A DNA stretch of 64,000 nt from Rhodococcus sp. RD6.2 (GTDB taxonomy: Bacteria; Actinomycetota; Actinomycetes; Mycobacteriales; Mycobacteriaceae): contig NZ_CVQP01000001.1 of NCBI RefSeq assembly GCF_001040705.1, forward strand, positions 1 to 64,000, read 5' to 3'. The first letter of the stretch is position 1; every line of letters begins with the position of its first letter. Shown here piece by piece: positions 1 through 64,000 of this stretch. The translations under genes and the position numbers were made by a program. Below the pieces are notes generated by a model. The model saw nothing but the letters and a program-made list of their open reading frames with translations, did no database searches and had not been told where the DNA came from.

Positions 1-786
<786 letters not shown>

Positions 787-900
787 AGCTACGCGTCCAC
801 TGTGCGGTATCTGAAACAACACACGTTGTTCAGAGCCGGAAATTTCGATCCTGATTGTTGGGGTTGTGTGTTTCTGGTTCCGTGTGACAGTTTCACAGAG

Positions 901-1018
901 TTACGGCGGCCATAGCGGAGGGGAAACGCCCGGTCCCATTCCGAACCCGGAAGCTAAGCCCTCCAGCGCCGATGGTACTGCACTCGACAGGGTGTGGGAG
1001 AGTAGGACACCGCCGTAC
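901..1018 (+). rRNA. rrf: 5S ribosomal RNA
   Basis: A complete 5S rRNA of about 118 nt begins TTACGGCGGCCATAGCGG and contains the invariant CCCATTCCGAACCCGGAAG. It closes with a segment (CACCGCCGTA) complementary to the 5' end, forming helix I. It lies about 115 nt after the 23S gene, the usual spacing in mycolic-acid actinobacteria, and is followed by a strong hairpin terminator. Confidence 0.97.
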
Positions 1019-1032
1019 ATAACATCCCGGGG

Positions 1033-1064
1033 ACCCCGGAACCAGAGTTTTCTGGTTCCGGGGT
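1033..1064 (+). terminator. rRNA operon terminator
   Basis: A perfect 14-bp stem (ACCCCGGAACCAGA paired with TCTGGTTCCGGGGT) with a GTTT loop is followed by TTTCGG, 14 nt after the 5S gene. This is a classic intrinsic terminator closing the rrn operon. The next 170 bases up to the convergent gene that ends at 1234 show no further feature. Confidence 0.93.
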
Positions 1065-1233
1065 TTTCGGCGTTTCGGGCCCTGTTCATCCTGATCCGCG
1101 CACGCGACAACCCCTGCGCACGGGTTTCGATGCGTCCACACCGGCATCGCCCGCAGAACGGCGGTGCGAACGAGCGAAAAGGGGTGCGCACACTGCCGTT
1201 GGTGCGATGTCCGCGCGCGAGCGAGGGTTGTCG

Positions 1234-1590
1234 CTACTCGTCGTAGAGGGATCCGAACTCGTGTGCTTCGACGAGGCGCCGGGGCGCCGTCAGGCACCAC
1301 GCTTCCGTCACCAACTCGAGGAGTTCGTTGGCCTCGATGCCCTCGAGGTGCACGACGACCCAACCGAACTGGCCGGCGGTGAACTGGACCTCGAACACCT
1401 CGGGGCGCTCGGCAACGAGGGCGATCTGCTCGTCGAGTGTGGCCTTCAGCCCGACCGTCTGCGTCTTCTCCCAGATGTAGGCGTAGCCCTTGCTGCAGAC
1501 CTTGAGCGCGATCCAGTTTCCCGTATCGATCTGCTCGGTTTCGGGCAAGGTCTGCAGCATTGCGAGGAACTCGTCGACGGTCACAGCCAT
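1234..1590 (-). CDS. MmcQ/YjbR family protein
   Basis: A 118-residue protein beginning MAVTVDEFLAMLQTLPETEQ. Its alpha/beta core carries the family features: W-I-A-L-K near residue 27, a central lysine/aspartate-rich strand, and a C-terminal LLELVTEAWCLTAPRRL helix resembling the MmcQ/YjbR (CyaY-like fold) family. These proteins are annotated as DNA-binding, but their biochemical role is not established. The length is typical. The gene is converging on the rRNA operon and starts 32 bp left of the cyclase stop, so it could be co-transcribed with the cyclase. Family assignment is secure; function is unknown. Confidence 0.85.
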   Translation of the reverse strand: MAVTVDEFLAMLQTLPETEQIDTGNWIALKVCSKGYAYIWEKTQTVGLKATLDEQIALVAERPEVFEVQFTAGQFGWVVVHLEGIEANELLELVTEAWCLTAPRRLVEAHEFGSLYDE

Positions 1591-1622
1591 GCCCCACGTC
1601 TACCAGAGGCGACCGACATCCG

Positions 1623-3176
1623 TCAGGTCACGGGAACAGGGGTAGCGAGTCTCGTCGGGACAGCACGCCCGCGCAGTAGTACCGAATCGCCCAGCGCCCA
1701 CCGCTGCGAAACCTCCGGTGCGGCTGCGGCAACCGTTCGCGCGGATGCGACCAGAGCGCCCGGGACCGACTTTGCCAGCTCGCACAGCCGGGCCGCCTCG
1801 TTGACCGGATCGCCGATCACGGTGTACTCGAACCGATTGCGTGCGCCGATGTTCCCCGCGACCGCGATGCCGGCAGCAACACCGATCGCGGCGCTGCAGT
1901 CGGGCACTTCCACGACCAGGCGGTCACGGATCCGCCGAGCAGCTGCGAGGGCGTTGCCCTCGGGATCGTCGAGTTCGGCCGGTGCTCCGAAGATCGCGAG
2001 CGCGGCGTCGCCCTCGAACTTGTTGATCAGGCCCCCGTGGAGGTCGACCTCGTCCACTACGACCGCGAAGAAGCGGTTGAGGAGTTCGACCACCTCGCGG
2101 GGCGGACGGGTGGCGGCGATGTGCGTGGACCCGACGAGGTCGATGAAGAAGACGGCGATTTGCCGCTCCTCGCCGCCCAACTCCGGATTGCGGGCGATCG
2201 CCGCCTCCGCGACCTCCCTGCCGACATGCCTGCCGAACAGCTCCTGGATGCGTTCGCGCTCTCTCAGTCCCTCGGCCATCCGGTTGAATCCGCTCTGCAG
2301 CTCACCCAGTTCGGTGCCGTCGTAGACCACCACCCTCGCATCGAGATTGCCCCGTTCGACTTCGGCCATCGCACCGCGAACGGCGCGGATCGGCGCGACG
2401 GTGGCTTCCAGACCCAGCAGGGTGAGCGCGAACCCGCACGCCAGAGTGACGCCGCCGATCGCCAGGATGGACACGTTCACCTGGGTGGCGTCGTTGTCCT
2501 CCCGTGCGAGGCTGAAGATTGCCACCAGCATGAGACCGAAGACCGGGACGCCCGTGCCCAGCAGCCAGGCCAGCAGGCCACGCCCGGTGACGCGTGCGAA
2601 GCGCACCCGACGTGGATCACCCGCTTCCAGAGCTCGCGCGGCTGCGGGACGAAGGGAGAATTCGCTGAGCAGGTAGCTGAAGGCGCACACGGTGACCGTG
2701 CCCATCGCGATGGTGAAGGAGACCTTGGGAATCGTCGCCGGGTCGATCAGGCCGTACGCGGTGGTGAACAGGGCAAGCCCGCCCGACCACAACACGATCT
2801 GGATAGTGGTCAGGCGCCACGGCATCGACAGGGCCGCCGTTGCCTCTCGGCGGGTGGGAGTGCGTCCCTCGACCGCCCACCTGAGGCCGCGGATTCCCAT
2901 CAAGGTGCCCCACACCGTTCCGATGAGCAGCGACGCGGCGATGTAGATCGGTCCGATCACTGCTGTGACGATCCGGAACTCCGGTGTGAAGAGCTCGGGC
3001 CCGGGGATCACGACGAGAAACAGGGTTCCGACGAGCAGCGTGCCGATCAGGTTGGACAGCATCAGTGATGCGGTGACCAGGATCTGGACGCGGGTCCGGC
3101 GCACGTGGGGACTCTCGTTGACCGTTCCGAGAATCGGCGATCCGAGCTGTGAGGTGGAACGGCGGAAGCGTCGCAT
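1623..3176 (-). CDS. Membrane-bound class III adenylate cyclase with HAMP domain
   Basis: Makes cAMP from ATP at the inner membrane. Six hydrophobic segments fill roughly the first 255 residues, followed by a HAMP linker (V-A-P-I-R-A-V-R through [15 protein letters not shown]) and a C-terminal cyclase domain. Catalytic residues are intact: metal-binding Asp in FFIDLVGST and in [12 protein letters not shown], adenine-selecting Lys in the latter, and transition-state Asn/Arg in [10 protein letters not shown]. The layout and sequence match the M. tuberculosis Rv1318c-Rv1320c group, which also sits beside nucS; here there is one copy instead of three. I place the start at ATG 3176 ([13 protein letters not shown]). 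An in-frame ATG at 3236 would add 20 residues but crowds the divergent nucS promoter and has no ribosome binding site. Confidence 0.93.
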
Positions 3177-3273
3177 GGTGTCGCTCACACTAGCGGCGCC
3201 GGCCAGGGCGAGCGCGCCGCCACGTGTGGCGAGCATGCGGGTGTCGGCGGCCGCGTGTTCTAGGGTGGTCGAC

Positions 3274-3948
3274 GTGCGTCTCGTGATTGCCAGCTGCCAG
3301 GTCGACTATGTCGGACGACTCACCTCTCACCTGCCGAAGGCCCGCAGGCTGCTGCTGGTGAAGTCGGACGGCTCCGTCAGCATCCATGCCGACGACCGCG
3401 CCTACAAGCCCTTGAACTGGATGAGCCCGCCGTGCTGGCTGGTCGAGAACAACGGTGACGACGGCACGATCCTGTGGGTGGTCACCAACAAGGCCGGCGA
3501 GGAACTGCGCATCACGATCGACGAGGTCGAGCACGACTCCTCACACGAGCTCGGTATCGATCCGGGGCTCGTCAAGGACGGTGTCGAGGCGCATTTGCAG
3601 GAACTGCTCGCCGAGCACGTCGACACTCTCGGCGAGGGGTACAGCCTCGTTCGTCGTGAGTACATGACGGCGATCGGTCCCGTCGACCTGCTGGTCAGGG
3701 ACGGGACGGGCGCAGCGGTTGCGGTCGAGATCAAGCGCCGCGGCGAGATCGACGGTGTCGAGCAGCTGACGCGATACCTGGAGTTGCTCAACCGGGATCC
3801 GCTGCTCGCACCCGTGACCGGGGTGTTCGCCGCCCAGCAGATCAAGCCGCAGGCCCGCACGCTCGCCGAGGACCGCGGAATCCGCTGTCTCACCCTCGAT
3901 TACGAGGCGCTCCGGGGCATCGAGAGCACCGAGTTCCGACTGTTCTGA
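3274..3948 (+). CDS. nucS: Endonuclease NucS (mismatch-specific)
   Basis: A 224-residue protein almost collinear with M. tuberculosis Rv1321. NucS cuts both strands at mismatches and provides mismatch repair in actinobacteria that lack MutS/MutL. The N-terminal beta-sandwich DNA-binding domain ([28 protein letters not shown]) is joined to a C-terminal RecB-like nuclease. Active-site residues are visible in [32 protein letters not shown] and the C-terminal EFRLF tail, which binds the sliding clamp in homologues. The start is GTG 3274, inferred by homology; the open frame runs further upstream but would overlap the divergent cyclase. It is transcribed divergently from the cyclase. Confidence 0.97.
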
Positions 3949-4007
3949 GCCGCCGGGCGGGAGGTGGTCTCGATCGACCCGCCCCGCCGCGTCACTAGAG
4001 TGGAGCC

Positions 4008-4310
4008 ATGCCCCGGCGCAACAACAATCGCAATTCTGGCGGCCGGTCACCCGTCGGGACCGGTGGGCCACGCGTGGAGGCCGGTCCCGCAGGGTATGAC
4101 GACGAGCAGTACCTGGTGCGTCAGATTCCGGGCGCGCGAGCACTCAAGACATACCGCTGCCCGGGTTGCGATCACGAGATCAGGCCTGGCGTGGCGCACC
4201 TTGTGGCGTGGCAGGCCGACGGTCTCGGCGGGGCCGAGGACCGCCGGCACTGGCACACCGGCTGCTGGAACGGTCGTGGTTCGCGGGGCGTCACCCGGCG
4301 TTGGTCGTGA
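4008..4310 (+). CDS. Small conserved zinc-binding-type protein
   Basis: A 100-residue, basic protein widely conserved next to nucS in actinobacteria and often mislabelled 'ATP/GTP-binding protein'. The N-terminus is Arg/Asn/Gly-rich and probably disordered. The core holds TYRCPGCDHEI, then HLVAW and RRHWHTGCW, that is two CxxC-like cysteines plus His/Cys ligands, as in an HNH-like or zinc-ribbon fold. No catalytic role is known. The last 20 bp overlap the convergent stop of the coiled-coil gene on the other strand. It follows nucS by 59 bp and is probably co-transcribed with it. Confidence 0.85.
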   Translation: MPRRNNNRNSGGRSPVGTGGPRVEAGPAGYDDEQYLVRQIPGARALKTYRCPGCDHEIRPGVAHLVAWQADGLGGAEDRRHWHTGCWNGRGSRGVTRRWS

Positions 4311-5289
4311 CCTGCTCCGTGTCGGATTCGTCGTCTGAGAACTCGGAGTCCGCGTGCTCGAGGTCGGCGAGGTCGGACTCGTCTGAATCCAAGTCGTCCT
4401 CCACATGATCGGTGTCCCGGCCGCGCTGTGAATCGGCCTTGCCGTCGAGGAGCTCGCCCTCTCGGTTGACCGATGCGAGCATCGCAGGCACCGAATCCAG
4501 CTGACCGCGAATTCCCAGCAGCTGCGCCAGGATCCGGCCGCGGAGCACACGCAACTCCTCGGCGAGCTCCTTGGCGTGGGCGATCCGCTTGTCCGCCTGC
4601 TCGGTGGCCGTCTGCAGCCGTCGCCTCGCCTCGTTGGTGGCGTCCGTCAGGCGACGTTCGGCCTCGGCCTTGCTCGATGCCTCGAGTTCGTCGACAGCGG
4701 CGACGACCTTCGTGCGGCGCTCGCTCATCGTGATCTCGAAGTCCTGCTGGATGCTGGCGCGCTTGGCGTCCGACTCCGCTTCGAGGCGCGCCGCCTCCGA
4801 CTGCGCCGCCTCGATCATCCGGGCGGCCTCGGTGCGGGCCCGGGCCATCGTCTGTTCGTGCTCGGTTTCCATCGCGGAGCGGCGGTCGTTGGTCTCGGCC
4901 AGCTTGGCCTCGTACTTGCCGCGCAGCGCCGTCGCTTCCTGCTCGGCGATGGAGATCATCTCGGCCGCGTCGGACTGCGCCTTGGCACGAACCTCCGACG
5001 ACTCGTCGGACGCGAGGCGGAGCATGCGTGAGATGCGCTCGCTCATGCCCTCGGCGGTGGTCGGCGGCACCGAGAGCCGATCGACGTCCTTGCGGAGCGA
5101 ATCGATCTCGTCGCGGGCGTCTTCGAGTTGGTGGGCGAGGTCGCGGGCCTGTGCGGCGGCGGCGTCACGGTCCGTCGCGGTCACCCGCAGTTCCGTGTCG
5201 AAGCGGTCGAAATACCGTCGAACTTCGTCCTTGTCGTATCCCTTGCGGACGATGGTGAACGGCATGCCGCCGTCGTGGTCGTAGGCCAT
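4291..5289 (-). CDS. DivIVA-domain coiled-coil protein
   Basis: A 332-residue cytoplasmic protein. The N-terminus (PFTIVRKGYDKDEVRRYFDRF) is the DivIVA/GpsB-type membrane-curvature motif. Residues from about 30 to 260 are almost continuous coiled coil rich in Ala, Glu, Arg and Gln. The last 60 residues are very acidic (DDLDSDESDLADLEH) and probably disordered. Such proteins scaffold polar growth or division, but it is not Wag31 itself, which is shorter and sits by ftsZ. I choose ATG 5289; a TTG at 5298 would add three residues. It corresponds in position to Rv1322. The gene overlaps the convergent zinc-binding-type gene by 20 bp. Confidence 0.85.
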   Translation of the reverse strand: MAYDHDGGMPFTIVRKGYDKDEVRRYFDRFDTELRVTATDRDAAAAQARDLAHQLEDARDEIDSLRKDVDRLSVPPTTAEGMSERISRMLRLASDESSEVRAKAQSDAAEMISIAEQEATALRGKYEAKLAETNDRRSAMETEHEQTMARARTEAARMIEAAQSEAARLEAESDAKRASIQQDFEITMSERRTKVVAAVDELEASSKAEAERRLTDATNEARRRLQTATEQADKRIAHAKELAEELRVLRGRILAQLLGIRGQLDSVPAMLASVNREGELLDGKADSQRGRDTDHVEDDLDSDESDLADLEHADSEFSDDESDTEQVTTNAG

Positions 5290-5351
5290 GCGAACCAATT
5301 TACCGCTGGTCGCGGCGATGAGGGACGGCGCAGGCAGGTTGTGATCTGCGA

Positions 5352-5383
5352 CACCACGCGCCCGCGTTCGCGGGCGCGTGGTG
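5352..5383 (-). terminator. Hairpin downstream of the epimerase gene
   Basis: A perfect GC-rich inverted repeat (CACCACGCGCCCGCG / CGCGGGCGCGTGGTG) lies 20 nt beyond the epimerase stop codon and 62 nt before the coiled-coil gene starts. It separates the two minus-strand genes. No long U tract follows, as is common in this GC range. Confidence 0.75.
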
Positions 5384-5403
5384 CTGTGGGTTTGCCGGGT
5401 GGT

Positions 5404-5877
5404 TCAGTGCGCGGGGTGCGCTGCAGGCTCCACCAGTTCGACGAGCACCCCGCCCGCGTCCTTCGGATGCATGAAGTTGATGCGGGAGTCGGCGGTGCCG
5501 CGCTTCGGTACGTCGTAGAGCAACCGGACGCCGCCGGCGCGGAGGCGCTCGGAAATCGCGTCGAGATCGGTGACCCGGTAGGCCATCTGCTGGATGCCGG
5601 GGCCGCTGCGGTCGATGAACTTCGCGATGGTGGAGTTCTCGTTCAGCGGCGCGAGGAGCTGGATCATCGGAGCGCCTGCCGGGCTGCCGGGGACGGAGAG
5701 CATCGCCTCGCGAACGCCCTGCTCCTCGTTCACCTCCTCGTGAGTGGAGACGAGGCCCAGGTGCTCGGCGTACCAGGCGAGGGCGACGTCGAGGTCGGGA
5801 ACGGCGATACCGACGTGGTCGATCGCGATCACCAGGTCGGAGGCAAGGGGTGAGCCTGCAGGAGTGGAGTTCGTCAT
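5404..5877 (-). CDS. mce: Methylmalonyl-CoA epimerase
   Basis: Interconverts (2R)- and (2S)-methylmalonyl-CoA, linking propionyl-CoA breakdown to succinyl-CoA. A 157-residue vicinal-oxygen-chelate protein with two beta-alpha-beta-beta-beta modules: IDHVGIAVPDLDVALAWY (metal His) and the second half with GIQQMAYRV, RLLYDVPKRG, NFMHPKDAGGVLVELVEP (metal-binding Glu and the family MHPK motif). The length is slightly above the family norm because of a 15-residue N-terminal extension. Its divergent partner is a thiolase, consistent with odd-chain fatty acid and sterol side-chain catabolism. It equals M. tuberculosis Rv1322A in position. Confidence 0.94.
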   Translation of the reverse strand: MTNSTPAGSPLASDLVIAIDHVGIAVPDLDVALAWYAEHLGLVSTHEEVNEEQGVREAMLSVPGSPAGAPMIQLLAPLNENSTIAKFIDRSGPGIQQMAYRVTDLDAISERLRAGGVRLLYDVPKRGTADSRINFMHPKDAGGVLVELVEPAAHPAH

Positions 5878-5968
5878 GGTCCGACGTTAGCGTTACCGTT
5901 TTGGTAGTTCTCTGTCGGCCGTGGCTTCGGTCGCCGTCGATGCTCGTGCCTGATCTTGGAGGAATGTC

Positions 5969-7159
5969 GTGACCAGTTCTGTCATCGTTGCCGGTGCTCG
6001 GACGCCGGTGGGTCGGTTGCTGGGTTCGCTGAAGGATTTCTCGGGGTCCGATCTCGGTGGCATCGCGATCAAGGGTGCGCTGGAGAAGGCGGGCGTTGCC
6101 CCCGAGCAGGTCGATTACGTCATCATGGGCCAGGTCCTCACCGCGGGCGCCGGACAAATCCCCGCACGGCAGGCCGCGGTCGCCGCAGGCATCCCGATGA
6201 GCGTGCCCGCACTGACCATCAACAAGGTGTGCCTGTCCGGCGTCAACGCCATCGCGATGGCCGACCAGATGATCCGCGCAGGCGAGTTCGACATCGTCGT
6301 CGCCGGCGGCCAGGAGTCGATGTCCCGCGCCCCGCACATGCTCGAGAAGTCCCGCACCGGCTTCAAGTACGGCGACGTGACCCTGCGCGACCACATGGCG
6401 TACGACGGCCTCCACGACATATTCACCGACCAGGCCATGGGTGCCCTCACCGAGTCCGCCAACGCCGACGACAAGTTCGTCACGCGGGACGCCCAGGACG
6501 CGTTCGCCGCCGCCTCCCACCAGAAGGCCGCCGCCGCCTGGAAGAACGGCATCTTCGACTCCGAGGTCGTCCCGGTCTCGATCCCGCAGCGCAAGGGTGA
6601 GCCGGTCCTCTTCGCCGCAGACGAGGGCATCCGCGCGGACACCACCGCCGAGTCGCTCGGCGCCCTGCGTCCCGCGTTCTCGAAGGACGGCACCGTGACC
6701 GCCGGATCCGCGTCCCAGATCTCCGACGGCGCCGCTGCCGTCATCGTCATGTCCAAGACCAAGGCCGAAGAACTCGGCCTCGAGTGGATCGCCGAGATCG
6801 GCGCCGCGGGCCAGGTCGCCGGACCCGACTCCACCCTCCAGTCCCAGCCCGCCAACGCCATCGCCGCGGCCTGCGCGAAGGAAGGCATCGCGCCCGCCGA
6901 CCTCGACCTGATCGAGATCAACGAAGCATTCGCCGCCGTCGGCATCGCGTCGACCCGGGAACTCGGCATCGACCCCGACAAGGTGAATGTCAACGGTGGT
7001 GCCATCGCGATCGGACACCCGCTCGGGATGTCGGGGGCCCGCATCGCGTTGCATCTGGCCCTCGAACTGCAGCGCCGCGGCGGCGGTGTCGGTGCTGCAG
7101 CCCTGTGCGGCGGCGGTGGACAGGGTGACGCCCTGATCATCCGAGTCCCCGCCAAGTAG
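5969..7159 (+). CDS. fadA4: Acetyl-CoA C-acetyltransferase (thiolase)
   Basis: A 396-residue biosynthetic-type thiolase, matching Rv1323 FadA4 in position. It condenses two acetyl-CoA to acetoacetyl-CoA or runs in reverse. The nucleophilic cysteine is in [11 protein letters not shown], the catalytic histidine in [16 protein letters not shown], and the second cysteine in [13 protein letters not shown]. The substrate-binding EINEAFAA motif is present. The start is GTG 5969 with a strong ribosome binding site (GGAGGA) 6 nt upstream. It is divergent from the epimerase gene across 91 bp that contain a short dyad, TACC-GTTTT-GGTA (5894-5906), a possible shared operator. Confidence 0.95.
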
Positions 7160-7179
7160 GCGCCGGGCTTGTACTCCAG

Positions 7180-7212
7180 TCACGGCCCCGGCGCATGGCG
7201 TCGGGGCCGTGA
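7180..7212 (+). terminator. Terminator after thiolase gene
   Basis: A perfect 11-bp stem, TCACGGCCCCG / CGGGGCCGTGA, around an 11-nt loop begins 20 nt beyond the thiolase stop. It isolates the thiolase from the next gene. Confidence 0.82.
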
Positions 7213-7255
7213 TGTCTCCCACAGCAACGACGGATCGTCGTAGAAGCCCGGCACA

Positions 7256-7636
7256 ATGGCGGTCATGGCGAACATCTTCGACCTCAGCACCCCGGCCAAG
7301 CGTTTCCGATTTGTCGCGATTCTCGAGGCGATCACCTGGGCCGGCCTGCTCATCGGTATGGCGTTCAAGTACCTGCCGGAGAACGGGAACGAGATCGGCG
7401 TGAAGATCTTCGGCCCCTTCCACGGCGGCGTGTTCGTCCTCTTCGTCATCGTTGCGCTCCTCACCGCGCGGTCCCTGAAGTGGAACCTCGTGACCACCGG
7501 CCTGGCCCTGCTCTCGAGCATCCCGCCGTTCTTCACGATCCTGTTCGAGGCGTGGGCCGTCCGGACCGGCAAGCTCGGCGAACTGTCGGTCACGAACGCC
7601 GACACCACGGCGGCCCGCGAACTCGACACCGTCTGA
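7256..7636 (+). CDS. DUF3817 integral membrane protein
   Basis: A 126-residue membrane protein with about three transmembrane helices: RFVAILEAITWAGLLIGMAF, HGGVFVLFVIVALLTA, and LVTTGLALLSSIPPFFTILF. The spacing of R-F-R, the charged loop after helix 1 and the FHGGVF segment resemble DUF3817 proteins. A second member of this family is encoded at 34,148 in this window. An alternative ATG three codons downstream (7265) is possible. No function is known for the family. It is bracketed by terminators, so it is probably monocistronic. Confidence 0.8.
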   Translation: MAVMANIFDLSTPAKRFRFVAILEAITWAGLLIGMAFKYLPENGNEIGVKIFGPFHGGVFVLFVIVALLTARSLKWNLVTTGLALLSSIPPFFTILFEAWAVRTGKLGELSVTNADTTAARELDTV

Positions 7637-7648
7637 CCCGGCCGATCC

Positions 7649-7680
7649 TGTGCCCCCGGACCTGCAAGGTCCGGGGCACA
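7649..7680 (+). terminator. Terminator after DUF3817 gene
   Basis: A stem of 13 bp with one bulged C (TGTGCCCCCGGACC / GGTCCGGGGCACA) around TGCAA starts 12 nt after the DUF3817 stop codon and ends 25 nt before the next start codon. No long T run follows, but position and stability suggest a terminator. Confidence 0.75.
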
Positions 7681-7705
7681 GTCGTCTTGTGACAAACTGG
7701 GCATC

Positions 7706-8644
7706 GTGACTCGACCCGGTTCCCGCCAGCCTGCACAACCGTCTGCCGCGATGGCGGCTGCCATGTCCGGGGCAGTGGATCTGTCCGGACTCAAGGACCG
7801 CCCGCAGCCCCCCGCGAACCCGCAGCCTGCCGCGACGGGCGGCGGACTCGCGCCGGTCGTCGACGTCACCGAGGCGACGTTCGAGGCGGAGGTCCTCGAA
7901 CGGTCGATGCAGGTCGTCGTCCTGGTGTCGTTGTGGTCGCCGCGGAGCGACGCGAGCGTCGCGTTCTCGCGTGAGCTCGACGGGCTCGCCGCGGAAGGCG
8001 ACGGCACCTGGGTGCTCGCCAAGGTCGACGTCGACGCCAACATGCGCATCGCGCAGGCGTTCGGCGTGCAGGGCATCCCGACCGTCGTCGCGGTCGCGGG
8101 CGGCCAGCCGCTCGCCGACTTCCAGGGTGTGCAGCCCATCGACGAGGTTCGCGGCTGGCTCGGGCAGGTGCTCGCCGCGACGGCGGGAAAGCTGTCGGGA
8201 CCGCCGCCGGCCGAAGGCGCCGAGCCGGAGCTGGAGGATCCGCGTTTCGTCGCTGCGGAGGACGCCCTCGCGGAAGGCGACCTCGACGGTGCCGAGGCTG
8301 CGTACCAGGCGATTCTCGATGCCGAGCCCGCGAACAAGGAGGCGCTCGCCGCGCTGCGACAGGTGCGATTCCTGGCGCGCGTGCAGACGGTCGCCCCGGA
8401 TGCGGTTGCCGCGGCGTCCGCCGATCCCGCGAACGTCGACGCCCAGCTGGCCGCGGCGGACGCGCTGCTCTACACGCAGCAGCCCGACGAGGCGTTCACG
8501 CTGCTGATCGCCGCGATCAAGCGGTACGTCGGCGACGACAAGACGACGGTGCGGACCCGACTCCTGGAGCTCTTCGAGCTCTTCGATCCTGCCGACCCGA
8601 TCGTCGTCGCCGCGCGTCGCAAACTCGCGTCCGCTCTCTACTAG
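7706..8644 (+). CDS. Thioredoxin-like protein without CXXC, with TPR domain
   Basis: A 312-residue cytoplasmic protein of the YbbN/CnoX type, equal in position to Rv1324. The thioredoxin fold spans about residues 48-165 (VVDVTEATFEAEVLE, VLAKVDVDANMRIAQAFGVQGIPTVVAVAGGQPL with the conserved cis-Pro). The place of the active-site CGPC is taken by LWSPRSDAS, so both redox cysteines are missing and it cannot act as a classical oxidoreductase. The C-terminal third (AEDALAEGDLDGAEAAYQAIL, EEA-like repeats, AADALLYTQQPDEAFTLL) is tetratricopeptide-like. A holdase or co-chaperone role is inferred from the family. Its stop overlaps the convergent stop of the metallopeptidase gene by 4 bp in a CTAG. 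Confidence 0.88.
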   Translation: MTRPGSRQPAQPSAAMAAAMSGAVDLSGLKDRPQPPANPQPAATGGGLAPVVDVTEATFEAEVLERSMQVVVLVSLWSPRSDASVAFSRELDGLAAEGDGTWVLAKVDVDANMRIAQAFGVQGIPTVVAVAGGQPLADFQGVQPIDEVRGWLGQVLAATAGKLSGPPPAEGAEPELEDPRFVAAEDALAEGDLDGAEAAYQAILDAEPANKEALAALRQVRFLARVQTVAPDAVAAASADPANVDAQLAAADALLYTQQPDEAFTLLIAAIKRYVGDDKTTVRTRLLELFELFDPADPIVVAARRKLASALY

Positions 8645-10071
8645 CCGTAGCGGCTGGTACAGGCGTCGGGGCCACCGAGGACGCCGGCGCGAAACGCGTC
8701 GACTCGGGCGAATCCGCTCGGCACCGTGTTGCCGTCGACATCGCTGGCCATCAGGCCGTCGGTGAGGAGGCCGGAGACCGCCTCGTCCAGGTCGCCGGGC
8801 GAGAGCGTGGGCGAGCCGCCTGCGGCGGTGGCTGCGGTCCACACCCCCGACAAGCAGGCCGCACGCAGTGCCGTCTTCGGCTCGGTGAGTGAATCACCCA
8901 TCTGCTGCTGGACCGCGAGCGTGAATCGGGACGCAACCAGGACGTAGGCACCGAAGTCGCCGCGGACGTCGACGGACAGTTCGTCGACACCGCCACCCGC
9001 GGGGTCGACGTCGTGCGGCGTTCCGCGGTCGATCAGTTCCGGCATCGAGACCCCGATGGTTCGGGTGGCCGGGCAGTAGGAGACGGGTTCGGTCGAGGCT
9101 GCGTCCGGGCATCCGGTGTCGGCGCCGGTGTAGACCACCTTCGGAGGCTGCGGCAACGCGAACTCCGACTGGAGCGAATCGAGGATCACATCGACCGACT
9201 CCTCGGTGACGGGCATCTCGCCGGTCTCCCCGGGGCGGGTGAACTGCTGGGGGAGTTGAGCGCGGCGGGCGTCGACTTCGGCCTCGTCGATTCTGCTGCA
9301 CGCGCGAGCTCCGTCGGTGAATCCGATCTGGAACGCGGTGACACGCTCGAAGGCGGTGCCGTGCACGCCTTCCGGGTCGTTCGGATCGGTGTCGCGGACG
9401 GCGACCATCGCCGCCATCACCGAGTTCAACCCGTCGGACGTGTTGAGCGTGAAGTGATTCGACCGACCGGCCGCGACGTGCCGCATGTACGCGCCCGCGA
9501 AACAGTCGGCCTGCTGTTCGAGGACGAGTGTGGGGGAGTCGGCACCGGCGAGTCCGGAGTCGTGCTGGACGGCGTGACCGTACTCGTGCGCGATGACCAT
9601 GACGACGGCCATCGGTCCGAAGGTATCCATCAGCGTCGGGAGCAGGATTGCGCGATCCCATCCGATCGAGCCGTCCCGAGTGCAGTAGCCGGCGTTGGCG
9701 ACCCCGTAGGTGCCGTCGCCGCAGAATCGGCTCGACCGTTCGATGGTCGGGTCCCACGACATGAGATCTGTCACCGGGCGGAACTCGCCCGCGAACACCG
9801 CCGGATACTCGGTGGACCAGAACGCGGCGAGATCGTCGATGGCGGAGGTGGCGAGGGTGTCGGCATCCGACCCGTCTGCCCCGCGCACCGACAGTGTCGA
9901 GTGCGGAGCGCCCGGTCTGGGGCCGCTCGGCCCCCCGGTGGCGGGGAGACCCGCAACGGTGAAGGGGTCGTCGTAGATCGACACCGCGTGACCGGCGACG
10001 ACCTGCGTGCAGCCCGCCAGCATCGCGGCGGCACCCGCCGCCGCAACAGCGACCAGCAGTGCGCGCCTCAT
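8641..10071 (-). CDS. Putative neutral zinc metallopeptidase lipoprotein
   Basis: A 476-residue exported protein. The signal peptide ends in a lipobox (MLAGC, lipid-modified Cys21). The zinc-binding motif HEYGH (in [15 protein letters not shown]) and a downstream Glu in [15 protein letters not shown] define the YpfJ/neutral zinc metallopeptidase family. The C-terminal half resembles no domain I can name and contains paired cysteines ([17 protein letters not shown]). The start ATG 10071 overlaps the glgB stop in ATGA, so translation is coupled to glgB; the frame is open further upstream only because it runs antisense-free through glgB. The link of a surface protease to glucan synthesis is unexplained. 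Confidence 0.88.
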
Positions 10072-12269
10072 CGCGGTTCCCGACGAAGCCAGATGGCACT
10101 GTTCGCGGGCAGGGTCACCTCCGCGGAGGCGGGTCGGCCGTGCCAGGGAGACGTCATCGCGGTGACCTCCCCGAAGTTTCCGCGCCCCGAACCGCGGTAC
10201 GTGGCGGCGTCGGTGTTGAGGATCTCGCGCCACGGTCCGGGTTCCGGAAGCCCGACGCGATATCGATCGTGTGACGTGCCCGCGAAATTGAACAGGCAGG
10301 CGACGATCGAGCCGTCGGTGCCGTACCGCAGGAAGCTGAGCACGTTGTTCTCGGTGTCGTTGGCGTCGATCCACGAATAGCCGCCGGGTGAGGCGTCGAG
10401 AGTCCACAGTGCCGGCGACGACCGGTAGACCGCGTTGAGGTCGCGCACCATCGTCAGCACACCTCGTTGCAGCGCACCGGTGTTCGGATCGTCGAGCTGC
10501 CCCCAGTCGAGTCCCCGCTCCTCGGACCACTCGGTGCGCTGACCGAACTCCTGCCCCATGAACAGCAGCTGCTTACCTGGATGCGCCCACATGTAGGCCA
10601 GGAGGGCGCGGACCCCCGCGGCCTTGGCTGCGTCGTCCCCCGGCATGCGCGTCCACAGTGTGCCCTTGCCATGCACGACCTCGTCGTGGCTGATCGGCAG
10701 CAGGAAGTGCTCGCTCCAGGCGTACATGAGGGAGAAGGTGATCTCGTGGTGGTGGAAGCTGCGGTGCACGGGGTCGTGGCCCAGGTACCCGAGGGTGTCG
10801 TGCATCCATCCCATGTTCCACTTCATGGAGAATCCGAGTCCACCGACGGTGGTCGAGCGGGTGACGCCGGGCCAGGACGTCGATTCCTCCGCGATCGTCA
10901 CGACGCCGGGATGGTGCTTGTGCACCGTCGCGTTCATTTCCTGAAGGAAGGAGACCGCCTCGAGGTTCTCCCTGCCGCCGTGGATGTTCGGTGTCCACTG
11001 GCCTGCCGGGCGTGAGTAGTCCAGGTACAGCATCGAGGCGACGGCGTCGACGCGGAGACCGTCGATGTGGAACTCGTCGATCCAGTACAGTGCGTTGGCG
11101 ACGAGGAAGTTGCGTACCTCCGGGCGCCCGAAGTCGAAAACGTAGGTGCCCCAGTCGAGTTGTTCGCCGCGGTGGGGGTCGGCGTGCTCGTACAGCGGCT
11201 CGCCGTCGAATCGTGCCAGTGCCCATTCGTCCTTGGGGAAGTGCGCGGGCACCCAGTCGACGATCACGCCGATTCCGGCCCCGTGCAGGTGATCGACGAA
11301 GGCGCGGAAGTCGTCGGGTGACCCGAAGCGGGCGGTGGGGGCGTAGTACGAGGTGACCTGGTAGCCCCAGGATCCGCCGTACGGGTGCTCTGCGACCGGC
11401 AGGAGTTCGACATGGGTGAAGCCGCACTCGAGGACGTACTCCGACAGTTGTTCCGCCAGATCGCGATACGAGAGTCCCGGTCGCCACGAGCCCAGATGGA
11501 CCTCGTAGACGCTCATCGGTTCCTGGTTCGGTTCGCGACGGGATCGCGCCGCCAGCCACCCCGAGTCGTTCCAGGAGTACGAGGACAAGGTGACGCGGGA
11601 CGCCGTCGCGGGCGGAACCTCGGTGGCGAACGCCATCGGATCGGCCTTGTCCCGTACCGACCCGTCGCGGCAGTGCACCCGGAATTTGTACAGGTCGCCG
11701 GGGCCGACGTCGGGTACGAACACCTCCCAGACTCCGGTGGAGCCCAGGACGCGCATCGGCGTCCGGCCACCCCACCCGTCGAAGTCGCCCATCACAGTGA
11801 CCCCGAGCGCGTTCGGCGCCCACACCGCGAACGACACACCGGTGACGTCGCCGTCGGGAGTCTTGTAGCTGCGGGGGTGCGCGCCCAGAACGTCCCAGAG
11901 GCGTTCGTGGCGCCCCTCGCTCAGCAGGTGCAGGTCGAGATCGCCGAGAGTGGGCAGGAATCGGTACCCGTCGGCGACGACGATCGTGTGACCGCCCGGA
12001 TACTCGACGACGAGGCGGTAGTCGATGAGGTTCTCGACGGGAACGACGCCGCCGAACACCCCGTCACCGAGGTCGGTGAGCATGTGGTCGGCGCCGCCGA
12101 CGCGGGCCGCCACCGAAACGGCATGCGGCCGCAGCGCACGGATCACGGTGCCGCCCGGGTGGGCGTGCGCGCCGAGGATGGCGTGCGGGTCGTGGTGGGT
12201 GCCCGCGACGAGCCGGGCGAGGTCGTCCGGGTTGGGCGCGGAGCCGACGCGCGCCGTCGTGGGGCTCAC
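10068..12269 (-). CDS. glgB: 1,4-alpha-glucan branching enzyme
   Basis: A 733-residue GH13 enzyme that creates alpha-1,6 branches in glycogen-like and capsular glucan. Order: N-terminal CBM48-type modules ([42 protein letters not shown]), catalytic TIM barrel (about residues 260-620) and a C-terminal all-beta domain. The GH13 nucleophile Asp lies in [17 protein letters not shown], the general acid Glu in [13 protein letters not shown], and the third Asp in [14 protein letters not shown]. The start GTG 12269 overlaps the glgE stop (GTGA), giving a length within two residues of what I recall for the M. tuberculosis enzyme (Rv1326c). Middle gene of the glgE-glgB-metallopeptidase operon. Confidence 0.96.
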
Positions 12270-14272
12270 GAGACCGGGGGGCGGTGCCCCAGGTGTAGGC
12301 GCTCCGGATAGGGGATTGGGGGCAGCGCGAGCACGTGCGCGACCGCCCGCCACGGTTCGAGACGCACGAAATTGGTCTGGCCCCAGTCGTACTGCTCGCC
12401 GGAGACCTCGTCGAGAACCGTGATGCGGTCGTGCCAGTCGCGTCCGATGGCGGGCATGTCCAGCCAGATCGTGCCGTCCTCCGCACCATACGGATTGAGG
12501 TTGACCACGGTCAGGACCGCGTCGCCGGTGACGGGATCGAACTTCGAGTACGCGATCAGCGAGTCGTTGTCGATGTGATGGAAGGTGATGTTGCGCAGTT
12601 GCTGCAGCGCGGGATGCGCCCTACGGATCTTGTTGAGGGTGGTGATCCACGGTTCGAGCGATTCGCCGCGGGCGCGGGCGCCGTCGAAGTCTCGGGGGCG
12701 GAGCTGGTACTTCTCGGAGTCGAGGTACTCCTCGCTGCCGGGTTGGAGGGGAATGTGTTCGTACAGTTCGTATCCCGAGTAGACGCCCCATGTCGGTGCG
12801 AGAGTGGCGGCGAGCGCGGCGCGCAGGGCGAACATGCCCGGGCCCCCGACCTGGAGGCTCTCGTGCAGGATGTCCGGCGTGTTGACGAACAGGTTCGGCC
12901 GGGCCTCATCTGCTTTCGCGGCGAGCTCGAGGCCGAAATCGATCAGCTCCTGTTTGTGTACCCGCCACGTGAAATACGTGTAGGACTGGGTGAATCCGCG
13001 CTTGGCGAGTCCGTACATGCGAGCGGGGCGGGTGAACGCCTCCGACAGGAACAGCACGTCGGGGTCGCTCGCCTTGACCTCCGCGATCAACCACTCCCAG
13101 AAGTCCGGCGGCTTCGTGTGGGGGTTGTCGACTCGGAAGATCTTGACCCCCTTCGAGATCCAGAACCGAACCACGCGCAGCACCTCGGTGTAGATGCCGT
13201 CGCGGTCGTCGTCGAAGTTGACGGGGTAGATGTCCTGGTACTTCTTCGGCGGGTTTTCGGCGAACGCGATCGTACCGTCCGGGAGGACCGTGAACCACTC
13301 CGGATGGGCTGCGGCCCAGGGATGGTCAGGAGCACATTGCAGCGCCAGGTCGAGGGCGACCTCGAGTCCGAGCTTGGCGGCCCGGGTGACGAACGCACGG
13401 AAATCTCGCATCGTCCCGAGCTCGGGGTGGATCGCGTCGTGGCCGCCCTCGGCGGCCCCGATCGCCCACGGTGACCCGACGTCATCGGGTCCCGGGGTGA
13501 GGGTGTTGTTCGGCCCCTTCCGGTTCACCCTGCCGATCGGATGGATCGGCGGCAGGTACACAACGTCGAATCCCATCGCGGCGATGCGAGGAAGGTCGTT
13601 GGCTGCCGTCGCGAAGGTTCCGTGACGCGGCCGTCCCTCGGCATCCCAACCGCCGGTGGAGCGGGGAAAGAACTCGTACCAGGACCCGAACAGTGCCCGG
13701 CTGCGGTCGACGAGCACCGGCAGCGCACGTCCGCGGGTCACGAGGTCGCGCAGGGGATTGGTGCGCAGCAGGTCCGTGACACCCGGCGCGAACGCCGGAG
13801 CGACCCGTTCCGGCAGTTGGGCGCCGCTGCGCAGAGCCGCGGCCACCGCCAGGCACCGCGGTCGATCTCCCCGCGGGACCGCCTTCGCCACCCGCTCGAA
13901 CAACCTGGCCCCGATCTCGAGATCGTTCGCCAGTTCGGCCGGACCCTGGCCGGCGGCAAGTTTGGCCTCGACGGCGCCGCGCCACGTCGTGACGGGGTCG
14001 CTCCACCCCTCGACGCGGTACGTCCAGGTGCCCGGGCACGTCGGGGTGAACATCGCGGCGAACGTGTCCGGCAACGGACCGGGCAGCATCGGGATGCGGA
14101 TGCTGCGCGTGAACCCCGGCCCCCGAACGGCCAGGGTCGCGGCGACGGCGTCGTGGCCCTCGCGCCACACCGTTGCGGACACGGGGAAGGTCTCGCCCAC
14201 GACGGCTTTCGCCGGGTAGCGTCCACCCGCGATCTCGGGGACGACGTCGTCGATACCTATCCGCCCGGTCAT
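12266..14272 (-). CDS. glgE: Alpha-1,4-glucan:maltose-1-phosphate maltosyltransferase
   Basis: A 668-residue GH13_3 enzyme that extends alpha-1,4-glucan using maltose-1-phosphate; with GlgB it forms the core of the GlgE pathway. An N-terminal beta-sandwich (about residues 1-110) and a helical insertion mediate dimerisation. The barrel shows [20 protein letters not shown], the nucleophile Asp in [19 protein letters not shown], the general acid Glu in FLSEAFTRP, and the phosphate-binding Lys/Asn-rich segment [17 protein letters not shown]. The start is ATG 14272. It overlaps glgB (GTGA). It is divergent from glgP across 119 bp with no clear operator. It corresponds to Rv1327c. Confidence 0.96.
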
Positions 14273-14391
14273 GCCCGAGACATTACGGGGTTCCGCGGGG
14301 TGCCCGCTCGCGACGAAGCCCTTTCACCAGGCGCCGGTCCTCCTGGTCACACGACAGGACCGAAAGCGGCCCGATCTGTAGTCTTCGCCAG

Positions 14392-16980
14392 GTGAAAGCC
14401 TTGCGTCGGTTCACCGTCCGCGCCCACCTGCCTGCCCGGCTGTCCGCTCTCGGGCAGCTGTCGACCAATCTGCGCTGGTCCTGGCACCCGCCCACTCAGG
14501 ATCTGTTCGCGCGCATCGATCCGGAACTGTGGACGCAGGTTCGCCACGACCCGGTCCGGATGCTCGGTGAGGTCGCGCCCGGGCGGCTCGACGAACTCGT
14601 CGACGACGATGCCTTCGTCGCCGAACTGGACCGGCTCGAGGCCGACCTCGTCGACTACCTCGACCGCCCGCGCTGGTACCAGAACCAGCAGGCCAAGGGT
14701 GTGGACCTGGCCAGTGGGATCGCGTACTTCTCAATGGAGTTCGGAGTCACCGAGGTCCTGCCCAACTACTCGGGCGGCCTCGGCATCCTGGCCGGCGACC
14801 ACCTGAAGGCGGCGTCCGACCTGGGAGTGCCGCTGGTCGGCGTCGGGCTGCTGTACCGGTCCGGGTACTTCCGCCAGTCACTGACCGCCGACGGCTGGCA
14901 GTCCGAGCACTATCCGTCGCTCGACCCGCAGGGGCTGCCCCTCCGCCTGCTCACGGAGCCGGAGTCGGGGGCGGCCGTCCTGCTGCACGTGGCGATGCCC
15001 GGCGGCCGGGTGCTGCGGGCGCGGGTGTGGATCGCGCAGGTCGGCCGGGTGCCGCTGCTGCTACTGGACTCCGACATCGCGGAGAACGACGCCGAACTGC
15101 GTGGGGTCACCGACCGGCTCTACGGCGGCGACCAGGACCATCGGATCAAGCAGGAGATCCTCGCGGGGATCGGTGGCGTGCGGGCGGTGCGCGCGTACAC
15201 CCGGTCCGAGGGACTCGCCGACCCCGAGGTCTTCCACATGAACGAGGGACACGCGGGCTTCCTCGGCGCCGAACGGATCCGGGAGCTCGTGACGGGCACC
15301 GGCCTCGACTTCGACGAGGCGCTCGCCGCGGTGCGGGCCGCAACGGTCTTCACCACGCACACGCCGGTTCCCGCCGGAATCGACCGGTTCCCGCTCGACC
15401 TCGTCCGCCACTACTTCGCCGGAAGTGAAGGCGGCAACGACTCGTCGCTGCTGCCCGGTCTCGGCGTCGATCGCATCCTCGACCTCGGCAGGGAGGCCGA
15501 TCCGTCGGTCTTCAACATGGCGCACATGGGCCTGCGGCTCGGCCAGCGGGCCAACGGAGTCTCGAAGCTCCACGGCATCGTCAGCCGAGGCATGTTCAAC
15601 GGACTGTGGCAGGGCTTCGACACCGACGAGGTGCCGATCGGATCGGTCACGAACGGGGTGCACGCGCCGACGTGGGCGGCGCGGGAGTGGATGGACCTCG
15701 CACACCGCGCCGTCGGGCCGGAACTCGTCGAGGAGGCTCGTGGCTGGGAGCAGCTGCAGGAGATCGGTGCCGACGAGCTGTGGGCCACCCGCAACGCCCT
15801 GCGCGGGCAACTCGTCGACGAGGTCCGTCGCCGGGTACGGGCGTCGTGGGTCGAGCGGGGAGCGAGCGAAGCCGAACTGGGTTGGACCTCGGAGGTTTTC
15901 GACCCGAACGTGTTGACCGTCGGATTCGCGCGACGGGTGCCCACCTACAAGCGCCTCACCCTGATGCTGCGTGACCCGGAGCGGCTTCGCGCCCTGCTGC
16001 TCGACGAGGAGCGGCCGCTGCAGCTCGTCGTCGCGGGCAAGAGTCATCCCGCGGACGAGGGCGGGAAGGCGCTGATCCAGCAGGTCGTCCGGTTCGCCGA
16101 CGACCACGACGTGCGGCACCGGATCGTGTTCCTGCCCGATTACGACATGTCGATGGCACGGTACCTGTACTGGGGTTGCGACGTGTGGCTCAACAACCCG
16201 CTGCGCCCGCTCGAGGCATGCGGTACGTCGGGCATGAAGTCGGCGCTCAACGGTGGACTCAACCTGTCGATCCGCGACGGGTGGTGGGACGAGATGTTCG
16301 ACGGCGAGAACGGCTGGGCCATCCCGACCGCCGACGGCGTGCAGGACGAGACCCGCCGCGACGACCTCGAGGCGAACGCCATGTACGACCTGCTCGAGCA
16401 GTCGGTGCTGCCGAAGTTCTACGACCGTGGTTCCGACGGGGTGCCGGCGCGGTGGGTGGAGATGGTGCGGCACACGTTGCAGACGCTCGGCCCGAAGGTG
16501 TTGGCGTCGCGCATGGTTCGCGACTACGTCGTCGATCTCTACGCGCCTGCGGCGGCCGCGTCCAGGACCGTCGTCGCCGACAGCTATGCGGGTGCGAAGA
16601 GGCTTGCCGTGTATCGCGCGCGGGTCGCGGCGCAGTGGCCGGGCGTGCAGGTGGTGCAGGTGGACAGTTCCGGTCTCCCCGACACACCCGTGATCGGTGC
16701 CGACCTGTCACTGCGCGCCTACGTCCGGTTGGGCGAACTCGACCCGTCCGAGGTCACGGTGCAGGCCGTTCTCGGCGGGGTCGGGCCCGACGAGGACCTG
16801 ACTGATGTGGTGACCGTCCCGATGACGCATGTCGGAGTCGAGGAACTCGGCCACGTGTACGCCGTCGACACGGCGTTGCCGTTGTCGGGAGCGGTCGGCT
16901 ACACGGTGCGGGTGCTGCCGCACCACGAGCTGCTGGCGACCGACGCCGAGCTCGGGCTGGTCACGGTCCCGGCCGGGTAG
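14392..16980 (+). CDS. glgP: Alpha-glucan (glycogen) phosphorylase
   Basis: An 862-residue GT35 phosphorylase of the type found in mycobacteria (Rv1328) and archaea. It releases glucose-1-phosphate from linear glucan ends. N-terminal DUF3417 region (LSALGQLSTNLRWSWHPPTQ), a nucleotide-fold core with YFSMEFGVTEVLPNYSGGLG, and the cofactor lysine in EACGTSGMKSALNGGLN, where PLP is bound. The start GTG 14392 (VKALRRFTVRAHLPARLS) was chosen because the frame upstream would overlap the divergent glgE and lacks homology. The opposite-strand regulator gene ends only 6 bp beyond its stop. It balances the synthetic enzymes encoded next door. Confidence 0.95.
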   Translation: MKALRRFTVRAHLPARLSALGQLSTNLRWSWHPPTQDLFARIDPELWTQVRHDPVRMLGEVAPGRLDELVDDDAFVAELDRLEADLVDYLDRPRWYQNQQAKGVDLASGIAYFSMEFGVTEVLPNYSGGLGILAGDHLKAASDLGVPLVGVGLLYRSGYFRQSLTADGWQSEHYPSLDPQGLPLRLLTEPESGAAVLLHVAMPGGRVLRARVWIAQVGRVPLLLLDSDIAENDAELRGVTDRLYGGDQDHRIKQEILAGIGGVRAVRAYTRSEGLADPEVFHMNEGHAGFLGAERIRELVTGTGLDFDEALAAVRAATVFTTHTPVPAGIDRFPLDLVRHYFAGSEGGNDSSLLPGLGVDRILDLGREADPSVFNMAHMGLRLGQRANGVSKLHGIVSRGMFNGLWQGFDTDEVPIGSVTNGVHAPTWAAREWMDLAHRAVGPELVEEARGWEQLQEIGADELWATRNALRGQLVDEVRRRVRASWVERGASEAELGWTSEVFDPNVLTVGFARRVPTYKRLTLMLRDPERLRALLLDEERPLQLVVAGKSHPADEGGKALIQQVVRFADDHDVRHRIVFLPDYDMSMARYLYWGCDVWLNNPLRPLEACGTSGMKSALNGGLNLSIRDGWWDEMFDGENGWAIPTADGVQDETRRDDLEANAMYDLLEQSVLPKFYDRGSDGVPARWVEMVRHTLQTLGPKVLASRMVRDYVVDLYAPAAAASRTVVADSYAGAKRLAVYRARVAAQWPGVQVVQVDSSGLPDTPVIGADLSLRAYVRLGELDPSEVTVQAVLGGVGPDEDLTDVVTVPMTHVGVEELGHVYAVDTALPLSGAVGYTVRVLPHHELLATDAELGLVTVPAG

Positions 16981-16986
16981 CCGGGA

Positions 16987-18294
16987 CTACCTCAGCACCT
17001 TCGCTCCGAGGTATTCGCACACCTGGAGGGCAAGGGCGAGGTCGAGCCTGCTGCGCGAGCCCGGACCGGTCGAGGGGTCGCCGAGTGCCTTCGCGATCCG
17101 GTACTTCACCGTGTTGCGGTGCAGGTTCATCTGCTGTGCCGTGTGGAGGTGGCTCTGCCCGGTCTCGAAGTAGGTGCTCAGCGTGGTGCGCAGTGTCGCG
17201 GCCTGCTCGGTGCCCTCGGCGAGCGGGCCGAGCACCTCCCACACCCAGGCCCGCGTGGAGTCCAGGTTTTCGGCGAGCAGCGAGACCACCGCGACACCGC
17301 GGTCACCGAAACTCACGATCGGCCGGTGCGCCATCGCGTGTTCGCTGGCAACGGAGTATGCAGCCAGTGCCTGCTCGTGCGAGCGGCGGAAGCCCGTCGA
17401 CCCGGCCGCGGGCAGCCCGAGCGCGATCCGCGTGCCGGGCGACGGCGTGAGCGCTGCGGCGAGGGCGACCGAGTCGATCGCGGGTTGCCGACGCCCGAAC
17501 GGCAGCCAGGCCCAGAGGGTTCGGCGGTCGATCGCGGTCACGATCGGGGCCGTGTCCGTGTGCAGTTGCGCGGCCAGTGCCCGCAGGCTGTGGTCGAGTG
17601 CGTTCAGGCTCGGGTCGTCGTCCCTGGTCGACCAGACGACGACCGCGACGTGGGTCTGCGCGAGCCGATAGTGCGTCTCGGCTTCGAAGGTGCCCTCATC
17701 GGTGCCGGAACCGTCGAGTAGGCCGTGAATCGTCGATGAATGGACGTTGCCCTGTGCGCCGATCCAGCGCCTGCGTTCCCGCTCGTACGCTTCGAACACG
17801 TACAGCGTGATCCAGTCGATGTAGCTGTAGATCACGTCCGAAAGATGTTTGAGCACAGCCAGAGTCAGTTTGGTGCTCAGGCCGAGTGAGGTGACCTCCT
17901 CGTAGCAGACACGCATGAGGTCGTCCTGGCCCATGTGGTACGCCCGCACCAGCGAATGCGACGACACCTCGCGCTGCGCCAACCGCAGCGCGTACTCGAC
18001 TGCAGCGGTGGTCGGCTGCAGGTGTTCGACCGGTATGTCGTTGGCCAGCACGTCGACGATGGTGGCGACGTTGCCCGCCACGCTGGCCTCGAGAAGTTCC
18101 ACGAGCTGCGGATCATTGTCGAGCTGGTCGATCTCGCGGGCGAGCAGCGCGCTCATCCCTCCGATGATTTCCGATTTTCGGGTGTCGAGGTCCCGCGCGA
18201 TCGCTACTACGATCGCGCGGACCTCGCCGTCCGCGGGCGCGGGGACCCGCGCAGCCCGTGGCCGGGCCCGGTCGTCGCCTGCCGGCATGGTCAC
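16987..18294 (-). CDS. PucR-family transcriptional regulator
   Basis: A 435-residue cytoplasmic DNA-binding protein. The N-terminal half (about 25-180) is an all-helical sensor region (RDLDTRKSEIIGGMSALLAREI, HSLVRAYHMGQDDLMRVC) of the RsbRD/DUF-type found in PucR proteins. A GGDEF-like degenerate middle follows, and the C-terminal PucR helix-turn-helix is clear: TLSTYFETGQSHLHTAQQMNLHRNTVKYRIAKA. The start GTG 18294 overlaps the preceding gene's stop (GTGA), so the regulator is the last gene of the four-gene island and is translated with it; an ATG six nt later is an alternative. It probably controls its own operon. Confidence 0.9.
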   Translation of the reverse strand: MTMPAGDDRARPRAARVPAPADGEVRAIVVAIARDLDTRKSEIIGGMSALLAREIDQLDNDPQLVELLEASVAGNVATIVDVLANDIPVEHLQPTTAAVEYALRLAQREVSSHSLVRAYHMGQDDLMRVCYEEVTSLGLSTKLTLAVLKHLSDVIYSYIDWITLYVFEAYERERRRWIGAQGNVHSSTIHGLLDGSGTDEGTFEAETHYRLAQTHVAVVVWSTRDDDPSLNALDHSLRALAAQLHTDTAPIVTAIDRRTLWAWLPFGRRQPAIDSVALAAALTPSPGTRIALGLPAAGSTGFRRSHEQALAAYSVASEHAMAHRPIVSFGDRGVAVVSLLAENLDSTRAWVWEVLGPLAEGTEQAATLRTTLSTYFETGQSHLHTAQQMNLHRNTVKYRIAKALGDPSTGPGSRSRLDLALALQVCEYLGAKVLR

Positions 18295-19724
18295 AGGACG
18301 TCGGCCCCCTTCCGCCGCAGGTGACGCAGGGCCGACTCGGCCGCGTTGTAGCCGCACATACCGTGGGCGCCCGCCCCAGGCGGTGTGGAGGCGGAACACA
18401 GGAACGTGCCGGGAACGCCGATGCTGTACGGGTCCAGCGCGATCCGCGGTCGCAGCACCACCTGCATCTCGCTGTTGGCGCCGCCGACGATGTCGCCGCC
18501 GACGTAGTTCGGGTTCGACGCCGCGAGCCGCGCCGGTCCGGCGGTGACCGTGGCCAGGATCCGATCACGGAAGCCGGGTGCGAACCGCTCGATCTGCGCG
18601 ACGACGGCGTCGGTGGCATCGCCCGCATGACCGTGCGGGACGTGGGCGTACGCGTACACCGGGTTCAGCCCGTCCCGCGAGCGGGTCGGGTCGGCGACGT
18701 ACTGCTGGCCGAGCAGGACGAACGGCCGCTGCGGCATCCGGCCGGCGGTGACGTCCCGCTCGGCTGCGGCGATGTCGCCGAAACTCCCGCCGAGGTGCAC
18801 CGTCCCGGCTCGTCCCACGGCCGGATCGGTCCACGGAATCGGCCCCTCCACAGCGAAGTCCACCTTGAACGCGCCCGCGCCGTGCCGGAATCGGCGGTAG
18901 GCCCGGGCGACACGCGTCGGCACCCGGTCGCCGAGGACGTCGAGTGCCGCCGCTGGAGTCAGATCGAGTAGGACGACGTCGGCAGGTGGGATGTCCCGTT
19001 CGGACCGCACCCGGACGCCCGTGCTGATCTTCCCGCCGTGGTCGGTCAGCATCGCAGCGAGGGCGTCGGTGATCGCGCGGGATCCGCCCTCGGCCACCGG
19101 CCACCCGTACCGATGCCCGGCCGCCGCGATCATCAGCCCGACGGCCGAGGTCGCGGGCCGGTCGAGCCGGTAGTAGGCGTGGGCCGCCACCCCGCCGTAC
19201 AGGGCGCGGGCCTTCTCCGTTCGCAGCCATCTGGCCGTCACCGTCGCCGGAAGCAGCGCGCGCGGCCCGAACGCGGCCAGCTTCAGCGGGTGCCGGGGGA
19301 CACGGGCGATCGGCCGCATCAGGTCCGCGGCCAGATCGTCGAAGTTGACGGCCAGATCGCCGACGAGGCGCCGCCACCGTGGACCGTCGACCCCCAGTCC
19401 GTCCGCGGTCACCTCCACGGACCGGTGCAGTAGGCCTGCGTCGCCATCGTCGAGCGGATGTGCGCAGTCGATCTCGGGCCACCGCCACGTGAGTCCGTAA
19501 CGGTCCAGGCCGAGCGCCTGCAGGTACGGCGAGCCTGCGCCCATCGGGTGGAACGCCGAACACTCGTCGTGGACCAGTCCGGGCAGGGTGAGTTCCGCCG
19601 AGCGGGCACCGCCTCCGATCAGGTCGGCGGCCTCGAGTACCTGCACGTCCACCCCGCTGCGGGCGAGGTGGACCGCGGCAGCGAGCCCGTTGGGCCCGCT
19701 GCCGACGACCACGGCAGTGCTCAA
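18291..19724 (-). CDS. CrtI-like FAD-dependent oxidoreductase
   Basis: A 477-residue flavoprotein of the phytoene desaturase/amine oxidase superfamily. The N-terminal Rossmann motif is VVVGSGPNGLAAAVHLARSG, followed by the acidic ribose-binding VLEAADLIGGGARS. The C-terminal FAD-closing segment is GTFLCSASTPPGAGAHGMCGYNAAESAL. No carotenoid genes (crtB, crtE) are nearby, so carotenoid desaturation is unlikely; family members also act on other isoprenoids and lipids, and the substrate here is unknown. The start is TTG 19724 by homology to the Rossmann strand; it overlaps the DUF3556 stop as TTGA. Second-to-last gene of the island. Confidence 0.88.
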   Translation of the reverse strand: MSTAVVVGSGPNGLAAAVHLARSGVDVQVLEAADLIGGGARSAELTLPGLVHDECSAFHPMGAGSPYLQALGLDRYGLTWRWPEIDCAHPLDDGDAGLLHRSVEVTADGLGVDGPRWRRLVGDLAVNFDDLAADLMRPIARVPRHPLKLAAFGPRALLPATVTARWLRTEKARALYGGVAAHAYYRLDRPATSAVGLMIAAAGHRYGWPVAEGGSRAITDALAAMLTDHGGKISTGVRVRSERDIPPADVVLLDLTPAAALDVLGDRVPTRVARAYRRFRHGAGAFKVDFAVEGPIPWTDPAVGRAGTVHLGGSFGDIAAAERDVTAGRMPQRPFVLLGQQYVADPTRSRDGLNPVYAYAHVPHGHAGDATDAVVAQIERFAPGFRDRILATVTAGPARLAASNPNYVGGDIVGGANSEMQVVLRPRIALDPYSIGVPGTFLCSASTPPGAGAHGMCGYNAAESALRHLRRKGADVL

Positions 19725-21535
19725 GGTCGCGCCACCGACTCGGTCCGGGGTGTGCTCTGCATCAGGGTCTCCTTCGAATCCGACTCCAGTGTCCACCTCA
19801 CCTCGAACGGAATGGGGCCGTTCGGCAGCCACGGCTGCTCGGCGACCGCGTCGGCGACGCGGTAGGTGCCCCGTTCGATCACGCCGAGCGCGGCATCGAT
19901 CACCCGGTACTCCTGCACGCCCTTGTGGATCGGCTGGGACTCGATCCAGGCGATCACGAACTCTCCGGGAGCGAAATTGCAGCGGCGCTGGAGTGCTGCG
20001 ATCAGGTGTTCGTTGTGCAGGTGACCGTCGCCGAAATTGAACGCCACCAACGAGTTACAGCTGAACTCTGCCTCCCGCAGGGTGTAGGTGTCGATGTCGT
20101 CACCGAGGTGGTTGATCATCAGCGACAGCAGCGCACGGCCCTGGCTGTGCATCGACCTCCAGCCGAGGAGTTGATGCATCACGACGTCGGCGACCTCGGG
20201 CGGGTACGACGCGAGCAGCTGCGTGCGGGTGTTCTTCGTGGGCCGGGTGACGAACCGGTCGAGCTTGTCCTCGGCGCCGGGCGCGAACGCCCACGTCGCC
20301 GAGGCCCAGTTGCCCGCGTACTGCCGCATCGACGGCAGGAACGAGACCAGGTCGGGCCGCAGGTTGCCGAGGATCGGGAAGAAGACCAGTGCCGCGACCA
20401 CGCCCGCGGTCAGCCACGGTGAGGACATGTCACCGAGCCCGTACCCGTTCCAGGTGGGGAAGCCCACGAAGAGGAACACCGAGGCGTAGGCGAAGAGCAC
20501 GTTCCATTCGAGCGGCACCGCGAGCGGGAACGTGGACAGGATGAACAGGTGGAACGCGACCATCAGCACCACCGCGATCAGCGTCACCGTCCGGTTGGTG
20601 GAGAACAGCAGCACCAGCGGGGTGGCGACCTCGACGAGGGTGCCGAGGACGTGCGCGACGCCGCCCGCCGCCTTCGACGGCCGCAGGTCCTCCGGGAAGT
20701 TGCGGTAGTGAGCGCGTTTGATCGCCTTCGACGGTATCCACGGGGTGTTGCTCAGCATCGGCGGAACCACCATCGAGAAGTGGTGGCCGAGCTTCGAGAC
20801 TCCGGCGCCGATCCACACGGACACGATGAGCAGCTTGAGCGCGATGATCATGTCCACGAACGGCAGCGTCGCGAAGAACACCATCGCAGGCAGGTACTGC
20901 TCGCTGCGGGCGGCGATGAAGATCACCTTGTCACGCAGTCCGAGCACGATCAGCAGCACGATGACCGGGACCACGGCCGCGGGACGCACCAGGCCCGAGT
21001 TGTCCGCAACCGCCGCATCGAGCGAGGCCGTGTGCACACCCGGAAGTACAAGCGACACCACGAGAGTGGCCAGCAGGCCGGCGTACAGGGCCACGTCGAC
21101 CGGAGTGCGGGTGTCCCCGGAGGTGAGCGGGACCTTGCCGGGCCACGGAGGAAGCCGGATCGTCCCGGGTCGCAGCCAGTACAGGATGCCACCGGTCATC
21201 GGCGTGAAGTGGCCGGCCAATGGGCCCCACGAACCCGCCAGCCCCACCGATTCGAGCAGCACCGTCCACAGAATCAGCTTCTGGTAGACGATCGGGTCGT
21301 TCCACCACACTCCGACGTCGATCGGGTTCAACCCCGACGTCAGGGTCGCGATGGAGACGCCCGCGCCGATGTACACGAACAGCAGTTTGAGGATGTAGAT
21401 CGTGTGCACCATCTTCGGGGTGCCGAAGCCGTGATCGACCCAGTGCGTCGACATGGCTCGAATCCGGTCGAGGAACGGGCGGTCGAGGAAGGTCGCCGGA
21501 TCGACGTCAGGGAAGTTCCCGGTCTTGAATCCCAT
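19721..21535 (-). CDS. DUF3556 multi-pass membrane protein
   Basis: A 604-residue protein with about nine or ten transmembrane helices in the first 400 residues (for example LKLLFVYIGAGVSIATL, LLIVLGLRDKVIFIAARSEQ, LIAVVLMVAFHLFIL) and a soluble C-terminal domain of about 200 residues (SCNSLVAFNFGDGHLHNEHL). It matches the actinobacterial DUF3556 family, whose function is unknown. The start ATG 21535 has a good ribosome binding site (AGGAGA) and begins MGFKTGNFPDVDPATFLDRP. It lies 107 bp after the acyl-CoA ligase and overlaps the oxidoreductase by 4 bp. Being sandwiched between a ligase and an FAD oxidoreductase suggests handling of a lipid substrate at the membrane. Confidence 0.88.
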   Translation of the reverse strand: MGFKTGNFPDVDPATFLDRPFLDRIRAMSTHWVDHGFGTPKMVHTIYILKLLFVYIGAGVSIATLTSGLNPIDVGVWWNDPIVYQKLILWTVLLESVGLAGSWGPLAGHFTPMTGGILYWLRPGTIRLPPWPGKVPLTSGDTRTPVDVALYAGLLATLVVSLVLPGVHTASLDAAVADNSGLVRPAAVVPVIVLLIVLGLRDKVIFIAARSEQYLPAMVFFATLPFVDMIIALKLLIVSVWIGAGVSKLGHHFSMVVPPMLSNTPWIPSKAIKRAHYRNFPEDLRPSKAAGGVAHVLGTLVEVATPLVLLFSTNRTVTLIAVVLMVAFHLFILSTFPLAVPLEWNVLFAYASVFLFVGFPTWNGYGLGDMSSPWLTAGVVAALVFFPILGNLRPDLVSFLPSMRQYAGNWASATWAFAPGAEDKLDRFVTRPTKNTRTQLLASYPPEVADVVMHQLLGWRSMHSQGRALLSLMINHLGDDIDTYTLREAEFSCNSLVAFNFGDGHLHNEHLIAALQRRCNFAPGEFVIAWIESQPIHKGVQEYRVIDAALGVIERGTYRVADAVAEQPWLPNGPIPFEVRWTLESDSKETLMQSTPRTESVARP

Positions 21536-21642
21536 CGGATTCTCCTGGTTCTCTCGGGTTGTCGGGCTGCTGGGTGTTTCTCGGGTAGGGGGCATCGCCC
21601 CGGGTGTGCCCGAGGTCGATGTGGTGGGAGGTGTGGGTCGGG

Positions 21643-23106
21643 TCAGCCGACGTTCGCGGGGGAGTGGCGGCGACGCAGCGTCGGCTTGTCGATCTTGCCG
21701 ACCGGGTTGCGGGGAAGCGCCTCGACCACGTGAATCTCCGTCGGCAGTTTGACCTTCGCGATCCGGTCGCGCAGGTGGTCGGTGAGCTCCGCCGCGGTCG
21801 CGGTCGCGTCCGGGTAGATCACGACGTAGGCGACCGGCACCTCGCCGTACAACTGGTGGGGTGCGCCGACGACGGCCGATTCGAGCACTGCCCCGTGCGT
21901 GGCGAGGGCGTTCTCGATTTCCTTCGGATAGATGTTCTCGCCGCCGCGGATGATCATGTCCTTGATCCGGTCGACGAGGACGAGATGGCCGTCCTCGTCG
22001 ATCCTGCCGACGTCGCCGGTGTGCAGCCATCCGTCAACCACCGTGCGGGCGGTGTCATCGGGGCGCCCGAGGTAGCCGGACATGACATTCGGCCCCGCCA
22101 CCAGGACTTCGCCGACGGCGCCTTGCGGGAGGAGTTCTCCGTTCGGGCCCGCGATCGCGATGCGCTGGCCGGGCAGGGCGGGCCCGACCGTCCCGAGCTT
22201 GCGGGGGCCGTCGACCGGATTGCACGTCGACGCGCACGTGCCCTCTGTCAGCCCGTAGCCCTCGACGACGACCAGGCCGAGCGTCGCCTCCGCGCGCTCG
22301 AGCAGTTCCTTCGAGATCGGCGCCGCGCCGCACACCCCGAACCGCAGGGACGACACGTCGCGGTCCGCGGCGCCCGGTTGGGAGGCCAGCAGCGCGTAGA
22401 TCGTCGGCACCGCGGAGAAGTACGTCGGCCGGAGCCGCGCGACGTCGTCGAAGAATCTGGAAGCCGAGAAGTGGCCGGTGACACTGAGCTGACCGCCGAC
22501 CCGCATCGGAGCGAGAAAGCTGACGCAGATCGCGTTCACGTGGAACAGCGGCAGCACCAGCATGCAGTGGTCGTCGGCGGTCAGCGTGAAGGTCTGCACC
22601 ATCGCCCCGGTCATGTAGTGCAGATTGTCGTGGTCGAGCATCACGCCCTTCGGTCGTCCCGTCGAGCCCGACGTGTAGATCAGCAACGCGAGGTCCGCGC
22701 CCGCAGGCGGCGGCGGAGCGATCCAGCCCGGATCGACCACGAGCTCCATGTCCGCGACAGTGATCGTCGGCCGCCCGTCGGTGCGGTCACCCTCCTGGGC
22801 GGTGACCACGAGAACGGCTGCGGCGTCGTCGATCTGGTACTGCGCCTCGGTCTCGGTGAAGTTCGGATTGACGGGGGTCGCGGCGGCACCGAGGCGCCAC
22901 GCCGCCATCAGTGCGACGAGCAGTTCGACCCGGTTGGGCAGCACGACGGCGACGGTGTCACCGCGGCGGAGTCCGGATCGGTGCAACTGTGCAGCGAACG
23001 CGTCGACCCGATCCGCGAACTCCCGGTACGTCAACTCGGTGTGGTCGTCACGCACGCAGGGTGAATCGCCGTGGTCGGCAACGGTGTCCCACGCGAAATA
23101 GCTCAT
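21643..23106 (-). CDS. Acyl-CoA ligase (AMP-forming), FadD-like
   Basis: A 487-residue ANL-superfamily ligase. The P-loop YTSGSTGRPKGVM, the A5 motif VVVEGYGLTEGTCAST, the A7/A8 segment GWLHTGDVGRIDEDGHLVLVDRIKDMI and the catalytic C-terminal lysine in ALPRNPVGKIDKPTLRRR are all intact. It activates a carboxylic acid as acyl-AMP and then acyl-CoA; the acid cannot be deduced. The start is ATG 23106 (MSYFAWDTVADHGD); a GTG two codons upstream is also possible. It is the first gene of the minus-strand island and diverges from the secreted lipase across 253 bp with clustered inverted repeats. Confidence 0.9.
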   Translation of the reverse strand: MSYFAWDTVADHGDSPCVRDDHTELTYREFADRVDAFAAQLHRSGLRRGDTVAVVLPNRVELLVALMAAWRLGAAATPVNPNFTETEAQYQIDDAAAVLVVTAQEGDRTDGRPTITVADMELVVDPGWIAPPPPAGADLALLIYTSGSTGRPKGVMLDHDNLHYMTGAMVQTFTLTADDHCMLVLPLFHVNAICVSFLAPMRVGGQLSVTGHFSASRFFDDVARLRPTYFSAVPTIYALLASQPGAADRDVSSLRFGVCGAAPISKELLERAEATLGLVVVEGYGLTEGTCASTCNPVDGPRKLGTVGPALPGQRIAIAGPNGELLPQGAVGEVLVAGPNVMSGYLGRPDDTARTVVDGWLHTGDVGRIDEDGHLVLVDRIKDMIIRGGENIYPKEIENALATHGAVLESAVVGAPHQLYGEVPVAYVVIYPDATATAAELTDHLRDRIAKVKLPTEIHVVEALPRNPVGKIDKPTLRRRHSPANVG

Positions 23107-23207
23107 GTTCACGACGTTCTCGCAATCCGTTCGGGGTGTGACCACCGACACTATTGACGCGGTGATGGGTGAGAAACGGCCTGCGAGGCCAGACTTCGCG
23201 CCGCGGT

Positions 23208-23289
23208 TTGTCCTCCCGGGACAAGTCGGGTGGTCGCGGCCAGGCCGTCGGGCGGCGCGGACCTGGTCAGTTGTCTTGGACAATTGTCC
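23208..23289. promoter_or_regulatory. Cluster of TTGTC/GACAA operator-like half-sites
   Basis: In the 253-bp divergent region between the acyl-CoA ligase and the lipase there are five TTGTC/GACAA half-sites. They form TTGTCC-N5-GGACAA (23208-23224), TTGTC-N3-GACAA (23271-23283) and the perfect 12-bp palindrome GGACAATTGTCC (23278-23289). Such overlapping dyads are typical of a dimeric regulator binding site. The PucR-type regulator at the end of the ligase operon is the obvious candidate binder, by inference only. Confidence 0.6.
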
Positions 23290-23335
23290 TGGTCACGGCC
23301 TGGACGTGGCGGATCGCGAATCCTAGGAATTGGAC

Positions 23336-23349
23336 TGAAACTTGTTCTA
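23336..23349. promoter_or_regulatory. KstR-like site upstream of secreted lipase
   Basis: TGAAACTTGTTCTA fits the palindromic KstR pattern TnnAACnnGTTnnA at every fixed position. It ends 10 nt before the lipase start codon, overlapping the expected leader, where a bound repressor could block transcription. KstR is the TetR repressor of cholesterol catabolism in rhodococci and mycobacteria (established). Whether this site is bound is inference. Confidence 0.55.
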
Positions 23350-23359
23350 GGTTCGGCTG

Positions 23360-24781
23360 ATGCCATCCAACACACATCGAGGGTCCGCCCGGTCCGCCCG
23401 GGCCCTTGTGCGCGGCTGGCGAGGGCACGGCGTCCGTGCCCTCGCCGTCGCGGTCGTGGCCGCAGGTTCGCTCCTCCCCGCCGCGGCCCTCTCGCCCGCC
23501 GCAGCCACACCGAACCGCGTCGACGACTTCTACGTCCCGCCCGAAGGGTTCGCCGATGTCGAGCCGGGAACGGTCCTGCGCTCCCGCGAGATCCAGCCTT
23601 CGGCACTCCAACTGGTGCCGATGAAGGTGCGTGCCTGGCAGCTGCTGTACCGGACGACCGATTCGAACGGCAGTCCCTACGCCGCGGTCACCACGGTCCT
23701 CGAGCGCAACGGCGACAGCGCCCCCGCCGCCGTCCTGTCCTACGACAGCATGATCGACGCGATCGCCCCCGACTGCATGCCCTCGCGGGTGCTCCAGACC
23801 GGTGCGCCCTGGTTCAACGTCACGGGCGAGACCGGCCCCGTGGCCCTGTCGACGACGGCGAGCGAGGTTCCGATGATCGCCGCAGGCCTGGAACAGAACT
23901 GGGTGGTGTCGGTCCCGGACCTCGGCGGCATCGAGAATCGGTTCCTCACGCCCCGCGAGCCGGGCTACGTCGCTTTGGACGGCGTGCGCGCCGTCCAGAA
24001 CTTCGAGCAGATCGACGCGGTGGATCGGAACACGCCTGCACTCTTCTGGGGCTACTCCGGCGGCGGGATCGCGACCAGCTGGGCTGCAGAGGTCCAGCCC
24101 ACCTATGCGTCCGAACTGCGGGTGGCGGGGATGGCGATCGGCGCTCCGGTGCCGGACTTCGCTGCAGCCGTCCGTCAGGGGAACGGCTCCCTGGTCGCAG
24201 GACTCGTCGCGATCGGCCTGGCCGGGCTCGCGCAGGATTCCCCCGAGTTCACCACGCTGCTCGACAGGTACCTGACCCCCGCGGGCAAGCAGGCGGCCCT
24301 GGCAGCGGCGGCCGACTGCACGCCGCAGAACCTCCTCTCGTTCCCGTTCACCAACTTCGACAGCCTCATGACCGTGCCGTTGACGGAGGTGCTCGCCGAC
24401 CCGTTGACCCGGCGACTGCTCGACGAGCGTGCACTGGGCACGACGGCGCCGACAGCGCCGGTCTACCTCTACAACGGCATCAACGACGAGCTGAGCACCA
24501 TCGCGTCGGCCGACGGGCTCGTCGATCGGTACTGTCGCGGCGGGACCGCCGTCACCTACCAGCGAGACCCGTTCCCGAATGTGCTCTCGGCGCACACCGC
24601 GCTGTGGGCGCTGGGCGCGCCGGCGGCACTCGCGTGGCTCCGGGGGCAGGTCGACGATCCCGGCGCGACCCGCACGTGCACAACCCAGACCCTGTCCGCC
24701 ATCTCGACACCCGAGGCGCTGGACACTCTGGGCCCCGACTACATCGGCGGCACGGTCAAGGCGATCCTCGACGGACGCTAG
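23360..24781 (+). CDS. Secreted lipase (LIP family)
   Basis: A 473-residue exported alpha/beta hydrolase of the secretory lipase family (Pfam LIP type). A long signal peptide with a twin-basic N-region and hydrophobic core (VRALAVAVVAAGSLLPAAAL) ends near residue 50. The nucleophile elbow is WGYSGGGIATSW with Ser233. The catalytic Asp is probably in YNGINDEL and the His in NVLSAHTALWALGAPAALAW. Family members hydrolyse triacylglycerols or esters outside the cell. It is divergent from the acyl-CoA ligase and may supply fatty acids for it. Its stop codon shares a CTAG with the convergent dinG stop. Confidence 0.9.
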   Translation: MPSNTHRGSARSARALVRGWRGHGVRALAVAVVAAGSLLPAAALSPAAATPNRVDDFYVPPEGFADVEPGTVLRSREIQPSALQLVPMKVRAWQLLYRTTDSNGSPYAAVTTVLERNGDSAPAAVLSYDSMIDAIAPDCMPSRVLQTGAPWFNVTGETGPVALSTTASEVPMIAAGLEQNWVVSVPDLGGIENRFLTPREPGYVALDGVRAVQNFEQIDAVDRNTPALFWGYSGGGIATSWAAEVQPTYASELRVAGMAIGAPVPDFAAAVRQGNGSLVAGLVAIGLAGLAQDSPEFTTLLDRYLTPAGKQAALAAAADCTPQNLLSFPFTNFDSLMTVPLTEVLADPLTRRLLDERALGTTAPTAPVYLYNGINDELSTIASADGLVDRYCRGGTAVTYQRDPFPNVLSAHTALWALGAPAALAWLRGQVDDPGATRTCTTQTLSAISTPEALDTLGPDYIGGTVKAILDGR

Positions 24782-26811
24782 CCGCCGGCGAGCCTGGTAA
24801 GCGCCTTGCGCACGACCTCCGGGTCGGACGTCTCCCAGAACGGCGGCAGTGAGGCACGCAGGTAGCCGCCATACCGCGCCGTCGCCAGCCGCGAATCGAG
24901 TACCGCGACAACGCCTTTGTCATCCACGCTGCGCAGCAGTCGGCCCACGCCCTGGGCCAGCAGCAGCGCAGCGTGGTTGGCGGCGACCGCGAGAAAGCCA
25001 TTGCCGCCGCGTGATTCGACGGCACGTTGACGCGCCGCGAGCAGCGGGTCGTCGGGCCGCGGGAAGGGGATCCGGTCCAGGATCACCAGTGACAGCGACG
25101 GGCCGGGAACATCCACGCCCTGCCAGAGTGACAGGGTGCCGAACAGCGATGTCGCCTCGTCCTCCGCGAACTTGCGCACCAGCTGTCCCGTCGCGTCCTC
25201 GCCCTGGCACAGCACCGGCGTGCTCAGGCGCGAACGCATCTCCGCAGCCGCTGCCTTCGCCGCCCGCGTCGACGAGAACAGGCCCAGGGTGCGGCCACCC
25301 GCGGCGGCGACCAACGCCTCGATCTCGTCGAGCACACGCGGGGTCAGTCCGTCGCGGCCCGGCGGCGGAAGATGCTTGGCCACGTACAGGATTCCGGCCT
25401 TGGCGTGGTCGAACGGTGATCCGACGTCGAGTGCGTTCCACTTGACCGTCGACTCGTCCGACGGCGCCTCAGTGGCCGTCGCCATCGCGGTGTCGCTGCG
25501 CACCGGCGCCTGAGCGGGCAGGCCCCAGTCCACGGCGAGACCGTCGAACGAGCCACCGACCGTCAGTGTCGCCGACGTCAGCACCACCGTCGACTCGTCG
25601 AACAGGCGCGAGCGCAGCAGACCACCGACGGACAGCGGGGCGATCCGCACGAGCTTGCCGCGACGCTCCTCGTCGGCGAGCCACACCACGTCCCGGCGCG
25701 TGGCGGGATCGGGTTCGTCGAATGCGGTCAGCACGCGAACCGCGCTGTCGTGCACCTCGTCAACCGCCGCGAGCGCGGCCGTCCGGGCCGCCGCCGACTC
25801 CGGGTCCGCCGCCGCCTGGCCCGGCCTGGACGGCCCGATGGCGGTGCGCACCGCCCACGCCGCATCGCGGACCAGCGCCAACGCCTGCCCGGCGCCGTCA
25901 GGCAGGTGCTCCCAGCGTCCCGCGGGCAGCTCGTCGAGGATCGCCGTCCACGCCTCGGACGACGCCTCCAGCCGGTCTGCATCCTGCTCCTCGACCAGCT
26001 TCCCGCAGCGCCGCGCTGCGGCGCTGATCGTTGCGGGCGCCAACTCCGCCGTTGCGACACCGGTGACGCGGTCCACGAGTTCGTGCGCCTCGTCGATCAC
26101 CACCACGTCGTGTTCGGGCAGCACCGCGATCCCCGAGATCGCGTCGATCGCCAGCAGCGCATGATTGGTGACCACGATGTCGACCCGCGCCGACTCGAGC
26201 CGGGCCCGCTCCGCGAAGCAGTCCTCGCCGATCGGGCAACGCGCCTTACCGAGGCATTCGCGAGAGGTGACGCTGACCTGCCGCCACGCCTGGTCGCTGA
26301 CGCCGGGCACGACCTCGTCGCGGTCCCCGGTCTCGGTGTCCGAGGACCACGCGGTCAGTCGCTTCACTTCGCGGCCCAGTCGTGACACCGCGAACGCGTC
26401 GAACAGTTCGGCCTCTGCGGCCGGCTCGTCCGCCATGCCGCTGTGCACCTTGTTCATGCACAGGTAGTTGTTGCGCCCCTTGAGGATCGCGAACCGCGGC
26501 TCCCGGCCGAGCGGCTTCTTCAGTGCCTTCGCCAACCGGGGCAGATCCCGGTCGACGAGCTGACGCTGCAGCGCGATCGTCGCCGTCGAGATCACCACCG
26601 TGCGCCCCGACTCCACCGCGTGCCGCACACTCGGCACCAGGTAGGCCAGCGACTTGCCGGTACCGGTACCCGCCTGCACAGCGAGATGCTCGCCCGACTC
26701 GATCGCATGCGCGACCGCCGATGCCATCGTCAGCTGGTTCCGTCGTTCGGCGCCGCCGAGCGCGTGCACCGCCTCGGACAGCAACTCTGGGACGGTGGGG
26801 AGTTCAGGCAC
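24778..26811 (-). CDS. dinG: ATP-dependent helicase, DinG/XPD family
   Basis: A 677-residue superfamily 2 helicase, equal to Rv1329c. Walker A AVQAGTGTGKSLAYLVP, Walker B VVVIDEAHEL, and C-terminal motif VI LLAQGVGRLLRS. Cysteines that bind the 4Fe-4S cluster of XPD-like helicases are visible in NNYLCMNKV and SRECLGKARCPIGEDCFAER (four Cys). It unwinds DNA 5' to 3' and acts on R-loops or forked structures in homologues. The start is ATG 26811. It ends in a 4-bp convergent overlap with the lipase gene. Confidence 0.94.
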   Translation of the reverse strand: MPELPTVPELLSEAVHALGGAERRNQLTMASAVAHAIESGEHLAVQAGTGTGKSLAYLVPSVRHAVESGRTVVISTATIALQRQLVDRDLPRLAKALKKPLGREPRFAILKGRNNYLCMNKVHSGMADEPAAEAELFDAFAVSRLGREVKRLTAWSSDTETGDRDEVVPGVSDQAWRQVSVTSRECLGKARCPIGEDCFAERARLESARVDIVVTNHALLAIDAISGIAVLPEHDVVVIDEAHELVDRVTGVATAELAPATISAAARRCGKLVEEQDADRLEASSEAWTAILDELPAGRWEHLPDGAGQALALVRDAAWAVRTAIGPSRPGQAAADPESAAARTAALAAVDEVHDSAVRVLTAFDEPDPATRRDVVWLADEERRGKLVRIAPLSVGGLLRSRLFDESTVVLTSATLTVGGSFDGLAVDWGLPAQAPVRSDTAMATATEAPSDESTVKWNALDVGSPFDHAKAGILYVAKHLPPPGRDGLTPRVLDEIEALVAAAGGRTLGLFSSTRAAKAAAAEMRSRLSTPVLCQGEDATGQLVRKFAEDEATSLFGTLSLWQGVDVPGPSLSLVILDRIPFPRPDDPLLAARQRAVESRGGNGFLAVAANHAALLLAQGVGRLLRSVDDKGVVAVLDSRLATARYGGYLRASLPPFWETSDPEVVRKALTRLAGG

Positions 26812-26820
26812 CCGACAAGG

Positions 26821-27453
26821 CTACTGCCCGCGGATCGGCGTGCGCCCACCACTCGTACCGCGACGCGGCGGGGGAGCCGACCAGCCGACAAGGGTGACGC
26901 CCGCGTTCTGCATCGCGGTCAGGGCCGTCCGGACCGTGTCCGGCGACACCGCGGCCGTGTAGTCGAGCAGCACCCGTGTGTCGAAGCCCTCCCGGACCGC
27001 GTCCATCGCAGTCGCGCGCACGCAGTGGTCGGTGGCGATGCCGACGATGTCGACCGCGTCGATGCCGTGGTCCTGTAGCCAGTCCGTCAGCGAGTCACCG
27101 TCGTCCGAGGCTCCCTCGAATCCCGAGTACGCCGCCGCGAAGTTGCCCTTGCCGAACACCTCCTGCACCGCGGAGGTGTCGAGCGCCGGATGGAACTCCG
27201 TCCCCGGTGTCCCCACCACACAATGCGGCGGCCAGCTGTCCCGGTAGTCGGGGTTGTCGGAGAAGTGCGGCCCCGGATCGATGTGACGGTCCGCCGTCGC
27301 GACCACTGCCGCGTACTCGGGGCGGCCCGGCGACGCCAGGTACTCGGTGACGGCTTCCGCGACCGCGGCGCCACCGGTGACCGCCAACGATCCGCCCTCA
27401 CAGAAGTCGTTCTGCACGTCCACGATCACCAGTGCCCGCGAAGTCCTCGTCAT
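26821..27453 (-). CDS. pncA: Nicotinamidase
   Basis: A 210-residue isochorismatase-fold hydrolase that deaminates nicotinamide to nicotinate for NAD salvage. Catalytic triad: Asp in IVDVQNDFCEGG, Lys in FGKGNFAAAYSGFEG and Cys in IATDHCVRATAMDA. Metal ligands Asp/His/His are in TADRHIDPGPHFSDN. It lies 24 bp after pncB and 9 bp before dinG on the same strand, so it forms a salvage pair with pncB, whose substrate it makes. In M. tuberculosis pncA is elsewhere, so this pairing differs from the otherwise shared gene order. The C-terminal 20 residues are a basic tail beyond the family core. Confidence 0.95.
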   Translation of the reverse strand: MTRTSRALVIVDVQNDFCEGGSLAVTGGAAVAEAVTEYLASPGRPEYAAVVATADRHIDPGPHFSDNPDYRDSWPPHCVVGTPGTEFHPALDTSAVQEVFGKGNFAAAYSGFEGASDDGDSLTDWLQDHGIDAVDIVGIATDHCVRATAMDAVREGFDTRVLLDYTAAVSPDTVRTALTAMQNAGVTLVGWSAPPPRRGTSGGRTPIRGQ

Positions 27454-27477
27454 GACTCCATCCTTCCCCGTTTCGCG

Positions 27478-28809
27478 TCAGTCGACGAAACGGGTGGGAA
27501 CAGCAGGATCACCGTTCGACAGCTTGAGGCCCTCCCACGGCAGGCTCACCAGATTCGACGCCACCAGGTCCCGCGCATCCGCCAGCCCTGGCAGGTCAGG
27601 CTCGAACTCTCCGTCGCGGACCATCGGGATCATCAGCGGTCGGCCGACGAGCCCCTCGACCACCGGAACCGCCGAGCCCGCGGGGTACACGACCTCCTCG
27701 ACGATCGTCCCCGTCGGCCGCGCGAGTCGGACCGCGTCCTTGGTACCACCACGCGAGACCTTCTGGCTGCTGCGTTTGGCGACCGGGATCCCGTCCACCT
27801 CCACCAGCTTGTAGACCATGCCTGCCGTCGGCGCGCCCGACCCGGTGACCAGGGCCGTACCCACGCCGTACGTGTCGACCGGCTCGGCTCGCAACGCCGC
27901 GATCGCGTACTCGTCCAGGTCGCCCGAGACCACGATCTTCGTGTTGGTCGCGCCGAGCGAGTCGAGCTGCGCGCGGACCTGACGCGCCCATTCCCCGAGG
28001 TCACCGGAGTCGATGCGGACCCCGCCGAGTTCGGGCCCGGCCACCTCGATCGCCGTCCGGACACCCTCGGTGATGTCGTAGGTGTCGACGAGCAGCGTGG
28101 TGCCGACACCGAGTTTCGCAACCTGTCCGCGGAATGCCGCCGCCTCGTCGGGGCCCTCGTCGGTGGTGTGCAGCAGCGTGTACGCGTGTGCGCTCGTGCC
28201 TGCCCCGGGAACCCCGTGCCGGCGGACCGCCTCCAGATTCGAGGTCGCGTCGAAACCGGCCAGGTACGCCGCCCGGGAGCAGGCCACTGCGGCCTCCTCG
28301 TGCGCGCGCCGTGACCCCATCTCGATCAGCTTGCGGCCACCGGCGGCACTGACCATCCGCGCCGCTGCCGATGCGATCGCACTGTCGTGATTGAGGATCG
28401 ACAGGACCAGCGTCTCGAGCAGAACGCACTCCGCAAACGTCCCCCGAACCGACAGGATCGGCGACCCCGGAAAGTACAGTTCGCCCTCGAGGTAGCCGTG
28501 GACGTCGCCGCCGAATCGGTAGTCGCGCAGCCAGGCGAGTGTCGCGTCGTCGAGGAAGCGCGACGCGACCGCCAGTTCGGGTTCACCGAAACGGAATCGC
28601 GCCAGCGCATCCAGCATGCGGCTCACGCCGCCGACGACGCCGTACCGGCGGCCGGCGGGCAGTTTGCGGGCGAACACCTCGAACGTGCACCGGCGATGCG
28701 CGGACCCGTCGGCGAGCGCCGCCGCCAGCATCGTCAACTCGTACTGGTCGGTGAGCAGTGCGGTACTGGTCGCGGGCGCAGACCACTGGGAGTTCGTCAC
28801 CGGGCCCAC
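27478..28809 (-). CDS. pncB: Nicotinate phosphoribosyltransferase
   Basis: A 443-residue enzyme that converts nicotinate and PRPP to nicotinate mononucleotide in the Preiss-Handler NAD salvage pathway. It matches Rv1330c (PncB1). Family motifs include TDQYELTMLAAAL at the N-terminus, RAHEEAAVACSRAAYLAGFDATSN, the phosphate-binding region with DTYDI and GVRIDSGDLGEWARQVR, and GTALVTGSGAPTAGMVYKL near the PRPP site. GTG codons at 28809 and 28800 are both possible starts; the second gives VTNSQWSAPATSTALLTDQY. It is divergent from clpS across 67 bp holding a short ATTGA...TCAAT dyad (28827-28847). Confidence 0.95.
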   Translation of the reverse strand: MGPVTNSQWSAPATSTALLTDQYELTMLAAALADGSAHRRCTFEVFARKLPAGRRYGVVGGVSRMLDALARFRFGEPELAVASRFLDDATLAWLRDYRFGGDVHGYLEGELYFPGSPILSVRGTFAECVLLETLVLSILNHDSAIASAAARMVSAAGGRKLIEMGSRRAHEEAAVACSRAAYLAGFDATSNLEAVRRHGVPGAGTSAHAYTLLHTTDEGPDEAAAFRGQVAKLGVGTTLLVDTYDITEGVRTAIEVAGPELGGVRIDSGDLGEWARQVRAQLDSLGATNTKIVVSGDLDEYAIAALRAEPVDTYGVGTALVTGSGAPTAGMVYKLVEVDGIPVAKRSSQKVSRGGTKDAVRLARPTGTIVEEVVYPAGSAVPVVEGLVGRPLMIPMVRDGEFEPDLPGLADARDLVASNLVSLPWEGLKLSNGDPAVPTRFVD

Positions 28810-28876
28810 CCTACGAGCACCACGGTATTGACCGCTCGGTGTTCAATTGGTCCGGATTGCGTCGTAGTCTGGAGTC

Positions 28877-29224
28877 ATGGCTCCGCGCCCGTACCCCACG
28901 CTCATGGCCGTGCCGATGGCGAACATGCCGACCCCGGCACCAACCGTGCTGCCCGAGCAGGCCGAGGTGACGGACGAGGACGAGGCGCTCAACCGTCCCT
29001 GGGTGACCGTGGTGTGGGACGATCCCGTCAACCTCATGCACTACGTGACATTCATCTTCCAGAAGCTGTTCGGCTACAGCAAGGCCAAGGCCACGGATCT
29101 GATGATGCAGGTGCACAAGGAGGGCAAGGCCGTCGTGTCGTCCGGGTCTCGGGACAAGATGGAGCACGACGTCCAGCGACTGCACGCCGCCGGCCTGTGG
29201 GCGACGATGCAGCGGGACAGCTGA
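28877..29224 (+). CDS. clpS: ATP-dependent Clp protease adaptor ClpS
   Basis: A 115-residue N-end-rule adaptor that hands substrates with destabilising N-terminal residues to ClpC/ClpP. The core motif [20 protein letters not shown] includes the Asn/Asp pair and the hydrophobic pocket residues that read the N-degron. [21 protein letters not shown] is the second conserved block. The first 35 residues are a Pro/Met-rich flexible tail; internal ATGs at 28,904 and 28,919 could be true starts. It corresponds to Rv1331 and begins the conserved clpS-DUF2017-peptidase group. Confidence 0.95.
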
Positions 29225-29294
29225 CGGCGCCGGCCGTCGCCCGATATCACCGCCGATTCTCAGTTACGCAGGAAGGGTCACCAGGTATTTCGAC

Positions 29295-29870
29295 GTGCGC
29301 ACATGGAGCCGAAAGAACTCGCTGAGCGGGGTCAAGATCCGATCCGAGGTGGACGCACGTGAGGCCTCGGTCCTGCGATCGCTGGTGACGTCGGTCCTCG
29401 GCCTCCTCGCAGACCGAACAGCGTCCGCCCCGACGGACGACCTGGCCGAACTCACCGGCCTGCGAACCGGTAACCCGACCGCGCCGACCGATGCCACAGT
29501 CGCCCGCCTCCTGCCCGACTTCTTCGGAACCGGGCGTGACGCCGTCGACCCCGACTCCCGCGACGCCAACGACAACGGGGCGCTGCGCAGCCTCTACGAG
29601 CCCGACATCATCGATGCCAAGGTCGCGGCCGGCTCGACGATCCTGCGGACCGTTCCCGTCGAGGGCGGCAAGATCGTGCTCACCCCGGAACAGGCCGAGC
29701 AGTGGCTGTACGGGCTCAACGACATCCGTTTGGCGCTCGGCACAACCATCGGCATCGACGCGGACACCCCCGACGAACTCGACCCCGACGACCCGCGGGC
29801 GCCACACCTCGACGTCTACCACTGGCTGACGTGGATGCAGGACTCCCTCGTGCAGGTCCTGCTGCCGTGA
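29295..29870 (+). CDS. DUF2017 domain protein
   Basis: A 191-residue protein equal in position to Rv1332 and belonging to DUF2017. It is soluble and mainly helical, beginning MRTWSRKNSLSGVKIRSEVDAREASVLRSL with a GTG start at 29295. Conserved elements are TDDLAELTGLRTGNP, ATVARLLPDFF and the C-terminal DVYHWLTWMQDSLVQVLLP. It is found next to clpS across actinobacteria. Older annotations call it a transcriptional regulator, but I see no helix-turn-helix. Its stop overlaps the following peptidase start (GTGA). Confidence 0.88.
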   Translation: MRTWSRKNSLSGVKIRSEVDAREASVLRSLVTSVLGLLADRTASAPTDDLAELTGLRTGNPTAPTDATVARLLPDFFGTGRDAVDPDSRDANDNGALRSLYEPDIIDAKVAAGSTILRTVPVEGGKIVLTPEQAEQWLYGLNDIRLALGTTIGIDADTPDELDPDDPRAPHLDVYHWLTWMQDSLVQVLLP

Positions 29871-30925
29871 CGCGGAGGAGGGGGGCACTCACCGACGTCA
29901 CGGGCCTGCTCGTCGGGCACCACCACGAACTCGACGACGACGCGACCCTCGGATCCGGTCGCGCGACCGGCTGCACCGTCGTCCTCGCACCGGACGGCGC
30001 CACTGCGGCCGTCGACGTGCGAGGAGGCGGTCCCGGCACCCGCGAGACGGACCTGCTGGACCCGAGTCACAGCGTCCAGAAGGTCGACGCGATCCTCCTC
30101 ACGGGCGGCAGCGCGTACGGCCTCGCGGCGGCCGACGGGGTGATGCGCTGGCTCGAGGAACACGGCCGGGGAATCCCGATGGACGCAGACGGCCACGTCG
30201 TCCCGATCGTGCCGGGCGCGGTCATCTTCGATCTGCCGGTCGGGGAGTGGTCCGCCCGTCCCACCGCTGACCACGGCTTTCTCGCAGCCGACGCCGCCGG
30301 AGTCGACGTCGCTCGAGGCTCGGTCGGCGCGGGGACCGGGGCCCGCGCAGGAATCCTCAAGGGCGGCGTCGGCACCGCGAGTGTCGTCCTCGGGTCGGGC
30401 CCTGCCGCCGGGGTCACGGTCGCGGCGCTGGTCGTAGCCAATCCCGTCGGCTCGGTTTTCGATCCGGGAACCGGCCTGCCGTGGGGCGTCACGCCGACCG
30501 AGGCCGCCGAATGGGGGCTCCGAGTGCCCGACCCGGCAGAACTCGGGGCGGCGCTCGCGCTCGGCGACAAGGGCACCGTCCTCAACACCACGATCGGAGT
30601 CGTGGCCACCGATGCCCCGCTGGGCAAGGCCGCGTGCCGACGTGTCGCCGTCGCCGGACACGACGGGCTCGCACGCGCGATCCGGCCGGCCCACTCGCCG
30701 CTCGACGGCGACACCCTGTTCGCGCTCGCCACCGGTACGCGGGAGCTTCCGGCCGAATCTGCCGTGCCGCCGGCCTTCCCGGCGGACCTTCCCGCCCTCG
30801 CGGCGATCTGCACGGCAGCCGCGGACGTGGTCGCGGACGCCATCGTCGACGCCGTCCTCACCGCCACCGCCGTCGCCGGAATCCCCAGCTATCGGGACCG
30901 GTTCCCGTCGGCGTTCGACGTCTGA
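29867..30925 (+). CDS. P1 family peptidase (DmpA/NylC-like)
   Basis: A 352-residue N-terminal-nucleophile hydrolase, equal to Rv1333. Family members cleave themselves before a Ser/Thr that becomes the nucleophile. The likely autocleavage site here is in KGTVLNTTIGVVATDAPL, as in the nylon-oligomer hydrolase and DmpA group. The N-terminal half has the glycine-rich segment ILLTGGSAYGLAAADGVMRWLEE. Substrates may be amino-terminal beta- or D-amino-acid peptides, but this is not established for the actinobacterial protein. GTG 29867 overlaps the DUF2017 stop by 4 bp. Confidence 0.9.
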   Translation: MTRRRGALTDVTGLLVGHHHELDDDATLGSGRATGCTVVLAPDGATAAVDVRGGGPGTRETDLLDPSHSVQKVDAILLTGGSAYGLAAADGVMRWLEEHGRGIPMDADGHVVPIVPGAVIFDLPVGEWSARPTADHGFLAADAAGVDVARGSVGAGTGARAGILKGGVGTASVVLGSGPAAGVTVAALVVANPVGSVFDPGTGLPWGVTPTEAAEWGLRVPDPAELGAALALGDKGTVLNTTIGVVATDAPLGKAACRRVAVAGHDGLARAIRPAHSPLDGDTLFALATGTRELPAESAVPPAFPADLPALAAICTAAADVVADAIVDAVLTATAVAGIPSYRDRFPSAFDV

Positions 30926-30969
30926 CGAAGCCGCCGCCCGGTGTCGGACCGAGTCGGTACGCTCGGGCT

Positions 30970-31602
30970 ATGACCCTTCCGGTCTCCGGACCCTCGAATC
31001 TTCCTGCCGCCCCGGCAGTCCGACCACAGTGGCAGCAGGCCGCGATCGCGATCAGCGCCTTCGTCGTCGGGCTCTACGTCCTCGAGTTCATCGACATGAT
31101 CCTCGGGAACCAGCTCGACGGTGGTGGCATCGAGCCGCGCACGGTGGACGGACTGTGGGGGGTCCTGTTCGCGCCGGTCCTGCACTCCGGCTGGGGTCAC
31201 CTCGTCGCCAACACGATCCCGCTGCTGATCCTCGGCTTCTTCGTGATGTTGTCGGGCATCGGGCGTGGGTTCGCCGCCACCGGCATCATCTGGGTCGTCG
31301 GGGGAGTGGGAACGTGGCTGGTCGGGGGCTCGGGGACGAACCACATCGGCGCGTCCATCCTGATCTTCGGGTGGCTCACGTACTTGATCACCCGAGGACT
31401 GTTCACCCGACACTTCGGGCAACTCGCGCTCGGCGTGGTCATTCTCTTCCTCTACGGCGGAATGCTGTGGGGTGTGCTGCCCAGTGATCCACGGGTGTCA
31501 TGGCAGGGACATCTTTTCGGTGCCATCGGCGGTGTCGTGGCGGCGTGGGTACTCGCGTCCGACGTCCGTGCGACACGCGCAGCGAAGGCAGTGACGCAGT
31601 AG
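30970..31602 (+). CDS. Rhomboid family intramembrane serine protease
   Basis: A 210-residue polytopic membrane protein with six predicted helices, equal to Rv1337. The rhomboid hallmarks are SGWGHLVANTIPLLILG in helix 2, the serine in GTNHIGAS (Ser129) and the helix-6 histidine in WQGHLFGAIGG (His181). Rhomboids cut transmembrane substrates within the bilayer. The residue after the catalytic serine is Ile (GASI) where the family normally has Gly (GxSG), so activity is less certain. The start ATG 30970 is 44 bp after the peptidase stop. The cysteine genes mec-cysO-cysM that precede this gene in mycobacteria are absent here. Confidence 0.92.
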   Translation: MTLPVSGPSNLPAAPAVRPQWQQAAIAISAFVVGLYVLEFIDMILGNQLDGGGIEPRTVDGLWGVLFAPVLHSGWGHLVANTIPLLILGFFVMLSGIGRGFAATGIIWVVGGVGTWLVGGSGTNHIGASILIFGWLTYLITRGLFTRHFGQLALGVVILFLYGGMLWGVLPSDPRVSWQGHLFGAIGGVVAAWVLASDVRATRAAKAVTQ

Positions 31603-31732
31603 TTCCCACAGCGCTGTTGCGGGCACGTCGGCCGAGGGTGTGACGGCAGGCGCAACGTCCCCGTCCCTCCGGCTTCGTCTCGAATCGGCCCGAACCTTTT
31701 TCGAGACCGCTCGGTCGTGGCAGCATGACCCT

Positions 31733-32491
31733 ATGCGCATCACCGTCCTGGGTTGTTCGGGCAGTGTCGGTGGACCCGACTCGCCTGCGTCGGGCTACCT
31801 GCTCACCGCACCGGACACCCCGCCGGCAGTCATCGACTTCGGTCCCGGCGTGCTCGGTGCACTCCAGCGGTACGAGGACCCGGGATCGGTGTCGATCTTC
31901 CTGACGCACCTCCACGCCGACCATTGCCTCGACCTGCCCGGCCTGCTCGTGTGGCGTCGCTACCACCCGAACCCGCCCACCGGCCGGGCGATCATCTACG
32001 GCCCGACCGACAGCCACCACCGCATCGGTGTCGCCTCCGCCGAGTGCGCGGGCGATCTCGACGACATCTCCGACACCATCGACCTGCGGACGCTGTCCGA
32101 CGGTCAGGTCGTCGACTACGGCGCACTCACCGTGAAGTCGGTTCGCGTCTACCACCCGCCGGAGGCGTACGGGTTGCGGTTCACCGACCCCGACGGGCGC
32201 ACCCTCGTCTACACCGGAGACACCGGCATGTGTGACGAAGTCGTCGAACTGGCACGCGATGCCGACATGTTGCTGTCCGAGGCGTCATGGACGCATTCCC
32301 CGGACCGCCCCAAAGGTATCCACCTGTCCGGCACCGAGGCGGGACAGCTCGCCACCCGGGCAGGCGTCAAGGAACTGCTGCTCACCCACATCCCGCCGTG
32401 GACGTCCCGTGAGGACGTCATCGCCGAGGCGAAGGCCGCGTTCGCGGGGCCCGTGCACGCCGTGAGTGCCGGAGACGTCTTCGACATCTGA
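31733..32491 (+). CDS. Metallo-beta-lactamase-fold phosphodiesterase (Rv1339-type)
   Basis: A 252-residue enzyme of the metallo-beta-lactamase superfamily. Metal ligands are in FLTHLHADHCLDL (HxHxDH), a later His in KSVRVYHPPEAYG, an Asp in VYTGDTGMCDE and a C-terminal His in LLLTHIPPW. The M. tuberculosis homologue Rv1339 has been described as an atypical class II cAMP phosphodiesterase, so this protein probably lowers cAMP. It starts at ATG 31733 (MRITVLGCSGSVGGPDSPAS). It is followed 21 bp later by rph, as in mycobacteria. The murI gene expected just upstream is missing. Confidence 0.9.
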   Translation: MRITVLGCSGSVGGPDSPASGYLLTAPDTPPAVIDFGPGVLGALQRYEDPGSVSIFLTHLHADHCLDLPGLLVWRRYHPNPPTGRAIIYGPTDSHHRIGVASAECAGDLDDISDTIDLRTLSDGQVVDYGALTVKSVRVYHPPEAYGLRFTDPDGRTLVYTGDTGMCDEVVELARDADMLLSEASWTHSPDRPKGIHLSGTEAGQLATRAGVKELLLTHIPPWTSREDVIAEAKAAFAGPVHAVSAGDVFDI

Positions 32492-32512
32492 CGACCGACT
32501 AGGCTCACCGGG

Positions 32513-33295
32513 GTGAGCAGACGACTGGACGGTAGGGCGGACGACGAGCTCCGCGACGTGAAGATCACCCGAGGATTCACCAACCATCCCGCAGGATCGG
32601 TGCTGGTCGAGTTCGGGAACACCCGTGTGATGTGCACCGCGAGTGTCGAGGAGGGTGTCCCGCGCTGGCGCAAGGGATCCGGATTGGGCTGGCTGACCGC
32701 CGAGTACGCGATGCTGCCCGCCGCCACCCATACCCGCAGCGGCCGCGAGTCCGTCAAGGGCAAGGTGGGCGGCCGCACCCAGGAGATCAGCCGACTCGTC
32801 GGCCGCTCCCTGCGTGCGTGCATCGACCTCGCTGCCATTGGCGAGAACACCATCGCGATCGACTGTGACGTCCTGCAGGCCGACGGCGGTACCCGCACCG
32901 CGGCCATCACCGGTGCCTACGTCGCGCTCGTCGACGCCGTCACCTACCTGCGTGCTGCGGAGTTGCTGTCCGATCCGCAGCCGATCTCCTGCGCGATCGC
33001 CGCCGTCAGTGTCGGTGTCGTCGACGGCCGTGTCCGACTCGACCTGCCGTACGAAGAGGATTCGCGCGCCGAGGTCGACATGAACGTCGTCGCCACCGAC
33101 ACCGGCACACTCGTCGAGATCCAGGGCACCGGCGAGGGAGCGACCTTCCCGCGCACCACCCTCGACAAGCTCCTCGACTCCGCACTCGCCGGCTGTGAGC
33201 AGCTGTTCGAAATCCAGAAGGCGGCCCTGGCGCTGCCGTATCCCGGTGAGTTGCCCGAGCCGAAGACTCCGGAGAAGAAGAAGTTCGGTGGCTGA
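32513..33295 (+). CDS. rph: Ribonuclease PH
   Basis: A 260-residue phosphorolytic 3'-to-5' exoribonuclease that trims tRNA and rRNA 3' ends. Typical motifs are [15 protein letters not shown]-like at the N-terminus (here [18 protein letters not shown]), [41 protein letters not shown] with phosphate-binding arginines, and [13 protein letters not shown]. The C-terminal tail is Lys/Glu-rich ([11 protein letters not shown]). The start is GTG 32513. It overlaps rdgB by 8 nt. It corresponds to Rv1340. Confidence 0.97.
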
Positions 33296-33899
33296 CATCC
33301 GCGTCCTCGTCGCGTCCCGGAACGCCAAGAAACTCAAGGAGTTGCGGCGCGTCCTCGAGTCGGCAGGAGTCGTGGGCATCCAACTGGTCGGGCTGAACGA
33401 GGTCCCGGAGTTTCCCGAGACCCCGGAGACCGGCGCGACCTTCGAGGAGAACGCGCTCGTCAAGGCCCGCGACGGCGCCGCAGCCACGGGACTGCCATGC
33501 GTCGCCGACGACTCCGGCCTCGAGGTCGATGCATTGAACGCCATGCCCGGCGTCCTGTCGGCGCGGTGGTCGGGAACGCACGGTGACGACGCCGCCAACA
33601 CGGCCCTCGTCCTGGCCCAGATGTCGGACACGCCCGACGAGCGACGCGGTGCGGCCTTCGTGTCCGCGTGCGCGCTGGTCGTGCCGGGCGGCGTCGAGCG
33701 GGTCGTCCGCGGCACCTGGCCCGGATCCATCGCCCGCGCACCGCGTGGGGACGGCGGTTTCGGCTACGACCCCGTCTTCGTGCCCGAGGGCGACGAGCGG
33801 TCGGCGGCAGAGCTCACGCCGGAGGAGAAGGACGCCGCGTCGCACCGGGGGCGCGCACTCGCGCAGCTGGTGCCCGACCTCGCGGCGCTGGTGTCCTGA
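33288..33899 (+). CDS. rdgB: dITP/XTP pyrophosphatase (RdgB/HAM1)
   Basis: A 203-residue house-cleaning enzyme that hydrolyses dITP, ITP and XTP so they are not built into nucleic acids. Family signatures: [53 protein letters not shown] and [18 protein letters not shown] 33288 overlaps the end of rph. It corresponds to Rv1341. A 36-codon ORF with its own ribosome binding site follows 71 bp later. Confidence 0.96.
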
Positions 33900-33970
33900 C
33901 CCGCTCCGTGGATCGGCTGGTTGTGGCACGATCGCCGCGACCGCCATCGACGGCGGGCCCACGAGGAAAG

Positions 33971-34081
33971 GTGAGCGAGATGTCGCCGATGATGGTTCCG
34001 CAGACCCCGTGTCAGTGGCTGACCTACTTGGTCGCGATGATCACTGGACAGCCGGTGATCATGAATCTCACCGGGTCCTGA
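33971..34081 (+). CDS. Small hydrophobic peptide, 36 residues
   Basis: A short ORF from GTG 33971 (VSEMSPMMVPQTPC...) to TGA, with an internal ATG at 33980. A good ribosome binding site (GAGGAAAG) lies directly upstream, and a very strong intrinsic terminator begins 6 nt after the stop codon. The peptide has one hydrophobic stretch, WLTYLVAMITGQPVIMNL, long enough for one membrane pass, and a single Cys. I recognise no family. The combination of ribosome binding site, clean spacing and dedicated terminator argues for a real product or a leader peptide; codon statistics on 36 codons prove nothing. Confidence 0.55.
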   Translation: MSEMSPMMVPQTPCQWLTYLVAMITGQPVIMNLTGS

Positions 34082-34086
34082 CGAAT

Positions 34087-34131
34087 CGAGAACGGCTCGG
34101 CCCCCGCACTGCGGGGGCCGAGCCGTTCTCG
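34087..34131 (+). terminator. Very strong terminator after the 36-codon ORF
   Basis: A perfect 21-bp inverted repeat (CGAGAACGGCTCGGCCCCCGC and its complement) around a three-base ACT loop. It separates the plus-strand rph-rdgB-small ORF unit from the convergent DUF3817 gene ending at 34148 and can work in both directions. No T tract follows. Confidence 0.92.
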
Positions 34132-34147
34132 TGTCCGTGGGGTGGTG

Positions 34148-34510
34148 CTACACCCCGAAGTCGCGTTTGACCTGCTGCGTCCGCCGGTGCTCGACGAAGA
34201 ACGACAGGAACGGCACGGTGCCCGCGAGCAGGGTGCCGACGGTGCGGCCAACGGGCCAGCGCACCTTCACTGCGAGATCCATCGTGAGGATCAGGTACAC
34301 GAAATAGACCCAGCCGTGGACGATCGCGATCCACCCCGGCAGGTCCTCGACCTTGAAGATGTACTTGGCGACCATCTCGGCGGTCAGTACGAGCAGCCAG
34401 ACGCCGGTCGCGTAGGCGAGCACCCGGTACCGCAGCAGTGCGCCCGCGATCTTCTTGGTGTCGCGGGCGGGTGCGGTGGTCGTGGCGGTCTCGTCGGGGG
34501 CCGTGCTCAC
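34148..34510 (-). CDS. DUF3817 integral membrane protein
   Basis: A 120-residue protein equal to Rv1342c. After a Thr/Ala-rich cytoplasmic N-terminus, three hydrophobic helices follow: VLAYATGVWLLVLTAEMVA, WIAIVHGWVYFVYLILTM and VGTLLAGTVPFLSFFVEH. The HGWVYF loop corresponds to the HGGVF segment of the paralogue at 7,256. Function unknown. GTG 34510 overlaps the stop of the gene upstream (GTGA), so the two are coupled. Confidence 0.85.
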   Translation of the reverse strand: MSTAPDETATTTAPARDTKKIAGALLRYRVLAYATGVWLLVLTAEMVAKYIFKVEDLPGWIAIVHGWVYFVYLILTMDLAVKVRWPVGRTVGTLLAGTVPFLSFFVEHRRTQQVKRDFGV

Positions 34511-34908
34511 GTGCTGCTCCTATCGGCCTCGCTCGCTCGGAGCTGCGCGAGGTAGTTGTTGTACGCCTGGTGGGCCTCGTCGCCGGGATTGTCGGCGTCG
34601 AGGGACTCGGCAGCGTGGGTGGTGCGCTGCGGCAGGAGATCCGCCGGAATCTCGCGCTGCTCGTCCCCGTGGACCATTCGCTGCTGGTCCTCGGGATCGG
34701 TGTCTTCCAGCTGCACGAAACGCCGGTACGCGTAGACCACGAAGGCCGCGAACAGCGGCCACTGGAATGCGTAGCCGAGGTTCTGGCCGGTGCCTCCGAC
34801 GGCTTCGAAGCGCGTCCACTGCCAGTATCCCAACGCGAGGCACGCGGTCGCCGCGACGATGACGAACACGATCAGTGCTGGTCGACGGCTGGGGGATGTT
34901 CGGGCCAC
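34507..34908 (-). CDS. Hypothetical membrane protein (Rv1343c/LprD position)
   Basis: A 133-residue protein with two N-terminal hydrophobic helices (ALIVFVIVAATACLALGYW and LGYAFQWPLFAAFVVYAYR), then a charged cytoplasmic tail of about 70 residues (EDTDPEDQQRMVHGDEQREI). The positional counterpart in M. tuberculosis is annotated as lipoprotein LprD. The ATAC here could mimic a lipobox, but strongly hydrophobic residues follow the Cys, so I doubt lipidation. The start is GTG 34908 (VARTSPSRRPALIVF). It is coupled to the DUF3817 gene. Last gene of the first syntenic block before the tRNA-Leu junction. Confidence 0.8.
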   Translation of the reverse strand: MARTSPSRRPALIVFVIVAATACLALGYWQWTRFEAVGGTGQNLGYAFQWPLFAAFVVYAYRRFVQLEDTDPEDQQRMVHGDEQREIPADLLPQRTTHAAESLDADNPGDEAHQAYNNYLAQLRASEADRSST

Positions 34909-34989
34909 ACCACGACGGTACCCGAGGTGGACGGGGGTTCCGCTGGTGGTGTGGGAGTCGGCCGTCACAGTTGTGGAGCCGACACGGGA

Positions 34990-35074
34990 TGGTGCGCGAG
35001 GGGGGACTCGAACCCCCACGTCCGAAGACACCAGGACCTAAACCTGACGCGGCTGCCAATTACGCCACTCGCGC
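34990..35074 (-). tRNA. tRNA-Leu (anticodon UAG)
   Basis: Reading the minus strand, GCGCGAG pairs with CTCGCGC to close the acceptor stem. The D arm is GGCGTAATTGGCAGCC-like, the anticodon loop TTTAGGT gives anticodon TAG (Leu, CUA/CUG codons), a long class II variable arm (GTGTCTTCGGACGT) follows, and the T loop is GTTCGAGTC. The CCA end is encoded. It sits exactly at the junction of two blocks that are far apart in M. tuberculosis. Confidence 0.97.
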
Positions 35075-35488
35075 GTGCCGCAACAGACTATGCCACGACG
35101 CCGCGTCCGCCCGCATCGGACGATCGGGCGCCGGAATCGCCGCATCCGGTCGGGCGCCGAAGGTAAAGGCAGGTGCCGACCCGAACCATGATGGTAACGG
35201 TTTGGTAACGATCAATGTGAGGGATCCCTCAGGTTTACTACTCGTGGGTACTCGGCGCTGCCAGCGCCTTTGTTTCTTACTCAAAAGTCACTTGGACGCT
35301 CGTCTTGTGATCCCTGTCACGCCTACTACCTGGTAGGACGTCAGAAGCGGACAGTAAACGTGAGGAATTCCTCATGATCGTGTGCGACTCTGGTCTCACC
35401 CCCGAAGGAACCATCCGCGAGCGCAGCGGCGCGCTCGGCGGTGAGTTTGTGACGTCGGTGGGTTCCGACCAGGAGAGGACCATCCAGC
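35075..35488 (+). promoter_or_regulatory. fas upstream region with paired palindromes
   Basis: This 414-bp non-coding stretch precedes fas. It contains a direct repeat TGGTAACG at 35192 and 35203, spaced 11 bp (one helical turn), and two 14-bp perfect palindromes of the same type: TGAGGGATCCCTCA (35218-35231) and TGAGGAATTCCTCA (35361-35374). Regulation of fas by a TetR-type FasR and acyl-CoA is known in mycobacteria; these are candidate operators, but I cannot match them to a published FasR site. An ORF from ATG 35374 runs out of frame into fas and is not called. Confidence 0.55.
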
Positions 35489-38400
35489 GTGACGATCGAC
35501 GAGAGCACACCTCTGGGCAGTGGCGACGGAGCCGGTGGATCCCGCTTCGCGCCGACTCGGCCGGACGCCGCGAAGTCGCCTCTGCGTGACCGCATCGCCG
35601 CCGGCGAACCGTACGCGCTCGCCTTCGGCGGTCAGGGCGCCGCATGGCTCGACTCCCTCGAAGAACTGATCCGCGACAACGGACTCGAACCCGACCTCAC
35701 CGACCTGGTCAACCAGGCCGCTGCGCTGGTCGCCCCCGTCGCCCAGGACCTGCTCGTGGTCAGGCCCATCGGATTCGACCCCATCGGCTGGATCCTCGAG
35801 CGTGACGTTGCCGACGAGGACGCCATCGACGCAGGCCCCTCCGCCGAGGCGCTGACCTCCGCATCCGTGTCGATGCCCGGCGTTCTTCTCACTCAACTCG
35901 CCGCGCTGCGCGCGCTTCGTCTGCAGGGCCTCGACCCCGCGCAGGTCGCACCGGTCGCGGTGATCGGCCATTCGCAGGGCGTCGTCGCGTCCGATTCCGT
36001 CGCCGACGGTGGCGAATCCGACGGGGAACTGCTCGCCATCTCCCAGCTCATCGGCGCAGCGGCGGTGCTCGTCGGCCGACGTCGAGGGATCGTCGGCAGC
36101 GGCGAGCGCTCGCCGATGCTCGCCGTCTCCGACGTCGACCCGGCGCGCATGCAGGCTGTCGTGGACGAGATCGCCGCCGCCGTGAGCGCCGAGAGCGCTC
36201 CCGTGTTGGCGATCCGCAACGGTCGCCGCCGCGTCGTCATCTCGGGTCCGCCCGCACAGCTCACCCGCGTGCAGCAGCGGGCCGAGCAGATCGCCGAGGA
36301 GGAGTCCGCCGAGCGCGAGGCCAAGAAGCGCGGCGGCAACGTGTTCTCCCCGATCTTCGAGCCGGTCTCCGTCGAGGTCGGCTTCCACCATCCCGCGTTC
36401 GCCGACGCCGTCGACATCGTCGGGTCATGGGCCGCCCGCTGTGGTCTCGACGTCGACCGTGCCGCGCGTCTGGCCCGTGCCTGCCTGACCGACCCCGTCG
36501 ACTGGGTTGCCGAGGTCGATTCCGCTGTCGCCGCCGGCGCCGCCTGGATCCTGGACCTCGGTCCCGGCGAACTGTTGACCCGCATGACGACGGGACCACT
36601 GCGCGGCAGCGGCGTCGGCATCGTCGCCGCATCGACGCGCTCCGGCCAGCGCAGCCTGCTCACCCCGGGTGCCGCGCCCGAGCGGCCCGCGCCGTGGGCT
36701 GCGTTCCGCCCGACCCTGGTCACGCTTCCCGACGGCAAGGTCGCGGTCGAGACCTCGTTCACCAAGCTCACCGGACGTTCGCCGATCCTGCTCGCGGGCA
36801 TGACCCCGACGACCGTCGACCCGAAGATCGTCGCCGCGGCCGCCAATGCCGGCCACTGGGCCGAGCTCGCCGGTGGTGGCCAGGTCACCGAGAAGATCTT
36901 CGCCGACCACGTCGCCGAGCTGTCGACCCTGCTCGAGCCCGGTCGCGCGGTGCAGTTCAACTCGATGTTCCTCGACCCGTACCTGTGGAAGCTGCACGTC
37001 GGCGGCAAGCGTCTGGTGCCCAAGGCCCGCGCCGCGGGTGCGCCGTTCGACGGCGTCGTCGTCACGGCAGGCATTCCGGAGCTCGAGGAAGCCGTCACGA
37101 TCATCGGTGACCTTCAGGACTCCGGCATCACGCATGTCGCGTTCAAGCCCGGCACCGTCGCGCAGATCAAGTCCGTCATCCGGATCGCCGCCGAGGTTCC
37201 CGACTTCCCTGTGATCGCGCACATCGAGGGCGGGCGCGCCGGTGGCCACCACTCGTGGGAGGACCTCGACGACCTGCTGCTCGCAACCTACGCCGAGCTG
37301 CGGACGCGTCCGAACCTCGTCGTGTGCGTCGGCGGCGGCATCGGGACCCCCGAGCGGGCCGCCGACTACCTCACCGGCCGCTGGTCCGAGCAGCTCGGAT
37401 ACCCGGCGATGCCGGTGGACGGCATCCTGGTCGGCACCGCCGCGATGGCGACCCTCGAGGCGACCACCTCGCCCGAAGTCAAGCAGATGCTGGTCGACAC
37501 CCCCGGTACCCCCGACTGGGTCGCCGCGGGTACCGCGAACGGCGGCATGGCCTCCGGCCGCAGCCAGCTCGGCGCCGACATCCACGAGATCGACAACGCT
37601 GCGTCCCGTACCGGCCGCCTCCTCGACGAGGTCGCGGGTGACGAGAAGGCCGTCGCGAAGCGTCGCGACGAGATCGTCGCCGCCCTCGACGGGACCGCGA
37701 AGCCGTACTTCGGTGACGTCGCGACGATGACGTACGAGCGGTGGCTGCGTCGCTACCTCGAGCTCGCCGTCGGCATCGACGCGGCGAAGGAATTCGACTG
37801 CGGCACCGACTGGGCACAGGCATATGCCGACGCCACCGAGTCGGTGTGGATCGACATCACGTGGCGTGACCGGTTCGCGCAGATGCTGCAGCGCGCCGAG
37901 GCCCGACTGCACCGCAACGACCGTGGCCCGATCGTCACGCAGTTCGCGGACGAGCAGATCCTCGAGCGTCCCGAGGCCGCGCTGTGCACGCTGCGCGCCT
38001 GCTTCCCGGACGCTGGAACCACCGTGCTGCACCCGGCCGACGTCGCGTTCTTCGTCGCACTCTGCAAGACGCCGGGCAAGCCGGTGAACTTCGTGCCTGT
38101 CGTCGACAAGGACGTCCGCCGCTGGTGGCGGTCCGACTCGCTGTGGCAGGCCCACGACCCGCGTTACTCCGCGGACCAGGTGTGCATCATCCCCGGCACC
38201 GTCGCCGTCGCCGGCATCACGCGGGCCGACGAGCCGGTCGGCGAGCTGCTGGACCGTTTCGAGAAGGCCACCACCGACGAGCTCCTTGCTGCGGGCACCG
38301 CCCCGGTGGCCGTGGCCGGTCGTCGCCGTTCCGACGCGGCGGGTGTGTTCGGGCTGGTGCTCGGGGCCCCCGACGTGCTCTGGGCCTCGCGCCTGACCCG

Positions 38401-41400
38401 GAACCCCGTGCATCGCCTCGGCGATCCCGAGGCGTGGACGGTCACCGGTACCGATGCCGCGCACGCCACCACCGGTGCGACCCTGCGTCTGCTGGGGGAC
38501 GACCGTGTCGAACTGCGGGTGCCGCTCGTCGGTGACCGCGCGGTCACCATCGCGATCACGGTTCCCGGATCCACCCATGACGGCGGCGCGCCCGTCGTCA
38601 CCGCGGAGGATGCCGAGGCCGCCATGTCGGCGCTCCTCGCGGTCGCTGCCGGACAGGACCTGCCGACGGTCAAGGGTGACGTCGCGCGACTGAACGTGGC
38701 GTGGATCCCCGACCTGGTGGCCGACCACTCGGGTGTCACCGCAGCCGGTCTGCCGACGTCGCTGGTTCCCGGCGCCTCCGCCGTTCCGGACGTGCTCGTC
38801 GGTGCCTGCTGGCCCGCCGTCTTCGCGGTTCTCGGTGCCGCACAGACTGACACCGGCGTGCACGCCATCGAGGGCATGCTCGACCTCGTCCACCTCGACC
38901 ACGCGGTGAACCTCGTCGACGCCATTCCCACCGACGCCGCCGTGCTGACGGTGAAGGCCGAGGGCGCATCCGTCGTCGACACCGACCTGGGTCGTGTCGT
39001 CGAGGTCCGCGTCGAGGTCGGCGCCATGCGCGGCGAACAGGGCGCGGCCGCTCCCGTGTTCGCGACGATGGTCGAGCGGTTCGCGATCCGCGGCCGCAGT
39101 GGCAAGGCCGAGCTGGCCGATCCGCAGCGCGCGGGCGGTTCGCTCTCCGACGACGCCGTCGACACTCCGCGCCGTCGCCGTCGCCAGACCACCGTCGTCG
39201 CTCCGCGGCACATGGCCGCGTTCGCGCAGGTCTCCGGCGACCACAACCCGATCCACACGTCCGACAACGCTGCGCTGCTGGCGGGGCTCGGCAGCCCGAT
39301 CGTGCACGGCATGTGGCTCTCGGCCGCCGCACAGCAGGTCGTCGTCGCGGTCGACCCCGAGGCCACCGTGCCTGCGCGCCGCCTGACCGCGTGGACCGCC
39401 CGCTTCCTCGGCATGGTCCGCCCCGGGGCTCTGATCGACGTCCGCGTCGACCGGATCGCGCACGACTCCGGCGCCGAGATCGTCGAGGTCGGCTGCCGCG
39501 TCGACGGCGAGCTGGTGATGGTCGCTACCGGCCGCACCGCCGCCCCGAAGACGGTGTACGCGTTCCCCGGCCAGGGCATTCAGCGTCCCGGTATGGGACT
39601 CGACGCCCGGGCGCGGTCGAAGGCCGCCCGCGAGATCTGGGACCGCGCCGACAAGCACACCCGCGAGACGCTCGGCTTCTCGATTCTCGCGATCGTCCGG
39701 GACAACCCGACCGTCGTGAAGGCTCGCGGCGTCACCCACAAGCACCCGGACGGCGTGCTGCACCTGACCCAGTTCACCCAGGTCGCGATGGCCGTTCTCG
39801 GCGTCGCGCAGGTCGCGGAGCTGCGTGAGTCGGGCGCCTTCGTCGAGGGCTCCTACCTGGCCGGTCACTCTGTCGGTGAGTACAACGCGCTCGCCGCGGT
39901 CGCCGGTGTGCTACCGCTCGAGGCGGTGCTCGAGGTCGTGTTCCAGCGTGGTTCGGCGATGCACGCGCTCGTTCCGCGGGACGCCCAGGGCCGCTCCAAC
40001 TACCGGCTGGCCGCGATCCGCCCGTCCCAGTTCGGTGTCGACGACGCCGACCTGGAGGCCTTCGTCGGCGGTGTCGCCGAGGAGACCGGCGAGTTCCTGC
40101 AGATCGTGAACCTGAACCTGCGCGGCTCGCAGTACGCGATCGCCGGCACCGTCGCGGGCCTCGACGCCCTCGAGAAGGAGATCGACCGCAAGCGCGCCGA
40201 GACCGGCGGCAAGCGGGCGTTCATCGTCATCCCCGGCATCGACGTGCCGTTCCACTCGAACGTGCTGCGCGGCGGCGTCGACGACTTCCGTGAGCGGCTG
40301 CTCAAGCTGCTGCCGGAGGAGATCGACCCGGCCATCCTCGTCGGCCGCTACATCCCGAACCTGGTGCCCAAGCCGTTCAACCTGGGACGCGACTTCATCC
40401 AGGAGATCGCGGACCTGGTGCCCTCGCAGCAGCTGAACGACGTCCTCGCGGACTTCGACTCCTGGTCCGCTCGGCCCGTGGCGCTGACCCGTGTCGTGCT
40501 CGCCGAACTGCTGGCGTGGCAGTTCGCGAGCCCGGTTCGCTGGATCGAGACGCAGGACCTGTTGTTCTCGGAAGAGGTCGACGGTGGACTCGGCATCGAG
40601 CGGTTCGTCGAGATCGGCCTGGCCGCGACCCCGACGGTCGCGAACCTGGCGTCGCAGACGCTGAAGCTGCCGGGTCGCGTCGGCGCTCCGGTCGAGGTGC
40701 TCAACATCGAGCGTGAGGCCGGCGTCGTGTACTCCACGGACACCGACCCGGCGCCGGTCGAGGACGACGAGGCGAGCGAAGCGACGGGGAATGCGGCTGT
40801 GGCCGGGGCCCCGGCGGCTCCGTCCGCCGAGTCCGCCCCGGCGGCCGCAGCGCCTGCACCCGCTGCCGCGCCCGCTGCACCGAGCGGCGGCCCGCGTCCC
40901 GACGACATCGCGTTCGCGGCGTCCGACGCCACCAACGTGCTGATCGCGCTGTGGACGAAGCTGCGTCCGGACCAGATCGGCCCCGCCGACACGATCGAGG
41001 CGCTGTGCGACGGCGTCTCCTCGCGCCGCAACCAGCTGCTCGTCGACCTCGGTTCCGAGCTGTCGCTCGGCGCGATCGACGGTGCCGCGGACGCCGACAT
41101 GGGTTCGCTCGCCGTCACCGTCAACAAGCTGGCCCGTACCTACAAGCCGTTCGGCCCGGTGCTGTCCGACTCGCTGAACGATCACCTGCGCAAGGTGTTC
41201 GGCCCGTCCGGAAAGCGTCCGGCCGCGATCGCGGACCGCGTCACCAAGGTGTGGGAGCTCGGCGCGGGCTGGGCGAGCCACGTCACCGCCGAGGTCGCAC
41301 TCGGCACCAGGGACGGCTCCAGCGTCCGCGGCGGCTCGATGGGTGGCCTGCACGAGGGTGCGCTGGCCGACGGCAACGCGGTGGACGCGGTCGTCGACGC

Positions 41401-44400
41401 GGCCGTGCAGTCGGTGGCGGCGCGCCGCGGTGTCGCGGTGTCGATGCCGTCGGCAGGCGGCGGTGCCGGTGGCACCGTCGACGCGGCCGCACTCGGTGAG
41501 TTCACCGAGCACATCACCGGACGCAACGGCGTTCTCGCCTCGGCGGCCCGGCTGGTTCTCGAGCAGCTCGGCCTGTCCGAGCAGCCGGCCGCGACGTCCG
41601 GGGACGCCGACACCGAGCTGGTCGACCTGGTCTCCGCGGAGCTCGGCTCCGACTGGCCGCGTCTGGTCGCTCCGGCGTTCGACGCACGCAAGGCGCTTCT
41701 CCTCGACGACCGGTGGGCGACCGCCCGCGAGGATCTGGCCCGGCTGTGGATCGGTGACCACGCGACCGTCGTCTCGGTCACGGATGCCGACTTCACTGGA
41801 GCTGGTCCTGCAGTGGCCGCGCACGCCGACTGGTGGCGTCGGCGCGCCGAGGCCGAGGGCCGCGAGGAACTCGTCGGTGTCTACGCGACGATCGCGGAGG
41901 CAGCGCAGGTCAAGGACGCGTTCAGCGGAAAGTGGTCGGATCAGGTCGCCGTCGTCACCGGCGCCAGCAAGGGCTCGATCGCCGCGTCGGTCACCGGCCA
42001 GCTGCTGCGCGGCGGTGCGACCGTGTTCGTCACCACCTCGCGCCTGGACGACCAGCGGATCGGCTTCTACCGGAAGCTGTACCGCGACAACGCCCGTGCC
42101 GGTGCATCGCTGTGGGTCGTTCCGGCCAACATGGCGTCCTACACCGACGTCGACGCCCTGATCGAGTGGATCGGTGAGGAGCAGACGGAGACCGCGGGTG
42201 GCGCCAAGAAGCTCGTGAAGGAAGCCGCGACCCCGACGCTGCTGTTCCCGTTCGCCGCACCTCGGGTGATGGGCGAGCTCTCCGACGCGGGCGCGCGCGC
42301 CGAGATGGAGATGCGGGTCCTGTTGTGGTCGGTCGAGCGCCTGGTCGCCGGCTTGTCCGCGATCGGCTACGACCGCGACGTCGACACCCACCTGCACGTG
42401 GTGCTGCCCGGTTCGCCGAACCGCGGCCTGTTCGGCGGCGACGGCGCGTACGGCGAGTCGAAGGCGGCGCTCGACGCCCTCGTCGGGCGCTGGAACGCCG
42501 AGCGCAGCTGGGCCGAGCGCGTCACGCTCGTCCATGCGCTGATCGGGTGGGTGCGCGGCACCGGCCTGATGGGCGGCAACGACCCGATGGTCGACGCCGT
42601 CGAGGCCAAGGGTGTGCGTACCTGGTCGACGGACGAGATGGCCGAACAGCTGCTCGGCGCCTGCACCGCGGAGACGGTGCAGCAGGCGGCGGTGGCGCCG
42701 GTGTCGCTCGACCTCACCGGTGGGCTCGGCGATGCCAAGCTCGACCTGGTCGCGCTGTCCCGTGCCGCGGCGGAAGCCGAGGCCGAGAAGGACTCGGAGG
42801 CGGACGAATCCGCGGAGGAGACCATCTCCGCGCTGCCCGCGCCGCCGCGGATCGTCGACGAGCTGCCTGCGCCTGCGTGGCCGGAGCTCGACGTGACTCC
42901 CGCGGATCTGGTCGTCATCGTCGGTGCAGGTGAGCTCGGCCCGTACGGCTCCGCGCGCACCCGGTTCGAGATGGAGGTCGACGAGCAGCTCTCGGCGGCA
43001 GGCGTTCTCGAACTGGCTTGGAACACCGGTCTCATCGGCTGGGAACAGGACCCGCAGCCCGGCTGGTACGACGCCGAGAGTGGCGAGCTGGTTCCCGAAG
43101 AGGAGATCGCGGACCGCTACCACGACATCGTCGTCGAGCGCTGCGGCATCCGCCGGTACGTCGACGAAGGCGCGATGGTGGAGAACACCATGCCGCTGAT
43201 GACGTCGGTGTTCCTCGACAACGACCTGACCTTCGTCGTCGGGTCCGAGGCCGAGGCGCAGGCGTTCGTGGACTCCGATCCGGAGCACACGACCCTGTCC
43301 CAGCAGCCCGACAGCGGCGACTGGCAGGTCACCCGCAAGGCGGGCACCGAGATCCGGGTGCCGCGCAAGGCGAAGTTGACCCGTACCGTCGGCGGCCAGA
43401 TCCCGACCGGGTTCGACGTCACGACGTGGGGCATCCCCGCCGACATGGCCGGGTCCGTCGACCGGGTCGGTCTGTGGAACCTGGTGACCACGGTCGACGC
43501 GTTCCTGACCAGTGGCTTCACCCCGTCGGAGCTGCTGCGCTGGGTGCACCCGTCCACGGTCGCGAACACGCAGGGCACCGGCATGGGCGGCATGACGTCG
43601 ATGCGCTCGCTCTACATCGACACCCTGCTCGGGGAGTCGCGGCAGAACGACATCCTGCAGGAGGCACTGCCGAACGTCATCGCCGCGCACGTCATGCAGT
43701 CGTACGTCGGCGGATACGGCGCGATGGTGCACCCGGTTGCGGCGTGCGCCACGGCCGCGGTGTCCGTCGAGGAAGGCGTCGACAAGATCCGCCTCGGCAA
43801 GGCGACCTTCGCGGTGGCCGGCGGCTTCGACGACCTCGGTATCGAGGGCATCGTCGGATTCGGTGACATGTCGGCGACCGCGAAGTCGGAGGAGATGACC
43901 GCCAAGGGCATCAGCGATCGCCGGTTCTCGCGGGCCAACGACCGCCGTCGCGGCGGGTTCGTCGAGTCCGCTGGCGGTGGCACCATTCTCCTGGCCCGCG
44001 GCGACGTGGCCATGGAGATGGGCCTGCCGGTCCTCGGTGTGGTCGCGTGGGCGGGTTCGTTCGCCGACGGTGTCCACACCTCGATCCCGGCGCCCGGTAT
44101 CGGTGCGCTCGGCGCGGGCCGCGGCGGGCAGGACTCCCAGCTGGCGTTGTCGCTGAACGCGCTCGGTGTCACCGCGGACGACATCTCGGTGATCTCCAAG
44201 CACGACACGTCGACGGCCGCGAACGACCCGAACGAGGCCGAACTGCACGAACGGCTCGCCGAGGCACTGGGCCGCAGCGACGGCGCCCCGCTGTTCGTCG
44301 TCTCGCAGAAGACCCTCACCGGTCACGCGAAGGGCGGCGCGGCGGCGTTCCAGCTGATCGGGCTCTGCCAGGTGCTCGCGCAGGGCGTCGTGCCGCCCAA

Positions 44401-44827
44401 CCGCAGCCTCGACTGCGTCGACGACAAGATGGCCGAGTTCTCGCACCTGGTCTGGCCGCGGGAGCCGCTGCGTTTTGGTGGACAGTTCCCGCTCAAGGCC
44501 GGTCTGCTCACCAGCCTCGGTTTCGGTCACGTCTCCGGGCTGATCGCGGTCGTGCACCCGCAGGCGTTCACCGAGTCGGTTCCCGCTGATCGCCGGGATG
44601 CGTACCTCGAGCAGGCACAGAAGCGCACGGTCGACGGGCAGCGTCGCCTGGCAGCGGCGATGTGCGGCGGAGCCGACCTGTACGAGCGGCCCGCGGACCG
44701 CCGATTCGGTGGAGATGCGGTGCCGGCGAAGGCGGCCCGTGAACTCGAGGCGGACGTGCTGCTCTCGGAGGCGGCCCGCCTCGGGGACGGCGACGTCTAC
44801 CGGTCCGGTCTGCCGGGGTGCAAGTAG
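35489..44827 (+). CDS. fas: Type I fatty acid synthase
   Basis: A 3,112-residue multifunctional FAS-I, equal to Rv2524c; makes C16-C26 acyl-CoAs as primers for mycolic acids. Domain order from motifs: acetyl transferase (GHSQGVV near 160), FMN enoyl reductase (GRSPILLAGMTPTTVD near 420; EGGRAGGHHSWED near 580), MaoC-type dehydratase (GDHNPIHTSDNAAL near 1250), malonyl/palmitoyl transferase (FPGQGIQRPGMG near 1358; GHSVGEYNALAA near 1457), an Ala/Pro linker, ACP (DGVSSRRNQLLVDLG; pantetheine Ser about 1844), ketoreductase (VTGASKGSIAAS near 2155) and ketosynthase (Cys about 2753 in VAACATAA, His in SKHDTS and TGHAKGG). No phosphopantetheinyl transferase domain; AcpS is separate. The start is GTG 35489 after AGGAGAGG. 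Confidence 0.98.
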   Translation: MTIDESTPLGSGDGAGGSRFAPTRPDAAKSPLRDRIAAGEPYALAFGGQGAAWLDSLEELIRDNGLEPDLTDLVNQAAALVAPVAQDLLVVRPIGFDPIGWILERDVADEDAIDAGPSAEALTSASVSMPGVLLTQLAALRALRLQGLDPAQVAPVAVIGHSQGVVASDSVADGGESDGELLAISQLIGAAAVLVGRRRGIVGSGERSPMLAVSDVDPARMQAVVDEIAAAVSAESAPVLAIRNGRRRVVISGPPAQLTRVQQRAEQIAEEESAEREAKKRGGNVFSPIFEPVSVEVGFHHPAFADAVDIVGSWAARCGLDVDRAARLARACLTDPVDWVAEVDSAVAAGAAWILDLGPGELLTRMTTGPLRGSGVGIVAASTRSGQRSLLTPGAAPERPAPWAAFRPTLVTLPDGKVAVETSFTKLTGRSPILLAGMTPTTVDPKIVAAAANAGHWAELAGGGQVTEKIFADHVAELSTLLEPGRAVQFNSMFLDPYLWKLHVGGKRLVPKARAAGAPFDGVVVTAGIPELEEAVTIIGDLQDSGITHVAFKPGTVAQIKSVIRIAAEVPDFPVIAHIEGGRAGGHHSWEDLDDLLLATYAELRTRPNLVVCVGGGIGTPERAADYLTGRWSEQLGYPAMPVDGILVGTAAMATLEATTSPEVKQMLVDTPGTPDWVAAGTANGGMASGRSQLGADIHEIDNAASRTGRLLDEVAGDEKAVAKRRDEIVAALDGTAKPYFGDVATMTYERWLRRYLELAVGIDAAKEFDCGTDWAQAYADATESVWIDITWRDRFAQMLQRAEARLHRNDRGPIVTQFADEQILERPEAALCTLRACFPDAGTTVLHPADVAFFVALCKTPGKPVNFVPVVDKDVRRWWRSDSLWQAHDPRYSADQVCIIPGTVAVAGITRADEPVGELLDRFEKATTDELLAAGTAPVAVAGRRRSDAAGVFGLVLGAPDVLWASRLTRNPVHRLGDPEAWTVTGTDAAHATTGATLRLLGDDRVELRVPLVGDRAVTIAITVPGSTHDGGAPVVTAEDAEAAMSALLAVAAGQDLPTVKGDVARLNVAWIPDLVADHSGVTAAGLPTSLVPGASAVPDVLVGACWPAVFAVLGAAQTDTGVHAIEGMLDLVHLDHAVNLVDAIPTDAAVLTVKAEGASVVDTDLGRVVEVRVEVGAMRGEQGAAAPVFATMVERFAIRGRSGKAELADPQRAGGSLSDDAVDTPRRRRRQTTVVAPRHMAAFAQVSGDHNPIHTSDNAALLAGLGSPIVHGMWLSAAAQQVVVAVDPEATVPARRLTAWTARFLGMVRPGALIDVRVDRIAHDSGAEIVEVGCRVDGELVMVATGRTAAPKTVYAFPGQGIQRPGMGLDARARSKAAREIWDRADKHTRETLGFSILAIVRDNPTVVKARGVTHKHPDGVLHLTQFTQVAMAVLGVAQVAELRESGAFVEGSYLAGHSVGEYNALAAVAGVLPLEAVLEVVFQRGSAMHALVPRDAQGRSNYRLAAIRPSQFGVDDADLEAFVGGVAEETGEFLQIVNLNLRGSQYAIAGTVAGLDALEKEIDRKRAETGGKRAFIVIPGIDVPFHSNVLRGGVDDFRERLLKLLPEEIDPAILVGRYIPNLVPKPFNLGRDFIQEIADLVPSQQLNDVLADFDSWSARPVALTRVVLAELLAWQFASPVRWIETQDLLFSEEVDGGLGIERFVEIGLAATPTVANLASQTLKLPGRVGAPVEVLNIEREAGVVYSTDTDPAPVEDDEASEATGNAAVAGAPAAPSAESAPAAAAPAPAAAPAAPSGGPRPDDIAFAASDATNVLIALWTKLRPDQIGPADTIEALCDGVSSRRNQLLVDLGSELSLGAIDGAADADMGSLAVTVNKLARTYKPFGPVLSDSLNDHLRKVFGPSGKRPAAIADRVTKVWELGAGWASHVTAEVALGTRDGSSVRGGSMGGLHEGALADGNAVDAVVDAAVQSVAARRGVAVSMPSAGGGAGGTVDAAALGEFTEHITGRNGVLASAARLVLEQLGLSEQPAATSGDADTELVDLVSAELGSDWPRLVAPAFDARKALLLDDRWATAREDLARLWIGDHATVVSVTDADFTGAGPAVAAHADWWRRRAEAEGREELVGVYATIAEAAQVKDAFSGKWSDQVAVVTGASKGSIAASVTGQLLRGGATVFVTTSRLDDQRIGFYRKLYRDNARAGASLWVVPANMASYTDVDALIEWIGEEQTETAGGAKKLVKEAATPTLLFPFAAPRVMGELSDAGARAEMEMRVLLWSVERLVAGLSAIGYDRDVDTHLHVVLPGSPNRGLFGGDGAYGESKAALDALVGRWNAERSWAERVTLVHALIGWVRGTGLMGGNDPMVDAVEAKGVRTWSTDEMAEQLLGACTAETVQQAAVAPVSLDLTGGLGDAKLDLVALSRAAAEAEAEKDSEADESAEETISALPAPPRIVDELPAPAWPELDVTPADLVVIVGAGELGPYGSARTRFEMEVDEQLSAAGVLELAWNTGLIGWEQDPQPGWYDAESGELVPEEEIADRYHDIVVERCGIRRYVDEGAMVENTMPLMTSVFLDNDLTFVVGSEAEAQAFVDSDPEHTTLSQQPDSGDWQVTRKAGTEIRVPRKAKLTRTVGGQIPTGFDVTTWGIPADMAGSVDRVGLWNLVTTVDAFLTSGFTPSELLRWVHPSTVANTQGTGMGGMTSMRSLYIDTLLGESRQNDILQEALPNVIAAHVMQSYVGGYGAMVHPVAACATAAVSVEEGVDKIRLGKATFAVAGGFDDLGIEGIVGFGDMSATAKSEEMTAKGISDRRFSRANDRRRGGFVESAGGGTILLARGDVAMEMGLPVLGVVAWAGSFADGVHTSIPAPGIGALGAGRGGQDSQLALSLNALGVTADDISVISKHDTSTAANDPNEAELHERLAEALGRSDGAPLFVVSQKTLTGHAKGGAAAFQLIGLCQVLAQGVVPPNRSLDCVDDKMAEFSHLVWPREPLRFGGQFPLKAGLLTSLGFGHVSGLIAVVHPQAFTESVPADRRDAYLEQAQKRTVDGQRRLAAAMCGGADLYERPADRRFGGDAVPAKAARELEADVLLSEAARLGDGDVYRSGLPGCK

Positions 44828-45241
44828 ATGGCCATCCTCGGAATCGGCTTCGACCTGGTGACGGTGTCGGAGTTCGCGGAGCAGTTGTCCCGGCCGGGAA
44901 CGGCGATGAAGTCGAGCTTCCGGCCGGGGGAGCGCCGCTACTGCGAGGCCAAGGCCGACCCCGCCCGGCACTACGCGGTCCGGTGGGCGGCGAAGGAGGC
45001 GGTCATCAAGGCCTGGGCGTCCTCACGGTTCGCGCGGCCGCCCGCTGTCGGTGACAACGCCTACGTGCAGGTCGAGGTCGTCAACGACGCCTGGGGTCGG
45101 CCGACGATCAAGCTGCACGACGAGGCCGCGCAGTTCCTGCCCGGCGCGATCATCCACCTGTCCCTCACGCACGACGGGGACATGGCGGGTGCGATGGTCG
45201 TGATCGAGGAGCCCGACCTGGTGGCGCCGGTCGCACGCTGA
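44828..45241 (+). CDS. acpS: Holo-[acyl-carrier-protein] synthase
   Basis: A 137-residue 4'-phosphopantetheinyl transferase that primes the ACP domain of the FAS. The metal-binding Asp is in GIGFDLVTVSEF and the Glu in RWAAKEAVIKAWASS. HLSLTHDGDMAGAMVV is the C-terminal signature. ATG follows the fas stop with no gap (TAGATG), so the two are certainly co-translated. It matches the fas-acpS pair of mycobacteria (Rv2523c). Confidence 0.96.
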   Translation: MAILGIGFDLVTVSEFAEQLSRPGTAMKSSFRPGERRYCEAKADPARHYAVRWAAKEAVIKAWASSRFARPPAVGDNAYVQVEVVNDAWGRPTIKLHDEAAQFLPGAIIHLSLTHDGDMAGAMVVIEEPDLVAPVAR

Positions 45242-45258
45242 CCCGACAACGACGCTGC

Positions 45259-45292
45259 GGGCCCGTCGGTGGAATCGTCCACCGGCGGGCCC
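45259..45292. terminator. Bidirectional terminator between acpS and catalase-like gene
   Basis: A 15-bp stem with one mismatch (GGGCCCGTCGGTGGA / TCCACCGGCGGGCCC) and an ATCG loop lies 17 nt after the acpS stop and 9 nt beyond the stop of the convergent gene at 45302. It can serve both transcripts. Confidence 0.85.
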
Positions 45293-45301
45293 GTATCGCG
45301 G

Positions 45302-45961
45302 TCAGGCCTCAACGGAGTGCCGACCGGCTCGGCTGCCCGAGTAGGCCGCGCGGCGGGCGTCGGCGACCCACTGTGGCCACATCTCCAGTCCCTCCGGGCG
45401 ATGGAGCACGGGGTCGAAGTCCGGGTGGTCCTCGTCGTCCACGGACAGCGGAGTCTCGAGCCACAGTCGCCCCGCCGGTGTGGTGTCGGTCCGGGAGTGC
45501 GCCAGCGACAGCGTGAAGTGCAGCGGGTCGGCGGTGGACAGTGCACTCAGCGATGCCGTGCGCGGCTGACCCGCCTCCGGGGTGGCGAGAACCCAGGTCG
45601 GGGAGTCGTTGTCGGGGGTGCGAAATGCGTTGAGGCTGCTGTACTGCGCGGTGGACCAGCCGAGGGCCGGACAGGGCAGGAACCGGGTGACCGGATCCGT
45701 TGACGCGAGCAGCAGGTCCCACGGTCCCGCTGCCAGGTGGAGCCGGACGGAGAGTCCGAGAACGTCCGGTATCGCTCCCGGGAGCCCGATGCCCCGCGAG
45801 AGCCGAACGGTGACGGGTATCCGTCCTTGGACGGGCCACCAGTGGGAACCGAGTTCCGCATGCCCGCGAGCCATCACGCCGTGGGCGTGGAATACCCGAG
45901 CACGGCGCAGGGTCGACGCGAGGGCGAAGGGCACTCGGAGTGCGGTGTCGATGTAGTTCAT
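45302..45961 (-). CDS. Short catalase-fold protein of unknown function
   Basis: A 219-residue protein. Its first 80 residues follow the start of the heme catalase core: RVFHAHGVMARGHAEL resembles the catalase ER-HAKG-GA-G-FE block with the distal His, PVTVRLSRGIGLPGAIPDVLGLSVRLHL resembles TVRFS...D.RGFAVKF, and PWDLLLAS aligns with GNWDLVGNN. It is less than half the length of a normal catalase and I cannot find the proximal Tyr motif, so heme ligation is doubtful. The rest is unrecognised. It lies 41 bp downstream of a TetR gene on the same strand and may belong to the exporter operon. Confidence 0.65.
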   Translation of the reverse strand: MNYIDTALRVPFALASTLRRARVFHAHGVMARGHAELGSHWWPVQGRIPVTVRLSRGIGLPGAIPDVLGLSVRLHLAAGPWDLLLASTDPVTRFLPCPALGWSTAQYSSLNAFRTPDNDSPTWVLATPEAGQPRTASLSALSTADPLHFTLSLAHSRTDTTPAGRLWLETPLSVDDEDHPDFDPVLHRPEGLEMWPQWVADARRAAYSGSRAGRHSVEA

Positions 45962-46002
45962 GACAGTCGCGGTACCCGAATCCGCCGGGTCTCAATCCGA
46001 CG

Positions 46003-46728
46003 TCAGTGTTCCTGACTGGTTCGGGACTCCTTCTCCGCGACGAGGAGGTACGCGGCCATCAGGCGCTTCAGCTCGGCGACCGCCTCCGAGTGTTGTTGGC
46101 CGTCCTGCACGGAGAAGTTGAGCATGGAGTAGACGACGTGGACGAGCACCTCGGCCATCATGATCCGGCGGTCCCGGGGAGTGCGCGGCGTCAGCGGGGC
46201 GAGCATCGTTGCGATCTTCTCGGCGAGCTGCTTCTCGCTGATCTTGCCGGTGGCGCGGGTCGACGGCGTCGATTGCATCGCCAGCCACACCTCGCGACGC
46301 GACGGGTCGGACGTCCACAGCTTCGCGAGATGGTCGACGAAGCTGTCGAGGAATCGGAGCCAGTCGAGTGACGGGATGACACCGTCGAACTGTTCCAGCT
46401 CGTCCCGAACGGACGCGAAGTCCTGCCGGTTCAGCTCGCAGACGATGACGTACTTGTTGGCGAAGAACTGGTAGAGGGTGCCGATCGGGACGTCGGCGCG
46501 GGAGGCGACCTCCTCGCAGGTGAACGACTCGAACCCGACCTCCGTCAGCAGGTCGCGCGACGCCGCCAGCAAGCCGTCGAACTTGCGGCGGCTGCGTTCC
46601 TGCGTCGGGCGTTTGCGGGGCAGCAGTTCCTGCGGGACATCGGTGGTCGGGTCGTCGCTCGCATTGTCGGCCGCTGCCAGGGCCGGGTCCGCTCGACGCG
46701 AGGCTCGGCTGCTGGTGATGGACTCCAC
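46003..46728 (-). CDS. TetR family transcriptional regulator
   Basis: A 241-residue regulator. A long N-terminal extension precedes the TetR DNA-binding domain (about 40-95): RKFDGLLAASRDLLTEVGFESFTCEEVASRADVPIGTLYQFFANKY, the recognition helix being VPIGTLYQFFANK. The ligand domain is helical. The gene begins 77 bp after the exporter permease on the same strand; an 8-bp palindrome GGTTAACC lies at 46736-46743 just ahead of its start. The start could be further in, for instance at the GTG of VPQELLPRKRP. Confidence 0.85.
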   Translation of the reverse strand: MESITSSRASRRADPALAAADNASDDPTTDVPQELLPRKRPTQERSRRKFDGLLAASRDLLTEVGFESFTCEEVASRADVPIGTLYQFFANKYVIVCELNRQDFASVRDELEQFDGVIPSLDWLRFLDSFVDHLAKLWTSDPSRREVWLAMQSTPSTRATGKISEKQLAEKIATMLAPLTPRTPRDRRIMMAEVLVHVVYSMLNFSVQDGQQHSEAVAELKRLMAAYLLVAEKESRTSQEH

Positions 46729-46805
46729 CCACCCAGGTTAACCGGCTGCTGTCAGGATTCGATGAACCCCGAGGTCTGGTGTTTCTCCCGGTACCGCCAA
46801 CTCCG

Positions 46806-47579
46806 CTAGCGCTGCACTCGCCGCCGATACAACACGGCCGACCAGGCGGTTCCCGCCACGGCGATCGCGACGCACCACGCGATGGCGAGGCCGGCGTCGG
46901 AACCGATCCCCGTGCCGGTCAGTAGTCCACGGACCGTCTCGATGATCGGCGTGACGGGTTGGTTCTCGGCGAATCCCTGCAGCCACGTCGGCATCGACTC
47001 GGCGGGAACAAACGCACTGGAGACGTAGGGCACGAACATGATGACGAACGTGAACCCGCCCGCGGCCTCGGGTGTTCTGGCCACGAGTCCGAGCGCTGCC
47101 GACAGGGCGGAGACAGCGAACAGGAACAGTGAGAGCACCCCGAGGACGCCGAGCCACCGCACAGGGTCGGTGGTGGGGCGAAAGCCCATCACGACGGCGA
47201 CACCGACGACGAGCGCCGTGGTGAGCAGGTTGCGCGCGACGCTGGCCAGGACGTGGCCGGTGAGGAAGGCGGACTGGGCGATGGGAAGGGTGCGGAAGCG
47301 GTCGACGATGCCCTCGGTCATGTCGGTGGACACGCTGATCGCGGTCGTGGACGAGCCGTAGGCGGCGCAGAGCAGGACGATCCCCGGGACGACGTAGTCG
47401 AGATACTCGGTGCCCGTGTCGATCGCGCCGCCGAACACGTAGACGAAGAGCAGCATGAGCACGATCGGCAGTGCGAGCGCCATGATCACCGAGTCGGGAC
47501 TGCGGAGCAGGTGGGTCAGGTTGCGGCGCAGCATGATCGCGCCGTCGGTGACGGCGCCGGGGAGGGTGGGGGTGCTCAT
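46806..47579 (-). CDS. ABC-2 type exporter permease (DrrB-like)
   Basis: A 257-residue membrane subunit of a DrrAB-type drug or lipid exporter with six helices (VIMALALPIVLMLLFVYVFGG, GVLGVLSLFLFAVSALSAAL, FVIMFVPYVSSAFVP and others). The ABC-2 signature region PYVSSAFVPAESMPTWLQGFAENQPVTPIIE is conserved. ATG 47579 overlaps the ATPase stop (ATGA). The substrate cannot be read from sequence. Confidence 0.92.
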   Translation of the reverse strand: MSTPTLPGAVTDGAIMLRRNLTHLLRSPDSVIMALALPIVLMLLFVYVFGGAIDTGTEYLDYVVPGIVLLCAAYGSSTTAISVSTDMTEGIVDRFRTLPIAQSAFLTGHVLASVARNLLTTALVVGVAVVMGFRPTTDPVRWLGVLGVLSLFLFAVSALSAALGLVARTPEAAGGFTFVIMFVPYVSSAFVPAESMPTWLQGFAENQPVTPIIETVRGLLTGTGIGSDAGLAIAWCVAIAVAGTAWSAVLYRRRVQR

Positions 47580-48550
47580 CGGGCAACCGCTTTCGTGGTG
47601 GTGGTGGCGGCGGTCTCGTCGGTGCGCCGGGAGCCGGTGAGGGCGAAGAAGACGTCGTCGAGGTTCGGTGTGTGCAGCGAGACCCGGTCGACGGTGAGTC
47701 CGTCGTCGACGCGGCCGAGCAAGGCGCGAAGGGACGCGATGCTGCCGTCCGTCGGCACGGTCAACGCGAGCGCGTCCGCGTCGACCGCCGAATCGGGCAG
47801 GGCGTCCGCGGCGCGTCGGAGGTCGTCGGCGGTGACGAAGTGCAGTTCGAGGTGCCCTCCGGGAACGAGGGACTCCAGTTCGCGGGCGGTACCTTCGGCC
47901 ACGACCCGGCCGTGGTCGAGTACGGCGATCCGGTCGGCGAGTTCGTCCGCCTCGTCGAGGTACTGGGTGGTGAGGAAGACCGTGACACCGCCGCGTACCA
48001 GTTCGCGGACCACCGTCCACATTTCTCGGCGGCTGCGCGGGTCGAGTCCGGTGGTCGGTTCGTCGAGGAACAGCACGGCGGGATCGGCCACCAGGCTCAT
48101 CGCGATGTCGAGCCGTCTGGCCATGCCGCCGGAATACGTTCCGGCCCGATGGTCGGCGGCGCCGACGAGATCGAAGCGTTCCAGCAGGTCGGCCGCCCGC
48201 CGCCGCGACGCTTGTCGCCCGAGGTGGTTCAGGTCGCCGATCAGGGTGAGGTTCTCCCGCCCGGTGAGCAGCTTGTCGACGGCGGCGAACTGGCCGGTGA
48301 CGCTGATGGCACGCCGGACCGCTCGCGCCGACCCGGGCAGCGGGTGTCCGGCGACGGTGACGGAACCCGAGTCGAAGGGCAGCAGGGTGGACAGGATGCG
48401 GACCGCCGTCGTCTTGCCCGCGCCGTTGGCGCCGAGCAGGGCGAACACGGTGCCTGCGGGGACGTGCAGGTCGAGGCCGGCGAGGACGCGGTGGTCCCCG
48501 AAGGACTTGTGGAGGTCCGTCACCTCGATCGCGGCGGATTGTGCCGTCAT
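47576..48550 (-). CDS. ABC exporter ATP-binding protein (DrrA-like)
   Basis: A 324-residue ATPase of the daunorubicin-resistance type. Walker A LLGANGAGKTTAVRIL, signature YSGGMARRLDIAMSL, Walker B AVLFLDEPTTGLD and switch region LTTQYLDEADEL are intact. A C-terminal DrrA-type extension of about 85 residues (LELHFVTADDLRRAADAL) follows. The first gene of the exporter operon, divergent from a TetR gene across 100 bp with a clear dyad operator. Confidence 0.94.
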   Translation of the reverse strand: MTAQSAAIEVTDLHKSFGDHRVLAGLDLHVPAGTVFALLGANGAGKTTAVRILSTLLPFDSGSVTVAGHPLPGSARAVRRAISVTGQFAAVDKLLTGRENLTLIGDLNHLGRQASRRRAADLLERFDLVGAADHRAGTYSGGMARRLDIAMSLVADPAVLFLDEPTTGLDPRSRREMWTVVRELVRGGVTVFLTTQYLDEADELADRIAVLDHGRVVAEGTARELESLVPGGHLELHFVTADDLRRAADALPDSAVDADALALTVPTDGSIASLRALLGRVDDGLTVDRVSLHTPNLDDVFFALTGSRRTDETAATTTTKAVAR

Positions 48551-48573
48551 GGTTGCTCCCGAGAGTAATTGTG

Positions 48574-48603
48574 TATGACATAAACTTTTGTTTAGACCAT
48601 ACG
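48574..48603. promoter_or_regulatory. Dyad operator between drrA-like and tetR genes
   Basis: Imperfect inverted repeat with 13-nt arms (GTATGACATAAAC and GTTTAGACCATAC, 10 of 13 positions complementary) around a TTTT centre. It lies in an AT-rich pocket between the divergent exporter and TetR genes, where a TetR dimer would repress both promoters. Confidence 0.75.
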
Positions 48604-48650
48604 CAGTTTTAGGATGAGCGCAACCGTCGAAGCGGCAGGAGAGAGGTCAC

Positions 48651-49421
48651 GTGGACGACAGCGAGGTCGAATCGGACCCGGACCTGCCGCGCGCGGTGAA
48701 ACTCGCGTGGGGACTGGAGAAGACGGGTGCCCGCGGCCCGAAGCGCGGACTGAGCCTCGAGCGGATCGTCGACGCTGCGGTCGAACTCGCCGAAGAGGAC
48801 GGTGTCGGTGCGCTGTCGATGGCCCGAGTCGCCAAACGGCTCGGCTTCACGACGATGTCGCTCTACCGCTACGTGGCGAGCAAGGACGAACTGATCGACC
48901 TGATCAGCGACCGGGTCATCGGACCCCCTCCGGTCTTCCCCGACGGACTGTCGTGGCGCGACGGGCTCCGACACTGGGCCCGCGCCGAATACGACCAACT
49001 GATGCGCCATCGGTGGTGGCTGCAACTCGCAGTGGGCGCGTCGCCGCCCACCGGCCCGAACAACATCGCGTGGCTCGATGCAGGCCTCGGCACGCTCGCC
49101 GCCACGCCGCTGCCCCCGACACTCCGCTTCCAGGTGGTGCTCAACACCTCGCTCTACGTGATCGGCAGGGCGCGGTTCGCGGCGGACTTCCTCGGCGCCG
49201 CGGACTCCGACACCGCCGCCGCGCGCAGCGCGGTCGAGTACGACTACGGCGCCGTGATCGGGAAACTCGTGGCGGGGGGCGCCTTCCCGCACCTGGCAGC
49301 GACGCTGGCGGACGGCGCGTTCACCACGGAACCAGGAGTCGAGTGGAGCGATGCCGACTTCCTGTTCGCTCTCGACCTGTTCCTCGACGGCGTGGCGAAA
49401 CTCGTCGACGGGCTGTCCTGA
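48651..49421 (+). CDS. TetR family regulator of the exporter
   Basis: A 256-residue TetR regulator starting at GTG 48651. The helix-turn-helix is VDAAVELAEEDGVGALSMARVAKRLGFTTMSLYRYVASKDEL (about residues 45-85). The C-terminal ligand domain resembles the TetR_C group seen next to DrrAB exporters. It is divergent from the exporter ATPase with an operator-like dyad between them, so it is the likely repressor of that operon. Confidence 0.9.
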   Translation: MDDSEVESDPDLPRAVKLAWGLEKTGARGPKRGLSLERIVDAAVELAEEDGVGALSMARVAKRLGFTTMSLYRYVASKDELIDLISDRVIGPPPVFPDGLSWRDGLRHWARAEYDQLMRHRWWLQLAVGASPPTGPNNIAWLDAGLGTLAATPLPPTLRFQVVLNTSLYVIGRARFAADFLGAADSDTAAARSAVEYDYGAVIGKLVAGGAFPHLAATLADGAFTTEPGVEWSDADFLFALDLFLDGVAKLVDGLS

Positions 49422-49511
49422 CTGCTCATCCGATTCGGGTGAACTGTGGTCGCGGGTGCTGCGCTGCCCGGCCCGGGCGCGGATAGTGCGGGGAGGAAGC
49501 CTGCGCCGTTG

Positions 49512-49525
49512 CATGCCATGGCATG
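49512..49525. promoter_or_regulatory. Perfect palindrome upstream of the permease gene
   Basis: CATGCCATGGCATG is a perfect 14-bp palindrome 31 bp before the permease start codon, in the 135-bp gap after the TetR gene. It is a possible operator for the permease-dipeptidase operon. Confidence 0.45.
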
Positions 49526-49556
49526 TCGCGGCCCCGCCCGACGGAATGGTGAGCCG

Positions 49557-51029
49557 ATGAGTGTCGATACTGCCGGAACGCCCGAGCCTGGTCGTGTACT
49601 CCCGACTGGGTCACGGCAGCAGTACATAACGTGGATCGCGCTGGCGATGATGACGACGAGTTCCGTCGCCAGTCTCCGGTCGGCGCCGTCGATGGCGGTG
49701 TACGGGCTGGCGTGTGTGTTCCTGTACGTGGTGCCCGCGATCGTGTTCCTACTGCCGACATCGCTGGTGTCGGCGGAACTGGCGTCGGGCTGGTCCGGCG
49801 GCGTTTACCGCTGGGTCGGGGAAGGGATCTCGGACAAGGCCGGGTTCCTCGCGGTGTGGTGTCAGTTCGCGATGACGATCTTCTACTATCCGACGCTGCT
49901 CGCCTACGTGGCGAGCACGTTCGCGTACGTGATCAACCCGGCCCTCGCCTCGAACGGGCTGTACACCGCGATCATCATCGTCACGCTGTTCTGGACCGGG
50001 GTGTTCGTCTCGTCCCGTGGCATGAAAGCGGTCGCCGGACTGTCCAGTGCCGGACTGATTCTCGGCACGCTGATCCCCGGCGCCCTGCTGATCGTCATGG
50101 GCATCGTGTTCCTCGGCCAGGGCAACGCGTCCGCCGCGCCGATGGAGTTCTCCGCGCTGCTGCCCGCGTGGACCGGTATCGCGTCGCTGGTGCTGATCGT
50201 CAACAACTTCCTGTCCTACTCGGGCATGGAGATGAACGCGGTCCACGTGTCCAGCCTGCGCAAACCGGCCAGTGAGTTCCCGCGCGCGATGTTCGTCGCG
50301 ATGGGTCTCGTACTCGCCATCTTCATCCTCCCGGCCATCGCGATCAGCTGGGTGGTGCCCGCGGAGAACCTGTCCCTGACCGCAGGCGTCATGCAGGCCT
50401 TCGACACCTTCTTCGCCTACTTCGGATTCGGCTGGGCGACACCGATTCTCGCTCTGATGCTGATCGCCGCGTCACTCGGCGGCATGCTGACGTGGCTCGC
50501 GGGTCCGTCGAAGGGCCTGCTGATGATCGGCAGGCAGGACGGCTTCCTCCCGCCTGTGCTGCAGCGGTTGAACAAGCACGGAATCCAGCAGAACATCCTC
50601 GTCGCGCAGGGCGCGGTGACCACTCTGATCGCGTTGCTCTACGCGTTCATCCCCGAGGTGTCGAGCGCGTACTGGATCCTGTCGGTGATCACCACCCAGG
50701 TGTATCTGGTCGTCTACGCGCTCATGTTCGTCGCGGCGATGCGCCTGCGCCGCAGCAAGCCGGACCATCCCCGCGGCTACCGTGCCCCCGCGCTGTTCGT
50801 CCTCTGCTGGGTCGGCCTGCTGTCCAGCGCGGCGGCGTTCCTGATCGGGTTCGTCCCGCCGTCGCAGTTCGGCGGCGGCAGCGTGTTCGTCTACGTCCTC
50901 ATCGTCGGCGGTGGGTTCGGCATCGTCGGGCTCGGCGTTCCGCTGCTGATCCTGGCGCTGCGCAAGCCGTCCTGGAAGCAGGAGCTGACCGTCGATCCGC
51001 TGCAGGCGGTCGCCGAGGAAGGAGCGTGA
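49557..51029 (+). CDS. APC superfamily amino acid permease
   Basis: A 490-residue transporter with twelve hydrophobic helices. The first (ITWIALAMMTTSSVASLRSAPSMAVYG) and the GWSGGVYRWVGEGI region place it in the amino acid/glutamate-GABA antiporter branch of the APC superfamily. The start is ATG 49557 (MSVDTAGTPEPGRVL). It is followed, one base after its stop codon, by a small membrane protein gene and then a dipeptidase, which suggests import and use of peptides or amino acids. Confidence 0.9.
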   Translation: MSVDTAGTPEPGRVLPTGSRQQYITWIALAMMTTSSVASLRSAPSMAVYGLACVFLYVVPAIVFLLPTSLVSAELASGWSGGVYRWVGEGISDKAGFLAVWCQFAMTIFYYPTLLAYVASTFAYVINPALASNGLYTAIIIVTLFWTGVFVSSRGMKAVAGLSSAGLILGTLIPGALLIVMGIVFLGQGNASAAPMEFSALLPAWTGIASLVLIVNNFLSYSGMEMNAVHVSSLRKPASEFPRAMFVAMGLVLAIFILPAIAISWVVPAENLSLTAGVMQAFDTFFAYFGFGWATPILALMLIAASLGGMLTWLAGPSKGLLMIGRQDGFLPPVLQRLNKHGIQQNILVAQGAVTTLIALLYAFIPEVSSAYWILSVITTQVYLVVYALMFVAAMRLRRSKPDHPRGYRAPALFVLCWVGLLSSAAAFLIGFVPPSQFGGGSVFVYVLIVGGGFGIVGLGVPLLILALRKPSWKQELTVDPLQAVAEEGA

Positions 51030-51030
51030 A

Positions 51031-51519
51031 ATGAACTCACCCACAACGGGATCCGTTCCGGACGACAGTGTCAGCCTCGCTCCCGGCGACGACCTGCACA
51101 AGCGTCCCGAGAACACTCACCTGGTCCTCTACCTCGTCCTGTTCGCGGCATTCGTCGGTCTCTCGGTATGGGGGTTGGTCGCCTTCAACCACGACAAGCA
51201 GAGCGACGAGGCGAACGCACTCGCCACCGAACTGGCGCTGAAGTTCTCGGCGGCCGGTATCGAACCGATCGACATCGACTCCGCGGCCAGGGTGCTCGGC
51301 ACCGACGGCGGGGCTGCCTGCGCGGACCCTGTCGCGGCACTGAACGAGGCTGCGCTCGATCAGCAGATCGTCAGCGGGGCCACCGGGCCAGGTATGCGGC
51401 CGGTCATCGCGGCCCGGAATCGGCTCGTCGGTTCGCGCCTGATGCTGGAGGTGTACTGCCCCGAGAATCTGGCCGAGTTCGACGCGGCGGTGGCGGACCT
51501 CAAGCTCGGTGACGGGTAG
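51031..51519 (+). CDS. Single-pass membrane protein of unknown function
   Basis: A 162-residue protein. Residues about 31-53 (LVLYLVLFAAFVGLSVWGLVAF) form one transmembrane helix; about 105 residues follow, probably outside, with two cysteines (GAACADPVAAL, LEVYCPENL) that could form a disulfide. The ATG comes one base after the permease stop. I recognise no family. By context it may be an accessory subunit of the permease. Confidence 0.8.
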   Translation: MNSPTTGSVPDDSVSLAPGDDLHKRPENTHLVLYLVLFAAFVGLSVWGLVAFNHDKQSDEANALATELALKFSAAGIEPIDIDSAARVLGTDGGAACADPVAALNEAALDQQIVSGATGPGMRPVIAARNRLVGSRLMLEVYCPENLAEFDAAVADLKLGDG

Positions 51520-51569
51520 ATCGTGCCCCAGTACGTGGAGCGACCGGAATTCTCGGGAGAGGAACAGAA

Positions 51570-52943
51570 GTGACGGACCAGGCAGTGACGGACATCCGGG
51601 CAGCCGTGCGGGCGCTGATGCCCACCGCACGGGACGAACTCGCCACCTTGGTGCGGTTCACGTCGGTGGCGGACCCACGGCAGTTCCCGCCGGAGCAGTG
51701 TGTGGCGGCGGCGAACTGGGTGAAGGACGCATTCGTCGCGGCGGGCATCGGATCGGTGGACCTGATCGAGACCGCCGACGGCTCCAACGCCGTCGTCGGG
51801 CACCAGCCGGGACCGCCCGGCGCACCCACCGTGCTGCTGTACTGCCACTACGACGTCCAGCCTCCCGGCGACGAATCCAAGTGGCACACGGACCCGTTCG
51901 AGCTCACCGAACGTGACGGCCGGTGGTACGGCCGCGGTGCCGCGGACTGCAAGGGCAACATCGTGATGCACCTGCTGGCGCTGCGGGCGCTACGGGGTTC
52001 TGCGGCATCGGACACGCCGTTCCCGGTCGGCATCCGCATCGTCGCGGAGGGGTCCGAGGAGATGGGTACCGGCGGCCTCGAGGCGCTGGTCGAGGAGCGG
52101 CCCGAACTGTTCGAGGCCGACATGATCCTCGTCGTGGACACCGGCAACGCGGCGGTCGGCGAGCCGACCGCGACCGTCACGCTGCGCGGCATCGCGAATG
52201 TCGTCGTCAACGTGGAAACACTCGAGGGGGAGGTGCACTCGGGCATGTTCGGCGGTCCCGCGCCCGACGCCCTCGCGGCCCTGGTGCAGATCCTGTCGAC
52301 GTTGCGGGACGAGAACGGCGACACGGTCGTCGACGGCTTGGACTCCGGGCAGACGTGGGGTGGGGTCGGCTACGACGAGGCCCAGTTCCGGATCGACGCG
52401 GGCGTCCTCGACGGGGTGGACCTCGCGGGAACCGGCTCGGTCGCGGACCGGGTGTGGGCGCGGCCCGCCCTGACGATCCTCGGCATCGACTGCCCGCCTG
52501 TCGTCGGATCGGCTGCGGCCGTTCAGCCGCGCGCGTCCGCCCGCCTGAACCTGCGCGTGCCGCCGGGAATGGATCCGTCGGTCGCTCAAGCCGCGCTGAC
52601 CGCGCATCTGACGTCACGGGCCCCGTGGGGCGCGCGCGTCACGATCGAACCGGAGCCCGTCGGAGCGCCGTTCCGGGCCCGGACCGACGGTCCCGGGTTC
52701 GCGGCGCTCGGCGAGGCGATGCAGGACGCGTTCGGCAAACCGCTCGGCACCGTCGGTCAGGGCGGTTCGATCCCACTGTGCAACGTCCTCGCCGACAAGG
52801 TCCCCGGCGCCGAGATCGTGATGCTCGGCGTCGAGGAGCCACGCTGCCTCATCCACGCCCCGAACGAGAGCGTCGATCCGTCCGAGATCGAGAACCTCGC
52901 CGTCGCCGAGGCGCTCTTCCTCCGCCGCTTCGCGGCCCGCTGA
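51570..52943 (+). CDS. M20 family dipeptidase
   Basis: A 457-residue zinc peptidase of the M20/carnosinase type, equal in position to Rv2522c. Metal and catalytic residues: YCHYDVQPPG (His, Asp), YGRGAADCKGN (Asp), EGSEEMG (Glu pair), ILVVDTGN (Asp) and RCLIHAPNESV (His). The dimerisation lid spans about 190-330. The start is GTG 51570 with GAGAGGA upstream. It is the one gene of this operon that belongs to the conserved mycobacterial block; the permease and small membrane gene before it do not. Confidence 0.94.
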   Translation: MTDQAVTDIRAAVRALMPTARDELATLVRFTSVADPRQFPPEQCVAAANWVKDAFVAAGIGSVDLIETADGSNAVVGHQPGPPGAPTVLLYCHYDVQPPGDESKWHTDPFELTERDGRWYGRGAADCKGNIVMHLLALRALRGSAASDTPFPVGIRIVAEGSEEMGTGGLEALVEERPELFEADMILVVDTGNAAVGEPTATVTLRGIANVVVNVETLEGEVHSGMFGGPAPDALAALVQILSTLRDENGDTVVDGLDSGQTWGGVGYDEAQFRIDAGVLDGVDLAGTGSVADRVWARPALTILGIDCPPVVGSAAAVQPRASARLNLRVPPGMDPSVAQAALTAHLTSRAPWGARVTIEPEPVGAPFRARTDGPGFAALGEAMQDAFGKPLGTVGQGGSIPLCNVLADKVPGAEIVMLGVEEPRCLIHAPNESVDPSEIENLAVAEALFLRRFAAR

Positions 52944-52945
52944 GC

Positions 52946-52992
52946 GTGAGGGGAACCCGGGCCCGGTCCGACCGGGTACGGGTTTCCCTCAC
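52946..52992. terminator. Bidirectional terminator between dipeptidase and bcp
   Basis: An inverted repeat with about 20 of 23 positions paired (GTGAGGGGAACCCGGGCCCGG against CCGGGTACGGGTTTCCCTCAC) fills the gap between the dipeptidase stop and the convergent bcp stop. Confidence 0.85.
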
Positions 52993-52999
52993 CCAGCGG

Positions 53000-53473
53000 T
53001 CAGACGGACAGGTCGCGGCGCAGCTTCGCGACGTGACCGGTGGCGCGCACGTTGTACTGCGCCACCTCGACCTTGCCGTTCTCGTCGATGAGGAACGTGG
53101 AGCGGATGACGCCCTGCACCTTCTTGCCGTACATGGTCTTCTCGCCGAAGGCGCCCCACGCGGTCAGCGTGGCCCGCTCGGGGTCCGACAGCAGCGGGAA
53201 CGTGAGCTCCTCGTTGTCGCGGAACTTGGCGAGCTTGGCCGGCTTGTCGGGCGAGATGCCGATCACATCGATCCCGGCCTCGTTCAGCTCGGCGAGATTG
53301 TCGCGGAAGTCACACGCCTGCTTGGTGCAGCCCGGCGTGCTGGCCGCGGGGTAGAAGTAGACGACGACCTTGCGGCCTCGGTAGTCGGCGAGTGCGACGT
53401 CGTTGCCGTCGGCGTCGGGCAGCGTGAAGTCGGGCGCGGTGTCTCCGGGAGCGAGCCTGATGTTGTCGGTCAC
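53000..53473 (-). CDS. bcp: Thiol peroxidase / peroxiredoxin Bcp
   Basis: A 157-residue peroxiredoxin of the BCP/PrxQ class that reduces hydroperoxides in the cytoplasm. The peroxidatic Cys and the resolving Cys five residues later are in STPGCTKQACDFRDN. GVIRSTFLIDENGKV is the C-terminal signature. The start GTG 53473 (VTDNIRLAPGDTAPDFTL) is chosen by family length; the frame is open 20 codons further. It corresponds to Rv2521. Confidence 0.95.
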   Translation of the reverse strand: MTDNIRLAPGDTAPDFTLPDADGNDVALADYRGRKVVVYFYPAASTPGCTKQACDFRDNLAELNEAGIDVIGISPDKPAKLAKFRDNEELTFPLLSDPERATLTAWGAFGEKTMYGKKVQGVIRSTFLIDENGKVEVAQYNVRATGHVAKLRRDLSV

Positions 53474-53547
53474 GATGGTCAGGCTACTTGTCGGCCGTCG
53501 CCGGGTACGGTCATGGCAGGAAAGACCGACCATGAGAGGAAGTCCAC

Positions 53548-53769
53548 GTGCCCAGGGACACCGAGAGCATTGAGCGCGACATCGAGCAGGCGCGCAATCA
53601 GCTCGCCGCCACCCTTGACGAGTTGAGCGTTCGCACCAACCCGAAGCGAGTGCTCGAGACCACCAAGGCCGCGCTGATCTCGAAGGTGAGCGAGCCGCCC
53701 GTGACGTTTGCGCTGATCGGCGCTGGTGCGCTCGTGGCCGTTCTGGTGCTGCGCAAGATCTTCCGCTGA
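53548..53769 (+). CDS. DUF3618 membrane protein
   Basis: A 73-residue protein: an amphipathic helical N-terminus (ESIERDIEQARNQLAATLDEL) and one C-terminal transmembrane helix (FALIGAGALVAVLVLRKIF). This is the DUF3618 layout, equal to Rv2520c. Start GTG 53548. Function unknown. It is divergent from bcp and is closed by a strong terminator. Confidence 0.9.
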   Translation: MPRDTESIERDIEQARNQLAATLDELSVRTNPKRVLETTKAALISKVSEPPVTFALIGAGALVAVLVLRKIFR

Positions 53770-53774
53770 GACGA

Positions 53775-53810
53775 CAGTAGGCCCCGATCCGGAAGGATCG
53801 GGGCCTACTG
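53775..53810. terminator. Terminator between DUF3618 gene and tRNA-Lys
   Basis: A perfect 16-bp stem (CAGTAGGCCCCGATCC / GGATCGGGGCCTACTG) with a GGAA loop lies between the DUF3618 stop and the 3' end of the convergent tRNA-Lys. It can stop transcription from both sides. Confidence 0.9.
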
Positions 53811-53815
53811 TGTGG

Positions 53816-53888
<73 letters not shown>

Positions 53889-53920
53889 GCGCCAGGAGTT
53901 TGCGGCTCCCAACACACTAG

Positions 53921-53945
53921 AGGCCCCGATCTGTGATCAGGGCCT
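53921..53945 (-). terminator. Hairpin between the two tRNA-Lys genes
   Basis: AGGCCCCGATC / GATCAGGGCCT, an 11-bp stem with a TGT loop. The single mismatch becomes a G-U pair in the minus-strand RNA, so it favours termination after tRNA-Lys copy 2. It resembles the hairpin at 53775. Confidence 0.75.
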
Positions 53946-53955
53946 GTCGTGATTG

Positions 53956-54028
<73 letters not shown>

Positions 54029-54336
54029 CTGGTGCGTCCGGCGGGCTGGTGTGCTCGCTCGGTGCGAGGAGAACACTAACAGCCCCGCCCTGTCTATGTG
54101 AAATCGGCTGGTCAGATCGGGTTTACGGCTGACGTTTCTGTAACGGTTGCGGCGCCGAAGTCGATTGCAATGTGAACGTTATGGGTCCGGGGCAGGTCCC
54201 GCAGGCGTGCCTGTGCAAAGACCTGGCAAAATCGCTGTCCGCGGGTTCTGTGCAGGAACGGCGTCCCCAGGGTCGGGGTCCGCCGAGTGGATGCGGGTCG
54301 GGGATCCGTCGAGTAGATGGTTGAAGTGGGGTAGCG
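54029..54336. other. Intergenic region upstream of the L,D-transpeptidase
   Basis: A 308-bp gap between tRNA-Lys copy 2 and the transpeptidase gene. It must carry the tRNA promoter and the transpeptidase promoter. Apart from the tandem repeat at 54271-54320 I see no ORF of note, RNA or strong dyad. Confidence 0.6.
54271..54320 (+). repeat. Two-unit 24/25-bp tandem direct repeat
   Basis: Unit 1 (54271-54294) and unit 2 (54296-54320) share the pattern GGTCGGGG..TCCG.CGAGT then GATG with few differences. The repeat ends 16 bp before the transpeptidase start codon and so lies in its 5' leader or promoter. Confidence 0.7.
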
Positions 54337-55527
54337 GTGACGAAGTTTCGGATGTTTGTCGCGGTCGCTGTCGCGTCCGTTGTGGCGCTGGGGGCGTCCG
54401 GCTGTACGGTCCCGTCGAGCGGTGAGGCGTCGGCCGCGCCTGCCATCGACGTCAACCCTGTTGCCGAACTGATCAAGCCGAAGTTGACGTCTGCCGTGCC
54501 GGACGGTGCCATCGGGCACTCGCCGAGCGACCCGGTCGAGGTGCGGGTCCAGGACGGCAAACTCGCGAACGTCACTCTCGTCGACGCATCGGGTGTCGCG
54601 GTGCCCGGCGCGATCGGCGCCGACGGGCGCTCCTGGGTGAACACCGCCCCGCTCGCCTACGACGGCAATTATCGCCTGCAGGCCGAGGCGTTCGGCCTGG
54701 GCGGCTCGGGAACCCTCGTGTCGAACTTCGCGACCAGTTCGCCGGGCAACCTGACCCAGCCGTACATCCTTCCGTCCGAGGGCGACGTCGTCGGCATCGG
54801 GCAGCCGGTCGCCGTGCAGTTCGACGAGAACATCCCGGACCGTGCCGCCGCGCAGGATGCCATCACCATTACCACCAACCCGCCCGTCGACGGAGCCTTC
54901 TACTGGGTCAACAACCGTGAGGTCCGGTGGCGGCCCGAGCACTACTGGGCGCCAGGGACCACGGTCACCGTCGCGGTCGACGTGTTCGGCCGCGACCTCG
55001 GCAACGGGCTGTTCGGTCAGGTGAACGAGCGGTCCGAGTTCCGGATCGGCGACGCCCTCGTGGCGACGGCCGACGACAACACCAAGCAGGTCACCTTCGA
55101 GCGCAACGGCCAGGTCGTCATGACCATGCCGACGTCCATGGGTAAGGACAGCACTCCGACCGACAACGGTGTCTACATCATCGGCGACCGCTTCGATCAC
55201 CTGGTGATGGACTCCTCGACGTACGGGGTACCCGTCAACTCCCCGCAGGGCTATCGAACCGAGGTCGACTGGGCGACCCGAATGTCCTACAGCGGCATCT
55301 TCTTCCACTCGGCGCCGTGGTCGGTGGGGCAACAGGGATACTCGAACACCAGCCACGGCTGCCTCAACCTGAGCCCCGCCAACGCGAAGTGGGTGTACGA
55401 CAACACCAAGCGCGGCGACATCGTCGTCGTGAAGAACACGGTCGGCGGGACGCTGTCCGGTGTCGACGGGCTCGGCGACTGGAACATTCCGTGGGAGACG
55501 TGGAAGGCAGGAAACGCGGCCGTCTGA
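54337..55527 (+). CDS. ldtB: L,D-transpeptidase lipoprotein
   Basis: A 396-residue cell-wall enzyme that makes 3-3 cross-links in peptidoglycan. The signal peptide ends in GASGC (Cys23). Two immunoglobulin-like domains (about 45-145 and 146-250; the second is the Ig-like DUF4198-type, [22 protein letters not shown]) are followed by the YkuD catalytic domain from about residue 250. The catalytic motif is [20 protein letters not shown] with CLNLS, nucleophile Cys in SHGCLNL. The layout equals LdtMt2-type enzymes; by position it corresponds to Rv2518c (LdtB). Start GTG 54337. Confidence 0.94.
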
Positions 55528-55540
55528 TCGGCGGTATGGA

Positions 55541-55582
55541 AAAGGGGCCTCGCAGCGGGATATCCGGCTGCGAGGCCCCTTT
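55541..55582. terminator. Terminator between transpeptidase and HsaA-like gene
   Basis: A perfect 16-bp stem (AAAGGGGCCTCGCAGC / GCTGCGAGGCCCCTTT) around a 10-nt loop, with A and T flanks on both sides, so it works for the convergent genes on both strands. Confidence 0.92.
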
Positions 55583-55595
55583 CGTGTTGCCAGGG

Positions 55596-56774
55596 TCAGA
55601 TCATGGAGCGGTGGATGCCCTGCGGCTCGCCACCGAGCTGGGTCAGCGCCGAGGCGTGGAAGATCGAGCCGGGCACGTGGATCGCGTGCGAAAGGCCGGC
55701 GTGCGCGTCACGCCAGAACCGCTGCAGCGGCGTCTTCATCTGCAGTGCACCACCACCGGCGCGAGCGAAGATCTCGTCGACGGCCCGCACCGCCCGCCAT
55801 GCCGCCGCGGTCTGCGTGCGACGACCGATGGCACGCTGCTCGAACGTGACCTCCTTGCCGGCGTCGGTGATGTCCCAGAAGCGGTCGACGGTCTCGAGGA
55901 TCGCCGCGCGGGAGGCGGCGATCTCCGCTGCGGCGTCACCGATCGCGAACAGCACGTACGGGTCTTCCTTGATCGGCACACCGGTCACCGCGACGCGGTT
56001 CTTCTGCGCCGCGATGTGGCAGGCGAGCGCGCCTTCGGCGATACCGATCAGCGACGAGGTGATGCCGAGCGGGAAGATGCACGAGAACGGGAAGTTGTAG
56101 AGCGTCTCGGAGCGGCCGGCGATCTTCGGGGCGGTCCCGTCGTACACGGTGGCCGAGTCGATCGTCCGGTGCTCCGGCAGGAACGCGTTCTTGACGATGA
56201 GGTCCTTGCTGCCGGTGCCGCGCAGGCCGACGACGTCCCAGCTGTCCTGGTCGATCTCGTAGTCGCTGCGCGGAAGCAGCACGTGCAGGATCTTCGGCGG
56301 CATCTGCGGCTTGCCGCTCTGATCACCGACGAGCGCACCGATCATCACCCACTGGCAGTGGTCGGTACCGGAGGAGAACGACCAGCGGCCGTTGAGGATG
56401 TAGCCGCCGTCGGTGGGGACCGCGACACCCATCGGTGCGTACGGCGACGCCATCCAGGTGTCCTGGTCCTGGCCCCACACCTCGTCCTGCGCCTTCGGGT
56501 CGAAGAACGCCAACTCCCACGGGTGCACACCGACGATGCCGGTCACCCAGCCGGTGGCGCCGTCCATCGCGCCGATTGCCATCGCCGTCTCCGCGAACTC
56601 CCGCGGGTGGACCTCGAGTCCGCCGTGGTTCTTCGGCTGGAGCATCCGGATCGCGCCGGCCTCCTTGAGCCGCTTGGCATTGGCGTCGGTCAGGCGCATC
56701 AGCTTGTCGCCCTCGACGCCGTCGGCGCGGATCTCGTCCGCGTACTGCTCGATCCGATCCAGTACCTGCCCCAT
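55596..56774 (-). CDS. HsaA-like flavin-dependent monooxygenase
   Basis: A 392-residue protein of the acyl-CoA-dehydrogenase-fold, two-component flavin monooxygenase group. It aligns along its length with HsaA (Rv3570c), which hydroxylates the secosteroid 3-HSA in cholesterol degradation: GATGWVTGIVGVHPWELAFFD, ASPYAPMGVAV, GRWSFSSGTDHCQW, VVGLRGTGSKDLIV and TPLQRFWRDAHAGLSHA. ATG 56774 has a ribosome binding site (AGGGAAG) and gives HsaA length; a GTG at 56813 is an alternative. No flavin reductase is adjacent. A KstR-like site lies 65 bp upstream. The actual substrate is unknown; it is probably an HsaA paralogue. Confidence 0.85.
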   Translation of the reverse strand: MGQVLDRIEQYADEIRADGVEGDKLMRLTDANAKRLKEAGAIRMLQPKNHGGLEVHPREFAETAMAIGAMDGATGWVTGIVGVHPWELAFFDPKAQDEVWGQDQDTWMASPYAPMGVAVPTDGGYILNGRWSFSSGTDHCQWVMIGALVGDQSGKPQMPPKILHVLLPRSDYEIDQDSWDVVGLRGTGSKDLIVKNAFLPEHRTIDSATVYDGTAPKIAGRSETLYNFPFSCIFPLGITSSLIGIAEGALACHIAAQKNRVAVTGVPIKEDPYVLFAIGDAAAEIAASRAAILETVDRFWDITDAGKEVTFEQRAIGRRTQTAAAWRAVRAVDEIFARAGGGALQMKTPLQRFWRDAHAGLSHAIHVPGSIFHASALTQLGGEPQGIHRSMI

Positions 56775-56838
56775 GGCTTCCCTCATCTCTGGTTGTGATC
56801 CGACTCCGGTCACACGTTTCGACGCGCTGATCCAAGAC

Positions 56839-56852
56839 TAGAACATGTTTCA
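56839..56852. promoter_or_regulatory. KstR-like site upstream of HsaA-like gene
   Basis: TAGAACATGTTTCA fits TnnAACnnGTTnnA at all fixed positions and lies 65 bp before the HsaA-like start codon, a usual operator distance. Since KstR represses steroid catabolism genes, this supports a steroid-related role for the gene. Confidence 0.65.
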
Positions 56853-57058
56853 GTTTCCGGGAGAGCCAAATCGAACCGATTGATCGTGTGGCGGATGTCG
56901 GCCGGATCGTCGATGCCGTCGACGTATGGGGGCTGAGCTGCACAATTTCGAAATCGGGTCGTTCGAGTGATTCGGGACACCCGCCGCCGAGGGAGGGGGA
57001 ACGTGGAGCGGGAACGAGTTCTAGTTGGCAGTCGGTCCACTGCACGACCCGGGAAACG

Positions 57059-57090
57059 AGAAAGGCCCCGACCGGAGTCGGGGCCTTTCT
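57059..57090 (-). terminator. Terminator of tRNA-His
   Basis: A perfect 14-bp stem (AGAAAGGCCCCGAC / GTCGGGGCCTTTCT) with a CGGA loop directly follows the tRNA-His 3' end on the minus strand. Confidence 0.9.
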
Positions 57091-57093
57091 TCG

Positions 57094-57167
57094 GGTGACC
57101 GACGGGACTCGAACCCGCGACAGCCAGGATCACAACCTGGTGCTCTACCAACTGAACTACGGTCACC
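57094..57167 (-). tRNA. tRNA-His (anticodon GUG)
   Basis: On the minus strand GGTGACCG begins the acceptor, including the extra G(-1) that pairs with C73, the hallmark of tRNA-His. The D arm is TAGTTCAGTTGGTAGAGC, the anticodon loop TTGTGAT contains GTG, and the T loop is GTTCGAGTC. CCA is not encoded. It lies upstream of orn's stop with no coding overlap. Confidence 0.98.
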
Positions 57168-57255
57168 ATCGCTTCCCACGCGCCGCCCCTTCGGGCCGTG
57201 CGTCAGCAGCGTGGACGATACTAGCGTGACCGGAGGCGATATTGCCAATCGGCGT

Positions 57256-57855
57256 CTACTCGGCGACGAGATCCTTGACGACCGCGGCAATGTCGCTGGT
57301 AGAGGGCCCGGGCTCGGCAACGAACGCGGTACGCCGGTAGTACTGCAGTTCTCGGATCGACTCCTTGATGTCGGCGAGCGCGCGGTGCGCGAGGCCCTTC
57401 TCGGGCTGACCGAAGTAGATCCGCGGGTACCAGCGCCTGCACAGTTCCTTGATCGAGGAGACGTCGATCATCCGGTAGTGCAGGTACTCGTCGAGCTCCG
57501 GCATGTCGCGGGCGAGGAAGCCGCGGTCGGTGGCGATCGAGTTGCCGCACAGGGGTGCGGTGCCCGGCGTCGGGATGTGCTCGCGGATGTAGTCGAGGAC
57601 CAGACGCTGCGCCTCCTCCATCGTGACGGTGGATGCGCGGACCTCCTCCGTCAATCCCGACTTCGCGTGCATCTCCTGCACGACGTCGGGCATGGCGGCC
57701 AGAGCCGCGTCGTCGGCGTGGATGACGATGTCCACGCCCTCGCCGAGGATGTTCAGTTCGCTGTCGGTGACCAGCGCGGCCACCTCGATCAGCTTGTCGG
57801 AGCCGAGCCGCAGCCCGGTCATTTCGCAATCGATCCACACAAGTTTGTCCTGCAC
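57256..57855 (-). CDS. orn: Oligoribonuclease
   Basis: A 199-residue DEDDh 3'-to-5' exonuclease that degrades short RNAs, including pGpG, to mononucleotides. Catalytic residues: Asp and Glu in [11 protein letters not shown], Asp in [15 protein letters not shown], and the His-x4-Asp in [14 protein letters not shown]. The start is GTG 57855. It corresponds to Rv2511 and diverges from the HerA-like ATPase gene across 84 bp. Confidence 0.97.
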
Positions 57856-57939
57856 GAGGTTCCACAGTAGCCAGCGCTCACTCGGCTAGGGTTCGCGGAG
57901 GAGTCGAAGTCGGGGCGTTTCGCATCGAGGGAGGCACGA

Positions 57940-59652
57940 ATGTCGGTTGATCCTGGATCGGATGCGGCGGAGCTCGCCGACAAGGCTGCCGCGGCGAGGG
58001 CTGCGGCGCAGGAGGCGGCCCGCGTAGCCGAGGAAGCCGCGCGGGCGGCCGAGGAAGCCGCTGCCGCTGCCGCCGAGGCGACCTCGCCGCCTGCGCAGCA
58101 GGCACCACCTGCTGCACAGGAGATCGCCGCCGGCTACGCCTTGGCCGGCGGCGCGCTGGAGTTGGGCACGGTGATCGTCGACGGCATCGTGGACTCGTCG
58201 GCTCGCGTCCGGATTCCGCTCGCGACGTTGAACAGGCACGGGCTCGTCGCGGGCGCCACGGGAACGGGAAAGACGAAGACGCTGCAGGGAATCTGCGAGC
58301 AGTTGTCCGCGGCGGGCGTGCCGGTCGTGATGGCCGACGTGAAGGGCGACGTGTCGGGGTTGTCGGCGCCGGGCGAGGCGAGCGAGAAGATGGCAGCGCG
58401 CGCACGGGAGACAGGAATCGTGGACTGGGCGCCGACCGCGTTTCCCACCGAGTTCGTCTCCCTCGGCACCGAGGGCATCGGGGTGCCGATTCGGGCAACG
58501 ATCACCAGCTTCGGTCCGATCCTGCTCAGTAAGGTTTTGGGGCTCAACGCCACCCAGGAATCGACGCTGGGACTGATCTTCCACTGGGCCGACACACAGG
58601 GACTCGCGCTGCTCGACCTCAAGGATCTGAGGTCGGTCATCACGCACCTGACGTCGGACGAGGGCAAGGCCGACCTCAAGGGCATCGGGGGCGTGTCGTC
58701 CGCGACCGCGGGCGTCATCTTGCGGGCGCTCGTCAACCTCGAAGCCGACGGCGGCGACACCTTCTTCGGTGAACCGGAATTCGACACCGCGGACCTGCTG
58801 CGCGTCGCGGCGGACGGGCGCGGTGTGGTGACGCTGTTCGAGCTGGGAGCACAGGCGTCGCGGCCGGTGATGTTCTCGACGTTCCTGATGTGGGTGCTCG
58901 CGGACCTTTTCCAGACGCTGCCCGAGGTCGGCGACGTCGACAAGCCGAAGCTGGTCTTCGTGTTCGACGAGGCCCACCTGCTCTTCGCGGACGCGTCGAA
59001 GGCGTTCCTCCAGCAGGTCGAACAGACCGTGAAACTGATCCGGTCCAAGGGTGTCGGCGTCTTCTTCTGCACGCAGTTGCCCACGGATGTGCCGAATTCG
59101 GTTCTCTCGCAACTGGGCGCGCGGATCCAGCACGCACTGCGCGCCTTCACTCCGGACGACCAGAAGGCGCTGAACAAGACGGTTCGCACGTACCCGAAGA
59201 CCGAGCACTACGACCTGGAGAAGGCGCTCACCTCGCTCGGGACCGGTGAGGCGATCGTGACGGTGCTGTCGGAGAAGGGCGCCCCGACACCGGTCGCGTG
59301 GGCGAAGATTCCGCCGCCGCGGTCGCTGATGGACACGATCGGTGAGGACGCGATCAGGGCGGCAGCGACGGCGAGTGCGCTGCACGGGAAGTACGGCGCG
59401 ACCGTGGACCGGGACTCGGCGTACGAGATGCTCACGGCACGACTCGCGCCTCCCTCGGCCCCAGACCTTCCGGATCTGCCGCCCGCGCTGCCGGATCTGC
59501 CCGACCTCCCGCCGCCCGCACCGGACGAGCCGACCGCGGTGGAGAAGATCATGCAGAACTCCGCGGTCAAGAGCTTCCTGCGGTCGGCGGCAACGGTGGC
59601 GGGCCGGGAGATCTCCCGCTCGATCTTCGGTACGGGGCGCAAGAGGCGCTGA
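57940..59652 (+). CDS. HerA/DUF853-type ATPase
   Basis: A 570-residue P-loop ATPase of the HerA-like/DUF853 family, equal to Rv2510c. Walker A VAGATGTGKTKTLQG, Walker B KLVFVFDEAHLLFAD, and a downstream arginine/sensor region (FFCTQLPTDVPNSVL). The N-terminus is an Ala/Glu/Arg helical repeat (AAEEAARAAEEAAAAAAEAT, about residues 10-50). Near the C-terminus there is a repeat of PDLPDLPP units (about 507-530). Homologues are thought to translocate DNA or couple to nucleases, but no partner nuclease is adjacent here. The start is ATG 57940. Confidence 0.9.
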   Translation: MSVDPGSDAAELADKAAAARAAAQEAARVAEEAARAAEEAAAAAAEATSPPAQQAPPAAQEIAAGYALAGGALELGTVIVDGIVDSSARVRIPLATLNRHGLVAGATGTGKTKTLQGICEQLSAAGVPVVMADVKGDVSGLSAPGEASEKMAARARETGIVDWAPTAFPTEFVSLGTEGIGVPIRATITSFGPILLSKVLGLNATQESTLGLIFHWADTQGLALLDLKDLRSVITHLTSDEGKADLKGIGGVSSATAGVILRALVNLEADGGDTFFGEPEFDTADLLRVAADGRGVVTLFELGAQASRPVMFSTFLMWVLADLFQTLPEVGDVDKPKLVFVFDEAHLLFADASKAFLQQVEQTVKLIRSKGVGVFFCTQLPTDVPNSVLSQLGARIQHALRAFTPDDQKALNKTVRTYPKTEHYDLEKALTSLGTGEAIVTVLSEKGAPTPVAWAKIPPPRSLMDTIGEDAIRAAATASALHGKYGATVDRDSAYEMLTARLAPPSAPDLPDLPPALPDLPDLPPPAPDEPTAVEKIMQNSAVKSFLRSAATVAGREISRSIFGTGRKRR

Positions 59653-59705
59653 CGTGCTCGTGCGCCTTTCCGGTCACGCGTACCACCGGTAAGGCGCACA
59701 GCGCG

Positions 59706-61343
59706 TCAGCGCAGCAGGCGGGGGACGACCTTGCCGGTCGCGTTGCGGGGCAGTTCGTCGAGGAACGTGACGTCGCGCGGGACGCAGAACCGGGCCAGGC
59801 GACTTCGGACGTGGTCGCGGACGCTGTCGACGGTCAGCGCGGCGCCGTCCTCGTCGTCGGTGCGGACCACCCACGCGGCGAGTCGGGAAGCGAACTCCGC
59901 GTCGTCGACCCCGATGACCGCGACTTCGAGGACGCCGGAAAGTTCGGACAGCAGGTTCTCGACCTCGCGGGGGTAGACGTTCTCGCCGCCCGAGACGATC
60001 ATGTCGTCGCTGCGACCGTCGAGGAACAGCAGGCCCGTGTCGTCGAAGTGGCCGACGTCGCCGGTTGACATCATTCCGTCGACGACCTCCTTCTCGCTGC
60101 CGCTGCGCGTGTAGCCCTCGAAGAGCATCCCGTTCCCGACGAAGACGCGGCCGACGGTGCCCGCGGGAACCGGGTTTCCGTCGTCGTCGAGGATCTTGAC
60201 GACCGTGCCGAGCGGGGGTCTGCCCGCGGTGGTCGGGTGGACGCGCAGCTCGGCGGGCTGCGCGATCGACGCCCAGCTGACCTCGGTCGACCCGTAGAAG
60301 TTGTAGAGGACGTCGCCGAACGCGTCGAACGTCTTGTGGACGACTCCGGTGGGGATCGCGGATCCGCTTGCCGCGATGACGCGCAGCGACGACAGGTCGA
60401 CATCGCGTTCGTCCTTGGGGAGATCGGTGATGCGCTGCAGCATCGTCGGCACCAGCCACAGTGTGTCGGCACCGTGGCGCGCAACGGATTCGACGGTGGC
60501 GGCGGCGTCGAAGCGGCGGTTGAGGATCAGCGTGGAGCGCAACGCAAGTGCGATCTGGGTGCCTGCCAGGGCCCATGTGTGGAAGATCGGCGACGCGACG
60601 ACGGTGGTTCCGCGGCTGCGCAGCGGCAGCCGCGACAGGACGGCGGCCGCGGGCATCCAGCTGCGCGGCTCCGGCCGGGACGCGCCCTTCGGGGTACCCG
60701 TCGTTCCGGAGGTGAGGACGATCAGGCGCCCGCGCCGGGGCCGACGCGCGAGCACGAGACTGCGGCCCCCGCGCCCGTCCTCGAGGAGGCCGTCGACGCG
60801 GGCCCAGCCTGCCGCGTCGGCACCGCCGCCGGTGGGATCGTTCGGATCGTCGAACACCGCGACCCGCAGGTCGGAGTCGGGGAGCAGCGGCGTGAACTCG
60901 GGATCGACGAGGAGCCAGTCGATCTTCTGCTCGGCGAGGATCTCCGCGAGCTGCGGCGCGGGAGCGCCGGTGTTGAGGAGGACGAGGTCGGTGCCGAGCC
61001 TGCTGGAGGCCCCCATCGCGGTGAGGAACCCGCGGTGGTTGCGGGCCAGGACGCCGATGCGTCCGCGTTCGCGTAGCCCGCGGTCGTACAGGGCGATCGC
61101 GAGCGCTTCGGCGTCGGCGTCGAGGTCGCGGTAGGTGACCGGGCCCCATTCGTCGATCACGGCGATGCGGTCGCCGTCGCGGCGGGCGGCGACGGCGAGC
61201 AGACCGCCCGCGGTGAAATCCCATTGGAACCAGGCCGTGGCGACGCCGGTGAGTGCGCGCGGTCCGAGCGGTCCGATGATCCCGGCCCTGGTGATCGGAA
61301 CGAGGCCCTTGATCAGGTCGGTTGCTACGGAAATACGCGGCAT
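59706..61343 (-). CDS. Long-chain-type acyl-CoA synthetase (FadD)
   Basis: A 545-residue AMP-forming ligase. P-loop VLTSGTTGTPKGASRPEP, A5 motif YNFYGSTEVSWASI, GMMSTGDVGHFDDTGLLFLDGRSDDMI, and the C-terminal catalytic lysine in LPRNATGKVVPRLL. Start ATG 61343 with a strong AGGAGGA ribosome binding site. It follows lysA by 77 bp on the same strand, but a dyad (61383-61398) just upstream suggests its own regulated promoter. The substrate is unknown; a fatty acid is likely from family resemblance. Confidence 0.92.
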   Translation of the reverse strand: MPRISVATDLIKGLVPITRAGIIGPLGPRALTGVATAWFQWDFTAGGLLAVAARRDGDRIAVIDEWGPVTYRDLDADAEALAIALYDRGLRERGRIGVLARNHRGFLTAMGASSRLGTDLVLLNTGAPAPQLAEILAEQKIDWLLVDPEFTPLLPDSDLRVAVFDDPNDPTGGGADAAGWARVDGLLEDGRGGRSLVLARRPRRGRLIVLTSGTTGTPKGASRPEPRSWMPAAAVLSRLPLRSRGTTVVASPIFHTWALAGTQIALALRSTLILNRRFDAAATVESVARHGADTLWLVPTMLQRITDLPKDERDVDLSSLRVIAASGSAIPTGVVHKTFDAFGDVLYNFYGSTEVSWASIAQPAELRVHPTTAGRPPLGTVVKILDDDGNPVPAGTVGRVFVGNGMLFEGYTRSGSEKEVVDGMMSTGDVGHFDDTGLLFLDGRSDDMIVSGGENVYPREVENLLSELSGVLEVAVIGVDDAEFASRLAAWVVRTDDEDGAALTVDSVRDHVRSRLARFCVPRDVTFLDELPRNATGKVVPRLLR

Positions 61344-61382
61344 GCGGGTGGTCCTCCTGGTTGTGAGCGGCGACACGGACAA

Positions 61383-61398
61383 CTTACTTGCCGGTAAG
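61383..61398. promoter_or_regulatory. Dyad operator upstream of fadD-like gene
   Basis: CTTACTTGCCGGTAAG: perfect 5-bp arms CTTAC/GTAAG around a 6-base centre, 40 bp before the synthetase start codon. The form is typical of TetR-type regulators of fatty-acid genes in actinobacteria. Confidence 0.6.
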
Positions 61399-61420
61399 GA
61401 CGCACGCCAGGGGGAACGAC

Positions 61421-62764
61421 TCAGACGCCGACCTCGCGCCCCATCAGGTCGGCGACGGTCTCGCGACGAATCAGTTCGCGAGCCGCACCGTCGGCGACCG
61501 CGACGACGGGTGGGCGGCCGACCGCGTTGTACGGCGCCGCCATGCTGTGGTGGTAGGCGCCGGTCACCGGCACCGCGAGCACGTCGCCGGGACGCACGTC
61601 CCTCGGTAGCGGAACGTCGACCGCCAGTTCGTCGCCGGCCTCGCAGTGCCGACCCGCGACGGTCACCCGCTCGACGGGGGCGATCGAGTGACGGCTGGCG
61701 AGGGCGACGCTGTACCGCGCGCCGTACAGGGCGATCCGGGGGTTGTCGCTCATACCGCCGTCGACTCCCACGAACACCCGTTCACCGGGGATCCGCTTGA
61801 CGCTTGCGACGCGGTAGAGCGTGACCCCGGCGCGCCCGACGATCGCCCGACCCGGCTCGAGGGTGATCCGGGGACGGGGGAACCGGTGCCGGGCGCAGGC
61901 GTCGTCCAGGCCGTCCTCGATCGCCGCCGCCAGCGCGGTCGGGTCGAGGCAGGCATCACCTGCCAGGTACGGGATGCCGTGGCCGCCACCGATGTTCAGT
62001 TCTGTGAGGATCGTGCCGCGGTCGTGCCGGATGTCCGCCATCGCAGCGATGATGCGGTCGATCGCCGTTGCGAAGTGGGTCGGGTCGGTGATCTGCGAGC
62101 CGAGGTGGCAGTGCAGGCCGATCAGGTTCAGGCGTGGCTGCGAGAGGATGCGCGCAGCTGCGTCCGCGGCATGTCCGTGGGCGAGGGGGACACCGAACTT
62201 CTGATCGGCCACGCCGGTCGTGACCGCACGGTGGGTGCGAGCGTCGACCTCGGGCGTCACCCGCAGGAGAACGTTCTGACGGTGGGCGCAGGACGCCGCC
62301 AGCATCGGGATCTCGGTGGGAGAGTCGATCACGATCCGCCCCACGCCTGCCGCGCGGGAAGCCGTCAGGTCGGCGGACGTCTTGACGTTGCCGTGCAGGA
62401 TGATTCGGCGCGGGTCGACCCCTGCGGACAGCGCGACGGCGAGCTCGCCCGCCGAACAGACGTCGAGCGACAGTCCTTCGCCCGCGACCCAGGTCGCGAC
62501 CGCCCGGGTCAGCAGCGCCTTGCCTGCGTACGCGATCTCGGCTTCCGGGAAGAGCTCGCGGTAGGTGCGGCAGCGGTGCCGGACGTCGCGTTCGTCGAGC
62601 ACGTAGGTCGGCGTGCCGAACTGGTCGGCGACGTCCGCGAGTGCCACGCCGCCGACGGTGATCCGGCCGAGTTCGTCGACGTGGGTGGTCATCGGCCACA
62701 GGGCCGGGTCCAGCCGCGGAATCATCGCCGCGCGTAGCGAGGGCAGGATGTCGAGCAGGGTCAC
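61421..62764 (-). CDS. lysA: Diaminopimelate decarboxylase-like protein
   Basis: A 447-residue PLP enzyme of the fold-type III (alanine-racemase barrel) group. The PLP lysine is in IAYAGKALLTRAV; the phosphate-binding and dimer motifs are GLHCHLGSQIT, LNIGGGHGIPYL, EPGRAIVG and GRHCEAGDEL (Cys contacting substrate), and the C-terminal YHHSMAAPYNAVGRPPVV. This is full LysA architecture, converting meso-diaminopimelate to lysine. In related genomes the housekeeping lysA lies beside argS and hom, so this is probably a second copy or a related amino-acid decarboxylase. GTG 62764 has a good AGGAGA site; the frame stays open further upstream without homology. Confidence 0.88.
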   Translation of the reverse strand: MTLLDILPSLRAAMIPRLDPALWPMTTHVDELGRITVGGVALADVADQFGTPTYVLDERDVRHRCRTYRELFPEAEIAYAGKALLTRAVATWVAGEGLSLDVCSAGELAVALSAGVDPRRIILHGNVKTSADLTASRAAGVGRIVIDSPTEIPMLAASCAHRQNVLLRVTPEVDARTHRAVTTGVADQKFGVPLAHGHAADAAARILSQPRLNLIGLHCHLGSQITDPTHFATAIDRIIAAMADIRHDRGTILTELNIGGGHGIPYLAGDACLDPTALAAAIEDGLDDACARHRFPRPRITLEPGRAIVGRAGVTLYRVASVKRIPGERVFVGVDGGMSDNPRIALYGARYSVALASRHSIAPVERVTVAGRHCEAGDELAVDVPLPRDVRPGDVLAVPVTGAYHHSMAAPYNAVGRPPVVAVADGAARELIRRETVADLMGREVGV

Positions 62765-62892
62765 GGTGGTCTCCTGAAGGTGGATTACACCTTCCGGAGT
62801 ACCCGTCGCCCGACGCCGTGTCCGCGTCCCTGACGGGGTCTTGACGCGGCCCGGTTCAGGATTGACGTGTACCAGACGTGCGCGCTTGTTCC

Positions 62893-63696
62893 TTAGCCGC
62901 CCAGCTTCTTGTAGAACGTCCCGACGATCGGGGCGATGACGGCGCGGGGGCTGTAGCCGCCGGCGACGGACATGCCCTTGCTCAGGATGCCGGGGACGAC
63001 GCGCATCTTGTTGTTCGCCAGCCCGTCCAACGACAGCTTCGCGGTGTACTCGCTGGAGATCCACAGGAAGTCCGGGACCAGCTTGTCGACGATCGACGCC
63101 TCGGCGGGGTCGGGGACCTCGGTGCGCACGGGGCCCGGGGCGAGCAGCGTGACGTGCACTCCCGACCCCTTCAACTCGCCGCGCAGCGATTCGGAGAAGG
63201 TGTTCACGAACGCCTTCGTGGCCGCGTAGGTGGCGTTGTTGGGGATCGGCATGTTGCCTGCCGCGGACCCCACCATGAGGATGCCACCGGAGTCGCGCGC
63301 GATCATCCCGGGCAGAACTGCGAGCGTGAGATCGTGCACCGCAACGGAGTTCAGCTCCACCTGCGCGCGCTCGTACGAGGGGTCGAGTTCGGAGACGGGA
63401 CCGAACGTCGCGATCCCGGCGTTGTTGCAGAGGATCGAGATCTCGCGTGCAGTCAGTTCCTCGACGAGCGGTGCCCGCTTGTCCCGGTCGGACAGGTCGA
63501 CGGCGCGTACCTCGACGGTGACGCCGTGCGCCGCGGACAGCTTCTCGGCCAGCGCGTCGAGCAGGTCCTTGCGGCGGGCGACGAGAATCAGCGAGTGACC
63601 GCGGGCGGCGAGTTCGGTGGCGAGCGCCTCTCCGATTCCGGAGGAGGCGCCGGTGACGACGGCGCGGGCATCGGCGGTGGGGGTAGGCAGGCTCAC
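62893..63696 (-). CDS. cmrA: Mycolate reductase CmrA (short-chain dehydrogenase)
   Basis: A 267-residue SDR equal to Rv2509. In corynebacteria and mycobacteria CmrA reduces the 3-oxo intermediate to mature mycolic acid. NADPH-binding TGASSGIGEALA, LCNNAG, catalytic Ser in MVGSAAG and Tyr/Lys in YAATKAFV are intact. The C-terminal 60 residues (SLDGLANNKMRVVPGILSKG, ending in YKKLGG) are typical of this subgroup. The start is at 63696. It lies 128 bp upstream of lysA on the same strand, and strongly supports a mycolate-making host. Confidence 0.9.
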   Translation of the reverse strand: MSLPTPTADARAVVTGASSGIGEALATELAARGHSLILVARRKDLLDALAEKLSAAHGVTVEVRAVDLSDRDKRAPLVEELTAREISILCNNAGIATFGPVSELDPSYERAQVELNSVAVHDLTLAVLPGMIARDSGGILMVGSAAGNMPIPNNATYAATKAFVNTFSESLRGELKGSGVHVTLLAPGPVRTEVPDPAEASIVDKLVPDFLWISSEYTAKLSLDGLANNKMRVVPGILSKGMSVAGGYSPRAVIAPIVGTFYKKLGG

Positions 63697-63718
63697 GGCG
63701 TTCAGGCTAGGCGCTGCG

Positions 63719-63769
63719 CGCTCGTGCGCGGTGTGGGGGTCCCTGCACCCGAGGAACCGCGCACGAGCG
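63719..63769 (-). terminator. Terminator after 2,4-dienoyl-CoA reductase gene
   Basis: A perfect 14-bp stem (CGCTCGTGCGCGGT / ACCGCGCACGAGCG) around a 23-nt loop lies 10 nt beyond the reductase stop codon, before cmrA. Confidence 0.82.
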
Positions 63770-63779
63770 GCGGAGCTGC

Positions 63780-64000
63780 CTAGAGGACGGCCGCGAGGCG
63801 GGTGCCCTGCTCGATGGCGCGCTTCGCGTCCAACTCGCCTGCGACGTCGGCGCCGCCGATCACGTGCACCGCGACGCCCGCGTCCGTAAGCCCGGCTTCG
63901 AGGTCGCGCACCGACTCCTGGCCGGCGCAGATCACGACGGTGTCGACGGCGATGGTCCGCGGGCGCTCACGCTTCTCGCCGAACGTGATGTGCAGGCCGT
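63780..64000 (-). CDS. fadH: 2,4-dienoyl-CoA reductase, C-terminal part
   Basis: The last 73 residues of a gene that continues past the right edge. Translation reads GLHITFGEKRERPRTIAVD, then TVVICAGQESVRDLEAGL and VHVIGGADVAGELDAKRAIE, ending QGTRLAAVL. This is the C-terminal NADPH/FAD-binding region of FadH-type NADPH-dependent 2,4-dienoyl-CoA reductases, which remove double bonds during beta-oxidation of unsaturated fatty acids. The stop is TAG at 63780-63782. Confidence 0.88.
   Translation of the reverse strand, partial: GLHITFGEKRERPRTIAVDTVVICAGQESVRDLEAGLTDAGVAVHVIGGADVAGELDAKRAIEQGTRLAAVL

Follow-up and report, generated by a model that had tools for sequence, protein, structure and literature searches.

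The vitamin K-dependent gamma-carboxylase (GGCX) is known as a protein modifier. According to the available part of its description, K218 acts on the quinol as a base, the ring pocket is lined by F286, F294, F299, H160 and other residues, and the substrate Glu is held by N159, H160 and Y395 (PMC12589487). The active site of GGCX faces the ER lumen. An HTTM protein is listed in a paper on linaridins, in the available part of which its mechanism is called unclear (PMC9927463). For DUF3556, a literature search with preprints and most subscription papers outside its scope yielded nothing beyond one paper; in its available part, a gene of Rhodococcus opacus R7, 67% identical to a DUF3556 domain protein, is named only as a membrane protein (PMC8556283).

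The window analysed here is a stretch of 64,000 nucleotides from Rhodococcus sp. RD6.2 (contig NZ_CVQP01000001.1), in which DUF3556 is encoded between glgP and dinG (Table 1). A sequence-only reading had placed four minus-strand genes and a divergent secreted lipase at this site, and open reading frames and profile searches bear this out: transcription runs from the ligase through DUF3556 and the CrtI-like flavoprotein to the PucR-type regulator, with the lipase gene on the opposite strand. The coupling of these genes by overlaps holds for two junctions. The GTG start of the regulator overlaps the CrtI-like stop by 4 nt (GTGA, 18294-18291), as does the TTG start of the CrtI-like gene with the DUF3556 stop (TTGA, 19724-19721); ligase and DUF3556 are separated by a gap of 107 nt. 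The DUF3556 profile matches positions 1-572 of 573 (E 2e-270), making this a full-length family member. The ligase carries both ANL domains and the motifs SGSTGRPKG, GWLHTGD and NPVGKID, which we take to be signatures of the ANL superfamily; the regulator belongs to the PucR type and the lipase to the LIP family. A consensus scan found no sigma-70-like promoter site, and a terminator scan gave a single terminator-like site where chance predicts 2.0; both scans are uninformative for this group of bacteria. A foreign base composition of the island was considered and rejected, as GC and GC3 of the cassette are close to those of the flanking genes.

Table 1. Features of the locus between glgP and dinG, in positions of the window
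Feature	Position	Strand	Basis
PucR-type transcriptional regulator	16987..18294	-	GGDEF_2 (PF17853) and HTH_30 (PF13556) over cut-off; GTG start
CrtI/CrtO-superfamily FAD oxidoreductase	18291..19724	-	NAD_binding_8, Amino_oxidase; GSGPNG motif; TTG start
DUF3556, ten-helix membrane protein with C-terminal domain, predicted GGCX fold	19721..21535	-	PF12077 profile; structure models
H329 codon, invariant HTTM His (GGCX H287)	20549..20551	-	hhalign; invariant 85/85
K248 codon, aligned with GGCX catalytic base K218	20792..20794	-	hhalign via HTTM; invariant 85/85
S211 and E212 codons, segment of GGCX H160	20900..20905	-	hhalign
Ligase stop to DUF3556 start, 107-nt gap	21536..21642	-	Shine-Dalgarno-like AGGAG precedes ATG
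Acyl-CoA ligase (ANL superfamily), first gene of the cassette	21643..23106	-	PF00501, PF13193 over cut-off; motifs
Ligase-lipase intergenic region, presumed cassette promoter region	23107..23359	.	Position only
Secretory lipase (LIP family), divergent	23360..24781	+	PF03583 E 1.3e-60, 205.6 bits against cut-off 23

Both glgP and dinG are present in 6/6 genomes of the genus examined. The sequence-only reading saw their order as broken by an island; the break is real, and the site is variable among five congeners, because both spacing and content differ. The two genes nearly touch in two of them (about 175 nt apart in G004, a few nt in G005), about 2.8 kb of other genes lie between them in G001 and G002, and in G003 they are separated by about 2.7 kb, comprising a lone CrtI gene 82% identical to the CrtI-like gene of the window and about 1.3 kb more. 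Since different congeners hold different genes there, the junction may be an insertion hotspot. At the G003 junction, tblastn (E < 0.01) detected nothing left of the remaining cassette genes, and the G003 genome gave no DUF3556 match. G004 carries its cassette elsewhere in the genome, with a DUF3556 that clusters with rows from R. ruber and Millisia. Other junction genes look DUF2252- and diacylglycerol-kinase-like, and the otherwise empty G004 site holds a short GC-rich tandem repeat (L171:4516-4692), both labelled by eye. The earlier observation is thus confirmed in part: genes, place and two overlaps stand, the third junction does not, and the site varies.

The gene arrangement recurs widely. 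In a genome-contig scan, the best 80 of 344 relatives were taken as named loci, a set biased to near relatives; here ligase, DUF3556 and CrtI are contiguous in this order (gaps under 400 nt, one strand) in 74/80, and CrtI lies immediately 3' of DUF3556 in 78/80. The DUF3556/CrtI junction is estimated as a 4-nt overlap in 50 of these 78 loci and as 0-71 nt in 26, and is not estimable in 2; a ligase-DUF3556 gap of 28-159 nt recurs in the contiguous relatives. This is more conservation than chance would give. In 77/80 named loci a PucR-like gene is present no more than 3.5 kb away, in variable placement: on the same strand it is downstream in 35 loci and upstream in 1, in divergent orientation upstream in 32, and in convergent orientation downstream in 9. 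Two of the three loci without it end early at contig ends. Scores against the PucR of the window span 98 to 697 bits, so that the regulator seems to have been exchanged often. Beyond the four genes, no further family is widely recurrent around the cassette, the commonest neighbour clusters occurring in 15/86 and 13/86 loci.

The unit is also carried on plasmids. DUF3556 is found on nine plasmid records, among them NC_008269 of R. jostii RHA1. Three of the plasmid copies were viewed, and each has the ligase, the flavoprotein and a helix-turn-helix regulator grouped with DUF3556 (3/3); on pR1CP1, transposase genes flank the four cassette genes on both sides. Plasmid copies occur in crude-oil and chlorophenol isolates. 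On a Tsukamurella plasmid, a mycofactocin biosynthesis cluster lies a few kb from the cassette (L211:1-3138). The dedicated unit proposed from the sequence alone is supported, ligase, DUF3556, flavoprotein and PucR occurring together in many actinobacterial genera and plasmids. That the four genes form a movable metabolic cassette among actinobacteria, borne by plasmids and chromosomes, with a distant GGCX homologue as its core, is a reading for which the case is evenly poised.

A less biased sample, 246 genomes drawn evenly from the class, holds DUF3556 in 27/246 (42 matches, 2 of them fragments); the family was found in 0/14 named control genomes. On a quick tree with long branches, the copies fall into two clades. 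The sequence-only reading had named the separate occurrence of DUF3556 and the oxidoreductase in most genomes as evidence against itself, and on this point the outcome is mixed: the two are paired in 14/14 full-length copies of the window's own clade (the operon clade), and in only 19/40 family-wide, the 21/40 copies without CrtI all belonging to the second clade. Within the operon clade, the ligase is beside DUF3556 in 8/14 copies and not beside it in 5, and L147 ends at a contig end. Any neighbour of the lone DUF3556 copies is shared by at most 8/20 loci. With six candidates scored per genome, 19/34 CrtI matches of at least 550 bits cluster with DUF3556 and 15/34 stand alone, and 9/12 ligase matches at E 1e-120 or better are beside DUF3556, the window and one truncated copy counted. 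In L131, the first DUF3556 copy, outside the CrtI cluster, adjoins a whole cassette. Outside the window, its genome encodes another DUF3556 paired with CrtI, this one from the other clade and without ligase (G000:C1:565194-568323, L152). At L154:6153-9424, DUF3556 residues 1-122 are followed directly by CrtI residues 430-467, with ligase and PucR in place; most of DUF3556 and most of CrtI were lost together.

The partner trees add to this picture. In the CrtI tree (71 rows), lone copies are interspersed with operon copies, and the pair-type CrtIs of L132, L133 and L143 form a clade (100/100) together with CrtIs from Gordonia operons, which are placed as their sister (96/75). Unlike these CrtIs, the DUF3556 copies of L132, L133 and L143 fall in the other DUF3556 clade. 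By these trees, either the pairing arose anew or one partner was swapped, which argues for a functional link between DUF3556 and CrtI. The repeated lone CrtIs suggest that CrtI is also useful without DUF3556.

By sequence, DUF3556 gives no PDB match up to E 10. PF05090 (HTTM) matches neither the window protein nor two relatives at E up to 10, and has no match in the window's genome. An hhalign signal appears only with more diverse HTTM alignments; five close GGCX orthologues alone give none (probability 0.4%). In a structural search, two DUF3556 models both rank 16 GGCX entries first, the best of them 6.5 and 9.9 Z units from the next fold, and the match spans the membrane and C-terminal parts. 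The models thus make it very probable that DUF3556 has the GGCX fold overall, and the earlier suggestion that it modifies or moves an acid at the membrane can be sharpened to a predicted GGCX-fold protein. DoxX-like and lipase-maturation-factor-like membrane families, which may be alternative relatives, are absent from the 50 structural matches listed. Close bacterial GGCX relatives were seen in five genomes of one genus (L180-L184), at 257-268 bits to PF05090; by profile, these proteins reach GGCX chains at E 2e-54.

Candidate active-site residues were mapped by hhalign from DUF3556 to HTTM and from HTTM to GGCX, at an alignment probability of only 42.6%, and conservation was counted over 85 DUF3556 rows from both clades, 54 of them operon rows. 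The mapping places K248 at K218, F328 and H329 at F286 and H287, and F336 at F294. K248, F328 and H329 are kept in 85/85 rows, and F336 in 54/54 operon rows, being mostly I or L in the others. For the GGCX segment N158-N159-H160, DUF3556 has R210, then S, G, A or T at 211, then E212 (85/85). The Glu-binding N159 and H160 are not kept: no His stands at 211 or 212, and at 213 it occurs in 6/85 rows. An exact placement of E212 at H160, as a by-eye register on the next Y-L gives, is not borne out, since hhalign puts S211 there in both of two runs. Conservation thus covers the mapped residues on the quinol side, at least within the operon clade, and does not extend to those that bind Glu, a pattern that would be expected of the same cofactor chemistry with another substrate. 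The placement of an invariant lysine, K248, where GGCX has its catalytic base has weak but consistent sequence support.

Loop charges bear on the orientation of this putative site. With helix limits set by hand from the DSSP line of the model, K+R counts on loops 2-3, 4-5 and 6-7 of DUF3556 are about 6-7, 3 and 6-8, against 0-1 on the other side, in all three groups; the C-terminal domain has a net negative charge. HTTM proteins have most of the corresponding charges on the opposite loops, though their loop 5-6 carries 2.4-3.6. Because of the positive-inside rule, the active site and C-terminal domain are probably on the cytoplasmic side, the predicted reverse of GGCX/HTTM. A cytoplasmic site would fit an intracellular acyl-CoA substrate.

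These bacteria make menaquinone. The best explanation, which could go either way, is a movable cassette whose DUF3556 carries out GGCX-type menaquinol chemistry on a small acid. The ligase would convert the acid to its CoA thioester on the cytoplasmic side, and DUF3556 might bind the cell's own menaquinol. Epoxidation of the menaquinol by O2, via K248, would generate a strong base, which might deprotonate the small acid at an unreactive C-H. The resulting carbanion would undergo carboxylation or, alternatively, isomerisation or oxidation; the CrtI-like flavoprotein may oxidise the product or return electrons to the quinone, and PucR presumably activates the unit in the presence of the acid. 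Taken singly, quinol chemistry by DUF3556 is a finely balanced proposal, and carboxylation is a doubtful outcome. Only tentatively can DUF3556 be cast as a menaquinone-cycle enzyme of intermediary metabolism, a flipped GGCX relative whose menaquinol epoxidation would deprotonate and carboxylate or isomerise the ligase-made CoA acid, a dedicated flavoprotein keeping quinone or product in the proper redox state.

A serious, if unlikely, alternative is a GGCX/HTTM fold without vitamin K chemistry, in which DUF3556 would bind a quinone or lipid and deliver or anchor the substrate, and the CrtI-like enzyme would catalyse. The absence of an H160 equivalent speaks for it, as does the recurrence of lone CrtI-like genes, including the one at the G003 junction, which indicates that CrtI can act without DUF3556. 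However, the invariance of K248, F328 and H329 in both clades goes beyond what a passive anchor would seem to need, and DUF3556 is itself found without CrtI.

Modification of cell-envelope lipids is improbable; here the lipase would free an acid for activation by the ligase, and the product would be modified or exported by DUF3556 together with the flavoprotein. The gene neighbourhood in this one window supports it, and in NCBIfam the ligase scores best against a long-chain-fatty-acid-CoA ligase subfamily, falling slightly short of the cut-off (446.3 against 476); none of the 25 matches listed (of 109) reaches its own cut-off. The DUF3556-like gene of R. opacus R7 is also up on polyethylene (LogFC 5.5) in the available part of the report (PMC8556283). 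Against this, the solved ligases closest in sequence are of feruloyl-, malonyl- and oxalyl-CoA type, led by 8weu/8wev (fatty-acyl-CoA synthase / feruloyl-CoA synthetase), with FadD13 only at rank 9. Among the named loci (best 80 of 344), a match to the window's lipase occurs anywhere in the stretch examined in 3/80 and beside the ligase in 0/80, the nearest being about 3.1 kb from DUF3556, and none is annotated beside the plasmid copies (0/3 viewed). The lipase is judged a neighbour and rejected as a pathway member, so that the interpretation drawn from the sequence alone is partly supported, in its dedicated unit and not in its first step.

Degradation of a carotenoid- or isoprenoid-like acid, in which the CrtI-like enzyme would desaturate, DUF3556 would assist as an oxidase in the membrane and any vitamin K-like behaviour would be secondary, has just as little probability. 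The flavoprotein matches crtI_fam and CrtO weakly, and the crude-oil and chlorophenol isolates hint at catabolism. These scores are far under the cut-offs, however (51.8 against 238.1 bits for crtI_fam, TIGR02734; 82.2 against 1000 bits for CrtO), and no other widely recurrent family surrounds the cassette. Slimmest of all is the prospect that the structural match reflects a general likeness among helical bundles, DUF3556 being an unrelated membrane protein, in view of the clear lead of GGCX in both models and a separately found profile alignment that matches the catalytic lysine.

If menaquinol chemistry by DUF3556 is true, vitamin K oxygenation, in which a very strong base is made in the membrane, would serve bacterial small-molecule metabolism too, and a Pfam family of unknown function would gain a named fold, a candidate catalytic lysine, menaquinone as candidate cofactor and a testable operon. 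What is new is the GGCX-like nature of DUF3556 within a movable ligase-flavoprotein cassette. The R. opacus R7 gene is linked to the DUF3556 of the window by the family relationship given in the available part of that paper (PMC8556283). The ligase shares the ANL superfamily and both domains with feruloyl-CoA synthetase (8weu, 8wev) and malonyl-/oxalyl-CoA ligases; it differs in reaching only about 283 bits. The flavoprotein has the N-terminal FAD-binding motif and amine-oxidase-like profile of CrtI/CrtO/HpnE types, but lies far under the crtI_fam cut-off. DUF3556 shares with GGCX/HTTM the modelled overall fold and, as aligned, a lysine at the catalytic-base place. Unlike them, it gives no PF05090 match, does not keep N159 and H160, has one extra N-terminal helix (41-65) in the model, and adjoins a ligase and a flavoprotein gene. 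Homologous folds with predicted opposite orientation would bear on membrane-enzyme evolution.
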